Source of the DNA: Dactylellina haptotyla
Lineage: Eukaryota; Ascomycota; Orbiliomycetes; Orbiliales; Orbiliaceae
Direction of reading: 5' to 3'
Length of the DNA: 64,000 nucleotides
Assembly: GCA_031310005.1 (NCBI GenBank)
Contig: CM062383.1
Location: forward strand, 2,108,001-2,172,000
In this document: positions 1 through 64,000 of the stretch, one piece after another
Numbering within the stretch: position 1 is the first letter of the stretch
Layout of the letters: every line of letters starts with the position of its first letter
Notes under the pieces: model-generated
Database searches by the model: none
Told to the model about the DNA's origin: nothing
Seen by the model: only the letters and a program-made list of their open reading frames with translations
Position numbers and translations under genes: made by a program

Positions 1-249
1 TCCGACAGGCTTCGTCGAGGGATAGCCCGGCGTATTTACGGTCCGAGAAAGCATTTGAGGTACCAGCAGCGCCTGCTGCGGCGGCGTACTTGGAGGAGGC
101 GTTGGCTTGCTTGTAGGCTTCGACGAAGGCGCGGCCGACGACACGGGAGCCGGTGGAGACGATCTGGAAGATGATGCGGTGGGCCTGGGGTGATATGGTA
201 AATGGCTGCAATAATAAGAGAGCTTTTACAGAATTATCAGACGTACCAT
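1..249 (-). CDS. PAM16: Mitochondrial import motor subunit Pam16/Tim16, N-terminal part (cut by window edge)
   Basis: Pam16 is the J-like subunit of the presequence translocase-associated motor; it sits on the matrix side of the inner membrane and recruits and restrains the J-protein Pam18 at mtHsp70. The visible protein starts MAHRIIFQIVSTGSRVVGRA, then FVEAYKQANASSKYAAAAAG, and ends near SLDEACRI at the window edge, which is the classic N-terminus of the family (AHR start, FxEAYKQA, LDEAC). Exon 1 is only the start codon at 249-247, followed directly by a GTACGT donor. The intron is 246-185 (62 bases, acceptor CCCCAG) and exon 2 runs 184-1. Reading through the intron gives a stop after seven codons, so splicing is required. 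The J-like domain lies outside the window. Divergently oriented from the dysferlin-domain gene to the right. Confidence 0.93.
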
Positions 250-1807
250 GGTGTAGAACAGTGCCCGGCTGGGCGATTCGCGGGTTTGAAGGTGTAGCTA
301 TGCCGGTATAAAAAAAAAAAGTTCACCGCTGGACCGTAGGTGTCTGATCCGTGCGTGGTAGGGGCTGCTGGCTGTTGTAGTCTATCGGATGTGCCTTGTC
401 CGAGGAGAGTCCTAGCAGCAATACCACGGCGAAGAGGCTTCGTGAGCGAGGGCAGTGGGCGCCTGAGAACCTGAGGGAGAGGGGAGTCCTCGCTGGTTGT
501 GAGAATTGATATCGGGATGGTCTGATCTGGATCTGAGACTGGGATGCGGTCGTCAAATTTTCGGCCCAATCAACTTTGGTGGCACCCGGGGAGAGGCTCC
601 GGACGCACGCCGGGGAGGCCGGACTGTCTCGGGGAGGGCATCCCAGGGAAGCCCCGGACGGTGCAACACATCGACGTCAGGCCTCCATCCACCGCCATGC
701 ACCAACCATCCCACTATTTTGATGATATTAAGCACGCTTCTACCGTCAATTAGGAGGACGTACACGAGAGGATAGCCACTGCTGGCTCTTCGTTCTGGCC
801 AGGCGACGGCGCCCGCGTCTTTCTCGGAGGCTGCTTTCCAAGGCGGATAAATAATATTATCTAGTGGGAGGTCGCTTGGGGATTCCTGAAAGGCGGCCAT
901 CGATCACATGCCACGGCGGACCTGTTATAACACCGGTGCGCAGAACTCTTATCAATCTCGTCAACTTTCTCAATCGTTCCCTCGCAAACTGCTACTAGCA
1001 CTCTCGATTCGCGTCTACGGCCGACTGTACGGTCTCTCAGCTGGCCATCCCGTTATTTCTTTCTTTCTTTCTTTCTTTCTTTCTTTCCGACGGACGCACC
1101 GCCGCTCCCCGTCACGACCGTCGCTTCCGTTCAGAAGCCAGCCGTCGTCGCAGACCCCAGACCAAGGCACACGCCTGTTTGTCGGTGAAAAGGTACCGGA
1201 TCCAGATTTGCATATGCCAAAACGACAGAGCAGAGCGATGAGCTTGGGCGCATGCTGTCGTCATGCCTGACCAGAGAGCCGTGACCTTGTCGTCGTTCGA
1301 GGAGTGGCTTCAGCCGCCGTGTGTCGGACTCGACCGCCGTTCGAGCTGCTGCACCCGAGCCGTCGACCCCAAGCGACCTTAAATCACCACCCTTTTCCCA
1401 ACTCTGCTAACCGTTGCGGTGCACACGATCTTGCAGGTTTGGCCTCCAACCTTTTCTCCGAATATATATCCGCATAATGTATGGCAGCACTTGGTGAGTC
1501 TCCCCTCTAAACCTCCCTCTCCGCTTTCCTCGCTTTTGTCTCTCTGTCGAAAATGGTGGTCATGGTGCCTGGGATCCCAGCACCGGCGGCGGTTGTGTGC
1601 AAGCCCGCTCGCACCAAACATGTGGCGGTCACCCACTTCCACCACCACCGCATCGACCTCGACATCCAGTTCCCCCCCGCCGCGATCCCCAGATCTCTCG
1701 CCAGAGACTCCCCGCTGTTAGGATACAGGGCTAATCTCGTTCATCGACCTCCGCCGCCGCCGCCCGTCGACGATGCTATTCACACAGACACCCCTTGGCT
1801 ATCCTAC
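250..1807. other. Intergenic region between PAM16 and the dysferlin-domain gene
   Basis: This 1.56 kb divergent intergenic stretch must hold both promoters. It contains a (TTTC)n microsatellite at about 1055-1087 and pyrimidine-rich stretches. ORFs in it show no recognisable protein. The frame of the downstream gene stays open upstream to an ATG at 1553, but that part is composition-driven (His/Pro-rich) and I treat it as 5' leader. A short ATG ORF at 1477 runs into a GTGAGT donor-like site at 1494, so a leader intron is possible. Confidence 0.6.
1055..1087. repeat. (TTTC)n microsatellite
   Basis: About eight tandem copies of the tetranucleotide TTTC in the intergenic region between PAM16 and the dysferlin-domain gene. 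Pure simple repeat, probably length-variable between strains. Confidence 0.9.
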
Positions 1808-3371
1808 ATGAGTGCTCCAGACCAGAATTCCCGTCTCCCCTCCTCGTCCGGCGGAGCTAGCTCCAGCAATGGCTACCTCGCTGCCCCGGAAAATGCCACC
1901 AACGACCCCAACCCTCCCACCGTCGCTCCCTTCTCCAAATCGCCTTCTTCTTCCGAGCGAGCTTCCTACCATCAAGTCTTCCAGAAATCGCCCTTGTTAG
2001 TCAGCACCCCGCCTCAGGTCACAAAGGCGCTGTCGCTGGTCTACCCGTATGCGAAGTTTGCGAACCAAGTAGCCGGACTGCTCACTTGGACGACAGCGGA
2101 CCCGTGGGAGAGCTTTCTACTCGTAGCCTCCTTCTGGGCCGTCACCCTCTACGGCGATCTCGTCATAAGATGGCTCGGGAACGTGCTCGTCGTGCTCGTC
2201 TTAGCACTCGGCATGTTTGCCCGCAATCACAATCGAAGTATGAACCACCACCACCACCTTCGCATCTAGACTTTTGAGCACTATAGCTAACACTTAGCCC
2301 TCGCGCGTGCAGAGGATGAACACCCGTCACTTGATGACATCCTCGACACCCTCCAGCTTCTTTCCGCCCGCCTCACCATTCTCACAGACCCTTTCACCAG
2401 TCTCGCCACCTTTCTTTCCGTTGGCCAATCCCCCACCACTGCCACAATGGGCCCGACGCTCATCACCCTTTTCATCCGCATCCTCTTTGTCTCGCCAGTA
2501 TGGATCGCCCTCTGCTCACCACCATTCCACATCATCACCCCCCGACGAGTCGTCATGTTTGTAGGCACCGCCTTCCTATCGTGGCACTCACGACCCGCAA
2601 GAGTTACCAGGACCATCCTCTGGCGGTCCGCTATGATCCGTGATATCTGTGAAAGGATTACGGGACTAAATCTCACCCCGCAAGAGATCCCGCAACCCCC
2701 ACCGCTACCACCGAGAGGTCCACAGGGGCGAAAGGGCTCCGAGGACAAATCCTCTCACAAGCGCACACCATCTTCTGTCGTGGCTTCGCATTTCAAGAAC
2801 AAGTCGTCTCCGCTTGGGAATCTGAACCAAAACCGCGGGACCGCTCCGGGAGTCCGTTTCACATTCTCGATATATGAGAATCAGAGACGGTGGTTGGGCG
2901 TTGGTTGGACATCTAGTCTGTTCGCCTACGAGCGGCCGGCGTGGACCGACGAGCATCTGAGTGCGTGTCCTCCAATGGAAGAATTCCAGTTGCCGGATGC
3001 GAAGAACGGGATGAAGTGGCGGTGGGTGGAGGGGCAGAAATGGCAGGTTGAGGGTGAGGAAGATGGGAAGAAGCCCGGGAACGGGTGGGTATATTTCGAC
3101 AACAAGTGGAGGAACGGCAAGAGGGGTGTGGACAGCTGGAGTGCATATACAAGACGACGAAGGTATGTTTTATTGATTTCCCACGTTATTCCGTCCCTAG
3201 ATTATCCTAATATTTATTTTTGCGACGTCTAGGTGGTATCGCAATGCAGAGCTTGTGGAGGATGATGAGGCGGATGATACCGCCACTGAAGATATGGCAG
3301 AGATCACACCGGCTACGTCAGTAACAAACGAGACGATGGTCACTGAGACCGAAGAGGTCCCCACCAAATGA
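1808..3371 (+). CDS. Pex24p/Pex30-type membrane protein with dysferlin (DysF) domain
   Basis: Proteins of this type (yeast Pex28-Pex32, Yarrowia Pex23/Pex24) sit in ER or peroxisome membranes and control peroxisome number and ER contact sites. Exons 1808-2237, 2313-3162 and 3233-3371 join in frame to give 472 residues; introns start GTATGA and GTATGT and end GCAG and CTAG, the first with a GCTAAC branch-like site. The N-terminal half has hydrophobic segments at about 110-140 (FLLVASFWAVTLYGDLVIRW and following) and 190-230. The DysFN-like motif is at about 325-358 (RFTFSIYENQRRWLG, ERPAWTD). The DysFC-like motif is at about 398-428 (GWVYFDNKWRNG, then VDSWSAYTRRRRWYRNAEL). The tail is acidic. 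I chose the start at 1808 (MSAPDQNSRLPSSSGG) because the in-frame upstream extension to 1553 is low complexity. Which numbered peroxin it corresponds to cannot be decided here. Confidence 0.88.
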
Positions 3372-3891
3372 AGTGATTCCACCGTACAGTGATTATATCA
3401 TCTTCAGCGTCATCTCTAGTACTTAGTTCATATTTGTAGTTATGGGTTTTCACCACACACACTGGCGTTTATTGGAGTTGTTACGGACTCGACGGCTGGA
3501 AATCTACCTATCTATTGCATATAGCCTTTTCCGTAAGGGATCAATCGACGTCTCTTCGACCAGAAACTGTAAATTAAATGTAAACGGCGGGGTCGTGTGA
3601 GCGGTCCTGTGATATCGTACAAGAGCATCGAATATTCTGCGGTTGCCCGCTAGCATGTGCTTTTGGGTGGAGCTTGCCCGCAGTGTGTTGCGGTTGTAGC
3701 CACGAAAGCCCAATTACGCATTCCAAGCAGCTTGTCCAGTTCACGTCGCACGTCCTGTCTCTCAACATAGCTCCCCGTCACCCCTTCGAACACCACCACC
3801 AACCACTTCAACCTCGCCTCCTCCCCTTTCCCTCCCCCATCACCGCCGTCATCAGCCTCCCACGAGAGATACTCCATTCCAAAAGAAGAAC
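3372..3891. other. Intergenic region before YIP1
   Basis: 520 bases between two plus-strand genes. The last part (about 3780-3890) is a C/T-rich leader typical of fungal 5' UTRs. No other gene seen. Confidence 0.6.
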
Positions 3892-4937
3892 ATGTCCTAC
3901 AACTCCGGCTACACCTACGGCAACCCAGCCGGCGGTGGTGCCTCGTCCTCCAACTCCGCCGCCCAGAACCTCCAATTCTACAGCTCCTCCTACGCCGACC
4001 CCACAGGACGGGTATCCGGCCACACGACACCCGCGCAGGGCGCATACGCGAGTTATGGCATGTCCCAGGGCTTCAGTGCCCCGCCGGGCGTGGGAGGAGC
4101 GGATCCGAACAGACAGTTACAGCCTGGTCTGCTGGCAGCGTTTGGGACCAGCGGGTACGATGACGAACTGCCACTGCTGGAAGAACTAGGCATAAACTTT
4201 GGACATATCAAGATGAAGGTAGGCCGTTAACACTGCCCACCTACTTGTCAGCTGGTGGCGTTTACGTTTTACGTTATATTTGGACTAACGAAGATCGGTG
4301 ATAACTAGACACTGGCGGTATTAAACCCTATGGCATCGATGGACCAGCATATAATGGACGACTCGGACCTCGCAGGCCCCATACTCTTCTGCTTCATGTT
4401 TGGCACGTTCTTACTTCTCGTACGTCTTACCATTCCCCCTCCCCATTCTACTCTCCCCTTTGTTGTACCGACAGGGTTGGGGACTAACCTTATCGATAAA
4501 ATCAAACCATGTAGTCCGGTAGAGTTCATTTCGGCTATATCTACGGCTGCGCCCTTCTCGGTTCCATCTCCCTCCATCTAATCCTGAACCTTATGGCCCC
4601 GCTCGGTGTCAGCATAAACTACATCCGCTCCGCGTCCGTCCTCGGATACTGCATGCTCCCGCTGGTGTTCGTCTCGTTCTTCGGCGTGGCGTTCCCGATG
4701 GACGGCGTCGTCGGGTTTGCGGTCACAGCTGTCGCGATCACTTGGTGCACGTATAGTAGCTCGGCCATGTTCGTGGCGGTATTGCGGGTGAGGGATATGC
4801 GGATGCTGGTGGCCTATCCGCTGGCGCTGTTTTATTGCGTGTTTGGGATTATGAGTATCTTTAGCAGTAGAGGGGGCGGCCAGGTTATGGATAAGGTTGC
4901 GAAGACGGCATTGGGGGGGACGGCTAAGAGCTCTTGA
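3892..4937 (+). CDS. YIP1: Golgi/ER transport membrane protein Yip1 (YIPF5 family)
   Basis: Yip1 is a multi-pass membrane protein of ER-to-Golgi traffic that binds prenylated Ypt/Rab GTPases and partners with Yif1 and Yos1. Exons 3892-4218, 4309-4419 and 4515-4937 join in frame (286 residues; donors GTAGGC and GTACGT, acceptors CTAG and GTAG). The protein has a Ser/Tyr/Gly-rich cytosolic N-terminus, then the family signature LPLLEELGINFGHIKMKTLA with VLNP, then DLAGPILFC at the first membrane helix and VHFGYIYG. About five hydrophobic helices fill the C-terminal half. The length matches fungal Yip1. It is in the same orientation as the upstream dysferlin-domain gene, about 520 bases downstream. 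Confidence 0.95.
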
Positions 4938-7498
4938 TTTCCTTTTTTTCTTCTTGATTTTTGGTTTTGTAATTTTGGTTTTAGGTAGGATCGGAAGGGG
5001 GAGGACGGGGTTTGGGAGAGAGCGTAGTATGGTTAGATGAACCATTGATAGAGCAGCAGATGTGGAGAATTAGCGGATACGGAGAAAAGGTAGGGTCTTA
5101 AGGGGTGGTAACCGTAGTTGACGGCCTTCTTGTGTATATTATCATTTTCCCTTTTTTTTTTTTTTTTTATTATGAGAGCTATTGTGGACGTTGGTAGCTT
5201 GTTCCTTTTTTCCATTTTATTTACCCACGCCAGCACTTTTTCTTCTTCATTTCCTCTATACAACTTTGGGACATTTCTTCGGGTAGAGCAAAAGTAATGG
5301 AGTTACATTGTTGATCAAATCCTTTCCACTGTCACCAATGATCTCATGAGCTCGTTCCTAAGCTCAAGAAATCCTATCTTTAAGCCACTGGGAAACCAGA
5401 TGTTGAATCCGGGGTTGGCGGAAAGAACCAGGTGCTATTTTTTGGGTAGTAGGTACTTCCGAGCCGTAGTGAATTACATCGCGGCAAGCGCGGTGAACCA
5501 TAATTCGAAGACCCCCCTCCCCAAGACAGCCCGGCAGATTGGTTTATATTTGGTCGGGATATATCTGAAGGATGCATTAAGATGCTGAATGCGTCTTTGG
5601 AAATGAAGATCGGAGATATATCTAGTAACTATTAGATAAACACATTAGTATCACTGACGCAAGCACGGGTCGTCATCAACCAGCTGGCACGGTGTCGTAG
5701 GGCTGGCTCATCAAGATGATCATTACCGTCCGTGCGGAATGAGAAAATTTTTTTCTTTCTTCTCCAACTCGAGACCAAAGACGCGGCTTCAATTTAGGAT
5801 TCGTGATAAATTTGATAAAAATGAAATAAAATAAAAAAAAGATCTAAAAAAAGGGTAGGGTTCAAGGAATGGGAACCAGATAGAGCAAGCACGGTGAAAC
5901 ACGTCAACATCTACACCCAATGGTGCGCTGTACCGCGATCGTGCTCTAATGCGCCATGATCCTCAGGCCGGGGCGTCCCCAGATACTGGCGCGATGTAAG
6001 TCACCTCTGCCTCTGCATAAAACCCACATCTGCACCATTTGATTGTTTGTCTACGCAGTGTTGAACCTTGCAGATGAATCACCACCGATGGCACTAACGG
6101 GATATGTCGATGGATAAATTGAAGTCGCGGCACAAGTGTGGCGTCGGTAGGACTCTAGACGTAGATGGAAATCAAGCCGATGATGACAAGTCACAACGTG
6201 TGTACTAGTTGTGTGCGCGTGAAAAGAATCCGTTCGAGTGTGATGAAAGCGTAAGTCCGGAAGGCTGTGATATTTGGATCCTTCGGTTAGAGATAGTTAT
6301 CAAGCACCAGTAATGTCAAACGAAAGACAGTGCGAACTCGTCGAAATCTATGGCGAATAAAAAATTAGCAAAAGTGCCCGCAAGGTAAAGTCGCACGGGC
6401 GATAGAAATTCGAAAAGGTAGGCGGCCCGGCAGGCCCTCGATTCCTTTTTTGTTCCGTGCGGAATATGTCGAGAGTGTTCGCGACATTCGTCGCACGCGT
6501 GATTGCGTTCGTAATTTTTCGTTGCAAACCAACTGCGGTTTTGTGCCGCAGACCTCGAGGCCATGACGTTTCAGCTCTTGACAGCGGATAACCGGTCTCG
6601 TAAGGCGATTTGTTGGGAAACCGAGCAGATGCGACGATGCATAATGCACGAGGCCTTCAATCATCACGGTCACACAGCGAAGGTACTTGTAGTTGCGAAG
6701 TCGGATAGCTACTTTTTGATCTCGACTTCTTGCAGAACAGGCACCGGCGCACCCTCGTCGTGTTGTATCACTTGATATCCGATAGGTCAAGAAAAACGCT
6801 GCCGATTCTGGAAATGGGGACTGCCTATAATAAGAAATATTATTTCGAAGCTCACATGTAAGTAAGTAGTTATATTTCTGCTGCCTGATCTCCATCCAGT
6901 AGAGAATCGCGGCGGATGGCGTCCGTTGTTCCGCCTGTGCAGCTTTAGGCATCTTAGCAAGCAGGTTCAAAACGGGTTTTCGAGTGGTGATATGAGGAAA
7001 TTATTAGAATGCTAGTCCGAAGCGAGAAACACTCGCCTTTGGCCGCTCCACTTGGTCGGACCTTGTGAGGCTTGAGGATCTATTGGACTTTCCAAGTTCT
7101 TATTTTATCTCGCATTCCGAATCGCATATTCTGTTATCGGATCGAGATATTATACTGGCCATATTTGATTTTTTTTGGCATGCTGTCTCGACCAATCTCA
7201 TGAGTCAACCCTTGTTGGGTTAGGTGAATTAATTCAGCTCCCTGTATCTTGTGCGGTGGGGTTTTAAGCCGCCTGTTTTTCGTGCTAAGGCTCACTGAAG
7301 GGCCGGCCGGGGCCCCACCCCGCTAGAATGGCTTAGTTTCCGCTCCCTCTGCTCGTTTGCTGTTTGGCTGAGTCGGAGTTGAGATATATAGTGATGATAC
7401 TGTTCGTCCTTTTAACAGAGCTCGAGCCCATTCTCCAACCTCGAACCCTTAACTGAGACGGCAGAGATTTTGAGCCTTCTCACTTTTCGGCCGACGAT
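4938..7498. other. Gene-poor intergenic region
   Basis: 2.56 kb with no convincing gene. It opens with the T-rich 3' region of YIP1, including a poly-T run at about 5150-5168. A 201-codon minus-strand ORF (6970-6365) and its overlapping frames lie in a locally more balanced segment (6400-6970); they have no recognised domain and no coherent intron structure. From about 7380 the sequence is the promoter and C/T-rich leader of the gene at 7499. Confidence 0.5.
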
Positions 7499-8639
7499 AT
7501 GTCATATTACGATCCCGACCAGTTCCACAGAGGTAAGATGCACCTAGGTAACCGGGTGGATTTTTTAAAATCCTATCAGTTCTGTGATTTTTGTTAACAT
7601 ACTCTCTCCATAGATCCTCATGATTCCCGCTACTATGGCTACGGAAATGACGGACCCGGTGCTGCGCAGCACTATTACGCCACAGAGATCGAGATAGAAG
7701 ACGACGGCGACCCTGCTTATGTGCCCCAATCCTCCGACCGTATGATTCCCCTTTGTTTTGCGTGCTCATTGAATGAGAACTTGTCTGGCTAACGCCTCCC
7801 CAGTTGATCCCGATTACCATTCCCAGGACTTCCAATGGCAAGATTTCTCGAACCCATCATCTATTACCGGCGGCAGCTATAGTTCATTCGGCGGCCCTAC
7901 ATCTCGCGGGATAACCAGCACCGATTATACGACCCCTGACATGGAAGACGCGCATTTTCGTCCATCCGGGCCGAAGTGCATATTCTACTGGTCTCCCATC
8001 GGGTGCAGACAACAGTTCCATGAATACGAGCTATGGATGGAGCACATAAACGGCCATTTCCCGCAATCTCGACATCGCGGTCAACCGGAATTTGCAAATA
8101 TGCCCAACTACTGGAACTGCGGATTCGGGTGCAACTTCAGTATTACGAACGTCACCGACCCTAAACAAATGTGGGATGAGAAGCTCTATCATTTCTATGA
8201 TCATCTGAGAGATGAGAGGAACCTACCAGAATTTATGCAAGAAGACCGGAGGTGGATGGAATACTATGCTAGCCGCGGGCTTTGTGACCCCATCGAGTAC
8301 CGAGCTCATTTGAGCCATCCACCAGCACACAAGCCTTATTCGAACCCAAGTATCGAATTCAGAAAGTTCAAAGCCCCCAAAAAGTTTCGGGGTATTAACC
8401 CACACGAAGACGCTCCAGGGGAGCCGGCTGCCCAAGCTCCTTACGTGCGAGATGCTCATGGCCAACTGGTGCTAGCTTCTGCGTTCACGGCGCCACCAGA
8501 TCCCCACTATCGGCCCGTGCCACCAGCAGACTATAACCCGCACAACGTACAACCAGGATACCGTCCTCCATACCACCCAGAGGCAGGCCATCCCGTCTTG
8601 CAGTATACAGGCTATCCAGACCCCAGCCGCCACATCTAG
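7499..8639 (+). CDS. Uncharacterised protein with two atypical C2H2-like zinc motifs
   Basis: I do not recognise a named family. Exons 7499-7532, 7614-7739 and 7804-8639 join in frame to give 331 residues (donors GTAAGA and GTATGA, acceptors ATAG and CCAG). Start MSYYDPDQFHRDP. The first half is Tyr/Asp/Ser-rich. Two potential zinc-binding motifs follow. Motif 1 has Cys112, Cys121, His134 and His138 (C-X8-C-X12-H-X3-H, containing LWMEHINGHF). Motif 2 has Cys159, Cys163, His183 and His187 (C-X3-C-X19-H-X3-H, containing WNCGFGCNF). The cysteine spacings are not the usual C2H2 X2-4/X12 pattern, and motif 2 is stretched. After about residue 205 the tail is rich in Pro, His and Tyr and probably disordered. 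A nucleic-acid or protein-binding regulator is the likely role, but this is inference. Confidence 0.82.
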
Positions 8640-11600
8640 CAGCTCCTTCAATAGGTTAAGCTACTGAACCGGGCGTAGCAGAGAAACCGTTGTCCTCGAC
8701 GAGAAAGCGCTTAGCTCCAGTAGCTCTGCTCTCTTTCTTTCTTGCTTTCTTCTTTTTGTTTGGTTTCCCTTCTTCCCCATCTTGGATTCTCTTTTTAATT
8801 CCAGTTTCGCTTATATTTGCTCTGGGAATCCGTGTCTAGCCATTGGTTTATTCACCGTATTGTTTCGGGACTGGTTTGGGAAGGCGTTATACGTCGATAT
8901 ATAATGTATCATGCTTTGAGGCGTGTTCAAAGTGGTATCAACTATCGATCCCACCTCCACTTTCGTCAGATTAAATTGTTTCTCTTATAGTTGTGTTTCA
9001 AAGAAAGATATCAAAATACCATTGGTTTTTCATTTTTTCCCCTTGTTTTTCGAGCGAAGCCTTTTTCTTCTTCTTCTTTTCTTCCTTTCTAAAGCTCGTT
9101 GATCTTCGAGTTCATGATTTAACGGCCTCTTGTTGCTTTGTTTCTTCTGTGGCACGTCTCGACATCTTCGATTCTCGAGACGTGTTTTTCTTTTTGATAT
9201 CCTGGTACCTTTCTTCCACGCCTCAGCTTTGCCATTCAGCGCGTTGATTCTTGTACATCTTTCCGACCAATTTCTTTAAACCTATCATTTTCCAGGTATC
9301 ATTAGTCAAGTCTAGTTCAAAAATGCAAGACAGTATCCTTCCTTAACTCACCTTTGGGGCAGTATCGAGGAGCAGCACCGACCAAGAAACCGAGAACCTT
9401 GTAAAGAAATTGTTCTCATGAGTTGCTCTTTCAAAGATCCGTGGCACTGAGAGTTCTAAAAGTCCATAACATTTCGGAGGGGAGTTCTTGCTCTGATTCA
9501 AAGCGGGAAAGTTACGCAATCCTTCACGTTAAAATGTGTGGAGAGGTTGAACGCGAGGCGGAGCGACCTGCCAAACAAGCCACTCTCGCGGAGGGCTTAG
9601 CATAGCACTATCGATTATCTAGTCGATATCGATAACACAGACGAGCTCGGCATCTCGTTTCTAGAACTGCTTATAGTTTCTAGACCGGGAATGTTTTGTT
9701 CTAGCCTTTTTTCCCCTTGTTGTTCGTCGCTAGAGGCTCGTTAATTTGGTGAGGTGCTGCAAATCATGCATGGTTCGTCCAGCGGTGCCGAAAACGAAGC
9801 TCGCGATGCTGAGAACGGACCTGCATGAGATACCCGGGCCGGCCCGACATTAATCCGAAATCTAGGCCCGAAAAGATGCTCTCGAATGAGAAAACTTGCA
9901 TTTCGAAGTAGGAGAAGAAATCAAAGTGTATAGTTGTAGAGCTGCCGTCTCTTTTGAACTCATGTGATGTTGGATATTGGTTGTTCACAACACAATCCCA
10001 CCGCGATGGCTTCTTCTCAAAAGCTTCCAAGATTCAACTAGGACCGGATCAAAGGCTATTGTAAAAGTAGCAGCTGATAAATCCAACTATTCTGTCGCAT
10101 CGGTTATATCAAAATCTGCTATATCAAAATTAGAGCCTGTCTAGAAGTTTGGCAGCAGGGTTACCAATGTTTTCTTCCAGAGTACTCGTGCACGATATTG
10201 TGGAACTAGGAGGAGCATGGTCATCAAATTTCAAATTCCTGAACTTTTCACTATTCATCCCCAACAATCATCTTAATTTTCTTGGAATCTCTGGTGCCTA
10301 CCTGTTGTAAATACCCGTAGAGAAATATTAGCGAGATCAACGTACCATATCAACCACCATGATATACGATATAGCCAACTGTTCAAAGTATCTGGAGGTA
10401 AAAGGGCCGTTGATCTTTGCGTAGGCTTCACCTTTTGGTTTCCATCCGAAGGTCAAACCGTGGATGGCGACCTTTCACAACTAAAGTAGCAATGTAAATC
10501 TTCTAAAATCGGCCATATCTCCCAAAAGAGTAGGTCTTACCGCCTTGGACTTCTCGACAGTACTTGATCTGCAGAGGGTATCGCATTTTCAAGGCAAAGG
10601 CAGGCTGAGAAGCGGGCCACAACCTCGCCAGCCACGTAACTGTCCTTTGCCAATCCATTGCATAAGCCAGGGTCTTAGTGTCCGAGATACCATAGTCTCC
10701 AGGAGTGAATCGCACCTCATGATGCTAGGCAACAACCTGTTGATGTACAAGTAGAGGCCGCGGATTAACTTTCAAAAGTTATCTAAGCCGAAATCCATCT
10801 AGATAAGTAACCTCTGTTAACCATCTACAACCATACATATAGAACTACTCGGAGATCACGAAGCACCTCTGCATTTTGCATTCTGCATTATGAAAAACTT
10901 GCGTTTTGCGTTATATATTCACGAAATTGACCAGTCTAAAGCTCAGACGATGTTTCCTTTCGCGCTCATGCAGCGCATCAATATCGTGACGATTGGAGAA
11001 AGCCGGAATTTCCGGGTCTCCAGGTTTGAAATGGGGTGCCAATCGTCATATGAACCAGGGTATTCGTGCTGGTATACCATGAACAGAGTGCGTACAATAT
11101 ACTTGCATATAACTCTTGCGCCGTGCCACGAACAAGCATTCAATTCCTTTTTCTTATAAGGCTATCTTAAGATATTCTAAGGATATACAGACGACCTCTT
11201 TTCGAAACGATCTTTTCGTCATAGATAAGAAAACGTATCCACATTCACAAACAATGTACCCCGGAGCTTTTCTCTCCCATAGCCGTATTCTCCGAAGGCT
11301 ATTCGCATTCAATGGTAAGCTACTAGGCCAACCAAGTTACCAAGTTGAAAGCTACGAATGGATAAATGCAAACAGATTTTGCATGAATGGCTACGCGCCG
11401 TAAACCCAATCAGAGTTCGTGTGCTGGAACGAGATCACATGGGTGAGTCGTAGAGCTCTGTGTTGGGTCTCCGTAGACGGTACGGGCTTGACAATCGTAG
11501 AAGCACCTGCAGATTGCTTAATTAATAATTGAGCTCCAGAGCTGAGTGCCCGAGGCCCACACATCTCCGCCAATCAATAAATCTGCAAACGGGCAAATAG

Positions 11601-13840
11601 ATGACAGATATAGAGAAAAGGCTACCAAATTTAATACGAACGGATCTACCGAGAACGAAAGGGGTTTAAGCTAGTCACCTGGAAACGGAACATATCCACC
11701 TCAGGACATGTCAGAATCGGAATAGTAAGACTCCGGAAGACCTTCGATACGACTTGTCGCTTGCTTAACCGAGAATAGGTATCTATCGATTCTGTTATCT
11801 CTCGAACATACAGCGCTAAAGGAAACGTGGGATAGTGGCACGTAAGCCATGGAATATCTTTTAATTTAGTATCGAAAGTTAGGCTGGAAGGCTCTTTTAA
11901 AACGGAAGAATTTGTCGCAAGCTATAGACCGAGATACCCCGGTTTTGGAATGAGTCCTAATTTTCATACATATGCTTTTCTACGCATGAGATGCAAGCTG
12001 CAGAAGGGGTACGCCCATGATGCCAATTGAGCGACTAGTATCGAACGGTGTGATATGATTCTACATACACAGGCCGGCACAGGTCATTTGCGCTGAACGC
12101 TCCTCTTAACTCCTTGATGGTTATATATTCCACGGCGTGATTCTAGGAGATTCTAAAGTCAATCTAGTCGATCGCAGAGTATCATTGCGTCGACACCTGC
12201 GGGATCTCAATTGGATCGAAATTTCTTTGTGAGCTGTCACTGCAAGTTGTGTCTGCGCCGGAGAGATCAGCTCGTGGACAACTAACCCTAGCCTCGTAAT
12301 GGCCGCTATCATGCAGCTTCCAATTGGTTATTTGAAAGCGACACTTACGAAAATTTCTGAATTTCCGAGTGAACTTTTTTTTATTTTTATCTTTATTTTT
12401 CATTATTCTCGTAAATAATACCCAAGCATCTACAAAGGTTTTTATCGTGTCTTCTTTTTTAACAAAAGACGAACACTGCATGCATAGCTGGGGCATAGCG
12501 CAAACTGCTGCCTTCAGTCGCTTCTGTTGTTGATTGATCTCAACGGAAGATTTTTATTTTTTTTTGGAAAGATATCAGCGGCTACTCAATCTCTACACAC
12601 ACACCTTCTTTTCAGAGGCGCCAGCGCCCATGCGGAGGGGGAGGTATTTTAAAAAAAAATAATCTTGGTTGACATTTAGTAATAATATGAATGCACTGCT
12701 GTCCCACAGCTTCCGAAAATTTCAGGCAATGTAAGTGGGTGCGCATGGAAAATGGGTCTGCGATGTTGGAAAACTAGCATACGAGTTTGCTGTTGCATAT
12801 GTACGGACAAGTATCTGTACGAAGACCACATGATGAACACATCAGAAAAGTTCGAACAAGTGAGGCCGATCTAAAAATTCGTTACCGATTTTTTGAGCAG
12901 TTTCATTCTCTGTGCCTCTCGGCGGGAACGCTTCGGCTCGGGAGTACTAGGGTGCACAGCATTGTTCTACCTCTCTTGTGTTTATTGAAGCATTGAAGAG
13001 TAGGGGTTGTGGAGGCATGTCGCCACTTTTACGCATGTTCTAAAGCACGCTGTTGCTGGAGGTGGGGAAAATTAGTGGGACATGTGATGTGTATCTGTAC
13101 AAGAATCGACATCAAAGTTGTATTTTGACACCACCTCTATGACAATTCTGCAGCCTTTACGAGTACCCAGATACCTCTTTCTATCTAGCTGTGTGATTGG
13201 TTAGACAGTGCATAGATTGCCTTAACAGCCCAGTTTCACGAAGCAGTCACTCTCTTCGCGATTCTAACCATGGTAATTTGTGATGTTTGTTGCATGGAAT
13301 ATTTTAATGCAATGGCGAAAGATGTACGAGACAAGAAAGATGTGTTGCATCTACGTGGTTGCCCTAATACTCGATCATGACCAATGCGCGCATACGATGT
13401 GTAAATTGATTGACTTAAGCTGAACCCGGTAACTCTACTAGCCTTGCCTTATTCGAGATTTGAATCCTCTAAACGCGAGGTCGACGGATTCGGATATGCA
13501 GCGGCGCGAGGATTTTCGAAAGGAGAATGGCGAGAGAGTATATTCTAGGATAGTTATGACAGCAGCTAACTATATAGCAATAGTGCGATACATATATTCT
13601 TCGATGGCAATTGCTAGGACAAGAAATCTATAAAATGGGCCTGAGATCACCTTCGACGTAGCTTTTATATCACCAGGTCTATTACAATCATCGATCTACT
13701 TCCGTAATAGTTTACTTCTTCAGAAACTTCTCTTTATTCTTTCTCAAAATTGTTTATATTTATCTCATAATCATCTTTTATTTCCAAATAATATTCACTC
13801 CAGAACGAAAAAAACAAAAAACAAAAACACCTAGAACAAA
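8640..13840. other. Large gene-poor region
   Basis: 5.2 kb with only short scattered ORFs (under 110 codons), none with a recognisable protein. The first part (8640-9320) is the T-rich 3' flank of the zinc-motif gene. No terminal inverted repeats, LTR pair, transposase or reverse-transcriptase motif was recognised by eye; CpG is still common, so heavy repeat-induced mutation is not evident. Around 9606-9690 there are clustered TCGAT and TTTCTAGA direct/inverted short repeats. From about 13600 it becomes the promoter of the metallothionein-like gene. Confidence 0.5.
13629..13635 (+). promoter_or_regulatory. TATA box of the metallothionein-like gene
   Basis: TATAAAA sits 206 bases upstream of the ATG at 13841, followed by a T/C-rich leader. 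A strong TATA element is typical of inducible fungal genes such as metallothioneins. No experimental support. Confidence 0.5.
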
Positions 13841-14204
13841 ATGTCTGGACAGAAGGGTTCTGAAATTTGCATGTGCTATATAACCAGAAGATGCAATTGT
13901 GGTCCCAATTGTCTCTGTTCCGATATGGGCGGGAACTGCGCTGCAAAGACCCCCAGAGACAATTTGAACTATGAAGCATTGCGCGAAGAGTTCGGAGAGG
14001 CCGAAGCCAACAGGATGTTGACCCGAGAAAGAGGAGATGCGTACGGAATCCACCCAAACCCTCCGCTGGAAATAGATACTAAACATGTTTTAATCCAGTG
14101 ACGGCGCGCCAGCCGATCCACCTGGCCCAGGCAATGGCAACACCCTCCCCCCTGCTCCCGGAGGTTCATGTTGCAGCAATCTGCCCAACCCAGCTGCGAG
14201 TTAG
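13841..14204 (+). CDS. Metallothionein-like small cysteine-rich protein
   Basis: The N-terminal 33 residues hold seven cysteines at 10, 12, 18, 20, 24, 26 and 33, as CMC, then CNCGPNCLC, then a final C. CxC pairs around CNCGxxCxC are the hallmark of fungal copper-binding metallothioneins, so metal binding in the cytosol is the likely role (inference). I propose exons 13841-14040 and 14099-14204 (donor GTACGG, branch-like TACTAAAC, acceptor TCCAG, 58-base intron). The join keeps frame and gives 101 residues with a central charged helix (LNYEALREEFGEAEANRM), then a Gly/Pro/Asn-rich linker and a terminal GGSCCSNLPNPAAS. If the intron is retained, the ORF stops at 14101 with 86 residues and no CC tail. 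A canonical TATA box lies at 13629. The protein is longer than typical 25-60 residue fungal metallothioneins, which is the main reason for caution. Confidence 0.65.
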
Positions 14205-16376
14205 ATCTCCTCCTAAAGTTTCTCTCTGGTCCCATTGCATACTAAGATCTTTACTAGAGCCAGAAATTTTGGAACCTAGGGCGCGGAAGGCGAAGCTTGC
14301 AAAAAAGAGACGGAATCAGAAGAGGAACCAGCGGAGGAATGGAAGAAAGGGCCAACGGAAGCCAGACGGGAAGAAGCCTTGAATTGAAATGAATATACAT
14401 CTTCTATAAATGCTTTAGATCATTTTACGAAAAACCGCGTTGGAGGGCCTGTATAGAAGCCAGAATTCAAGACTTTTAACCTTTAATTTTCACTATTCGC
14501 GTAGTCCTAAAACCATCAGCCTTTGTATACGGATACCGCCAATCAGATATATGGTTAGAAGCCTTAGAGAATCCTATCAGATTCCTTCCCATAGACATTC
14601 AAAACCCCTTACCAGGTAAAAAATTACGCTCTACATCTGAATTTCTCGGCCCGTTGTGTCCTGAAATGTGTTGGTACCCCCCCCTGCACGAGTGACGTCC
14701 AGTGTTACCAACGGCACGCTAGCAGGCTCGTGCCAATTATGGCGCAAGGCCGAACCTGTACATGTACGTTGAACAAAATTTATCACAAAGCTCATGCATA
14801 TTATGACTACCATCACATTTCCCCCCTGCAAGCGTTTCCCAGAGTTAACCGAAAAGGGCCGTTACTTCCTATTGTTCCCTTTAGTCTGGGGAACGCTTGC
14901 CCGAGACTATGTTCCCTTTGCCAAAAGCGAAAAAACTTGGGGTCACTGCTTTCGAAAATACAAAGCCTTATCACTATCACATTACATTGCGCGCGCGCAC
15001 AATGCATCTGTGCATGAATATGGCGAACGCGAACTCTCGATGCAATTACTCGCATATGGAGGTTTAATGGTTTGCAGATATAGAATTTCTGATGGTACTG
15101 CAGTTGCTTCTTTCTTGAATGCAGCTAACTTCCTGGCGTAAATCGAGCGCGGTCTGATCTTTCTGTCTGTCTCCCTAACTCGTACGGAAAATTGGAAAAT
15201 TGGAAATACCGTTCTTCCACAGTGTATATCTGGGAATATAGTTTTTCATTGCATCGAATCCTTTTACATGAAATCCATTTAATTAACACGAAGTCAAAAC
15301 GGGAGAACTTAACTTCAAGGAGGAGGTAATGCTGGGTGTGATGAAGGGGGAGAGAGGCCGTTTCTTGTAACAATAGACGACAAACTAGGATTTGGATCGA
15401 AGAAAGTGTAAAATGACGAAAAAGGATATGGTCATTAACGTCTCCCTACTGATTATAGGAGAAAACATGGGGGGGAATCGGGGACAATGAAAGCGGAGCA
15501 CTAGAGTAGAACAAGACTAATGTTTGGAATTTAAGCAGAAAAGAGGATAGAATAGATTTAAACGCCTCAACAATGTGTAAAAGACAAAGAAAAAATAAAA
15601 AGGAATCAGCATAGAGCTAAAATGTCAAAAAAAATAATATGCGAAACAACGAATAGTACAAAAAAAAGAAGAGCACAGGTCGATATTGATCCCATATTTT
15701 TGGCTCGTAAAAAAGGAAAAACCCAAACTGTGAGAGCGCGTGAGTGGAAAAAAGAAGAAGAAGTATAAGCTGTACGAAGCCTTATCCAGAATTTGTTTAC
15801 TACCACCAGTTGAAACATTCCTCCCGTGGTATATACAAAGATAGCGTGAATAAAAAGATGAACAAATGAGACAAAAAATAGGTGTTCAAGAAGTATTGGT
15901 CATAGAGGGAACCGCCCTACCACGATAGATAGATAGTAGTACCGGCTTTCGAAGCTCGAAAATGGTTCGGATAAATAGAGAGCGGCAATGAGAGAAGACA
16001 TGTTGTAAAAAGCAAAACCAAAAGCAGATCCAGGCGGTATCGGTTGTCAATTTTTCTTTTTGTGCCCCATAAGCAAAAGAGATTATTCCAAAAAAATCAA
16101 AATTCCAGTCGATGTAAAAGAAAAATGTTCAGAAAAAAAGAGGAAAAGTGATACAAAAGAGATAAAAACGTTGAAGAACTCCCAGTAAAAATAATCCGCA
16201 CCCCGTTTCATACGCAAAACAGCATAAACAGACCATTTCAACATGAATAAAGGCAAGAAATAAAACGAAAAAGATATAATATCTTCATGAAAGCGCAGGA
16301 AGAACCGAAAAAAAAGGACTCAAACCAAGAAAAATAAGATAAAACACCAGAACTCGCATCACGGATAGAGCCAGTA
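14205..16376. other. Intergenic region, mostly 3' flank of SPT20
   Basis: 2.2 kb. From about 15400 the plus strand is strongly A-rich, meaning a T-rich 3' UTR/terminator region for SPT20 on the minus strand. Short ORFs here (for example 14794-15141 plus) have no recognisable domain. The 14205-14400 part is the 3' flank of the metallothionein-like gene. Confidence 0.5.
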
Positions 16377-19300
16377 CTACTGGCCTTGCGGCGGCTGTCC
16401 TCTCCCCCTCGCCATCAGCATATTAATCTGGGCAGGACTATACCCTTGTAATGCAGCACTGTTCATCATGCTCATCGGCATCCCGCCAGCGGCAGCCATT
16501 CCGTTCGGCGCCATCATCTGCGGATACCCATTCATCCCCATCTGCATGCCACCCATCATACCGTTCATATGCATCCCATTAGCGCTAACCATGCCGCCCA
16601 TGAACCCTCTGCCCGCCATACCAGGGTGCATCCCAGCAGCACCGCCCATACCGTCCATCATTCCGTGCTGTTGGTTCTGTTGCTGTTGTTGCGCTGCGGC
16701 GTGGGCAGCCGCTTGGTTAGCGAACATCTGCTGCTGTCTGTACGCGTTCTGTTGTTGCTGCAACATGAACGCCCGTTGCATCATAGCCTTTTGCTGCTCT
16801 GGTGTAGCATGCATCTGTTGTGCCGTATTCTTAGCAATATTGATAGCATTCTGGTTCCTTGCGTTGGCCATCATCACTTGATGTGCAGCGATTTGAGCCG
16901 GTGTCATGTGCTGGCCGCCAACCATGCCCATATTGCGCGCGAGTGGGCTGCCCTGGTTCATCGCTGGTGAGCCGTGCATGGCTTGCGAGGTTGCCCGCAT
17001 CATCGGCGAAGCGTGCATCGCCGGAGAACCTGGCATAGGCTGGTTATGCTGGTGTTGGATAGACTGAACAGTTGACATGTGTGGCGATTGTTGGCGAGAT
17101 CCTGGTTGCGAGGAGTGATTCGAGGTACGGTTGGGCATCGGAGGAGAGCCCTGGTGTGCGAAAGGTGAGGAGGCGGCAGCTATCGGGCTGCCTTGCGTGG
17201 CCGCTGTTTGCGCAGGAGCACTCGTAGGTGTTTGCGCTGCGGCTTGTGCTTGTGCTTGGGCAGCGACTTGGGCAGCATGGTTTGCCTTCTCGCGAGCGGC
17301 TTGTGCGATCGTAGCCTCTCGTTGAGCAGCAGCTTGGGCGGCGGCGGCTTCTCGTGCAGCTTGCTGTTCTCGAGCCTGGGCCTGAGCCTGGGCCTGGGCC
17401 TGAGCTGCAGCTTGTTGCGCTTGCTGTTCCCGTGCCACTGCATCTCGCGCAGCCTGCTCCTGCGCCCGCTGTTGGGCTTGGAGGTGTTGTTGTGTCGCGC
17501 CGCCTCTGGCGATAATCTCTCTGAGGGATCCCTTCCCTTCGAGTGGGGATTGCTCGGTTGGTGTACTTGCCGCGGCTGCGGCTCTCGCTTGGGCCTCTGA
17601 AGCAGCCCTGGCGTGTTGCTCCTTGACCGCCTTCTGACGTTCCTTCTCCTGTTGCGCCCGTTGCTCCTGGGCCTTCTTGAGTCTCTCTTCCTCGTATTTC
17701 TGTTTGATCGATTCGAGCGTTTTCCACCTCTTAAAGGATGGCTCGAACCCACCACTTCCAACGGGCCCGTCGTCTGTCGCTCCAATCGCGGAAGACTGGT
17801 GGCGCTCGTCCATGATCAACATCAACCTCTCCTCCTCTGCCGCCTTAGCTTCATCCACGGCCATCTCCTTAACCGTCCTCTTCCTTGTCTTCTTCGGCGG
17901 CACAGGTCGCGAGTGTAGAGGATGCGCTAGAGCGCCTATGATTGCTGCAGCGTGTTCCGGCGATTCTGCAGGGGTTAGTACTAACGATGGCCCTGTGGTT
18001 AATAGATAATCTGCCTCGAAGGTCAGTGCAGTTTTATCGTTCAATATCGTTGGGAGATTCTTGCTATTCCCCGTGGATACCGTGAGTGGGTGGGCGGTGG
18101 CGGGAGTGGCAGGAGTCTGCGCTATGGAGCCATGCCGTGCTCGGGGATTAGGTGGTACGGGGGTTAGCGCTAAGAGGGAGATCTCGGCGTGTAAAGATGC
18201 GGGCGTTGGATGTAGAACTGTTTTGTAGACTTTCTTGATTTCCTCCGGAGGTTTTGATGACGAGTTGTCGATGTCCATAGGTTTCGTGTCGCCGTTTGTT
18301 ATTGGTTCTTCTTTGACTTCGGTCGATTTCTGAGCCGGGTACGGTACGAAGGGTGATGGAGTGAGGTGATCGTTCCATTTGTTTAACGAAAAGAGCATAT
18401 CATTTTTGGGTTTGACGGCAGCGCCGTCGGCGTCTTTGGCGGTAGTTCGGTGGTCGTGTATGTGGACGATGAGGCGGCCTGCAGGTACCAACATGAGCGG
18501 AAGAGAAATAAACACCCGACAGAACCATAAATTATACCTTCATAAAAGGGGAGCCTCGCATCCCGAAAGACCTCAACTGCATCCGCAGGTATAGTCTCTT
18601 GCGCGATGAATTCAAGGATGCTCTACACCTCACGTTAGTAAAAGACAAGGACTTTTGAGTAAAGACGTGGTCTGCGGTTAAACCGGCAGGCCATATTTCG
18701 GATTCGCACCCTCATAGCGCTATTATAGTTAAAGGTTCCATCTTGTTGGTCGAAACGGAAATGAGTGGGATGCATATGCAGCGTTAACGACGGCGGCTTA
18801 TCCTTGTACTTGTCGAGTATGTATTGCGTCGTAATCACTAGAAGGGAACGAGAAGAACAAAAGCGCATGAGTACCAAGTTCGTAAGCGGGTCATGGGGGT
18901 TGCAACGTGTACCGGTGGGTATACCTGTAGGCATAGGTTTTAATTTCTATAAAAGGGACAACGAGGTGTTAGCCAGCGCACACATATTTGGAAAAGGGAT
19001 ATTGGAGGGGGAGGGGGGGAAATGTTATAAATATAAGCGTACCTTTCTGGGCGGTTGGTTGAGAGCGACGGTGTCTCCGTCCTCATCAACATCTGCCCCT
19101 CGATCCTTCTTTATCCTGGCGTGCACGTTCGAATCGGAGCCGAACTTATTGGGGATGTTCCGCCTGCGTTCGCTGGTCCGAACATTACTCGAGCCAGAAG
19201 CGGCAGAACTGTTCCCGTTGACCGGGGTGGAAACGGTGATAGAGGTCGTCATCGTCGGAGAGGGGAGGGTCTTGGAAGGGGTTGGCGAAGGGCGGGGGAT

Positions 19301-19393
19301 CGCATGGCTTGCAGCGGAGGCAGAAGACACGACACCTCCCAGTGGGGGTTTCGCAGTGTTTAATTTGATCTTGGGGTATATGGCCGTGGCCAT
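16377..19393 (-). CDS. SPT20: SAGA complex structural subunit Spt20 (Ada5)
   Basis: Spt20 holds the SAGA transcription co-activator together in the nucleus. Five exons on the minus strand, 19393-19043, 18946-18925, 18837-18710, 18622-18538 and 18478-16377, join in frame to 895 residues. The Spt20 domain is built from the small exons: ITTQYILDKYKDKPPSLTLH, then HPTHFRFDQQDGTFNYNSAM, SILEFIAQETIPADAVEV, and FYEGRLIVHIHDHR. The N-terminus (MATAIYPKIKLNTAK) is Ser/Pro-rich and holds RTSERRR. The rest is low complexity: a long Gln/Ala/Glu/Arg-rich coiled region in the middle, then Met/Gly/Gln-rich repeats (NGMHMNGMMGGMQMGMNG) to the end. The 22-base second exon would be missed by most gene finders. 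Same strand as GCD1, which ends 930 bases upstream. Confidence 0.93.
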
Positions 19394-20323
19394 GGCCGAC
19401 CGTCGAGGAAGGCGAACGGACCGCCTGGACTTGCCGAAAGCCTATCCGTGGTGAATGGTGGATGAGGATCTGTATGTGGTGATGCGTGTGGGTTCCGATG
19501 GTGTGTTTGCTGGGGTTTATATTGGGCTCTTGTGTTGTTTATATTGGGCGTGCCGACGAGATGACGGTGATATCGGGCCCGACAGCAGAGCCGCTTGCGG
19601 CAGGCGAGAGTCGTGAAGAAGGTGAAGATGTATACGGGACCGTGGCCGGCGGGGCAGGGGTCTTGCGATGGTGTTTGGGCGGTGTGAACGCGATGGGACG
19701 GCGGTGATATATCCGGGCTTGTATGTGTCTGATGGCAAACACGCGCACTCCCTTTTCGCTGCAAATTGGCGCTATTCGGAGGTACCTGGGTACGGCGAAA
19801 TGGAGCCTGGCGGGAATCCGGCCGACAGAAGAGACGCAGGCGATAGCGAAGAGGCGATATCGATGACAGCCGGGGCCGGGCGAGGATGGTCGTTCTGGCG
19901 GGCGTGTGGGCGAGGGTGTGGAGGAGGTTGTTGATAGGAGGTTGAACGGCTCCCACCACACAACATCCGCAGCCGAATCAGGACGCCCGCACCAGCCACA
20001 CCGCACCAGCCACACTCCATATAATTATATCTATATTTATATTAAAACCTCCACGGACGATTATCATTGAATTGGCTTTCTTAACAGGACAGGGACTTTT
20101 GTGTATTCCGGCACCAACAGCAGCGCGCAATAAGGGGACGGCGTAGTGTATATACAGCGGGGGGGGATCGTGGGTATAAGCAAGCGATCGCAACATCAAT
20201 GCATCTCTGTGAAACATTGAAAAATGTGGATAGTATTAAAATGAAAAGAAAGAAAGAAAGATAGGTGACTGTTCAATAATGCCCCCGCCTGAACCACGGG
20301 ACAAATCTTCTCTAAAGCAACCT
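19394..20323. other. Intergenic region between GCD1 and SPT20
   Basis: 930 bases between two minus-strand genes: 3' flank of GCD1 on the right and promoter of SPT20 on the left. GC-rich up to about 19960, AT-rich from 20020. A 199-codon minus ORF at 19959-19360 overlaps the SPT20 start in another frame; it is Arg/Pro/Thr-rich and has no domain, so it is taken as a composition artefact. A short (GAAA)n run lies near 20241-20260. Confidence 0.55.
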
Positions 20324-23018
20324 CTAGTTACCTTTGTCCCCAGGTCGGACGTCCGGCAAAATCTCCACCCCGATAGGAACTTCAGGGACCGCAACCGCGT
20401 CCGGCAACGTCTCCTTCATCGCCTGCTTCACACTATCGTCGACTTTATCAGTTTCTCCCATGACCGCCGCAAGATTCATGCTTGCCATCTGCGCCATACT
20501 CTTCGACATGTCCTCCGCAAAAGATCGAGACATCCTCTTGGGACTCTTCAAAGGACCACCATCTTCTTCCGGTCCGCTGAGATTGCCTGTATCGTCACCT
20601 GATGCTATACCGTCGTCCGTCTGGAAACCAGAATCATATTCCTCTTCGCAGAAACTGCTATCATCACTGTCCGGCTCAAATTCGTCCTCTTCATCCTCTT
20701 CGTCCTCTTCTCCTTGAAGTTCTAGTTCTATGAAAGGGACTTCAGGACCTGCCTCTGCCTCTACATCTACTTCCCCTGCTTCTTCTGTTGTCTCTACCGT
20801 CTCTACCGTCTCTTTCAGAGTTTCCGTGGTGAATGCTGGTAGCGTTTCTTTCGGATCTAATTCGATATCCGGCTCTATATTCTTCGCTTCTGGTACCTTG
20901 AAGGCGACAGCTTTCTCTTTGTGATGAGGCGTGGGATTCGCAGTTAGGGATTTAATCGGGATGACAGATTCCTTGGTAGTCGTGGGGACCGATTTTGTCG
21001 TAGTATTGTCATCATCGTCCTCGGAATCGTCGTCCTCATCGTCATCATCGTCATCTTCCTCGGAGTCGTCATAATCTCCACCATCACCGGATGGACCACC
21101 ATCACGGCCGAAGATATCATCCTCTTCCTCCTCGCTTTCTTCAGCGGAGCTTTGCGTGATTAGTTTATCCTTCTCTACAGCTGTAAAGTTTTGTTGCTGA
21201 TTAGCGCGAGGTTCTGTGAAAACAAATATGATGGTAAGAAAGCAAACTTACTTCGATCACGAAGAACAACCTCCTCGACAACCTGGCAGGCTGTCAAGGC
21301 GCTGTTAGCACCGATTTTGGTGAACCTTCCGATAATACAGCCTTCCAACTTGCACCCGGCTCCGATTTCGGCACCATCGAGAATCACACATCCCTGAACC
21401 TTTGCCATCTTTCCGATTTTGACATTCTTGCCAACAACGCTCCTCTTGATGAGAACCTTCTCCTCTATCTTGCTGCCAGCTCCAACCATGCTATCGATGT
21501 TTGAAACGTTGGCTCTCTCGTGAACTTCAGCAGTCTGGTGGACTGCTTTCGCGTTGTAGACCGGGTTTCGCGCCAGCTCCAAGCAAGTGGACAGATAGAG
21601 GGGTAAGGTATCGACTCTTCGGATCAGTGGGGTGGTCGCAAGTGGGGTGATTGTCATCTGTGGCTTGAAGACCGCGATTCCGGGGACGAAGAGGCCGTTG
21701 TAGGCCGGTACCCTGATCTTCTTGAATTCCTTCTCCCCACTGTCGGTGCTGCTTGGGGCAGGGCTATTGATAGGGGAGGACTCAGTTTCCTTGGTTGGGA
21801 ACCAACCTCGAGTGTTTATCTGTTTTCTCCCTTTCGCAGCATCATCGCTAGCAGACCAGGTCGACGTCCGAGTCGTACTCATTCCAAGAAAATTCTCGAT
21901 CGTCTTTTCTGTGATCTCCTCCTCTCGGAAGCTGGTCATACTAAGACCATCCGATTTTTGGCTGTCATCGTCATCATCCTCGTCGTTTAAAATTTTGAGC
22001 ATACCGAGTAAGTGTGCCTGCTTGCCGGAGCCCTGCCAGCAAGCTTTTGCCCACCAGGATAAGACATCGTCCTTGATAGATTTTAGTTTGTTACTGGGGT
22101 TCGCGAGGATGAACTTCAGGGACCAGAAAGGGAAGATGTAGATGTGGGCATCTCTGTAAGCATCGTTCAGCAGTAGCTTCGGATGACGTCTGAAGAGCGC
22201 TCTACGGATACGGATGTCATCTTTGAAGTCTTCTTTACGGGAGCCGTAGTTTTGCAAGAGGTATGAGACTTCTGCGGTTTCGTCTGTGCGAGCTTCGGTG
22301 CTTCTGAGACTGGCTTCGAGGTCAAAGCGTGGGATCGGACCGGTGAGGAGGAGATCACGTTCTATGCAAGGATTGAATTAAAACTTTTTGTGGTCCAGCA
22401 GTGTTGTCAAGGAATTTCGGGATACTAACCGGCACCTTTTTGTTTCTGAACCTCGTACCAGACGCCGAGGGCACCAGACTTGTTTCCGAGGGTGTCGGGC
22501 AAAAGCATCCATTCCTTGATGACAGTAGCAGCAGGGATCTCGCAGATGGAGTCGCAGGATAGAACCATAAAGTCATTTTGGATGAGGCTGTAGACCTGGG
22601 GTAGTCGAAGGACTTCGGCTGTACCGGTCTTGGAGTTTGGGAAGACAGCACCGACGATGGTTGGCTGAAGAAGAGGTCTCGAATTTTTGGATGCGGGTGT
22701 TTGTGATTCTCGGTTGGCGTAGACCTCTTTGACGAAAGACTTGATGGCCGTCTCTTGTCCTTGGATGCAGACAATTACGATAGCTAGAAGAGAGAAAAGA
22801 AGGTTAGCAAGCTTGATAGCTCTGTGGAGGCAGTTTGAGGACGTACAGGTGAGGCCGGCATCGAGAACCCATTCGAGAGGATACTGGAGCATGGGCTTGT
22901 TTGCGATGGGTAGCAGGGCTTTGGGGAGCTTCTGGGTGGATATGATGGGCTTAAGGTCGCTGCCCTCACCGCAAAGGATGACGGCCGTCAAGCCCAGGGC
23001 ACTGTGGGCGGACGGCAT
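20324..23018 (-). CDS. GCD1: Translation initiation factor eIF2B subunit gamma, with acidic C-terminal extension
   Basis: eIF2B is the guanine-nucleotide exchange factor for eIF2; the gamma subunit pairs with epsilon. Exons 23018-22847, 22783-22430, 22361-21252 and 21213-20324 join in frame to 841 residues. The nucleotidyltransferase-like domain is clear from LTAVILCGEGSDLKPI, then KALLPIANKPMLQYPLEWVL, TGTAEVLRLPQV, and FMVLSCDSICEIPAATVI. The left-handed beta-helix hexapeptide repeats follow (SMVGAGSKIEEKVLIKRSVV, GKNVKIGKMAKVQGCVILDG). The last exon adds about 296 residues after the usual end of the family. It is very rich in Asp, Glu and Ser, with near-pure acidic runs. The yeast protein is 578 residues. 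The extension is in frame from a good splice acceptor with no stop, so it appears real. Divergent from PIS1. Confidence 0.93.
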
Positions 23019-23597
23019 CGTGGGAGAGTTGAGGAGGATCGATGGGAGGAGAGAGGTAAAAGTGGAATAGCTTATTGAGAAGCCAGTTTTGGAAAAGATG
23101 TAGGTGGGAGGTTCGTAGTGGTAGCTGGGTAATTGAGTGTTGTGGTGATGTCGAGGAGCAGTGAAGGTTGCAGCAGAGGTTGCAGCAGAGGTTGATTGAA
23201 CCGGCGTCTATCAAAAATGTTTAAAACTTGATTGGCTGCTGTTAGTATGATGCATCAAACGAGAGGGAAGAGAAGTAAGCACGGCAAGTCGGGTAGCAGT
23301 TCGTACATAAGTCTGGCTAGCTTGGAGGCGCCTCCGATAGCGTATCTCTCGATGTTGATGTTGGTGATGGATAGTTAAATGGTGGAGGTGAGGTACAAGT
23401 TGGTTGTTGGTGGGCTGTGAGTCTATCGCAAAGGACGCCCCCGGTGTGCCCGCCCCGGTGGCCGAGTGGTGCCCCGCGCCGTACCCGGGAAGGCCACCCC
23501 GGGACGGCCACCCCACGCGAAAGAAGGCGGCCGTCTCTCGGGAGACTCGGAAGCTAACGGCTCCGTGCTGACATGCTCGCTCGCTCTCCCGCGGTGG

Positions 23598-23640
23598 CCC
23601 CCAAGAGCCCAAGCGCCCAAGAGCCCAAGAGTCTAAGAGA
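23598..23640. repeat. Short minisatellite of CCCAAGAG-like units
   Basis: Four to five imperfect tandem copies of a 9-10 base unit built around GCCCAAGAG in the GCD1-PIS1 promoter region. Confidence 0.6.
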
Positions 23641-23680
23641 GCCCCTGATATTATTATTATTCGAAAGTGCCAAAGGGCAA

Positions 23681-23706
23681 TTCGAAATCGAATCGAATCG
23701 AATCGA
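23681..23706. repeat. (CGAAT)n pentanucleotide repeat
   Basis: About four tandem CGAAT units in the divergent promoter region between GCD1 and PIS1. Confidence 0.7.
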
Positions 23707-24341
23707 AGAACCCAATCCTGTTTCGCGGTGCGCGGTCTGCGTTCGTCCCGTCGTCCGGCTTCATCTGTGCTAGCTGAGTGCAGTTAGCTCGTCCCCGTTT
23801 AATCATCCCCTTTCCGAAGATACACTAACCCGTGCTGCTATCGAATAAGACTTACATACATCATACGTACCTCCGCGAACCCGAACTACGTCTTGTATTC
23901 CTCCCTCCGCCTGTTATATCGGTACCTGCTCTCAACTATCCTGCTTGTGCTGCTGCGTCGTCTCCACACACACACATACACACACACTCTCTCCCTCCCT
24001 CCAACCCACACGACACCTCCGCTCCTCATCACGTTGCTATCTGCATCCCGCCGTCCAGCTCGTCTTCCTCCCCTTCGTAGCCTCGCTCTTCTGCTGTGTT
24101 CCAACTTCTCTGCACCGCTTCGTCGAATATCTCCGTCAGATCTCGTGCCGGCTTGCTCGCTTGCATCCGACGCCTCCCGAGGATCCAACGACATCGTCCA
24201 CACTTCGCCCTCGTCGTCATCATCCTAACCCCCCACGACACGAAGACCAAGGACTTTAAAAAAACCTATAACATATTCCAACGCCCATCCCCTTACGAGG
24301 GCTATTGTTATTCTGCATCCTGACACATACCTCCCTCCACA

Positions 24342-25246
24342 ATGGCGTCCCAAAAAGTAGTTGCCAACGGCCCCTCCAAGGCTAGCTTGCCGCCGAATCC
24401 TCTGCCGCGCTGGCTGCGAACCAACAATGTCTATCTGTTCATACCGAACATTATCGGTAAGACACCACCGTATTCTTCCCTGGGTCTCGCATAGGCAGAG
24501 CATTTATTAATCGTGTTTCCTTAACCCCTAGGCTACGCCCGTATTATTCTCGCATCCATCTCCCTTATCTACATGCCCATCCACCCAATAACATGCACCA
24601 TCCTATACGGTGTTTCGTGTATCCTCGACGCTCTCGATGGCTGGGCCGCCCGCAAGTTCTCGCAATCGACAAAGTTCGGCGCCGTCCTCGACATGGTTAC
24701 GGATCGTTGTACCACCAGTTGTCTGCTCATGTTCTTGAGCGCCGCGTACCCGGACCAACCAAGCCTTAAGATCCTCTTCCAGTTCCTCCTGTCTCTAGAC
24801 TTGGCCAGCCACTACATGCACATGTACGCGATGATGGAGAAGGGAGCTGGTAGCCACAAGAGCGTCGACAGAGAGCAGAGCAAGATCCTCAACTTGTACT
24901 ATACCAACAAGGTAATTCCTCTTTCCCCTCGAAATCTTAAATCTTTCTCTCTGAAGACTGGAAAACTGACAATATGTACCGCGGATAGACCGTACTGTTC
25001 ACCTTTTGCGCATTCAACGAGCTCCACTTCGTCTCGCTATACCTTCTCTCCTTCCCGCCCCCGTCCGCCGCCAGAGACGCCATTTTACCGTTTATCAAGG
25101 GTATGGCATACATCACCTTCCCAATCTGCGCGGGCAAGCAGATCATCAACTTTGTGCAGATGGCTCGAGCCGCAGAGACGCTAGTCAACATCGACAAGCA
25201 CAACAGAATGCTCGCTAGCCAGTTGAACGGCGACAAGTCAGAGTAA
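24342..25246 (+). CDS. PIS1: CDP-diacylglycerol--inositol 3-phosphatidyltransferase (phosphatidylinositol synthase)
   Basis: Makes phosphatidylinositol from CDP-diacylglycerol and myo-inositol in the ER membrane. Exons 24342-24456, 24532-24911 and 24989-25246 join in frame to 250 residues (donors GTAAGA and GTAATT; acceptors CTAG and ATAG). The CDP-alcohol phosphotransferase signature D-G-X2-A-R-X8-G-X3-D-X3-D is complete, from DGWAARKF to GAVLDMVTD. Other family blocks are NVYLFIPNIIGYARI, LASHYMHMYAMM, and ILNLYYTNKTVLFTFCAFNE. Several hydrophobic helices fit the multi-pass enzyme. The start gives the expected cytosolic N-terminus (MASQKVVANGPSKAS). The length is close to yeast Pis1 (220). 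Confidence 0.95.
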
Positions 25247-26455
25247 GCAAGGTTGAGGACAAGAAGGAAGGGGAAAAAACGGAACAAGCCCGCTGTTTTA
25301 TGGAGCGTTTCCCTTCAATGTCTCTTGTTTTGGAGTGGGCTGGAGTCTGGGCCTGTCTGGGCTCTGGAATCCTGAAGCAGGGAATGTGAAAAGTAGCGGC
25401 GATACCATTGAACGGTATTCTACCTTTTTCTTCCTTTCTTTCCCGTTGCATATCAGACGGGGATTGACCCCGGCACCATCTAGTAACTTAATCCGGGTGG
25501 TTGCACGGCTCCGGTTGGATGTTGCTGTCAAGCGCACTCTTTTCTTTTTTTCTTTTTATATTTTCTGCCTTCTTTCATCTGTCGATATTTCTTGTTTCCT
25601 TAAAGGTGTTGACGCTACTTCTACTCTACAACTTCTCAGTTTCCTAGACTCCCCCTTTCATTTTGATTTTTATTTTCTGGTTTCTTTTTCTTTTTGGTGG
25701 GTTTACAAGCTGATTTACCTTCGTTTCTTATTTCTTTTTATCTTTTCAACAAATAATTCCTTGTTTTCACAGGAAACACCAAGTATGATCATTTTAATAC
25801 CGCATTATCCTGTACAGATGGCCATCGTTCGCCTTCCTTAGTAATAGTAATGACATGACGACCAGCCCCCGTTTGCTACCTCTTTTTTGTACCGCCGGTT
25901 AATCTTTCTTTGTTGCATTGTGTGCATAAGTCTGTACGTATATACACATTGCCACGGAGTGTGGCCTCAAGCATCATATCCATCGCCAGTATTCTTCAAC
26001 TGTCGTGTGCATTAATTACGATACGCTGTAACATTTCGAGTCGGCGCCTGGGACCGGCTATGGGTATGTGACAGGCGACCGCCCAATGGACATATCTTGG
26101 ACTCTTCGTCTTGGAGAGGAACTACATTCCTGGCCGGGGGCCTGTGGGCCCTGAGGGAAAGTGATCACGAGCGAGGAAACCTTACTCTATCCGCGACACG
26201 GAGCGAAACCCTCCCCGCAACCAGATCTCGTTCGTCTGCTCGTTATATAAACGACGACGGTGTTCTCTTTCGGGTCTTTGTTCTGTCCAGTTGGATGTTG
26301 GCTGTTTATTCTCCGTTCTCTTGCCGTGTTTGTCGCTGTATAATAATTATTATTTGGGCATCTCTTCCTCCTTCATCGCATCTCCTCGGCATCTTCTCTT
26401 CTTCCCCTTCCACACACACAACTCGCTCTCACCACACCTCAAAACACCATCGCGA

Positions 26456-26486
<31 letters not shown>

Positions 26487-26936
26487 CTTCTTCTTCTTCT
26501 TCTTCTTCTTCTTCTTCACCACGGCGTCTCCCTCCCCTGGCTCCCAATCGATTCAACTTCAAAGACAATCAGCGGCCTGTCCACCTTCCAATCCTGCTTA
26601 ATCCCACCTGCTTCCATCGATTGCTTGCCCTTCGGCCCTGTTTCAAATTTTTTTCGGCTTAGCCCAGCAAACTAAAAGCACAGGGAAGGCCGAACCAACG
26701 AGCTCCAACCGCCAGCTCTCCGCCTCGAAACACGTCCCCAGCCGAATAAGAGTACTGCTCCTTGTTCACGACTGACGATAGCAGATTCGGTGTTTATTTC
26801 AGTGCCTTGTTTTGTTTCCATTCCGCCAGGGCGGGTATATCAAACGATAGTGTCCCTGTTTCTTTGAACTAAGCAAGCCCCTCCACCACCACCACCTTCT
26901 CCTCTTTAAACCCCCCGGTGGTCTCAAGGAGGCACT
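25247..26936. other. Intergenic region with long CTT repeat in the leader of the next gene
   Basis: 1.7 kb. 25250-25900 is the T-rich 3' flank of PIS1. The right part is C/T-rich and holds a (CTT)n tract. A minus-strand poly-Glu ORF and plus-strand poly-Ser/poly-Leu ORFs over that tract are repeat artefacts. No gene recognised. Confidence 0.6.
26457..26517. repeat. (CTT)n trinucleotide repeat, about 20 units
   Basis: An uninterrupted run of about 61 bases of CTT/TTC. It lies 420 bases upstream of the ATG at 26937, probably in the promoter or 5' UTR of the Ser-rich coiled-coil gene. Probably polymorphic between strains. Confidence 0.95.
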
Positions 26937-28215
26937 ATGACTACCACCACCATTCCAGCAACCGAGGAGAAGGCGGCTCCGTCGACAACCGCTGCTCCGT
27001 CTGCTCAACCGACCTCCTCCTCCTCAACGGGCTTGCCTACTTCTACATCAGCAGGTGTCCCTCCCTCACCCCGTCTCCGTCAGATCTCCGTTGCCTCCGC
27101 AGCTTCAAACGTTCGACGACCATCTTCCTCCCTCTCCGACGCTCGAGATCCCAGTTCCTCTCGTCGACACTCTGAACAAAGAATGCTGCCCCCACCGGCT
27201 CCACTCACCCAGCCTCCGTTTGCGCAACCGCCATCCCCTGGCGGAAGCATCAGGAGCGTCAGCAGCATCAGTGGAAGTGAAGCTGGTGTCAATGGGCCGG
27301 GTCCAGCCCGTCTCCCCCGCCAGCTCTCCCCCGCTGAAATCCATGCCGAGTTGGAGAAGGAGCAGGAAGCTGCCGTATGTCTACCTCCCCCTTTTATCAT
27401 CCTCACTACCAGTTACTGATAAATCTTTCGTGCAGGTCAACCGCCTAACCCGTCAACTCTCCATCCTGCGTGCCCAACAAGCCGTCTCCCCAACGTCCCA
27501 CCCAATCTCTGATGACCTCAGCAACACATACCCGTCTACTTATCTCTCCCCCCGCAGCCGCCGAACCTCCTCTAACGCTTCCACCGCCTTGACAAACGCC
27601 GCCACGATCGGTAGCACAATGGCCGGCAGCTCGCTCTCTCGCCAGAGTAGTATTCAGTCTCTCTCCGCGGCCCGAGGAGACCCAACAGCTGCATCTACTA
27701 CTACCCCATCCCGTGCCGCCCCGATCCCAATGTCTCGCCAAAGCTCTGTCCGTAGCATCTCCGGCTCCCGTGCCAGTGGTAGAAACTCGCCGGCCCTAGG
27801 GGAATCCGACAGTCCATATCCATACTTCAGCTCGCAATATTATTACGCCTCTCCACATCACCCACCAGGCAGCAGCTGGAAGGATTCCGCGGGAATGTCT
27901 CATATGCGTGATCACCACTACTCACGAGAGCGAGAAAGGGGCGAATACGCTAGCAGCGAGGCTGGGGGTTCCGAGAGGGGATTGGGGCTCAGTTACTCCA
28001 GCTCTACGTCTGGACACCCTCGTTACGAGGAGGTTTTGACTGCCAGAAACGAGTTGGAGAATGTCAAAAAGGAGAACGAAAAATTGAAGGAGAAGATCCG
28101 AGAGCTGGAGAAGGCCTTGTCCGGAGTTAGTGTCAACGCTGCCACCGGAAGTGGTGCATCGGCCAGCGGGAAGGATGCTAAGACCGAACCTGAGGTCAAG
28201 AGCGGGGAGCCATGA
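26937..28215 (+). CDS. Ser-rich protein with coiled coils, uncharacterised
   Basis: Exons 26937-27374 and 27436-28215 join in phase 0 (donor GTATGT, acceptor GCAG) to 405 residues. I do not recognise a family. The first 125 residues are Thr/Ser/Pro-rich with basic patches. At about 130-162 there is an amphipathic segment (SPAEIHAELEKEQEAAVNRL followed by TRQLSILRAQQ), which straddles the splice site. The middle is Ser/Arg-rich with repeated SRQSS(I/V)RS-type motifs (SLSRQSSIQSLS, MSRQSSVRSISGSRASGR), possible kinase or 14-3-3 sites. A strong heptad coiled coil follows at about 343-376 (RYEEVLTARNELENVKKENE, then KLKEKIRELEKAL). The tail is Gly/Ser/Lys. Cytoskeletal or signalling scaffold is a guess only. 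Confidence 0.85.
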
Positions 28216-28895
28216 TCTCGGGTCGCCTCATCCCTATACTTCCTAGCCACTATATTTCTCATTCTATTATTTTCATAACGAATAGCAAACAAAAGGGCAT
28301 TCGTTATGAGGTAGTGTACTGTTTGAACCTGCTAAGCGCTATTATTGTGATTATTGTTTTTCTCATCATCATTTTCACTCTGGCTTGATAGATCATGTGT
28401 TACGAAACAAAAGAATTCGGACGGCGTATAGCTTTGTTTAATTTTTACCTTTTTTTCTGGCATGCCTGTATTTTTTCAAGGTTTCCGCTCTTTTTCATCC
28501 CGATTCATAATTACATTGCTCGTAAACAAAAGAGATTCAATTCAATATCACTACTTTTCTGATATCCTTCTACATCGTTTCCCCTTCGATCTGAGTGTTT
28601 CGATTTGTCTATTTTCAAAGGCTTATATGCGTACTAGCTTCGCTTGGTAAAAGGCGGCGAAAGCCACCCTGTTTTTGAATTTTCTTATATACCAGAAAGA
28701 CATGCTTCAAGAAATGCAATGGCAACGGATTTCCATCTTCAGAAAGAGATATACGTAATGCGGAGACCACAAAAATAGAGATTCATAACAGAAGGGCGTC
28801 AAATCATTAACAATTAAACGTAGAAAGAAACCTTGCCAGTATGTATAACCATATACAAAAGAAGAAACCCAAAAGAACCATAAAAGAACGCCATT
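28216..28895. other. Convergent intergenic region
   Basis: 680 AT-rich bases between two convergent genes; holds both 3' UTRs. No other feature seen. Confidence 0.6.
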
Positions 28896-30666
28896 TTAAT
28901 GCCCCTTGAAAACCCTCATAAAACTAGGAAACCTCGGCACCCCGTCCTTCGTCAGCTCGAAGTACCTATACGTAATCACCGTGCCCACCTTTGGCGGATT
29001 CTTTCTCGTCTTATCATCTAACCCGGTACCAACTTTAAACGTCTTCTTGCTGCCATCCATCATCTCGCACTTTAACGCCCCGCAGCGTCCTTGATTCCTC
29101 CCCTTGCCTTCCTCGTGCCCGATAACCTTCGCCTCGGCGTCGTGGAACGTCTTCACTTTCAAGCACGTCTTTGAACGTTTCTGGATGTACACGCTCTCCG
29201 GTTCTCGCAGCATGAGACCCTCGCCGCCTAATTCTGTGATGCGCTCGAGCTCCTTCAGCACGTGATCTTTATCTTCGACTTCGGTCTGATCGACGTATTT
29301 GACCCATTTGATGCGCTTCCCGTCGAGCAGTTTCTTGAGGGCCTCCTGGCGTTGTTCGAATTTCTTGTTCCCCATGCTCGGGATATCGAAGACGTGGTAT
29401 TCGACTGAGAATTTCCATTTATCGCCGCCGTTTATCGTTTTCACGATGCTCACGGTGTCGATGAACTTGCCACGGCCGCAGGTCAGTTCGCCGTCGAGGG
29501 TTAGGTCCTTTGGGAACTTTTTCGTGAACCAGTCCGGTGCGTAGAATTTGTTGCCTTCGCGAGAGAGAAAATTGCTGCCGTTCCAGTAGGCGCGCACGCC
29601 GTCGAGCTTCTCGGACATCCACCAGCCTGTGGGGTCTATGCCCTTTTCTAGGTCCCATTTCTCAGCAAGGAGGAGTTGGGGACGGAGTTTACTGTTGGGT
29701 GGCTGTGGGGCTTCGCAGTCGTCGTCTTCATTGTCGTCTTCGTCTTCCTCTTCTTCTTCGTCGTCGTCGTCGGAGGCCGCGCGCTTCTTCCCTTTGCCTG
29801 TGATTGTTCGCTTTGCTTTCGTCGAGGCGGTGGCACGACCTTTCCCTTTAGATTTAGATTCCGTGAGGAGGGTGTTTATCCGCTCCATTCGTTTCGCCAT
29901 GATCGATTTCTCGGCCTCGAGTTGCTCCGGGTCCATGGTATCCAGGTCCGAGAAGGTCATCTCCTCGTCTTCGTCAGAGTTCTCTTCGACTTTGACTTTA
30001 CTCCTCTTCGCCTTGGGTTTCACTTCTTCTTCCTCCTCTTCCTCATCCTCATCTTCGTCGTCGTCGTCGTCGTCTTCGACTTTACGTTTCCGATCACGGA
30101 CGTTACCAGTGACAGCTGCCGCTTTCTTTTTCGTATCCTTTTTGGCAGCAGTCTTTGTGGTAGCTTTCCGCCCTTTCAACGGCGGCTGGACGCCAGGGTT
30201 TTTATCCTCGATTCGTTCCCATTCGTATGCCTCGCCTAGGAGGTTCTTTAAGTGTTTACCTACATTCAATATTAACATCTCATACTTGCAGTGTTTTCTA
30301 TGAAAAGGTTACTAAAGAGCAGGGGAAATATGAACATACAAGTCCTAGCGTTAACGGGCCCGCCGTTATTCCTCCAACCGGGACAAGTGCAGTAGAAATG
30401 GTCATAAGTTCGTTTGACGGTGTAAGTTGTCGAACCTGACGATTCGGATTTAATCTCGCGACTGCAGATGATATTGTGTTAATTAAAATTTGAGAAGTGA
30501 TTAATAGAAAAAGAAATAAACGGGTTGCATACGTTTCGCCATCTTTAAGTAGAACTTTAGGCTTGATTCCGTTCTGTACGTTTGAATGGTTGCGGTTAGT
30601 TGATGTTGGATTTTGATATACAGGTGGCGGGGGTTCGGCAGCATACAAACTCGGCCAATTCATCAT
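28896..30666 (-). CDS. SWIM zinc finger - small ATP-dependent DNA ligase fusion protein
   Basis: Minus-strand exons 30666-30533, 30461-30340 and 30259-28896 join in frame to 539 residues. Residues 45-90 form a SWIM zinc finger: Cys69-X-Cys71-X14-Cys86-X-His88 (YCTCPGWRNNGG, then ARTCKHLKNLLGE), assembled across the second intron. Residues 115-270 are Lys-rich and Asp/Glu-rich, probably nuclear and disordered. The ATP ligase core follows. It has motif I EKLDGVRAYW (catalytic Lys303), motif III LDGEL (about 340), IIIa SVEYHVFDIP, IV EGLMLREP (about 432) and V CLKVKTF (Lys453, Lys455). An OB-fold tail ends FPSFMRVFKGH. There is no ligase DNA-binding domain, so it resembles the minimal kinetoplast/bacterial-type ligases rather than Lig1 or Lig4. 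Expected reaction: ATP-dependent sealing of nicked DNA. SWIM presumably supplies DNA or protein binding (inference). Introns start GTATGC and GTATGT and end GCAG and GTAG. Confidence 0.88.
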
Positions 30667-31344
30667 GCTCGGTAGCAGGCATATTGGAATGTAAATTGGT
30701 CTACTGCGTTTTTATGGAAGTATTGTATTTCCCCAATTGTATTCTATATAGACACACTCAATTGAAGAAATCGAGAAAGAAAGACAGAAAAAAGACGCGA
30801 AAATAAGGAGCTATTTATCAGTTTCGGCCGTGCGAGCTAAGCTAAACAGCTGAAATTTATTTCAACGCGCATTTTGCGTCCATGAAACAGAACCGAAATG
30901 AGTCGGCATAGTCAGCATATCCCACGTCAGAATGCGGTAGCTGTAGGCAGGTTAGAAGGCGTCGCGAACAAGGCACCCCGCGCGAACGCCCAAAAAAAGG
31001 TAAGAATCAGAGCTTTCTCGTATTCGCGTGCGCAATCCCATGACTTCGTGTTCCGAACGAGATTGCAATTTTAAGCCACGATGAGTCAATTGAATAGGAA
31101 ACAGGTCGTCGGGTGCAGTGAGTTTTGGTGTCAGGGCAATGCAAGTCATTGCTGCAGGGATTGATGACTCAATTCGGTCGCCAACGTAGGCCGGCCATCC
31201 AATTATATCGGAGCGTTTACCCTTCCTTTTCTCAGGCCAGGCCAATACTGGCGGAATTCCAACGGATCAAAAAGAAATATTTGGAAGAAAGAAAAGAAAG
31301 AAAAGAAAAAAACGAGGGAGATCTGAAAAATTGTCCGAGGGTGA
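30667..31344. other. Intergenic region between the MFS gene and the ligase gene
   Basis: 678 bases between two minus-strand genes; 3' flank of the MFS transporter and promoter of the ligase. Purine-rich at 31260-31320. No other gene seen. Confidence 0.6.
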
Positions 31345-33570
31345 CTAAACGACACTGATCGCGTCTGACGATTGGTTGTATCGCCCCTTTTCGCGGATTC
31401 GCCTACCATATCGCATGAAGAATAGTGGTAGCGGTAGCATTGCCGCTGCGATCACGCCAAGCACGGTCATTGCCCATCTCACACCGAGATTCTCGATCAC
31501 TAGGGTTTTGTCAGTACGAGCTGTTGAAAATCGCATGAAAAGCGGTATAAATACTTATTCTTGAGATCAACGGGAATACGAATCCCATCGTGTATCTTAT
31601 CAAGCCATTCGCACTGACTGCTGATGCTGCGACTTCTGGGAAACAATCCTAGCCCCACTATTAGTTACTAGTTACTTCAACGTCCAATTCAGGAACTTTA
31701 CTGTTATATATGCGACGTGAGGTACAAATAACCCGAGCTATTATTTTAGAAGTTGAAGCTTGTTAGTATATGGTTTCGATATTTGGCGGGTAGTGCCTGG
31801 GTACTTACAGCAGCGAATCCAAAAATACAACCGGCGATAACGGGTGCTGCCCAATGAACACCCAAACCTGCCGTCCAGGCAAACATAAGAAGTGCGAAAA
31901 CCATTGCCACCGCGGCTGCCATCATTGGAGGAAGCCGAGCTTCTGGAGGAACAGGAGATGATTTTCGTCTGTATATAGGCTCGAAGAAGAGTATGTGTAT
32001 CGGGACGGTAAGAGTTATACCAACGCAAATAGCTAGAAATGGTAATCCGGATTCTAAAATATTAAAGCTGTAAATGCTTTGATATATGTATGGGAGCTAT
32101 ATTTAAAGAATCAGTGACATTTGGATATGCTCATAGATTCCAAAGGTAACCTACTGAGCTTGTAAAGCCGTAGAGTAGCATATAACTATTTCGAGAACTC
32201 AATTAGCTTACCCGCCTTGAGAACGCAGGGGTGGATTAACTCTTACACAAAGCCCGAGTATATCGAGAAAAGGAGTACGATCTGGCAAAATTGGATTAGT
32301 GAATTTGAAAAGAGAGTCCAGTAAGAGAGTCTTACCGGCTCGGTTAGCAAGAGACGAGGAGGTCTTTCAAGAGCCGTGAACATCATATCCCGGAACCCTC
32401 GCTTCGTAGGTCTCTCTACTAACTCTCCGCGCATTTGACGCCGAAGAACGTCTTTATCCAAGATCTTGTTGCGGTGGGTTTCTGGCATAAAGTAGACGAA
32501 TGGGAACAGACAAGCTGAGAGAATCATTGTGATCCAGAGAGTCCAATTCCAACTGTGTTTCAAGACCACGATTCCACTGAGAACTGGTCCGAAAGCTGCT
32601 CCGCTAAAAGCACTGGAAACGAATACGAGGAGGGGTAGGGCGCGAGTTTGCTCCGTGAATAGCTAGAATGGACATGTATGTTAGTCAAATAACCATGATA
32701 TACTATGATACGATAGGGATCAGTACATCAGCCACGGTACCAGCCCCAACCGATGGCCCCTGTGGAAACAAGTCAGTAATGAAGTCTTAAAACATATCCT
32801 GATAGAAAGTGATTACCCACTGGCGACGCAAAGATACCACTCAGTAGTCGGAAAAACAACCATGCACCGATATTGGATTTCTGTGACCCAAGTGCCGCGG
32901 GGAATTGTACGAAGAGCGAGCAGATGTGTGAGACTTTGTAAACAGTGTGTCTTCCAAATTGCTCTGAAAGTGGTGCAGATAGTAATGGACCGATACCGAG
33001 ACCGAGAACTATATCAAAATTTTGTGATCAACATTCTATCCTCAAATCTCTAGGCCTTTCCAAAGGAGAGTATTCCATACCGTAAAGCGAGATCCCGAGA
33101 GTTGCAATAACTCTAGATACGTCGTACTCTGAAGCGATTGATGGTATCGCAAGTGATATGACGGACGCTCCAATGTTATTTATAAAACACATAAAAGCTT
33201 CCAGATAGCCGTTAATAAAAAAGACTCTTTAAGGGGGACAGATCGTTTAGGCTTTACTCTTACCAATGACAAAGATGCAATACCACTTAGCCCACGCGTT
33301 CCAGTTTTGTGGGTTTTTAGGGTCACGCGGGCCATCGTAGTTGTCAATTGTAACGTGCCCGTAGAGGTGCAATTGCATCAAGGCCTCTCGGCGTGCAAGA
33401 ATCGGAACGGTTGAGTAGCCCGTCCGAGTGTTGCCGTACTCGAATATTGGTCTGGGATTTGAGCTTGTTGTAGAGGAGGAGGATTGTGATTCAGGAATAG
33501 CACCGTTGACCATCCCACTAGAATGTAAATTGATCTCAACCATTGAGCCCAGAGAATATGGTGAACCCAT
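31345..33570 (-). CDS. MFS transporter, DHA1 (drug/polyamine H+ antiporter) type
   Basis: Eleven exons on the minus strand join in frame to 543 residues: 33570-33264, 33197-33081, 33008-32821, 32759-32727, 32662-32336, 32281-32247, 32185-32155, 32096-31809, 31737-31702, 31648-31555 and 31520-31345. The cytosolic N-terminus ends with DGPRDPKNPQNWNAWAKWYC, the motif before helix 1 of fungal DHA1 antiporters. LSAPLSEQFGRHTVYK is motif A between helices 2 and 3, followed by SPGPSVGAGTVADLFTEQ. MPETHRNKILDKDVLRRQMR lies in the central loop. The end, LGVRWAMTVLGVIAAAMLPL then RYGRRIREK, is typical. All twelve-helix regions seem present. Several exons are only 31-36 bases. The substrate cannot be predicted. 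One weak point is the GTGGGT donor after 32821. Confidence 0.9.
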
Positions 33571-34353
33571 GATAAGGTAAGATTCGGGATTTTATATAAC
33601 TTGTTGATTTAGGGAGGGATCTTAGATGGATACTGATTAGAAACTGATCATGAGTGGTATATAAAGAATGAAGGTTTGACATGCGCTGGGGATCGGTAGA
33701 CGGTAGATGATAAGAGTGATCAGGTTTAACTAGGAGAGAGTGGAATGTAGTGACTTGGGGACGAAATGAGGTTTCAATTAGCTAGCTGTAGAATAAATAG
33801 GATGGTGAGGTGACCATAGACGTCGACGCCGCAATCGACAACTAGTACCTCAACGAGGAACTACACAACCACTTCTCTGCGAGACAACCCATTGCCTCGA
33901 GCTTGACTGCGGCTCCAGATACCCTAGGGCGAAAGCCATACTCATCCAAAGCCACAAGACCATTTCACCAATTGCAGGGGTACTATAACATTCTCTATCT
34001 AATAAATCTTATTCCCAGATCTAGATCAGCAGAACTTTGGTGCGTCGCTAGCTGCGAGAGAGACAACAGATTATCGATGTGCTTCATATAAAATACAACA
34101 TTTATCAGTCAGACCTAAAGCTCCCCCATCGTGTCTAGCTGATCACATATATAGAAAGTGCTTAATGTTTCTATTAGAAAGGTAAGAGAAATATGGGTAA
34201 AGCCACACGTCTCGAAAATCGATATTTCAACCCTAGCAGCACAGCATTATATCATTGAACCCTTAAACCCAAAACCTCATACCACTAGCTACAATACCTT
34301 ATGTCATTCAAATCATGTATCTCCGAATCCCAAAGTCGAGCCTGTCATTTGCT
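33571..34353. other. Intergenic region between MFS and the charged nuclear-type protein
   Basis: 783 AT-rich bases. A TATATAAAA-like element lies on the minus strand at about 33590-33600, just upstream of the MFS start; a second TATATAA lies at about 33659 on the plus strand. No gene recognised. Confidence 0.55.
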
Positions 34354-35786
34354 CTACCCTTGGGTGTCATCCGGCGTCTCCAAACCACCCTGAACTTTTG
34401 AAGCAATTGATGTTTGTGTTCTCTCGGGTGTAGAGCTCTCTTGATCGTTGGCGTTTAGTGTATCTACGAGACTTTGCGCTGTGGACGAAACAGCCTCTCC
34501 TTGGTTCTCAGGCATTTCATCAAGCCTTTGTGAGACTTTTTCGTCTCCTCCGCATTGTTTTTCTTTTTGGGAAGCGGATGATTCTCCTTCATTTTCTCCT
34601 TGCTTCGTCTTTGCGTCCTTGTAGCGTTTCATTTCGTATTGATGCCCATTGACTAGAAATAAATGCTTGCCTAATCGAAGGCAAGGCTTTTAATTTTAGT
34701 GATTCGCGTATCCAAAAAAAATATAAAATTACCGAATAAGATGAAACAATAAAATGCACTCACATGTTCGAAGCATACGCATTTTTGCAGATCTTAAGAA
34801 CGCGGCACAATCACAAGAATCTAATGTATTAGAAGCTCTTACTGTTAGCTGTGGATTCAAATATGAGTTCCTGAGTCGAGCCAAAAGAATCAGCCATGTC
34901 TTACATTCTCCTGTTTTCGAGCGCTCAATAATACACTTCTCAATTTTCACCTTCGACCCCACTGAGATCGCCACGTTAGGGATATCAGCCGATCCGTTGA
35001 GGTTATATCTAGGCCCATCTTCATTTTTTGGCTCTTCAACTTGATCTAGAGTGTAATCAGGTAGGTCTTGAATATTGTCATCTTCGGCCCGCTCTTCATC
35101 CTCTTCTTCGACTTTTCTTTCAGCATCTTCAACTTCTTTGCCTTTAGACGAGCTTTTTGCGGTGGTATGCTTTGGAGCAGCTCTCTTAGCTCTTTTTGCG
35201 GCAGGAGCCTTGCTCGTCTCTTTCGAGATCTTCTTAGCGGGTTTATCCTCTGGTGTCTCAGCCTCTTCGGCCTCTTCAACCTCTTCTGCTCTCCCTCGTT
35301 TCTTGCCTACCCTAGATTTCGGCTGCGCCTTTTTAGACCTGGGCTCGGCTTTCTTTTGTCGCTTTGGAGCGGGGGCTAGTTTCTTTGATCCCGCTGCTCT
35401 CTTCTTGCTTTGCGATTTCGCAGGAGGTGGGGCTTCCTCATCTTCATCAGATGACAGCTCCTCTTCCTCTTCTTGTAACTTCTTTTGTACGTCTCGTTTT
35501 TTAGGAGCAGGGCGTTTGCCTCGGGATCTCAAATTTTCCGACTGCTGGTCAACGAAACGAGCTGGGATAGTCTGAAAACGAATTGCAACAATGAGCCAGG
35601 CTTTCTCAATGATTGGAAGCTTGACTTGAGCACTACTTACCGTTTTGCGGATCGATCGCCTCGTCGGTTCACTGGTGCCTACGGATTTCCCGTGATACAT
35701 TGGTAGGCTGATTCATAAATTAGAAACTGGATTTACTCACTCGTGGTTGTGTTTCCGCTATGTGCCGTTTGTGCGGTGCTGCTCAT
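34354..35786 (-). CDS. Charged Lys/Glu-rich nuclear-type protein, uncharacterised
   Basis: Proposed minus-strand exons 35786-35741, 35678-35641, 35571-34905, 34792-34764 and 34665-34354 join in frame to 363 residues. The N-terminus MSSTAQTAHSGNTTTSTSEP leads to RRSIRKTTIPARFVDQQSEN. Then comes a long region of alternating basic and acidic blocks with several bipartite nuclear-localisation-like stretches (KKRAAGSKK, KRQKKAEPRSKK, AKRAKRAAPK). After it is a more ordered segment ending KVKIEKCIIERSKTGEYLQK then CVCFEHHLFLVNGHQYEMKR. The tail is Gln/Glu/Ser/Thr-rich. The last two splice sites are my best guess: GTGAGT donor at 34763 and acceptor GCAAG at 34666. A chromatin-associated role is inference from composition only. 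Confidence 0.68.
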
Positions 35787-37515
35787 CTTGACTATTTTGG
35801 GTGGTTTTGAACGTTGCCGATGATTATAGCCTGAGTGATGGGAAACCCAATATTAATATTGACTGACCTGAATATCGATCTCGGCGTATGTAATTGGATT
35901 GATAGGTGTACGGAGAGATTAGGAAGCAGAGGATTCAAGGTGATATTTTAGTTAAGGAGGAATATGTTTTGTTTGGTCGATATCGTCGCTCGTACCATGT
36001 AAAACAAAATTTACTGTTAATTACATGTAGCTATAATTTTCTGTTCGAAGAACGCTAGGGCCTCGCTTGTGCCAGTATACTAGTAGACCAGTACTCTGTA
36101 TTTCTGTCTAGTCTCAACCATTTTTTCTCCTGCACGAGCTAAGATGCAATGATTGCTCAAGGACATTGCATAAGAAGTCTGTGGAGAACCCTCTACAATA
36201 TAATAAAGCAAAACAAAGATAAAGGCATGTTTGCATTTGTTTGCGTGTCGATGCACGATTCCGAAGCACAATTGGTGTTGGAACATGTTTGAGGTAACAC
36301 AAAAATTATCTTGTCGTCAATAGCCTTAACAATAACACAAGTCATCACAATAAAGGGAAGGGCTTTTTTGGTTGATTTATGCGTAGTGACCAAGGCAATA
36401 TATCCTCTGCCAATGAAGGAGAGCAGGCCGCCTTCAAAACTCTGATTGTTTTCTCTTACCGAGCAGAGGCAGATGTTGCATTTTGAAAACTGTGTGTTGG
36501 TATATAATTAGGGCTCTTTGGGGTCTCCCTCCATCTGGGTTTGCAGGGCCCTAGGGATAGAGCCGTAATAGTATACTCATATTGAAATACTTTGGAAGCC
36601 GAATTTACTGAGTTATTTGGTTATAGGTGCTGGCTATGAATATAACTTGAAAGGGATACCCTCGTATTCACCTAGGTACCTACGTCATGCGCATGCGGCA
36701 GCACGACGGGCGTCTGCAGGTGTCTGGTACAGGGCCGAGAAAATTTCAGGTTTTAAACAAAGAAATGTACCGGAATACGAGACCAAGAACGTTATTATAG
36801 TATAACTGTGGAAGAGAGCCCCCTCCCGACAGTATATGGGTACAAAACCCACAAACTGGATTTTTAGAGGAGAAATTCGCACACTTTTATTAGTCCTCTA
36901 GACCCCTGCCCGGTAATTAAGCATCGTCTTATAATATTATGCCAGTCTCGCCGCGATTACACTGTATTATAATTATTGGTACGGCACGTGAGGTATACAA
37001 ATTTTGTTTCACTTTTCCTTGCACATGCGTGCACCTACCTTGGCACCTATCTTGCATATTCTTTGACAACATTCGCAGAACACCAGCAGGAGATAAAACA
37101 TGGAACCAAACAAAACAAGCTGGGGGATTCAAACATATAAGCTGGAGGGAATGATACGGAGAGCCTTTACCAAAAGGTGGAGCGGTATTGCGTGTCAAAG
37201 AGCACCGGGTCGACCACGCAAGTTTAATGGTATCATTCCCAGCAATAACGAAAATGACACCTAAAATAAACCCTAAGACGACTACGGCAGTAGACCAAAA
37301 CCTCGATGGTAATATAACACCTTAATCTGTGCTTCTAGTGCTTCACTGCCATTTATATGCAGCTTTAAACTTTTTAAAATCAAAAATTTCTATATTCTGG
37401 CGAAAACTAATTTAAATCGCACAAAGATTTAGTAGCATCGACCAAAGGGAAGCCCAAGGATCTAGCTCCTGGTCTTAGACCCCGACCCCAGCCCGACGTC
37501 AGGTTTACTCTAGCC
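35787..37515. other. AT-rich intergenic region
   Basis: 1.7 kb divergent region. Short ORFs only, no recognised protein. AT-rich throughout, more so at 37230-37440. Confidence 0.5.
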
Positions 37516-38277
37516 ATGGCAGAGTTCGGAGGGCCGCCGCCTCCTGCCCCGGGCCCTCCCCCTCCTCCGCCCCCACCGCTTCAACCGCCTGTTAAAATTC
37601 TGGCCAAAACGCCTCAAAACGAAATACCTATCACCCCGAAGAAGCCGATCGGAAAGCTGAATAGTCCCGCGCCGGCTGATATGATGGACGAGCTGAAAGC
37701 TCGATTCGCTCAAAGAAATTCACCACGTCCAGGAAATGCATTTCAAGAACCGAGACGGATCCCTCCACGATCTAGATCTCCAATAGTTAACGAAAAAATC
37801 GCGGCGGAACTAAAGGGTGGTATAGCGAGATTAAAATCTCCTCCAAGCGAGGCAGCCGAAGATATAAGAAGGGAGCAAATAGCTCAGAAAGAGAGGGATG
37901 AATGTCTCAAAGCAACCAGAAATCTTCCTAGGATGACCAAGGAGCTGGGCCAATCAGCAAAAATCACAGATGTGGCAGCGGCACCCCCGATTTTGAAGAC
38001 GTTGACGCCAGCTGCAGGGGCAAAGCCAGCACCTCGGAAGCTGGTAGTGTCAAAGAACGCCAACACAAATAGTGCCGTAGCGACCCAGCAAGAAAAGCAA
38101 GATACCTGTGGTGACGGGAAGGCCTCGAAGGTTGATGCAGAAGATTTCGATCCGTATGTTTATTGGTCGATCAAGATCCTCGGGCTTACTTTGATGTTTA
38201 TTGGGGTTTTGAACCTCGAGCTTTACATTCGAGGACTCTCAAATTTGATAGAATCTATGGTTGTGGAAACTGATTGA
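37516..38277 (+). CDS. Proline-rich, putative tail-anchored protein
   Basis: Single-exon gene of 253 residues, no close family recognised. It opens MAEFGGPPPPAPGPPPPPPP, a polyproline profilin/SH3-ligand type stretch to about residue 25. Two short amphipathic segments follow: ADMMDELKARFAQRNSPRPG (about 53-72) and VNEKIAAELKGGIARLKSPP (about 94-113). The second resembles a WH2 actin-binding motif (helix, then LK) but lacks a full LKKT. The middle is Lys/Ala/Pro-rich. A single hydrophobic helix lies at about 217-238 (WSIKILGLTLMFIGVLNLEL) near the C-terminus, so the protein could be tail-anchored with the proline-rich part in the cytosol. A membrane-linked actin regulator of verprolin/WIP type is one possibility, by inference only. 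Codon use and the uninterrupted frame argue that it is a real gene. Confidence 0.75.
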   Translation: MAEFGGPPPPAPGPPPPPPPPLQPPVKILAKTPQNEIPITPKKPIGKLNSPAPADMMDELKARFAQRNSPRPGNAFQEPRRIPPRSRSPIVNEKIAAELKGGIARLKSPPSEAAEDIRREQIAQKERDECLKATRNLPRMTKELGQSAKITDVAAAPPILKTLTPAAGAKPAPRKLVVSKNANTNSAVATQQEKQDTCGDGKASKVDAEDFDPYVYWSIKILGLTLMFIGVLNLELYIRGLSNLIESMVVETD

Positions 38278-39680
38278 GAGATACTGATGGCACCCACGTT
38301 ATCACAACGACGAGCTATCTAACGCTTGCGAGTTTTCTGGTGAACGTTATGCATATGCACGAATTTAGCCACCACCATTGGTTACCCCATTGGCCATGGG
38401 AAACACCGTTTGCAATGCATATCTAAGATTAGTGAAAAAACCGATATAAATCCGACCCAGATTGTCAGATTGTGATATTTAGCTGCTTACGTAGCTTACT
38501 CATAGTAAAAAACATCCAACCCTCCGTATTGTGTCCGCAACGCTTGGCTGTCTGGCAGGATACGAACTGTCGCACAAATACGAAAAATGAACCTGGCGAA
38601 GCGAGGTGGGTCTGCCTCTGCGTTGCAAAAGAGGCCAACCAAAATCTTAAAATGACGCCGGATGCCCTTTGAGCCGTGCGCCGCCGTGGCCTAAATGACA
38701 CTGCGAATTCAAAATAAAGATGCCCAGATGACCCGAAAACACACTGGTAGACATAATCGCTGAAATCGCGTTGCATGTGAACTTCCGGAGCTCATTCATC
38801 CTTCTGTCCGATTACTAGTCTCGGAAGATCCCTACTAAAAGGGCTTTGATTCTACGCGACCTCAAGACGTTGTTATCAATCCAAAGTGGTGTGACGATTC
38901 GATTATTTAGTTTGGAAGCACCGGAATAACTATAGTATTGTGGATTCAAATAATTCCGAGTCCGATTCCTACATACTCTCACCTGTATCGTTTTAATGCT
39001 ATCATTGGATCCTAGAAGGCCCTATCTTACGCGGTGGTTAAGAGTAAGTACTTATAGCATGAGCTCTCTCAACTCTTACCAAAACCGAATAATTGTCCCC
39101 AACCCTACATTATTGGGTGTGCTGTGTTCCACAATGAGAGCGTGGGTTAAATGTCTGGCATGCGTGAAACAGCTATGTCGTATCTTAATACGCTCTGCTA
39201 AGTTTTATTAGTGCGTCGCTGCTCGACAAAGTAAACCCCTCAACGTCTCAGCGACGGTTGGCTTCAGCCTCCGGGTTCTCCAGGTTTTCAGAGGGCCCAC
39301 CGCCTAGCGCCTGCGTTGCCCGATGAAGCTAGCGGGTACCCAACCAACAGGCATCTGATTATTTATTTCGGCCGTGGCACACCTGTCGGCCTGCATGTGC
39401 TGGGAATCAAAGGGTCCCACATTACTTTTGCCTACACAAGGTTCCGCCTGTGATACAGGCCTATGGTGGTTGAAGTCGGCCCCGCTTTGTGGTTGGACCC
39501 ATCGACCGCAGCTGATCTTTCTCCGTTCATAAAAGCGGCATTGGCTCGTCTTACCGCAGATATTCTTTTTCCATCTCTTTCTATAAATCAACCTTTTTTC
39601 AAATGGCCAAAATTTAACACGACTTAAGAATAACAGTTCGGGAAACAAAAATATTTGTGTAAATTTTTTTATTTTGAAAA
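38278..39680. other. Intergenic region, promoter of the fatty alcohol oxidase gene
   Basis: 1.4 kb with no gene recognised. The right end holds a TATA box at 39582. I saw no clear CCTCGG fatty-acid response box. Confidence 0.5.
39582..39588 (+). promoter_or_regulatory. TATA box upstream of the fatty alcohol oxidase
   Basis: TATAAAT, 93 bases upstream of the ATG at 39681, in a T/C-rich context. Suggests an inducible promoter; not tested. Confidence 0.45.
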
Positions 39681-42331
39681 ATGACGACTACTTACCGCTT
39701 CAAGCGTCCTTCGGACAGCTGTGTTTTCGACGACGCGCAGTGGAATATGCTTAGCCATATCTTTGAGACATTCGTGCCAAAGCTTACTCCGGAGGAAACG
39801 GCGGAGCTCAAGAGGGACTATTACGAACATGTCAAAATTAACCCGGTCAACGAAAAGTTAATTGACGCGTTCGCTGAAGAATCGATAATGGATGTGACTG
39901 CATTTTCTGAAGATGTCGATGAAATCTTCCAGTTTAACATCCCAGCAGACAAGGTTGCAGAAATCAAGACAGTTTTGAATATTTTAGAGTCAGTGTCCAA
40001 CTCTCTCCTTCAAGCTTGAATTTCGATGATAGCGGGATATGACTTCGAATTCGCTTAAGCTGTTTACTAAATAACCCTCTTTCCTTTTTAAAAAATGCAG
40101 TACCCGGCTAGGATCCCTCGCATTCACTGGCTCGACTGTTCCGTTGTATGAGAAGACTAGAGAAGAAAGAGAGCAGATAATTTCTAGCTGGTCTACAGCA
40201 AGAATGGCAGCTCTTAAAAAATTGTACAAAGCATTCGGTGGGATAGCGAAAATGATCTGGGCACGAGGAAGCACAACGTATCATGCTGCTGCCGGATTTC
40301 CAGGGTATCCCTTCACAAGTGAGGGCGAGGAAGCCTTAAAAAGAACTCTGGATACTGCAGCTGTCGCTGAGGCAAATGCCGAATTTACTTTTGAAGACTT
40401 TGACAAAGTTGCAGCGGCAGCGGATGGTGTTATCAAGCTATCGACCTCAATCTTGGTCATCGGATCTGGCTGTGGTGGCGGTGTGGTCGCTGGACATCTC
40501 ACCAAGGCGCTCCCTCACCACCAACTGATGGTTGTCGAGAAAGGATTTTGGTACCCGAATCATAAGCAACCATTAAGTGAGAGAGACGGTGTCAAAAAAC
40601 TTTACGAAGAGAGCGGCACTATTCAAGTCAATGACGGAAGGTATGTACAAAGTCTATCTCAATACAATGTTATTTATTTCACGGGCGACGAGCATCTAAT
40701 CCTTAACTGTTTTTTTTTTTTTTGAAATAGTATGGTAGTGTTTGCTGGTAGCACCTGGGGTGGCGGTTCCACTATAAATTGGGGTGTCTCATGGCAGGTA
40801 TGACAAACCCGCTTTTAGTCTTGACCGTAGAAGTTATGAGCCGGATCCTTACTTATCCAACCCACACGCAGCTTCCTGCCCGCACAAGAAAAGAATGGAC
40901 CGAGAAATTTGGTCTCAAATTCGCGGAATCGCTGGAATTTCAAGATTGTATGGACTAGTAAGTTCACTAAATCACGAGCATTAATGTCAGTAATAGATCT
41001 GACTTAAAGGTCTAGTGTTTCACAGGTCGCCCAGGTTAAGACCTGGACGGAAGCAGAGCATAACCCGAGCAATGCACTCATCTCAAAAGGTAGCCACTTG
41101 CTAGGTGAAGGTTATGTATCTGTCCCACAAAATATCGAGGGTGACCCTACCGCACACAATAAAATATGCGGTGTCTTCTGCTCGATATCTTGCAAAGGAG
41201 CAGGTAGAGATTCTCCATCTCGAGGTGGAAAGATGGCAGTTACTAGGACTTACCTCGCCGACGCCCGGGAAAGGGGAGCGAAGTTTGTTCAGGGCTTCAA
41301 CGTTACCAAATTGGTTTTCGATAAGAGCGGGAATGTCACCGGGGCTGAGGGTCTTTGGAGAGCCGACCCTAGTGAACCGGATGGCACTGGCAAGAAAGTT
41401 CTCATCACCGCGAAGAAGGTAGTCTGCAGTGGCGGCACTCTCAATACACCGACTATATTGCTTAGGAGTGGTTTGAGAAACTGGTGGATTGGGAGGAACC
41501 TCCACCTCCACCCAGTCGTTTTTTGTCCTGCGGAGTGGAAGGAAGAGACAAGACCATGGGAAGGCTCAATCATTAGTGTTGCGAACACTGAACATACCAA
41601 TATCGACAATGACGGGCACGGTGCTGTCGTCGAAGGTATGCTCATGCTTCCAGGTCTTGGGCTGACCTGCCTGCCATGGAAAAACGCCTTAGAATACAGA
41701 AAGTTATTGCTGCGTTTCAAGCACCTTACGAATAACGTCATCATCGCCCGTGATCGAGACGCTGGGCGCATTATTCTTGACCCGAAGACAGGAAAAGGAA
41801 GAATCGATTATATCGTTTCCGAACACGATAAAAAGCACCTGCTTGAAACTCTGATTTCGACTATGAAAATGAATCGAGCTGCTGGAGCTTATAGAATCTT
41901 CCCACCTGTTGTTGGTGTACCGATATACACCAGGCTTGAAGATAAAGAGGCGGATCAAAAGGCGTTTGATGATATAATCGCGACGCTAAGGAGGACTGGT
42001 CTCACGGCCGATAATACACCTTATGGTAGCGCTCATCAAATGGGAACCTGCAGAATGGGACCCACATATCGGACTGGTGCTTGTAACGAAAAAGGGAAAG
42101 TTTGGGAAAAGAACGGTCTATATGTAGCTGACGCAAGGTAAGTCTTATTCATCTTTACGTGGCCCAATACGACTACCGCGTATGATTCAGATACTAACCC
42201 AATTGTCGATCTTTAGTTTGATGCCTGCTAGCTCTGGCGTTAATCCCATGACGACGACCCAAGGTTTAGCAGAGTGGGTTGCGCGTGGAATTGTTGCGGA
42301 CATCTTGAAGGAGGAGGGCTCCAAGCTTTGA
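39681..42331 (+). CDS. FAO1: Long-chain fatty alcohol oxidase (FAD, GMC superfamily)
   Basis: Oxidises long-chain fatty alcohols to aldehydes with release of H2O2 in the omega-oxidation/alkane pathway; membrane- or peroxisome-associated in yeasts. Six exons, 39681-39988, 40101-40640, 40731-40797, 40872-40957, 41016-42137 and 42217-42331, join in frame to 745 residues, the family length. The FAD-binding glycine motif is ILVIGSGCGGGVVAGHL (about 220), followed by MVVEKG. GMC blocks are STWGGGSTINWGVSWQLPAR, KVVCSGGTLNTPTILLRSGL, GSAHQMGTCRMG with the catalytic-region His, and SSGVNPMTTTQGLAEWVARG. The N-terminus has the alcohol-oxidase-specific helical region (LPxLTPEE-like KLTPEETAELK). The acceptor of exon 5 must be the CTAG at 41014-41015; the next AG would create a stop. 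Intron 3 ends after a 13-base poly-T. Confidence 0.94.
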
Positions 42332-43676
42332 ATCTGGAAATTCGAGGCGCAAGATTCACTTTTCATATGTATAAAATGATTCCACGGCTTTCTGATCTAC
42401 TCGCCCGCAATTATAATCGCCCTTTACCGTAATTTAATGAACTCATACCGCTGTACCAGATTCGAAAAATGATGATAGCGATTATGTTGATTATGACAAG
42501 ACTTTTGAATATTATCTGGGACTCGTAGGGATATATGCCTAATCCAAGAAAGAGATTCATAAAAAGAATCTTTTGTTATCTAATTTATGCACCAGATTAA
42601 TATTAAAGAGACAGGCTCTAGACCACATCTCGATCGGCACGTGTTCTTTAAGCGGCAAGTCGCGCTTGCCGGTTCCAAAAGTACCAATTTAACCCTATCT
42701 TAAAACAGAAGACCACGCAACTCTTAAGTATGCATGCGACGTCTTGGAAAGCGCTTAACTTTGATCAGTTATTTTGTTTAACTATGCCCCTCTATATTCA
42801 AAATGTTGAAACATTCTGTTGCCCTTGTTATGACATAGCCTAGTAAGATAACCGCATGTTCTCGAACAGCGATGCAATAAAATTAACTCGTATAGGTATC
42901 TACTCGTCCAAAAGGCAGATTAAGATGTAATAAATAAACTTTTACTCTAAGAATCTTAGCAGAGATGTCGCTTTATATTTTACTGAGCTACTCATCGGAA
43001 GCTGGGTAACATACACCTATGTTTATTGTACTCGTAGTACTCAACCTTATTTTGAAAGATGTATTATCAGACACGAACCCATACATGCCGAACTATCGAA
43101 TCGGTGCCACAGTTTAATTGCATACCATATCAATATTAAAATTAAAACATCCTGGGATTTTTCTCACTGTCCGTTCCTATCTGATATCTGACTGTATCTT
43201 CTCGCCCGCAAGCGAGGGAATGCCGCATTCATCTCTCGGCTAGCCCTGTACGATCAGGTGTTCACGGCTCTGGTTTAAATCAGGCTTGATTGTCTGCAAG
43301 CGTGGTATGTCCCGTCCCTATTGCACTGCTAATCGCGGATATCTCAATTTAAAAAATTATATTTTAATTTCCAAAGCGTCGGTCTTTCGCAATTTCGGCG
43401 CTGTCGACTGTTGTGCTGGGTAACCCGCGTTGCTTCGAGCGAGGTGCCCTGTCACGTGATCGCACTCTGTGTTTGATCGATGCCCTCGAAACCTTTTATA
43501 ACACCAGCGCCCGGGCCCATCCACCTCCATCAAGGATCTCGATACTTCAGTCGCGCGACCCAAAGCACCGCCAAGGCATCAATCGATGCCCGGATAACAC
43601 TATCACGCCCGGACCGAATAGCACAGCCTTCAGAAACGACAGAACATCCACCCATTCTAGCTACGAATTCCTAGCC
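42332..43676. other. Intergenic region before YSH1
   Basis: 1.3 kb, AT-rich. A perfect 7-base inverted repeat (CGGCAAG / CTTGCCG, 5-base loop) lies at 42653-42671, and a CACGTG box lies at about 43453-43458, some 220 bases upstream of YSH1. No gene recognised. Confidence 0.5.
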
Positions 43677-46600
43677 ATGGCGAACAAGCGCAAGGCGGAC
43701 GCGTCCGTTGACGAGGTCATCGTCAGTGCACTCCATCCCAGTTATAAGATTTTTGGTTAGAAGATTCTAACATTATGGATTACAGGATCCTAGCGATATG
43801 CTCTCCTTTATATGTCTCGGCGGCGGCAGCGAAGTCGGACGGTCTTGTCATATAATCCAATACAAAGGCAAAACGGTGATGCTGGATGCGGGTGTTCATC
43901 CTGCATACGAAGGCATCTCAAGCTTACCTTTCTACGATGATTTTGATCTAAGCACAGTCGATATCCTTCTAGTATCCCAGTATGTCCTCGGGAATCGTTC
44001 GCTCCAAGTACAGCAAAACGTATGCTAATCGAAGTTGTAGTTTTCACCTGGATCACGCCGGATCCCTCCCATATGTTCTCACAAAAACCAACTTCAGAGG
44101 CCGAGTTTTCATGACACATCCCACCAAGGCGATATACAAGTGGTTGATGAGCGACAGTGTCCGAGTTAGGTATGTCACTGCTTTCCGGTTTTCTTCTTCA
44201 GCGAATGCGTCCGTTTTTCTTCCTTGCGTTTTTTCGGAACTCGGGCTTCAGTGTTTCATATTGTGGTTCTCCAAATTGCCCTCTTATCAGAATCAAGAGA
44301 CGCCTCCCGTGGAACTCTTGTCTTCCATGCACAGAGCTCCAAACCAAAGGATACAGGGCCTGTTTTGCCTTTGTGAATATGATTTTGTTCAAGTTTTATT
44401 CCTAGCACTTCCCCGGATGTTTCCCGCTATCAGTATTTGTCCCACACATACCTCTCAGCCATATTTTGCTGCCTTCCACATTTCAAGAGAGTGTATCTTA
44501 GTAGTACCAAGCAAGAAAACAATTATTCTACCATATACAAATATCCTATGCATTTCTGTACATAGTAGCATATGGAACCAGAAATGGCCAAAACCACCTA
44601 GAGTGCTTTTCTTTGAAACCGTTATCTGACGTTAAATGGCCTTGTGTGTAGTAACACGACATCAGAGCAAACAACCCAGCTATTCTCCGAGACCGACCAT
44701 CTTTCGTCCTTTTCCCAAATATCTGCGATTGACTACTATCAAACCCTACATCATTCATCTATCGCAATAACACCATACCCTGCCGGACATGTTCTCGGGG
44801 CAGCAATGTTTCTCATAGAAATCGCCGGGCTTAAGATATTATTCACTGGAGATTATTCTCGCGAAGATGATAGACATCTCGTTTCCGCAAGTTTACCGAA
44901 GCACGTTAAGCCTGATATTCTTATCACAGAAAGTACATACGGTACTGCTTCGCATATGCCTCGAATGGAGAAAGAAGCTCGATTTATTTCTTTAATTACA
45001 AGTATATTGGACCGGGGGGGAAGGGTTTTAATGCCCGTCTTCGCGCTCGGGCGAGCTCAGGAGTTGCTTCTAATATTGGAAGAATACTGGGAAGCCCACG
45101 AGAGATATAGGCAATACCCTATCTACTATGCTTCGTCATTAGCCAGACGGTGTATGGCTGTGTATCAGACTTACATTCACGCCATGAATGATAACATTAA
45201 ATCGCTATTCAGAAGTAAAATGGCGGCTATTGGCGAAGCAGCAGGAAAGGATGGCCAAGCGATTGGCGGCACGAATCCTTTCGAAATGAGGTGGGTACGG
45301 TCGTTGAAATCGCTAGACAGATTCGATGACGTAGGAGGATGTGTTATGCTCGCGGCGCCGGGTATGATGCAGAACGGTGTCTCTCGAGAGTTGTTAGAGA
45401 GATGGTGCCCTGATCCGAAAAACGGTGTTATATTAACAGGTTACTCCGTTGAGGGAACGTTAGCGAAAAGCATTTTGAACGAACCTATTGAGATCCAAGC
45501 TTTCAAAAAGGAGCATACGAGCCGGAGAAGTGGTAGAGAAGAAACAGACCGTGTTATGATCCCCCGTCGGTGCAGCATTGATGAGTTGAGTTTCGCTGCA
45601 CACGTCGACTATGGGCAAAACAGCTCATTCATCGAAGAAGTCGGAGCTAAAGTTATTGTAAGTGCTAAAAGATTTCGATGTTCTTTTCGGGAATTCTAAT
45701 TATTTTTTAGATATTGGTCCACGGAGAGACAAATGCTATGGGAAGACTCAAGAGTGCCCTGCTAAGCAAATATCACGACCGCCGTGACAAACCAAGAATA
45801 TACAATCCAAAAAACTGTGAGGAGCTTCATATTCCCTTTAAGGGAGAGAAGATCGCCAATGTCAGTCTTTCCTTCTTGAAGATCTACAGTACGCGCAACT
45901 TATATAATTAATAAAAAAATAGGTCGTTGGCAAGCTTGCAAAACATCCTCCATATCCAGCCAAAGATCTTGAAAAGTCTCTTGTGAAGACAGCACAGGAC
46001 CAAATAATCGCTGGAGTGCTAGTTCAAAACGACTTCAAACTGTCCTTGATGTCACCTGAGGACCTACGTGAATTCGCAGGTTTGACTACAACGACCGTCA
46101 TGTGCAAGCAGCGGGTGCCGCTCAGCACTGCTGGGGCCGGACTCGTCCGATGGAGTTTGGAGAGCATGTTCGGTGGCGTTGTTACAGTCAAGAAAGAAAA
46201 GACAAATGGCTACATCGAGGATGACGAGGACGAAGATTCTAAGGACACAGATGAGGAGCTCAACGCCATAAAGGAACAGGCATCGCGAGACGAAACTTTT
46301 CGAGTTATGGACTGTGTTACAGTATCATGTCATACCGGATACGTCGAATTAGAGTGGGAAGGTAATATTCACAATGATGGAATTGCGGATGCCATATTGG
46401 CAATTCTTCTCAGTATTGAAAGCTCACCAGCGAGCGTGAAATGTGAGTGTTACTCAACCAACTTCATATATTTACTCGTCCAATTGCTAACAACAAGGGG
46501 TTTAGATTCATCAAAACCACACACTCACAACCACGATAACCCATCTGACCATGCCAATATTAATCTGTCTACCCGCATTGACAGAATCCTCTGGTTCTTG

Positions 46601-46837
46601 GAAGAGCAATTTGGCAACGGTGTTCAACCGATTGGGCCTGAAGGAGATGATGTTGACCTTGATAAAGGTCAGATCAAAATGAAGTTACGAATCCAAGTGG
46701 ACGAGCACGAAGCCATCGTCAAATTTGACCCTCTGGAAGTTGAATGCAAGTTTGAAATCTTGCGACGAAGGATCAGCGCAGTACTCGAAAGGGCAATTGA
46801 TACAGTTGCACCATTCGTAGACCCGCATACCGAGTAA
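43677..46837 (+). CDS. YSH1: mRNA 3'-end processing endonuclease Ysh1 (CPSF73)
   Basis: Ysh1/CPSF73 is the zinc-dependent endonuclease of the cleavage and polyadenylation factor; it cuts pre-mRNA in the nucleus before poly(A) addition. Exons 43677-43721, 43786-43979, 44041-44169, 44652-45657, 45711-45860, 45923-46442 and 46506-46837 join in frame to 791 residues (yeast 779). The metallo-beta-lactamase fold is clear: [14 protein letters not shown], the HxHxDH zinc motif at 80-85 ([12 protein letters not shown]), [12 protein letters not shown], and [14 protein letters not shown]. The beta-CASP region follows: [27 protein letters not shown], and FAAHVDY. The C-terminal domain matches the family up to [12 protein letters not shown]. 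HxHxDH is assembled across the second intron. Intron 3 (44170-44651, 482 bases) is far longer than the others. The last intron is 63 bases with no stop, so retaining it would add 21 residues in frame. Confidence 0.96.
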
Positions 46838-49800
46838 TAAATGGGTATATCTTTTCTAATCACACCTAACCGAACTCGCTGGAGATGTCAACGAAATAGT
46901 AAATATTTTGGATCTCAATGGCATCAATTCCGTATTGCTCAACAATACTAACTGCTCTAAAAGGTATAGCTATGCCTCATGTACGATAATTTCTATCAAT
47001 ATAGAAGAAATGGTGCGAATTGTCCGCGCGTTTTAAGCGCCACCCGTACAACGAATCAATTCACCAGTCTCGTAACCAGACTTGTGTCAATCCATATATT
47101 ATCAACAAGTGCTAGCGACATTAATTTTGTGTTGCTGTAAATATATGAAACTGTTCGAGTCCAGCAATGTGCCCAATTCTGGATCCAACCAGACAGCGGG
47201 AAACAATGGAATCAAACCTCACATAATCAGACCACCAACGTTTCCGATCTACCGCCTATATTCCGATCGTCGTCGAGAATCATCAGTCACTTCTATATCC
47301 TGATTCTCCCTTCGCTTGCGCAGGACCTGCAACTAAGTATCCTCCTACTCAGAATGCATACCACAAAAGCGGCCGGGTTGAAGGGGGTTTCAATTTCCAT
47401 CTTCTTATCGGTACGCTAAACGAGGGATTCATCCTGATGAATAGTTTTCTCTCTGAGCCGTCTGCATTCATAATTTAGCCTGTCAATTACATTTGGCTCG
47501 TTGAAGAAGAGTTCAGGTTAAGACTGGAGGTGCATTATCACACCAACATGTGGACCTCCTTACCAACACGAATGGGGAAGATTCTACTAAAATTTTCCGT
47601 CTAGCGGGAGCTCGAGGTCCCCTGCAGCAGCTGGTCGATAAATCAAGCTGTGAAACCTGGAGAGACATCAAAATTATGACTATATACGGCTGAAAATACC
47701 ACAATTTCGTCTTGCCCAAAACGCAAATTCCGAATGCAGTAATTTTACGAAAGATGCGATACCCAATATGAATTTCCTTGCTCCTCTTCCTCCTACTTTA
47801 CTTGGTACCGTTTTTGAACTACTTTTGGTGGTGGTGGCGCCGGGGAAGGAGCACAGGAGAGGAGCATTGTTCTCCCAGCCCCCCCTACCATATTTTCATG
47901 CCTGTCCCGCTCTTGATTTCCGATCAACTTACTCCTCGAGTTCCGTTTACCGATGCATGCATATCTCGTGCATTCTCGGACGAGTAAATCGTGGATGGCC
48001 GATTGTGTAACAGATTTATCGTCGGTAGCTGTTGTGCTATCGAAGCCAGCTGTCAGCCATGCAGCTCTCCATCGTCACTAGTTTGGCTCCGTCGACGTTT
48101 TCAGGCGTCTGTAGTCAAGCATTGAACAGGTGAGGGTAACCCATTCCCGGTGGGTTGGAATGGCGGCGAACATTCAGCCAATCGATACCTCGTAGTTAAG
48201 ATCTTTGTCAATGCGAATTGATATAGATCATCCTACGATGGTTACTTTTTAAAGCACAGAAGTTGTTCATACGTATATCATACGATGTGTCGTAGTTATT
48301 GAATATTCGGCGTTTATCAATCGACCACTCGGAATCTCCGAGTTATTAAACATATCTTCTGGCTGAGGAACTGGGCGAGTCGCGTCACACGCTCCGATCG
48401 ACTTGGAGGCCGAGGAAATCAGGCACCCCAGCCTCCCGTGCTGAGGAGGTGGACCGAGGAAAATTCTCAGACAAAGCACCAGCCAATCGGTTCCGATGTT
48501 GCTGCATACGCAGCCATGCATGAAGGGCCAGATGGATGCGGGGCACGCTTTGAGCCTGTCGGCGTGCGCCACCAAGTAGGGTGCTCGATGCTGAGGTTCG
48601 AGTCTGTCGTGGTGTATTCCTTTTTGAATGTATACCGATCTGTACTAAAATATACATCTAACTACTCGCGGTAGCGATTTAGGGAAAACGCTTTAATCAC
48701 ATCACATTTTCCAAAATCAAAGCTTCGTGCAACTCTTATCCCGATACGAGTTACGTTCAAGAGCACCTGTAGCTGAAGCTTTGAGACATACCAGCGGCAA
48801 ACCAACCTAGCTTCACTGTTCTGAAAATCCCGATAGCTCTTTCCGACCCGGCGAAGAGCGAAGCCTTAAACGTCTTCAGCATCAGAGGTTCTGGTTAACG
48901 GCATGTGAATCGAGGAGGTAGATCAACCCGAGAGCGAAAGGCTGTTAAACCAAAACTTTGGGTTGACACTTATGTCTCGATGAATCCGGAGGCGCGCATA
49001 TATTTAGACCATAGGACTAGACCTAAGGCTATTATTCTTCACGCTCTTGATTCAAGCTTCATCTAGCAGCTTCGCCTGCTCTATGTCTTAGATCTTGCAC
49101 AATATCTTAACGAACGAGCGGTAAGAACGATGCAAAGAAACTGCATATGTGGCTGCAAGATTCCCATCGATCTAGACCGGCTTTATCAAAGGTTGTCGGA
49201 TGCGTCGGGCCACTGTCATTCGAGTTGCTAAAGCTTGATTCCGCTCATTAATTCATTGCAAGCCTCAAATTTACTCGCAAATTCGCCGAATCCTTTGGCG
49301 AGAATCAAAACGTGCCGGGAATCCTAGACTTTGACTCAGTTTAGGCTCAAGACAGTCTGAAAATCACAGCTATGATATCTTCCCAGAGCAAACGTTATTG
49401 TAAAGAGCAACTTGTTCCTTTCGAGCTGATTGAAGGCACTCGGGCTTGCAGACAGCACTCAAATTTGCTCTGCAGAAAGCTACCACCAGACAAAAGTGGT
49501 TTTGTGGAACGTACATGGATACACATCATACCTATATTAGCCACACAGGTTTCAACAGCTTTATCCGGCAAAAACAAAGCAAAGTTAAATATGTAACGTC
49601 ATTCCTCTCAACCTCGACCCACCTCCTCAAAAAGAGATAGACACACAAAGAGAGAAAGAATTATTGTACTATGAGTCGAATTTTTTACCAATAGAACAAT
49701 AAACATGAAGTTAACAAGCCCATCGAGAGCATCTACGTTAAGGATTGCCACCTGAAGGTCGATCCATCTTCCGTGGAATGGGCATATGACCCATGGGTTT

Positions 49801-52800
49801 GCCTAATTGCCGAGCCGAAACTCATGATTTTTCGGCCAGGGTGGTTGAAGATATAATTGAATAGAATATTGACGGGTGTTTCTAGATTCCAGATGACCTC
49901 AAGCTTGGAAGTATGCAGAATGTCGATTTATGCCCTACACGTAGATCTTACTTCTTTCGGCATCAATAAGACGGAGATAAAGGCTACGATGCTGAGATAT
50001 ATTTTACATGGTGTTTTGCGTTATATTCACGTAATAAATTTTCATGCTTATTCTTGCATGACGCTCCAGTTCGCCTGTAGTATGCGCAGCCGCAGTACTT
50101 CAAAAATAGGTTAGTCTCTAATGGATCTACATCCTTGCAGACTTTCTTGAGGGCTTAAATCCGCTTTGCTAATGCGAAGAAAACTTTCGAATCGAAACTT
50201 CAAGAAATCAAATACTTCCAGTGCTAAGAAGTAATAACAAATATCTCTATTCTGGTTGTTTCTTTCGTTGGCCGAACCAACCAATGAGTTGCCTAAAGAT
50301 GCGGGGTCGGGACGGCTCACGAGTTGGTTCGAATGGGAAAGAGCTAATCGGAAGATAAGTCCGAAACGCTACACAGCTGGTCAAAAGCACAGACACTTTT
50401 TTGTTTTTCCCCCCCAAACTTGAAAATCTCTCACGAGCAAGAAGGCGGGAGGATATGCTGAATCAGCTTCGAAAGACCAGCCTTTCACACCGATAATTGG
50501 TTCACACCGAGACAAAACGAAACACTGGTATGGGGGTACGAAGCTGAGCCTAGAATGCTCTCAGAGGCATATTTTCGGTCGGATTTGATCAGTATCAAGA
50601 CAGCTACGCCACGGTGGCTAGCTTGTTGCCACAAAATCAATAGCAATGTAGTTATTCACATGTACTTCGAGTTCACCTACCCTTCTTCTCGCCACATCAT
50701 CTCGGTCAAATGGAGCTCTGGGCGGAGCTAATGTAGGTCCGCCGACAGCCGCCCAGGTAAGGGTTCTTTTTTTCACGGCAGATCGACATGGCTGGCGTGT
50801 CGGTAGTCGCGATATCGCGAGTTTTGAAGCAAGAACACGCGAGAAGCTGTCGAAATGAGATCTAATATCCTCTGCGTAAAGCAAGGTCTATGGCTCGATA
50901 TCATGCATCTTGAAAACTTTCTTCATATTATGCATTGAGTGGAAGTACATGCGTTGATGTACTTCGGACAGGGCCGCGCTAAAGGACAGATCAGTCTCGT
51001 AAAGATCGATTCTGAAGATGTGACAATTTCATCGACCCTACAGCCTGCTTCGCTGCTCGTGGTCTCTCCTTGCGCATTTTGCGCGTTCTAGAAGTATTTC
51101 AAAGCTAGGACTACCTCACCACGAAACCAAAAAATATGATAGTCACAAATAAATACAAAGCAATTGGCCAGATCTGAGGCTTTCTCCATGTATACATGTA
51201 CCGGGTTTGATATCAGAAAGCTTTGGTAATACGCTATCAATCCCTCGTTGCAGTGATATCTCGCGCATACTACATTGCATCGTAAGCCTGTGGGTCTCAT
51301 ATTGCTAACAAAGATTTGATAGGTTGGTCAACTTCCGAATGCCGATATAGGAGATTTTGAGACCGAACCCTTACAGAAAACTCTGAGGCTCAAGCTAACG
51401 TTTCACTGACCGCCTCTGACAACAGAGGCGTTGAAGGAAGGAAGGGTATCTTTCCTCGTAACATAGCATCTTCATGAGCCGCCGAAAGTTTTGGCGCCGC
51501 GTGTGGTTTGAAATGTGTTGAGGCTAGACTCCTGAGACCTCAAGCTCTCAGCACGCGAACCCTGGTTCTTAGACACACCGCCTTCCCGGATGCGGCTTAG
51601 CGAGCCCCGGCTGCAAGGATAAACCCTCCCGTTGACCTTGCCTTGCCAGCTCCACTCCACGGTTGAGTTATGGCAGTGAAAGGCTACAATATGACATGAC
51701 ACAAGTCTGGGTGCATGACCTGACCACCAGAGGACGTGAGCTTCCTCAAAGTGGGAGTTACGCTAGGTTATTTGGAGCATGGGCGATCTAGAAATTTGCA
51801 GCCACGAATCTCACACCAGATCGAGCGGCTAAGGCTGGGTGTCAAAGTCCAAAAGAGAGAGCCCGAAATCCCCTTACCCAAGTTGGCCGTGAGCCGTTGT
51901 CAAATATAGCATAACGGCCTGTTTCGAAACCAATACAAGCGTACGTGTCACCAATTAGGTGGAATTTGAGTGTCATTTGGGAAAATTGGTAGGCAACTAC
52001 TAGCTAGTATTTTTCGTGATTTCGGTTGTCTTCAGGCCTCCATGTCAGGGAAGGTAACGCCACAGATCTACTAATGCAACGACCAAGTTATTCTGTGATT
52101 GGCTGAGGTGATAGTTATCCCGAAGATATGATAGGAAAATCTTTCTGATCTCGAAATATTAGGGCCAAATTCCTCATGTCAAATCTGACAACAACCCGGA
52201 CGATATGGTGCCCTGAGTGGCTACGATTTGCGTTATTTTCCACTTACACCTCGGAGTGTATGCAACATTTATGTTTTTAAAAATTTTCTGTGAGCATCCC
52301 AAGATATGTAAGAGAAAATCTGGAAGCCTGCTCTCCTCAGTAATAGGCTTATTCAAGCTAGGCAAAGGCCCTTCGAATTGATGAGAGGGTGTGCTGCCTT
52401 CCAGATACCAGTTTCTGGATTTTTGTTTATTTTTTCGGTTATTTCACGTCAACTACAGTTCTGTTATTCCGATTCCTGACTCGTGAAAGGAAATACGACC
52501 GAAAGAGGTCCGTGACCCTTCCAAGGGCCCAAGCCATCCGCCAGCCCGATGGCTTCGTCTATCCCTCGGTAAAAAATTTGCGCCATCAAAAGCGAACCCT
52601 TAATTTTCTTTGTGGCAGACCGCAGAAAAACAATAAAAGCATACGGCTTAACCACACCACCTTTGGATCCGAGAAAACCGAATGCAGAACTTACTATACC
52701 CGATTTGATATATCTCCAGGCCTATTATTCCTCGTTAGGGAAAGTTTTCCCCGTGATATCGTGATGTACCTGCGAGGTTTGATGTAGCTTTGCAGTAGCG

Positions 52801-53663
52801 TATCGGGGAATCGGTAATTCAAAAATTGGCAGGTTCACACATTGCATCAATCTCATCGGGTGGCAGCGAGATGAATATCCGGATCGATGGGTTTTATTTG
52901 CTTAGTTTTGTACGAGGTTCCAAAGAGGAAGAAAAAGGAAGCAAATGAGATTCACAGATTGCGGGGTGAAAATATTTAGTCAATCATGAACTTCATTGGA
53001 TTACGACTACCAAGGAGATATCGCCGAATAACGGGTTGCAAGAAATCAAACAGGTTAAGTTTGCTATGCTACATAGTTGAAAATCAACTCAAAAGATTGC
53101 GAAAGTTTTTTTGTAAGAAAATTAACAGTGGCGAGCAAAGGAAGGAAGGAAGAATTTGGGCCAAGATTCTTTCAAGAAATTAGAATACCAGATCATAAAA
53201 AATTGACATATGAAGGATAAAGTGGAAGAGCGAATGACATGAAAGAATGAACGCAACAGAAATATCTACAAGAAACCTTGCGTTGTCTGCATGCAGAAGT
53301 TGCAGCAAAATACAACATGGCAACGTTATCACATAGCGTAGAGCGTAAAAGGGCCATGAAATAAAGCAAAAACAAGAAGAAAAGGTAACGCGACATCGTC
53401 CATGTGCTGTTGAAAAGAACCTAGACCGAAGGAGTCCACCCCACGTATCCATTAAGATGGAAAAGAAAGCCCAGAGCGAAAAAACCAAGAAACCGAAATA
53501 CCAAGCTAAAAGCATGTTAAACATCTGCAGGTTACCCATTGCAAAAACAAAAAACGCCAGCTGAGGAATACCAGACCCCCATACCCGTAAAGCGTACCCG
53601 CAAAAAGGAAAAAGAAATCCAAAACCGAAAATTGCCGAAAAGCTAAAGAGAAAATCGATGCGC
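46838..53663. other. Large gene-poor region
   Basis: 6.8 kb with only short ORFs, none matching a known family except a possible 33-residue Cys-rich ORF at 49130-49231. No transposase, LTR pair, tRNA or rRNA was recognised. Composition is moderately AT-rich with CpG still present. The right end (from about 53180) is the T-rich (minus strand) 3' flank of the C2H2 factor; a 220-codon hydrophobic minus ORF there is taken as an artefact. Confidence 0.5.
49130..49231 (+). CDS. Possible 33-residue Cys-rich, metallothionein-like peptide
   Basis: A short plus-strand ORF starts MQRNCICGCK and ends DASGHCHSSC. The five cysteines lie at 5, 7, 9, 29 and 33, with a CxCxC cluster at the N-terminus and CHSSC at the end; two His flank Cys29. 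Clustered CxC pairs suggest metal binding, and the length is in the range of fungal metallothioneins. A T/C-rich leader-like stretch precedes it (about 49035-49075), and a weak TATATTT element lies near 48998. The middle lacks cysteines, unlike classic metallothioneins. The ORF is short enough to be chance. A GTAAGA just before the start (49121) could be a splice donor, which would put the ATG in an intron. Confidence 0.3.
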   Translation: MQRNCICGCKIPIDLDRLYQRLSDASGHCHSSC

Positions 53664-54608
53664 TCAAGCTTGTAAGCTGCATAGGTCGGTTTGGTTTCCA
53701 ACGAACTTGTTCCTGCCTCTTGGGTTGAATTGATAGTGCGTCTTCTTGTGCTGTCGCAAGTTGTCGGAACGTGAGAAATATCTTCCGCAATCTGGAGAAA
53801 CATCGCAGTAGAATGGCTTTTCACCTGTGTGTGTTCTCTCATGTCGCTTCAGATGCTCCTGTCGCTTGAATCGTGCATTGCAACCTTTCGCAAGGCACTT
53901 GTGAGGTTTCGTATCTTGACCTGGGATGTATTCTGGGTAGTTTCTCTTTTGACGTCTCTTAGCAACTCCGTTCTGGTGTGGGGTGAGAATGTCGGTTGGT
54001 TGTGGCTTCTTCATGGGATTTCTTAATGTAGCAATGCCTTTGCTCTTTGGTGAGAGCATAGAGAGATACGAAGGGGAGACAACAGAAGGAAGATGCTCCT
54101 CATCGACGTCTTCGTCATGTAGCAAACCAGGCATGGCAGCTCTGGCAACCGCTATCGCAGCTGCGTCGTGGCCTTCGTCGAATGTGCTATCTGAACCAAA
54201 GGAAGAAGCCGGAGAGTGGTAGAATGAACCTATTGAAAGCGGCGACATAGTGGCACTAGTAGGAAATGACTCTATCGTAGATGGACGGATATACTCTTGA
54301 TGAACAGAAGAAAGGACTGGGTATTCTGCACTAAGATATGGATTGTGGCCATAAGCAAGCATAGATGCCGAATATGGCTTATCTATCGTCATCTCTGGAT
54401 ATTCTGATGAGAGCAGAAGGCTGGGAGAAACAGTTTCTCCTGTGAAGGAAGTCGTCGCAGACATGCTGGGAGACGGTGTCGGTGGGCCATGCGAGCTCGC
54501 ATTCGTCGCCGAAGAACCCACAGATAGCCTTCGAATCGAAGACTCAAAAGTGTGCTCGTCAATATCCGCATCCGCGGTTAGTAGGTAGTCCATGTGGATA
54601 TGGGACAT
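53664..54608 (-). CDS. C2H2 zinc-finger transcription factor
   Basis: Single exon, 314 residues from [18 protein letters not shown]. The frame also holds an upstream ATG at 54656, but the AAAATG context at 54608 and the better N-terminal sequence favour the later one. Residues 1-200 are Ser/Pro/Tyr-rich, probably an activation region. A basic stretch [18 protein letters not shown] precedes two tandem C2H2 fingers. Finger 1 has Cys238, Cys243, His256 and His260 ([15 protein letters not shown]). Finger 2 has Cys268, Cys274, His287 and His291 ([15 protein letters not shown]), joined by the standard TGEKPF linker. The fingertip residues RQEHLKR and RSDNLRQ resemble Msn2/Seb1-type stress-response and BrlA-like developmental regulators, but assignment to either is uncertain. 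Nuclear. It sits between two large gene-poor regions with a long 5' flank. Confidence 0.88.
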
Positions 54609-57600
54609 TTTTGATGATGACGGTGAGTATAGGAGATGAAATGAATATGGGAACACCAGAGGAGAAAGGTGTAATTATTGTATCTTGATGGTAATTTTCT
54701 TTGATTTGTAAATTGAAATGAAAGATATATCCAAGAGGAGATAAAGTAGATTTCGGTGTTAAAGATTTCCAAATAAGAGGAGAAGGATTTAGTGATCCTT
54801 TGTGTTTTGGCTTGTGATGGAGAAAGTTGGTGGAACGTAGAAGCGAAGAGAGGGGAGATGAGGGGCGGTATTTGAAGACTTCAGGATTATAGCATTCATA
54901 TCTCAAGTGTCGGATCATATTTGATATATGCGATGCCTATAATTCGATCTCTATTACTAGATTACCGAACCGAGATCGAGCTAACAGAGCTAGTGACTTT
55001 GCCCTGCACCTGCAGGCCGTCTTGCCCATGTCCAAATTCCCTCCTAAGCTTGTCTTCTTTGTTTTTTTTGAAGTATATTGTTTTTTCTCCGTAGTCAATA
55101 AACCTATGCAAGGTCAGAGTAGAGATTCAAGCTGGATCTTGCAAGAGAAAGCGCCATGTTGCTTTTTCCTTGACAATCTGCAGGTCTTTTTGGCATCTCT
55201 GTGGCCCTTGTCGAATCCGACGGATTGGTGGCCTTTCTGCATGTGTTGATTTTTGTAGGAGAAGCCATCGGTCCAGACCTGGCCTCCAACCTCACGGTAC
55301 TAGAGGGTGTGTCAAATCCCAACACCGGACTTTGTAACAGCAGGCCTCTCGACCAGTTGCTCCATTCTCTGGACTACACCCGCCTAGTCAGTAAGTATGC
55401 CTGCCAAAGGCCGTCGACCCTTGCAAATCTTGTCCTAAGGGGGGCTTAATCGGCATATTTGTTTTTGGGGCAATGTTATGAAGATTCGAAGAACGGAAGG
55501 CCCTAACTTTGGATATGCAGGGAGGCAGAGTCCGTACTTCCCAACGACTAAGAGGAATGCATCCTCAGGTATACATGGATTGACACTCAAATAACACAGT
55601 AGAGTATGTACTCCCTTCTCATGCAGGTACATAACCAAAAGTAACCAAAAAAAAAAAATCGGCTCTACAACTTCAGAATAGACTACTAAGAGTCCGGGTT
55701 GATTATCATTTCAGCAAGAGAGGGGAATACTTGAAAACCTCTGCTGCGCATCGATATGCACTCACCTTCGGGCTCCCTTGCTTGATAAGTTCTGACGTTC
55801 TCATGCTCCGATGTTTCATGATCATTAAAGGTCCAGCGCCATACGCAATCCTCTCTATCGAAGAACGGAACGAGTACTAGCTAACGAGTTACGCTTTACC
55901 GAAAGATTTCGAAGCTGAAGATTTATTTCTGAGAATGTGATAGACTGGTTAGGTTTAGAACCGCGCTTGTACACCTTGGTCGAAGTTATATGCAACACAG
56001 ATGTCGAAATCGATCCTGACTATCGAAGACGTTTTTAGTATCACGAGGAAAGTCGACACTGCGGATGCGGATGTCTATCATACGAAGTCTGATTGCATCG
56101 ATTAAGTGCAAATCAATAAAGACCGAAAAGAAATTTTGGTCTTAAATGAAGGTATACTTACACAAACCGCCATATACCGAGGCTCAATCAGTTGAGAGAC
56201 GTGCAAAATTAATCATTGCATATGCCAAAGGAAATTAAACCTTGCTGTGAGGCATCAAAAAGGTATTTCCGACGAGTGCGTAGTACATACAAGCCGTCAA
56301 CCTGCTACCAATGGCGCAATGTTTGCGGGTGGGTAACGTAATACAGGCCTATTAAAGTCTCAATTTTCAATTTGCCTAATATTTCACCGTTGACAGGTTT
56401 CCCCAGTTTCTCTCTTCTTTTGCCAGGAATATGGACGTTTCATGTGTAGGGAAGAGTTGGTTTGTGGTAGGACCCTGTTCCTAATTTGACTAGCGCAACT
56501 TTTCATGCGTGTTGAAATCTAAGTGATAGTGTGATAAAATGAGTACAACCTGCAGCAGAAGCGGCACAATTCTCAGCTCTGATGTGGCACTAGAGAAATC
56601 ACTGGGCAGAATGCGTGACCTTCACCAAGAGACAGGCAAAGTGGAAAGAGAGTAAGAAAGCTGTTACCCCTCCTTCGCCACTTTGCTAAGCCATACACAT
56701 TCGCAATATCAGAATGCTGGTGTGAGGCGAGATATGAATTGAATTTAGGCCCATTCCAACCTCGAGAGAATGTTGACGGCAAGGCCGTAGGCTGAACCGA
56801 ACAGGTCGGCAAGCTATCCGACAAAAATTGAAACATATTTTTCGGGATCATGAATCTAGGCTAAAGATAGTCTCTTCTAAATTGTGACGAAAGGCGAAGG
56901 GTCTTGCCTACCGAGGATCAGCCGCCGAAGGCCGCTGATTAGTACCTGTTGATCCCCCAGGAAAAGGCTCCTCTGTTCCATAGAAGTCGTACGTGTGAAG
57001 GAGTCGGGAAATGCAAGGTCGCTGTTTGATTAACTAGTGTGCTCTTAATTTGCAGGATCGCGAACAGAGGGGTCGAAGCAAGATCATATCACAGTTAGTT
57101 CAGATCACCATGCGATCGCGAGGCGGCAAATGTCTTGAAAAATGGAAGGTTAACTACTACCCCACCCTCCATCGATCGCGAGTGATAAATTAGAAAGAGG
57201 ATACAATAAGACCGAAGCTAGATATAACTCAACCGCGAACGGAAGCGTGCTGAGGGTGAATATCAAATACGGTTTTATGTTGTTCAGCTTGTGTGGAGGT
57301 CCCCACCTCAAGCTTGCCGGGTGAAGTAGCTGCCATGTCGACCCACTCTTGATAGAGATAGGAAATTTGTTGGCAACAGAAACTAGTTTCCAAGTTGCCG
57401 TGACAGAGGCTAAGGATAGCGAGTACATCAAGTTTTCTATTCAGCCCGTTAGTGCACAGATGTGATTTCGTGACGCGCTACTATTAGTTTCGGTTGGAAA
57501 CGTTCAACTCGAATTTGACTTCCCGGATCCCCAAAGCTAGCATAGGCCTTTGACACACCAATGGACCCTGGTTGACCGCCAAAAGGACGAAATATCCGAT

Positions 57601-59432
57601 AGGGCACTATCCCTCGCTAATTTGCCTTTTAGACAGCACTATATTTCTAATTTGTACGGCTTTGGCTTAGCTCATCGGTTAACGCTAGCGACGAGAAACA
57701 AATCTCAGTTTCCAGCGGTTTCTGCATCGTAAGATGAGGCCCATGTTGCAACCAGGAGAAAGCCAGGGAAAAATTAAACGGCAATTAGAGCCTTGCGGTG
57801 ATTTTTCGGAGGGTGCCTAGCGATACTGCTGCTGGGGCTGCGGAAACGATGATAGACCCGAGGTCGAGAAAGGAAACGGCACAGGGTACTATTGCATATG
57901 TGGATAGTTTTTGAAGTAAAATAGGAAACAAGATCTCTTGCTTTGACGTAATCAGCCTTGCCCTGAGTTAGGAAACTGATATATCAGTTATAGTAGGGTG
58001 GTTGCTACTCACATTTTGTTGCTGACGGCCCTATGTGCAACTGCATTGCAGACCCTTCACCAATGGTTCTCCACCCAACCACTTAATGAAGAAATACTAT
58101 TCGACAAACTTGCGAGATAGCGCACGGGGGGAGCTCGCCGCTCTTCGATATCCTGCTTGTTTGGTAGCTCATGGATTTTTCAAAATTTGCTCTATCATAT
58201 TTTGTGACAAACTTTCAGGTGTAAAATTTTGGTTATATGACGGAAATAGCAGACAAACGGCAGGGTGTCCTTTGGAGGGTGTACAGTTGCATGGATTATG
58301 GCTGCATATACGTACAGGTACATATATGCGTACCGCACAGCGAAGCACCAATACAAAAGTATATTTACTTCAAAAAAAGCCTCTTAACCAATCAAGCGGA
58401 TATGTTGTTAGGCGTAAATGTGGTGAGACGATGCAAGCCATCGACGGAGGTCTAGCCTTCCAACTGCCATCCGCATTGCAGAAAAAGAACAAAAAACGAA
58501 GGATACAAAGGTTATACGATATATATGGTAAACAATAAGGCACAGGGTGCTTTTTTAAAGCGATACATGGTACCGTTATCTCGTCAGATCTTTCGGGGTA
58601 AAGCGTTGTGCTGCAGCCTCAATAACCTTACTAGAATGTGGGGGAGAACTGAAGCAGGGCAGTAGATGGTGATTTATGCAGGATGAATGACTAGACCGTT
58701 CTACGAGAATAAACCACCTATACCATCCTATTTATTAAGATGCAGAGAAAAGACAGATATCGTTTGGGGCAAACTTTGCAGCTGCCGAAGCGCTGATCTT
58801 AGGAGCACATATAGACCTTCTTAGCCTAAAAAGTATTCGTTGGAACATGGGACATGACATCTACCTGCTAGTTTCTTGAAACTGTTTTTCGACTGAAGCT
58901 AATGTAAGTCAGGTGTAATGCAACTTTTGCCTGTGGGTCATAATATCCGAATGCCGCTGTCTCCTCCAAGCTAGGTAGCCGAAGCGATTAATCTATTGGA
59001 TAGATAGCCCGGGTCGGCACGCGAGATTAAGTGGCCGTCTACGCAGGTATCCTGTAGTCAGACCGCTTTCTCCGAAATTTTATATAAAATGATCTATCAC
59101 ATTTTATTTTAGCGAAAAAAGGCTTCCATGAGACAAATCTGATATTTTCCAAACCGAACAGATGATGCACATATGCATGGATACCTTGAAACTGGATCTA
59201 CCCAACCAATGCGAGGAAGCGATACGAGGTGCCCCTCCTCCAACATGGAAGTTGCATTCGACTAAGCGGCTCGACGCAATCCGAATATATCGAAATTCGC
59301 AAAACTATGGCGTAGACATCCTTGAAGATACAGGGTAGCATCCAAGACGGTGGTTTAAGTTGCATTCCAGCCAGACCCTGAAAATACTGGGAATATTACG
59401 AGGATGTTATAATTGACGACCAAAGAGATAAT

Positions 59433-59440
59433 TATAAATA
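59433..59440 (+). promoter_or_regulatory. TATA box of the small Cys-rich gene candidate
   Basis: TATAAATA, about 310 bases upstream of the proposed ATG at 59744 and about 215 bases before the proposed 5' UTR intron donor. An A-rich stretch follows at 59498-59530. Confidence 0.45.
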
Positions 59441-59648
59441 GGTGATATACGTCCTTCTTGTGTCATAGCTTTCATCTTTCAGATCAACGGACCTGAAACA
59501 AAAAAAAAAGAAAAAACCAAAGAAAGATTATCTGCTGAGAGTACCTACTCTCCAGACTCTCTCGACTGAAGGAATCTCCAATATTTTTCTATCTTGTGAC
59601 ATATATTTGGATAATAGACAACTGCAATTAGCTCAAAACAAGCTTCAG

Positions 59649-59714
59649 GTAAGCTATACCTAGCGTTGCCAGACTGTGTTGATCCAGATTACTCTGACAT
59701 GCCTCTTTATCCAG
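59649..59714 (+). other. Predicted 5' UTR intron
   Basis: Donor GTAAGC at 59649, a CTGAC branch-like site near 59694 and acceptor TCCAG ending at 59714: a 66-base intron of the size used by the other genes here. It would remove the upstream in-frame ATG at 59666, leaving 59744 as the first ATG 29 bases after the splice. Confidence 0.45.
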
Positions 59715-59743
59715 ATACCCAAAAACATTCACTCTGCCACATA

Positions 59744-59929
59744 ATGTGCACAATCCGCTATTATAGATGGGCATGCCAGCATGTAGAACGCTACGAAGTT
59801 ATAACCTTTTGTACGCTGTCGAAACCTACAGGCAGAGCTTGTGGAACTACCGGTGGAGCGCCGAATGGCACTGTACATAGCGTTGACGGAGCAGCTGATG
59901 GCTTCTGTCCGCAATGTCGAATGCTTTGA
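59744..59929 (+). CDS. Small Cys-rich protein candidate (61 residues)
   Basis: Starts MCTIRYYRWACQHVERYEVI and ends ADGFCPQCRML. Six cysteines (2, 11, 23, 33, 55, 58) and the CQH at 11-13 give a pattern of C-X-H, C, C, C-X2-C that could bind zinc. Small uncharacterised proteins of the general form MC-(Y/F)-x-x-CGH...C...C...CPxC are common in filamentous ascomycetes, so this probably belongs to that unnamed group (from general knowledge, not a search). There is no signal peptide. The reading frame is open further upstream to an ATG at 59666, but a good GTAAGC...CCAG intron at 59649-59714 and a TATAAATA box at 59433 argue for the start at 59744. Function unknown. Confidence 0.55.
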   Translation: MCTIRYYRWACQHVERYEVITFCTLSKPTGRACGTTGGAPNGTVHSVDGAADGFCPQCRML

Positions 59930-62900
59930 TATATCTAGCCGCGGGCGGATATAAGCAATCTGTTCCGCATGTTTCACATCAATGGACAAGGGTGGCAATA
60001 ATATCGCCACAAACCGGCGGTATTGAAAAAAATAATGATTACAGTTTGCGTTCTCAGTGCCAGATCTATCAAATCCCAGAAACAGAGATCAGGCAACACT
60101 CAGAATATTCAGGCCAAAAATCTATGGGCTCAGCAGGCCCACAGAGTATATCCAATGTTTAGAGACGGGAGACTTGGAGTTTTCTTTTTTTTCTTTCTTC
60201 CCTCCTTTCTCTTACCCTACTTTTTTTTTTCAATTTCCTTCCCTTTCTAGCCCTCGACGGGGAAAAAAGTGATTGGTGTTTTGGTGTGCCCGGGTTGTAT
60301 TGCACGGTTTAGCGGACTTTGATCAGATTAAATTTATAGCATTTAGGGAGACAACCAAAATATTTTCTTGTAAATAGTCATTATTTGATGAGATCTTTGT
60401 AATGAACTTTAGATATAATTCAAATTTTGTTAGTATTCGGAAAAAAGTCAGTTGAGATAGCTTAAAGACGATTCTCATGAGCGAGTCATGCAAATATCTC
60501 GGGTGTATCAAAGAAAATTCAAATCCACTGGTAAGACACCTATCGAATATGTCGCCAGGTTTATAAAATAATGGCAACCCCGTTTGATTACACATCCCTC
60601 GCAACAGAGCGCTACCTACACCACTAGATCGTGAATATTTTATCAACTCCATGCAATAGTTGTGTTGCCTCATGTCGTTAAAACTTCCCAATCAGGGTCC
60701 ATAGTCACATGTTGCTAAATTTTATTGCATCCAGAGAGCCCACATTTACTTCTTTCGCGTTATCGTCGGCTGACACGCATGTCCAGGGGTGATTCCGCCC
60801 TCCCGGACCGTGAGGACTTACCCGAATAGAAAAGTGACGTTGACCGTCGCGTGTACGCCTAAGAGCGGCCCGCGGTAGCGAAGACTTTTGACTTTCCCGT
60901 CCCCTTCACGGTCCAGTTCCAGGTTACCGGTATCCTGCGTCGAAAAATCACTAACTTATTGAGAATGTAAGCCATATACTCGGGCACCTAGGGATTTGCG
61001 ATATGATCGGACAATATCAAACCTATCACACTTGAGGAAAACATGTTTTTCTCCTTCGGGTCCAGACAAAACTCAAGCCCCCACGCTTATTCCCCTGTTG
61101 GGGGAGTGCTCTCGAGGAGAAAACTTGATTTTCGCAATTCTGATTGCCGTGGTCATGCATTTTGTGTTTTTCGGTGACTTTTCTATGTTATATATTCCCT
61201 TGCTTTGTTGCATGCAACAGCGACAACACAGATATTTTGTTTTTCTGTGCCTGCATGCAGGTGATCGAGTGCCGCAGGGGTCTGAGAGGAATCTGAACCT
61301 GGGTTCCAATGCCTGCATGAACTCGAGTCGTGCGAAAAAAGGGCGAAAGGCTAAGAAAGGGGAGCGTGAGTCTTGTTATACCAAATATAGAGAGTTCTTC
61401 AATGATGTAACTGGGAAATTTCCTCTAAGGAAAAGAGAAGTCCAATCCATGGTGGTGGGGTAAAGCGAAATAAAAAACATTCAAAGTGACAATGCAGGTT
61501 GTTGGATCAGCGAGCGCAGGAATACAGAGAAGGAGGAAGAAATAAGCTAAAGGGCATGCCAGGGAGCCCAGTTCTTTTAAAGTTTCTGATTTCAAGCATA
61601 TCAAGCTAACGGGATTGATCATTAGTGCCCGGAATACCGTCCTCGGCTCGCAGGGTCTCTTGTCCCCCGACGCACTGTGTAGGCAGGTTGTGAGCTGCTT
61701 TTCGCGCTTGCGGGATCGGTCCGTTACTTGAGCACGTCCATGTATGTAAGGTCCTGGTATGCCGACCCTTTCCCGGAGCCGTTCGCAAAAAACAAAAGTC
61801 ACCAAGTGGCACCCCTCCTAACCTGTTCTGGGCCGAATTAGCGGGGTTATCCAGTGTTGCAAAGTCTAGAATGCGGTCCGGTAAACAGATGCCGACTGTA
61901 AAGTTCGCTATCTCGCGAAAAAAACACCCCCCCAGACAGCTGATTTCACCAAAAAAAAAGAAGTGGGTCATCTGGTACATCCTCCATTGTACCCTTTTTC
62001 TTGAAGGAATAAGCCGGTACAGGGTACAACTTTGACAGCAAAATCCTCTGACTTTCTGTTCCCTCTCGCAACCCAGCTGCAACTCGAGAAATTCCCCGCT
62101 AGGACGTCTTGGTTTCGCCAATTGTTTCTCAGTTGATAGCGCACTTGCATGAACCTACAGGCGGTGTCCCTATTTGGTATAGAAAAGAACCGCATTAGAA
62201 ATTTCTCTCAATAATTATTTCTTACCCGCGAAACTTGAAAAGGTCGATGTCAGGTCAGAGTTCCAACTGCCACCCAACGGGACACCCCTGCAAAACATCT
62301 GGCGAGATATACCCATGGTGCGATCGTACATTCGCGACCGAATCTGCGAACTGCGTTCTAGCCAACAGCGCATTTCTCTCTTGCCAGCTACCGACAGGAG
62401 TTCAAAGAGGTACAAGGAGACTCCCGAAAGGTACGCGCCGCGACTTTTTCCTTTTTTCAAATTCTCTGTTTTTTATCTTACCGCCCAACCGCCGCCGCTA
62501 AGGCAGTTGACGATTGTTATCAGACTCCTCGATCCAAGACCTCTTTTACCTGAGCTCTTTCCCCAAGATTAAACTTTCCCCACCCTCTACTTGCTCTTCC
62601 TTCTACCTTTGACTCTGTAGATACTGAAATGCAGAATCCCACTTCCTAGATGTAGTTAGATATTACATTTTCTATCCGATTGGGACGTGACCATTGGTAC
62701 AAGGGCTCACCCATGCATCGAGCTTCCCGAAGCCCTAAGGCCGAGTCAGATTCTGTCTCTCCTGGTATCTCATGCAATGGTGATCTCCAGATTTGTAATG
62801 GACTATTTGAAATGAGGAGTAGCATGTCGGATAGACTTTACATCCATGTCAGTGCCACGATTCCGCTCCCTAAAATCGGATCAGACGACTCACTTTCTCT

Positions 62901-64000
62901 TTACCTCTAATCTTATGAATTCCTGAATGTTTGGCCCACTCTAGCTTCTCCATGGATCCATATCTTTCCGATCATCTCCTCATCGAGTAATATCACAAGC
63001 ATGAGAGAGGTTTTCGTCGACCAATAGGCAGTGGTTTTCGATCCCGCAGGCCAAGAAGGTTTGAATATTCAATCCGGACTCCATCAAAGCTAGCTCAATA
63101 TAGTATATTCGCTCTAATTTCTCGGCTTTTTTCTTATAAATAATTTAGCGCGACTGCCACTCGTAATAATCGGATTGGTCTGCTGCAGCACCGAATACGT
63201 ATATTGACCTAGAAAACCAAGTATTCAGTTTCGGTTCGAATATCTATTATGTCCCAAAACATCACATTACATCACGTTTTGTGGGGTTCCCTGCATCAAA
63301 TGATCCTGAATAATGGGCACATCATCAATAGCACCGTTCGATACCAATAAGAAAAAAGAGAGTCGGACTCCACAAGGCTAATCCCCACTCAGTTACTGTG
63401 AGGTATATTACAAATCAACAAGAATCAACAAGAATCCACAAATGCCATATCGTGTAAGGACGAAAGAGATGTCTTGGAGCCGAGATTTACAAGGGCCACC
63501 AAGGCCGCGCCGAACCTTTCCGAACCTTATTTCTTTCATCCGATGTAAGTGGTGCGCTTTTTGCATGGAACCCGCAAAACGGTATAAAAATAAAAATAAT
63601 AAAAATAAAATAAAGTAAAAAAGCCGATAGTAGACGAATAAATCTTGTCTGGAATACTTATTTGCCACATATGTCTTCGCGAGTTTCTACATATCACGAA
63701 ACAGAAAACTTGGCAATGTATGACGTTGGGGAACCTAAGAGGAAGAAATATAGATATCTCTGCCCTAGTTGGGATGACAGGCAGAAAGTTTCTAAGTATC
63801 AGTGCACCAAAACATGACGTGATATCGGATGGCATATGATGTGGGCATGCTCCGCACTTCGTGCGCCGCGTCTGGTTTACGAGACAAGTAGGCATGGGAC
63901 GAGGTATATAAGAATCTGAAATTAGGGCTAGCGACAAACTTTCCAGCCATCAGATCCATGATCCCAGATGGCTTTTGGCCAGATCGGATGCCAGAAGTCA
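59930..64000. other. Gene-poor region to the right edge
   Basis: 4.1 kb with no convincing gene. Pyrimidine-rich tract at about 60178-60247. ORFs of 120-170 codons (60996-61463 plus; 62121-61606 minus) have no recognisable domain and no supporting promoter or introns. A tandem duplication of AATCAACAAG lies at about 63414-63434, and an A/T-rich tract follows TATAAAAA at 63583-63620. TATATAAG at about 63905 could be the TATA box of a gene beyond the edge. Confidence 0.45.
63671..63817 (+). CDS. Weak small ORF candidate (48 residues)
   Basis: ORF starting MSSRVSTYHETENLAMYDVG and ending SKYQCTKT, 81 bases downstream of TATAAAAA (63583-63590). It has a basic patch (KRKKYRY) and two cysteines. 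No family recognised; reported only because of the promoter-like element and position. Could easily be chance or a first exon. Confidence 0.15.
   Translation: MSSRVSTYHETENLAMYDVGEPKRKKYRYLCPSWDDRQKVSKYQCTKT

Follow-up and report, generated by a model that had tools for sequence, protein, structure and literature searches.

A SWIM-type module joined by predicted splicing to a LigE-type DNA ligase in a fungus, with relatives in prokaryotes and large phages

LigE-type DNA ligases form a group of small enzymes described mainly in bacteria. According to the parts of the published text considered here (PMC8455567, Sci Rep 2021), the biological function of LigE is stated as not known, and a periplasmic leader is predicted in 144 of the 208 bacterial representative nodes of the canonical LigE cluster. 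Most leaderless members of this cluster are Myxococcales, and a few sequences from eukaryotes, fungi for the most part, fall in a leaderless Myxococcales group (PMC8455567, Sci Rep 2021). In eukaryotes, the available sections of a second report (PMC10665377, Nat Commun 2023) describe the LigE of bdelloid rotifers as radiation-induced, as giving a nuclear signal, and as conferring better radio-tolerance on human cells; the LigE of Mortierella is induced by X-rays. Here, we describe a gene of the fungus Dactylellina haptotyla encoding a LigE core preceded by a SWIM-type module, a combination that we refer to as SWIM-LigE.

The gene is located on the minus strand of the window, the 64-kb stretch of DNA analyzed in this study, in which no tRNA gene was found. 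Splice signals and homology define four exons encoding a protein of 520 residues, in which a SWIM-type finger is followed by a charged linker of 175 residues and by the ligase core (Table 1). The first-pass annotation of this DNA had proposed three exons; four are defined by the splice signals. Because exon 1 had been missed, the residue numbers initially assigned (Cys69, Cys71, Cys86, His88, and Lys303) were 19 too high and correspond to Cys50, Cys52, Cys67, His69, and Lys284 in the 520-residue model. Translation probably starts at ATG 30682, with intron 1 being spliced out. The frames starting at ATG 30682 and at ATG 30666 are both open, and ATG 30682 was preferred on the basis of the splice signals since use of the latter frame requires retention of intron 1. 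Initiation at position 30666 would give a version longer by 19 residues, with little impact on the score of the finger (59.5 bits versus 59.6 bits for the 520-residue model). If unspliced, the exon 1 frame reaches a stop codon within intron 1. The junctions of introns 2 and 3 are indirectly backed by homologues reading straight across them; intron 1 lies outside this homology support because the homologues start after it. The Cys67 codon, TGT, is formed by position 30340 joined to positions 30259-30258. GC3 was 0.71 in the ligase core (28899-29696) versus 0.47 in the SWIM exons (exons 1-3) and 0.44-0.63 in seven further coding frames sampled from the window.

Table 1. Exons, introns, and predicted domains of the fungal SWIM-LigE gene, in window positions.
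Feature	Position	Strand	Details
Exon 1	30647..30682	-	Residues 1-12, MPATEHDELAEF; probable start codon ATG 30682-30680
Exon 2	30533..30573	-	Start of SWIM module, ...LKDGET; agrees with the DGE-like beginning conserved in viral SWIM-LigE modules
Exon 3	30340..30461	-	Bulk of SWIM module; Cys50 30391-30389, Cys52 30385-30383; first base of Cys67 codon at 30340
Exon 4 and stop	28896..30259	-	Remainder of Cys67, His69 at 30254-30252, linker, ligase core
Intron 1	30574..30646	-	73 nt; donor GTATGC, branch-like CTAAC, acceptor CAG
Intron 2	30462..30532	-	71 nt; GTATGC...CAG; homologues continuous over junction
Intron 3	30260..30339	-	80 nt; GTATGT...TAG; splits Cys67 codon; homologues continuous over junction
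SWIM-type module	30210..30552 (introns 2 and 3 within span)	-	Residues 20-83, exons 2-4; hmmsearch with independent profile, alignments A1 and A2
Charged linker	29685..30209	-	Residues 84-258; 53% D/E/K/R
Adenylation (nucleotidyltransferase) domain PF01068	29151..29636	-	Residues 275-436; Lys284 codon 29609-29607
OB domain PF14743 (LigE-type OB)	28911..29111	-	Residues 450-516

SWIM zinc fingers are defined by the motif CxCx(n)CxH. The spliced product contains a SWIM-type motif of the form C-x-C-x14-C-x-H (Cys50, Cys52, Cys67, and His69), the four ligands being invariant in alignments A1 and A2, which include 10 of 11 viral SWIM loci (L075 was left out as a near copy of L074), and in alignment A4, which includes 86 of 94 SWIM-LigE references. 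The module is a putative zinc-binding domain. A profile was built from 10 viral-contig SWIM-LigE modules, leaving out the fungal sequence. With this independent profile, the spliced protein scored 59.6 bits (58.2 bits for the single domain) in hmmsearch, and none of 1000 shuffles of the first 90 residues was reported at E ≤ 10. The unspliced exon 3 frame scored 39.6 bits, the next frame in the window scoring 8.2 bits. Thus, the flanking exons contribute about 20 bits. The score and the shuffles support the predicted exon junctions, in agreement with the initial proposal that a SWIM-type motif is made by splicing, as intron 3 interrupts a ligand codon. A chance motif is ruled out by the same two results. 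It could still be argued that the SWIM exons belong to another transcript and that the ligase starts further down, since the whole ligase fits in an open frame of 460 residues that has an ATG of its own at position 30278, inside intron 3. This reading is extremely improbable since the match to the independent profile runs from exon 2 through exon 3 into the first part of exon 4, with the order and spacing found in relatives, in addition to the outcome of the shuffles.

The assignment of the module to known families was less direct. The Pfam SWIM search suggested by the first-pass annotation was negative when run, as PF04434 did not match the window protein at E ≤ 1. At the same threshold, this model matched 9 of the 86 SWIM-LigE relatives, with a best E-value of 0.0073. 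We therefore class the module, from its sequence, as SWIM-type and not as a member of the Pfam SWIM family. Profile comparison, performed once, matched the module to three hand-chosen SWIM segments with a probability of 96.9% (E = 2e-10); one of the segments (L008) is over the Pfam cut-off, the second (L228) is just under it (18.7 versus 19.6 bits), and L232 is the third. The AlphaFold model of the module alone had a pLDDT of 86.7 and no convincing match to a solved fold (Foldseek, VIA), and the sequence profile of the module produced matches to the PDB at E-values of 1 or worse only. The domain is overlooked by the standard Pfam model, and a scan of single frames fragments it in the fungal gene. 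In comparison to positions invariant in ten viral-contig relatives, the fungal protein keeps 10 of 15 in the SWIM region and 57 of 59 in the core.

The ligase core belongs to the LigE type. Both Pfam domains scored above their cut-offs, in agreement with the ligase-domain check proposed earlier (49.5 bits for PF01068, cut-off 26.2; 99.1 bits for PF14743, cut-off 28). The NCBIfam LigE-type model NF006592 scored 315.5 bits (cut-off 200), the next best model scoring 60.7 bits, and the best solved relatives are the LigE crystal structures 8u6x, 4d05, and 6gdr. The ligase motifs are intact, with KLDG at position 284, DGEL at 322, EGLM at 413, and LKVK at 433, which we take to be motifs I, III, IV, and V of ligases. 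The N-terminal DNA-binding domain of Lig1 and Lig4 had no Pfam match at E ≤ 1 in the window protein, as anticipated from the initial inspection, and the Lig1-type model TIGR00574 scored 40 bits versus a cut-off of 217.8 bits. These two results, together with the search of the genome with its own core (see below), rule out membership in Lig1 or Lig4. The initial view that the core stands apart from the lineages of fungal Lig1 and Lig4 is likewise borne out. The description of the enzyme as a minimal ligase of the kDNA or bacterial type was incomplete in that the protein is specifically of the LigE type. Weak matches at E ≤ 1 between the relatives and the models RNA_ligase (7 of 86) and mRNA_cap_enzyme (6 of 86) could suggest an RNA-end ligase or another nucleotidyltransferase, although such matches are expected within the superfamily; in view of the score with the LigE-type DNA ligase model and of the LigE-type OB domain, we regard this alternative as very improbable.

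The core displayed 53-57% identity to the 15 prokaryotic and viral relatives with the best scores, compared with 39-46% for LigE-like genes of Photobacterium, Alteromonas, and Neisseria (three genes). Core identity alone fails to separate groups with and without SWIM because one of the 15 best relatives, L094 (Polyangia), has no SWIM module. Inspection by eye of the N-terminus (MPATEHDELAEFNG...) revealed no hydrophobic leader of the periplasmic type. A leader is not a defining trait of LigE because most leaderless members of the canonical cluster are Myxococcales. Foldseek comparison of the full model of a bacterial SWIM-LigE with viral models returned ligases or unnamed proteins among the matches listed. 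The best viral structure match was BFVD A0A481YRY4 (654 residues) from the giant virus Marseillevirus LCMAC101. This ligase is LigE-like, shows 38% identity across 285 columns, and includes a long additional region. A PHROGs scan identified the ligase family phrog_114 only. One bacterial SWIM-LigE and the fungal core had no PADLOC match at E ≤ 0.01, and a defense system was not retained as an explanation.

The genome of the fungus (39.8 Mb in 11 contigs) contains 74 matches to the Fungal_trans family, which was detected in none of 14 control genomes. It was searched for other ligase genes. PF01068 matched five places, including the LigE gene described here, and the idea of a third fungal ligase was therefore not borne out. 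Judging from their reading frames, the four further places encode two Lig1-like proteins (L001 and L003), one Lig4-like protein (L002), and one diverged protein (L004). PF14743 matched a single place at E ≤ 1. The fungal core retrieved itself and a weak Lig4-like match (E = 0.03) only. The diverged gene (L004, C10:831541-832110), which is spread over several frames, scored 54.6 bits with PF01068 and appeared by eye to be distinct from Lig1, Lig4, and the LigE gene. The two Lig1-like genes are located on different contigs (L001 on C1, L003 on C3), and the sequence TLDYFFG near the start of L003 resembles a PIP box. The suggestion of an extra fungal ligase beyond Lig1 and Lig4 holds in that the gene is present and fails as a novelty, LigE in fungi being already in print in the sections available to us (PMC8455567; PMC10665377).

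To define the distribution of the fusion, viral contigs were scanned with the fungal core, and 11 of the best 80 loci listed harbored SWIM in the same frame. When the SWIM alignment alone was used for the scan, 54 stretches matched and 21 loci were confirmed, all of which (21/21) had a frame combining SWIM and a LigE core; 11 of them share contigs with the first 11 and 10 are new. SWIM-LigE is also present in LR745208, a 485-kb uncultured phage record, with S-Y-K-L-D-G as the core motif. Two IMG/VR contigs (L175 and L177) displayed neighboring SWIM frames, from about positions 2652 and 3961, one encoding a complete SWIM-LigE and the other 182 residues comprising SWIM and the start of the ligase, in which the core motif was searched for and not found. 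The latter frame is possibly a duplicated, decaying, or interrupted copy.

In prokaryotic genomes, the SWIM-LigE alignment matched 279 stretches, of which 265 were confirmed. SWIM was present in 76 of the best 80 of these 265 loci, a proportion that does not represent a frequency among all LigE since the query included SWIM. According to record titles, the best 80 loci originate mostly from Myxococcota (Deltaproteobacteria) and Planctomycetota, with further titles mentioning Obscuribacterales, Riflebacteria, an Acidobacteriota MAG, a Bacteroidales MAG, and a Helarchaeota MAG, although MAG labels may be misleading. SWIM-LigE was also found in a MAG titled Klebsiella pneumoniae (L093); this title is probably a labeling or binning error, the sequence being close to planctomycete rows in the trees. 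In the phylum of the Archangium genome, 20 of 97 genomes matched the module at E ≤ 0.01, including 17 strong matches (E ≤ 1e-26), and all nine inspected loci (9/9) were SWIM-LigE. In the phylum of the Blastopirellula genome, matches at E ≤ 1e-8 were found in 2 of 59 genomes, the Blastopirellula genome itself being counted. Ten bearing genomes each contained one strong match to the module (E ≤ 2.8e-23), the next best match having an E-value of 0.059. Since there is one strong match per bearing genome and the loci are linked to LigE, the module appears to be dedicated to LigE and patchily distributed. The proposal that SWIM replaced a missing domain in this fungus has to be abandoned, as the fusion pre-exists in bacteria, an archaeal MAG, and large phages.

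The phylogeny of the core was explored with a set that took in 26 of the 69 viral loci devoid of SWIM. A quick tree was based on 133 cores, 130 of them distinct, thinned to 116 rows. In this tree, 89 rows with SWIM, including the fungus, and five rows without SWIM formed a group of 94 rows (SH-aLRT of 92), in which the fungus paired with L013, a viral row without SWIM (82). Four close Myxococcota relatives (L094, L113, L132, and L159) had no SWIM in any forward frame. Their location inside the SWIM group of the quick tree makes repeated loss of the module probable. A careful tree of 80 rows was obtained after removal of some of the bacterial rows and of six rows with long branches. The fungus again paired with L013 (86/24), the SWIM label required 7 changes, and the bootstrap was unsettled. 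Thus, both trees that include L013 pair it with the fungus, weakly. An AU test of the branch having the fungus and 16 rows without SWIM as one of its sides did not reject this arrangement (p value of 0.547), with a log-likelihood 2.80 above that of the free tree; the same branch also fits the outermost place for the fungus within the SWIM group. In a tree of 57 rows based on SWIM and the core, the fungal branch was long and grouped, with weak support, with the bacterial side (46/84). Together, the trees give weak support for a position of the fungus within the SWIM group or next to it. The shared module and the matching flanks and domain order outweigh the trees in our assessment, and suggest that the fungal fusion is the prokaryotic and phage fusion rather than one made by the fungus itself.

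We infer that a ready-made SWIM-LigE was acquired by the fungus or an ancestor through horizontal transfer and that the linker grew later. Alternatively, the fusion could be ancient in eukaryotes and vertically inherited, as LigE-type ligases occur in several eukaryotic groups according to the accessible text of PMC10665377, and as the fungal sequence has a long branch with a weakly supported position in the trees. This scenario seems rather unlikely because the eukaryotic distribution reported in the same text is patchy and because of the extent of identity between the fungal core and its best prokaryotic and viral relatives.

The gene neighborhood was compared by a crude approach involving BLAST clustering of 513 neighbor frames from 80 prokaryotic loci, the ligase frame being placed in 60 of the 80 and some distances being unreliable. 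At this level of resolution, no conserved operon or constant neighbor was seen near SWIM-LigE in the 80 loci. The largest cluster (11 loci) resembled spurious high-GC frames. A family including an AAA ATPase was present at seven planctomycete-titled loci (L142, positions 2420-3928, and L129, L141, L151, L155, L163, and L171). A WGR-like protein was detected at 3 of the 80 loci (L111, positions 5303-7171, and similar frames in L092 and L166). Pfam scoring of these families involved one member of each, L142 for the AAA ATPase and L111 for the WGR-like protein.

Ligase motifs predict ATP-dependent nick sealing. The reading that we favor, with moderate confidence, is that the protein is a eukaryotic member of SWIM-LigE, acquired as a ready-made fusion, and functions as a nuclear accessory ligase sealing nicks during repair with SWIM as a tether. 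In this mechanism, ATP would adenylate Lys284, and AMP would then be moved to the 5' phosphate of the nick, which would be sealed. Since LigE cores come without the encircling DNA-binding domain found in Lig1 and Lig4, SWIM, at the end of a flexible charged arm, would bring the ligase to sites of DNA damage or to a partner in repair. The basic clusters of the linker (RKRK, KRSK, and KKR) would favor nuclear import. The highly charged linker with its basic clusters and the absence by eye of a leader point to a nuclear enzyme. By analogy with the LigE of bdelloid rotifers and Mortierella, which bears a PBZ finger, we propose that it may have an accessory function in repair alongside Lig1 and Lig4, SWIM tethering the core to DNA or to a partner.

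Localization in mitochondria, where an extra small ligase could replace or assist mitochondrial Lig1 and serve mitochondrial DNA, had been suggested by the first-pass annotation. The N-terminus is acidic, with no mitochondrial leader detectable by eye, and the basic clusters of the linker are of the nuclear-signal type and more in line with the nucleus. In addition, the LigE of bdelloids was observed in nuclei in the portions of the report considered here (PMC10665377). These observations led us not to retain the suggestion, and the mitochondrial alternative is improbable.

Another alternative concerns the role of the module. SWIM domains occur in recombination and chromatin proteins. The module could therefore be mainly a docking module for protein-protein interaction, for example with a recombinase or another repair factor, rather than a DNA-binding domain, with the ligase being recruited by its partners. 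The weak profile match L228 of one bearing genome is also in favor of docking, since it corresponds, within a long reading frame, to a Pfam SWIM match close to the cut-off. However, the module was found with LigE at the 21 confirmed viral-contig loci and at each of the inspected loci of the Archangium phylum, and no constant neighbor gene was seen. As the module is tied to LigE and has no constant neighbor, direct action on DNA may be possible. We consider docking to be a tenable, if less probable, alternative to the tethering of a repair ligase to its DNA substrate or partner.

SWIM-LigE is probably the same lineage as the leaderless Myxococcales and fungal cluster, since SWIM-LigE was frequent among the Myxococcota loci that we found. 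The main text of PMC8455567 contains neither "swim" nor "zinc", and "swim" is absent from the text available for two other LigE papers, PMC10665377 and PMC5052709. Nothing that appeared relevant to SWIM and DNA ligase was found in the open-licence literature searched. Thus, fungal LigE is known, and the SWIM module of this lineage appears to be unreported in the literature searched. It is an evenly balanced proposition that SWIM-LigE represents an unrecognized class of mobile repair ligases, in which a divergent SWIM targets the enzyme to its substrate or partner, patchily distributed in Myxococcota, Planctomycetota, and other bacteria, an archaeal MAG, and very large phages, and taken up whole by fungi, where the finger is reassembled by splicing. 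The presence of a conserved finger in place of a leader, common to bacteria, large phages, and the fungus, suggests an intracellular repair role for a subclass of LigE. Such a role becomes testable by deletion of the finger.

In comparison to known systems, the fungal protein shares PF01068, PF14743, and the absence of the Lig1/Lig4 DNA-binding domain with the LigE enzymes of structures 4d05, 6gdr, and 8u6x. In contrast to many proteobacterial LigE, for which a periplasmic leader is predicted in the sections consulted of PMC8455567, the fungal gene specifies SWIM and a long charged linker and is interrupted by three introns. The module has the same C-x-C-x14-C-x-H motif as the SWIM zinc finger of PF04434 and differs from it by its own flank (DGE...GSG..PY) and by the signature CPAWRNQ...RTCKH. 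The closest eukaryotic systems are AvLigE of bdelloid rotifers and MvLigE of Mortierella verticillata, which, as far as described in the text available, have a LigE core as here, a proposed horizontal acquisition, an added zinc-finger module, and a proposed role in repair (PMC10665377, Nat Commun 2023). The added module of AvLigE and MvLigE is a C-terminal PBZ finger, whereas the module of the fungal protein is an N-terminal SWIM common to prokaryotes and phages. The fungus is therefore a further eukaryote, in addition to bdelloids and Mortierella, in which a LigE of bacterial type has been retained together with an extra zinc-finger-like module.
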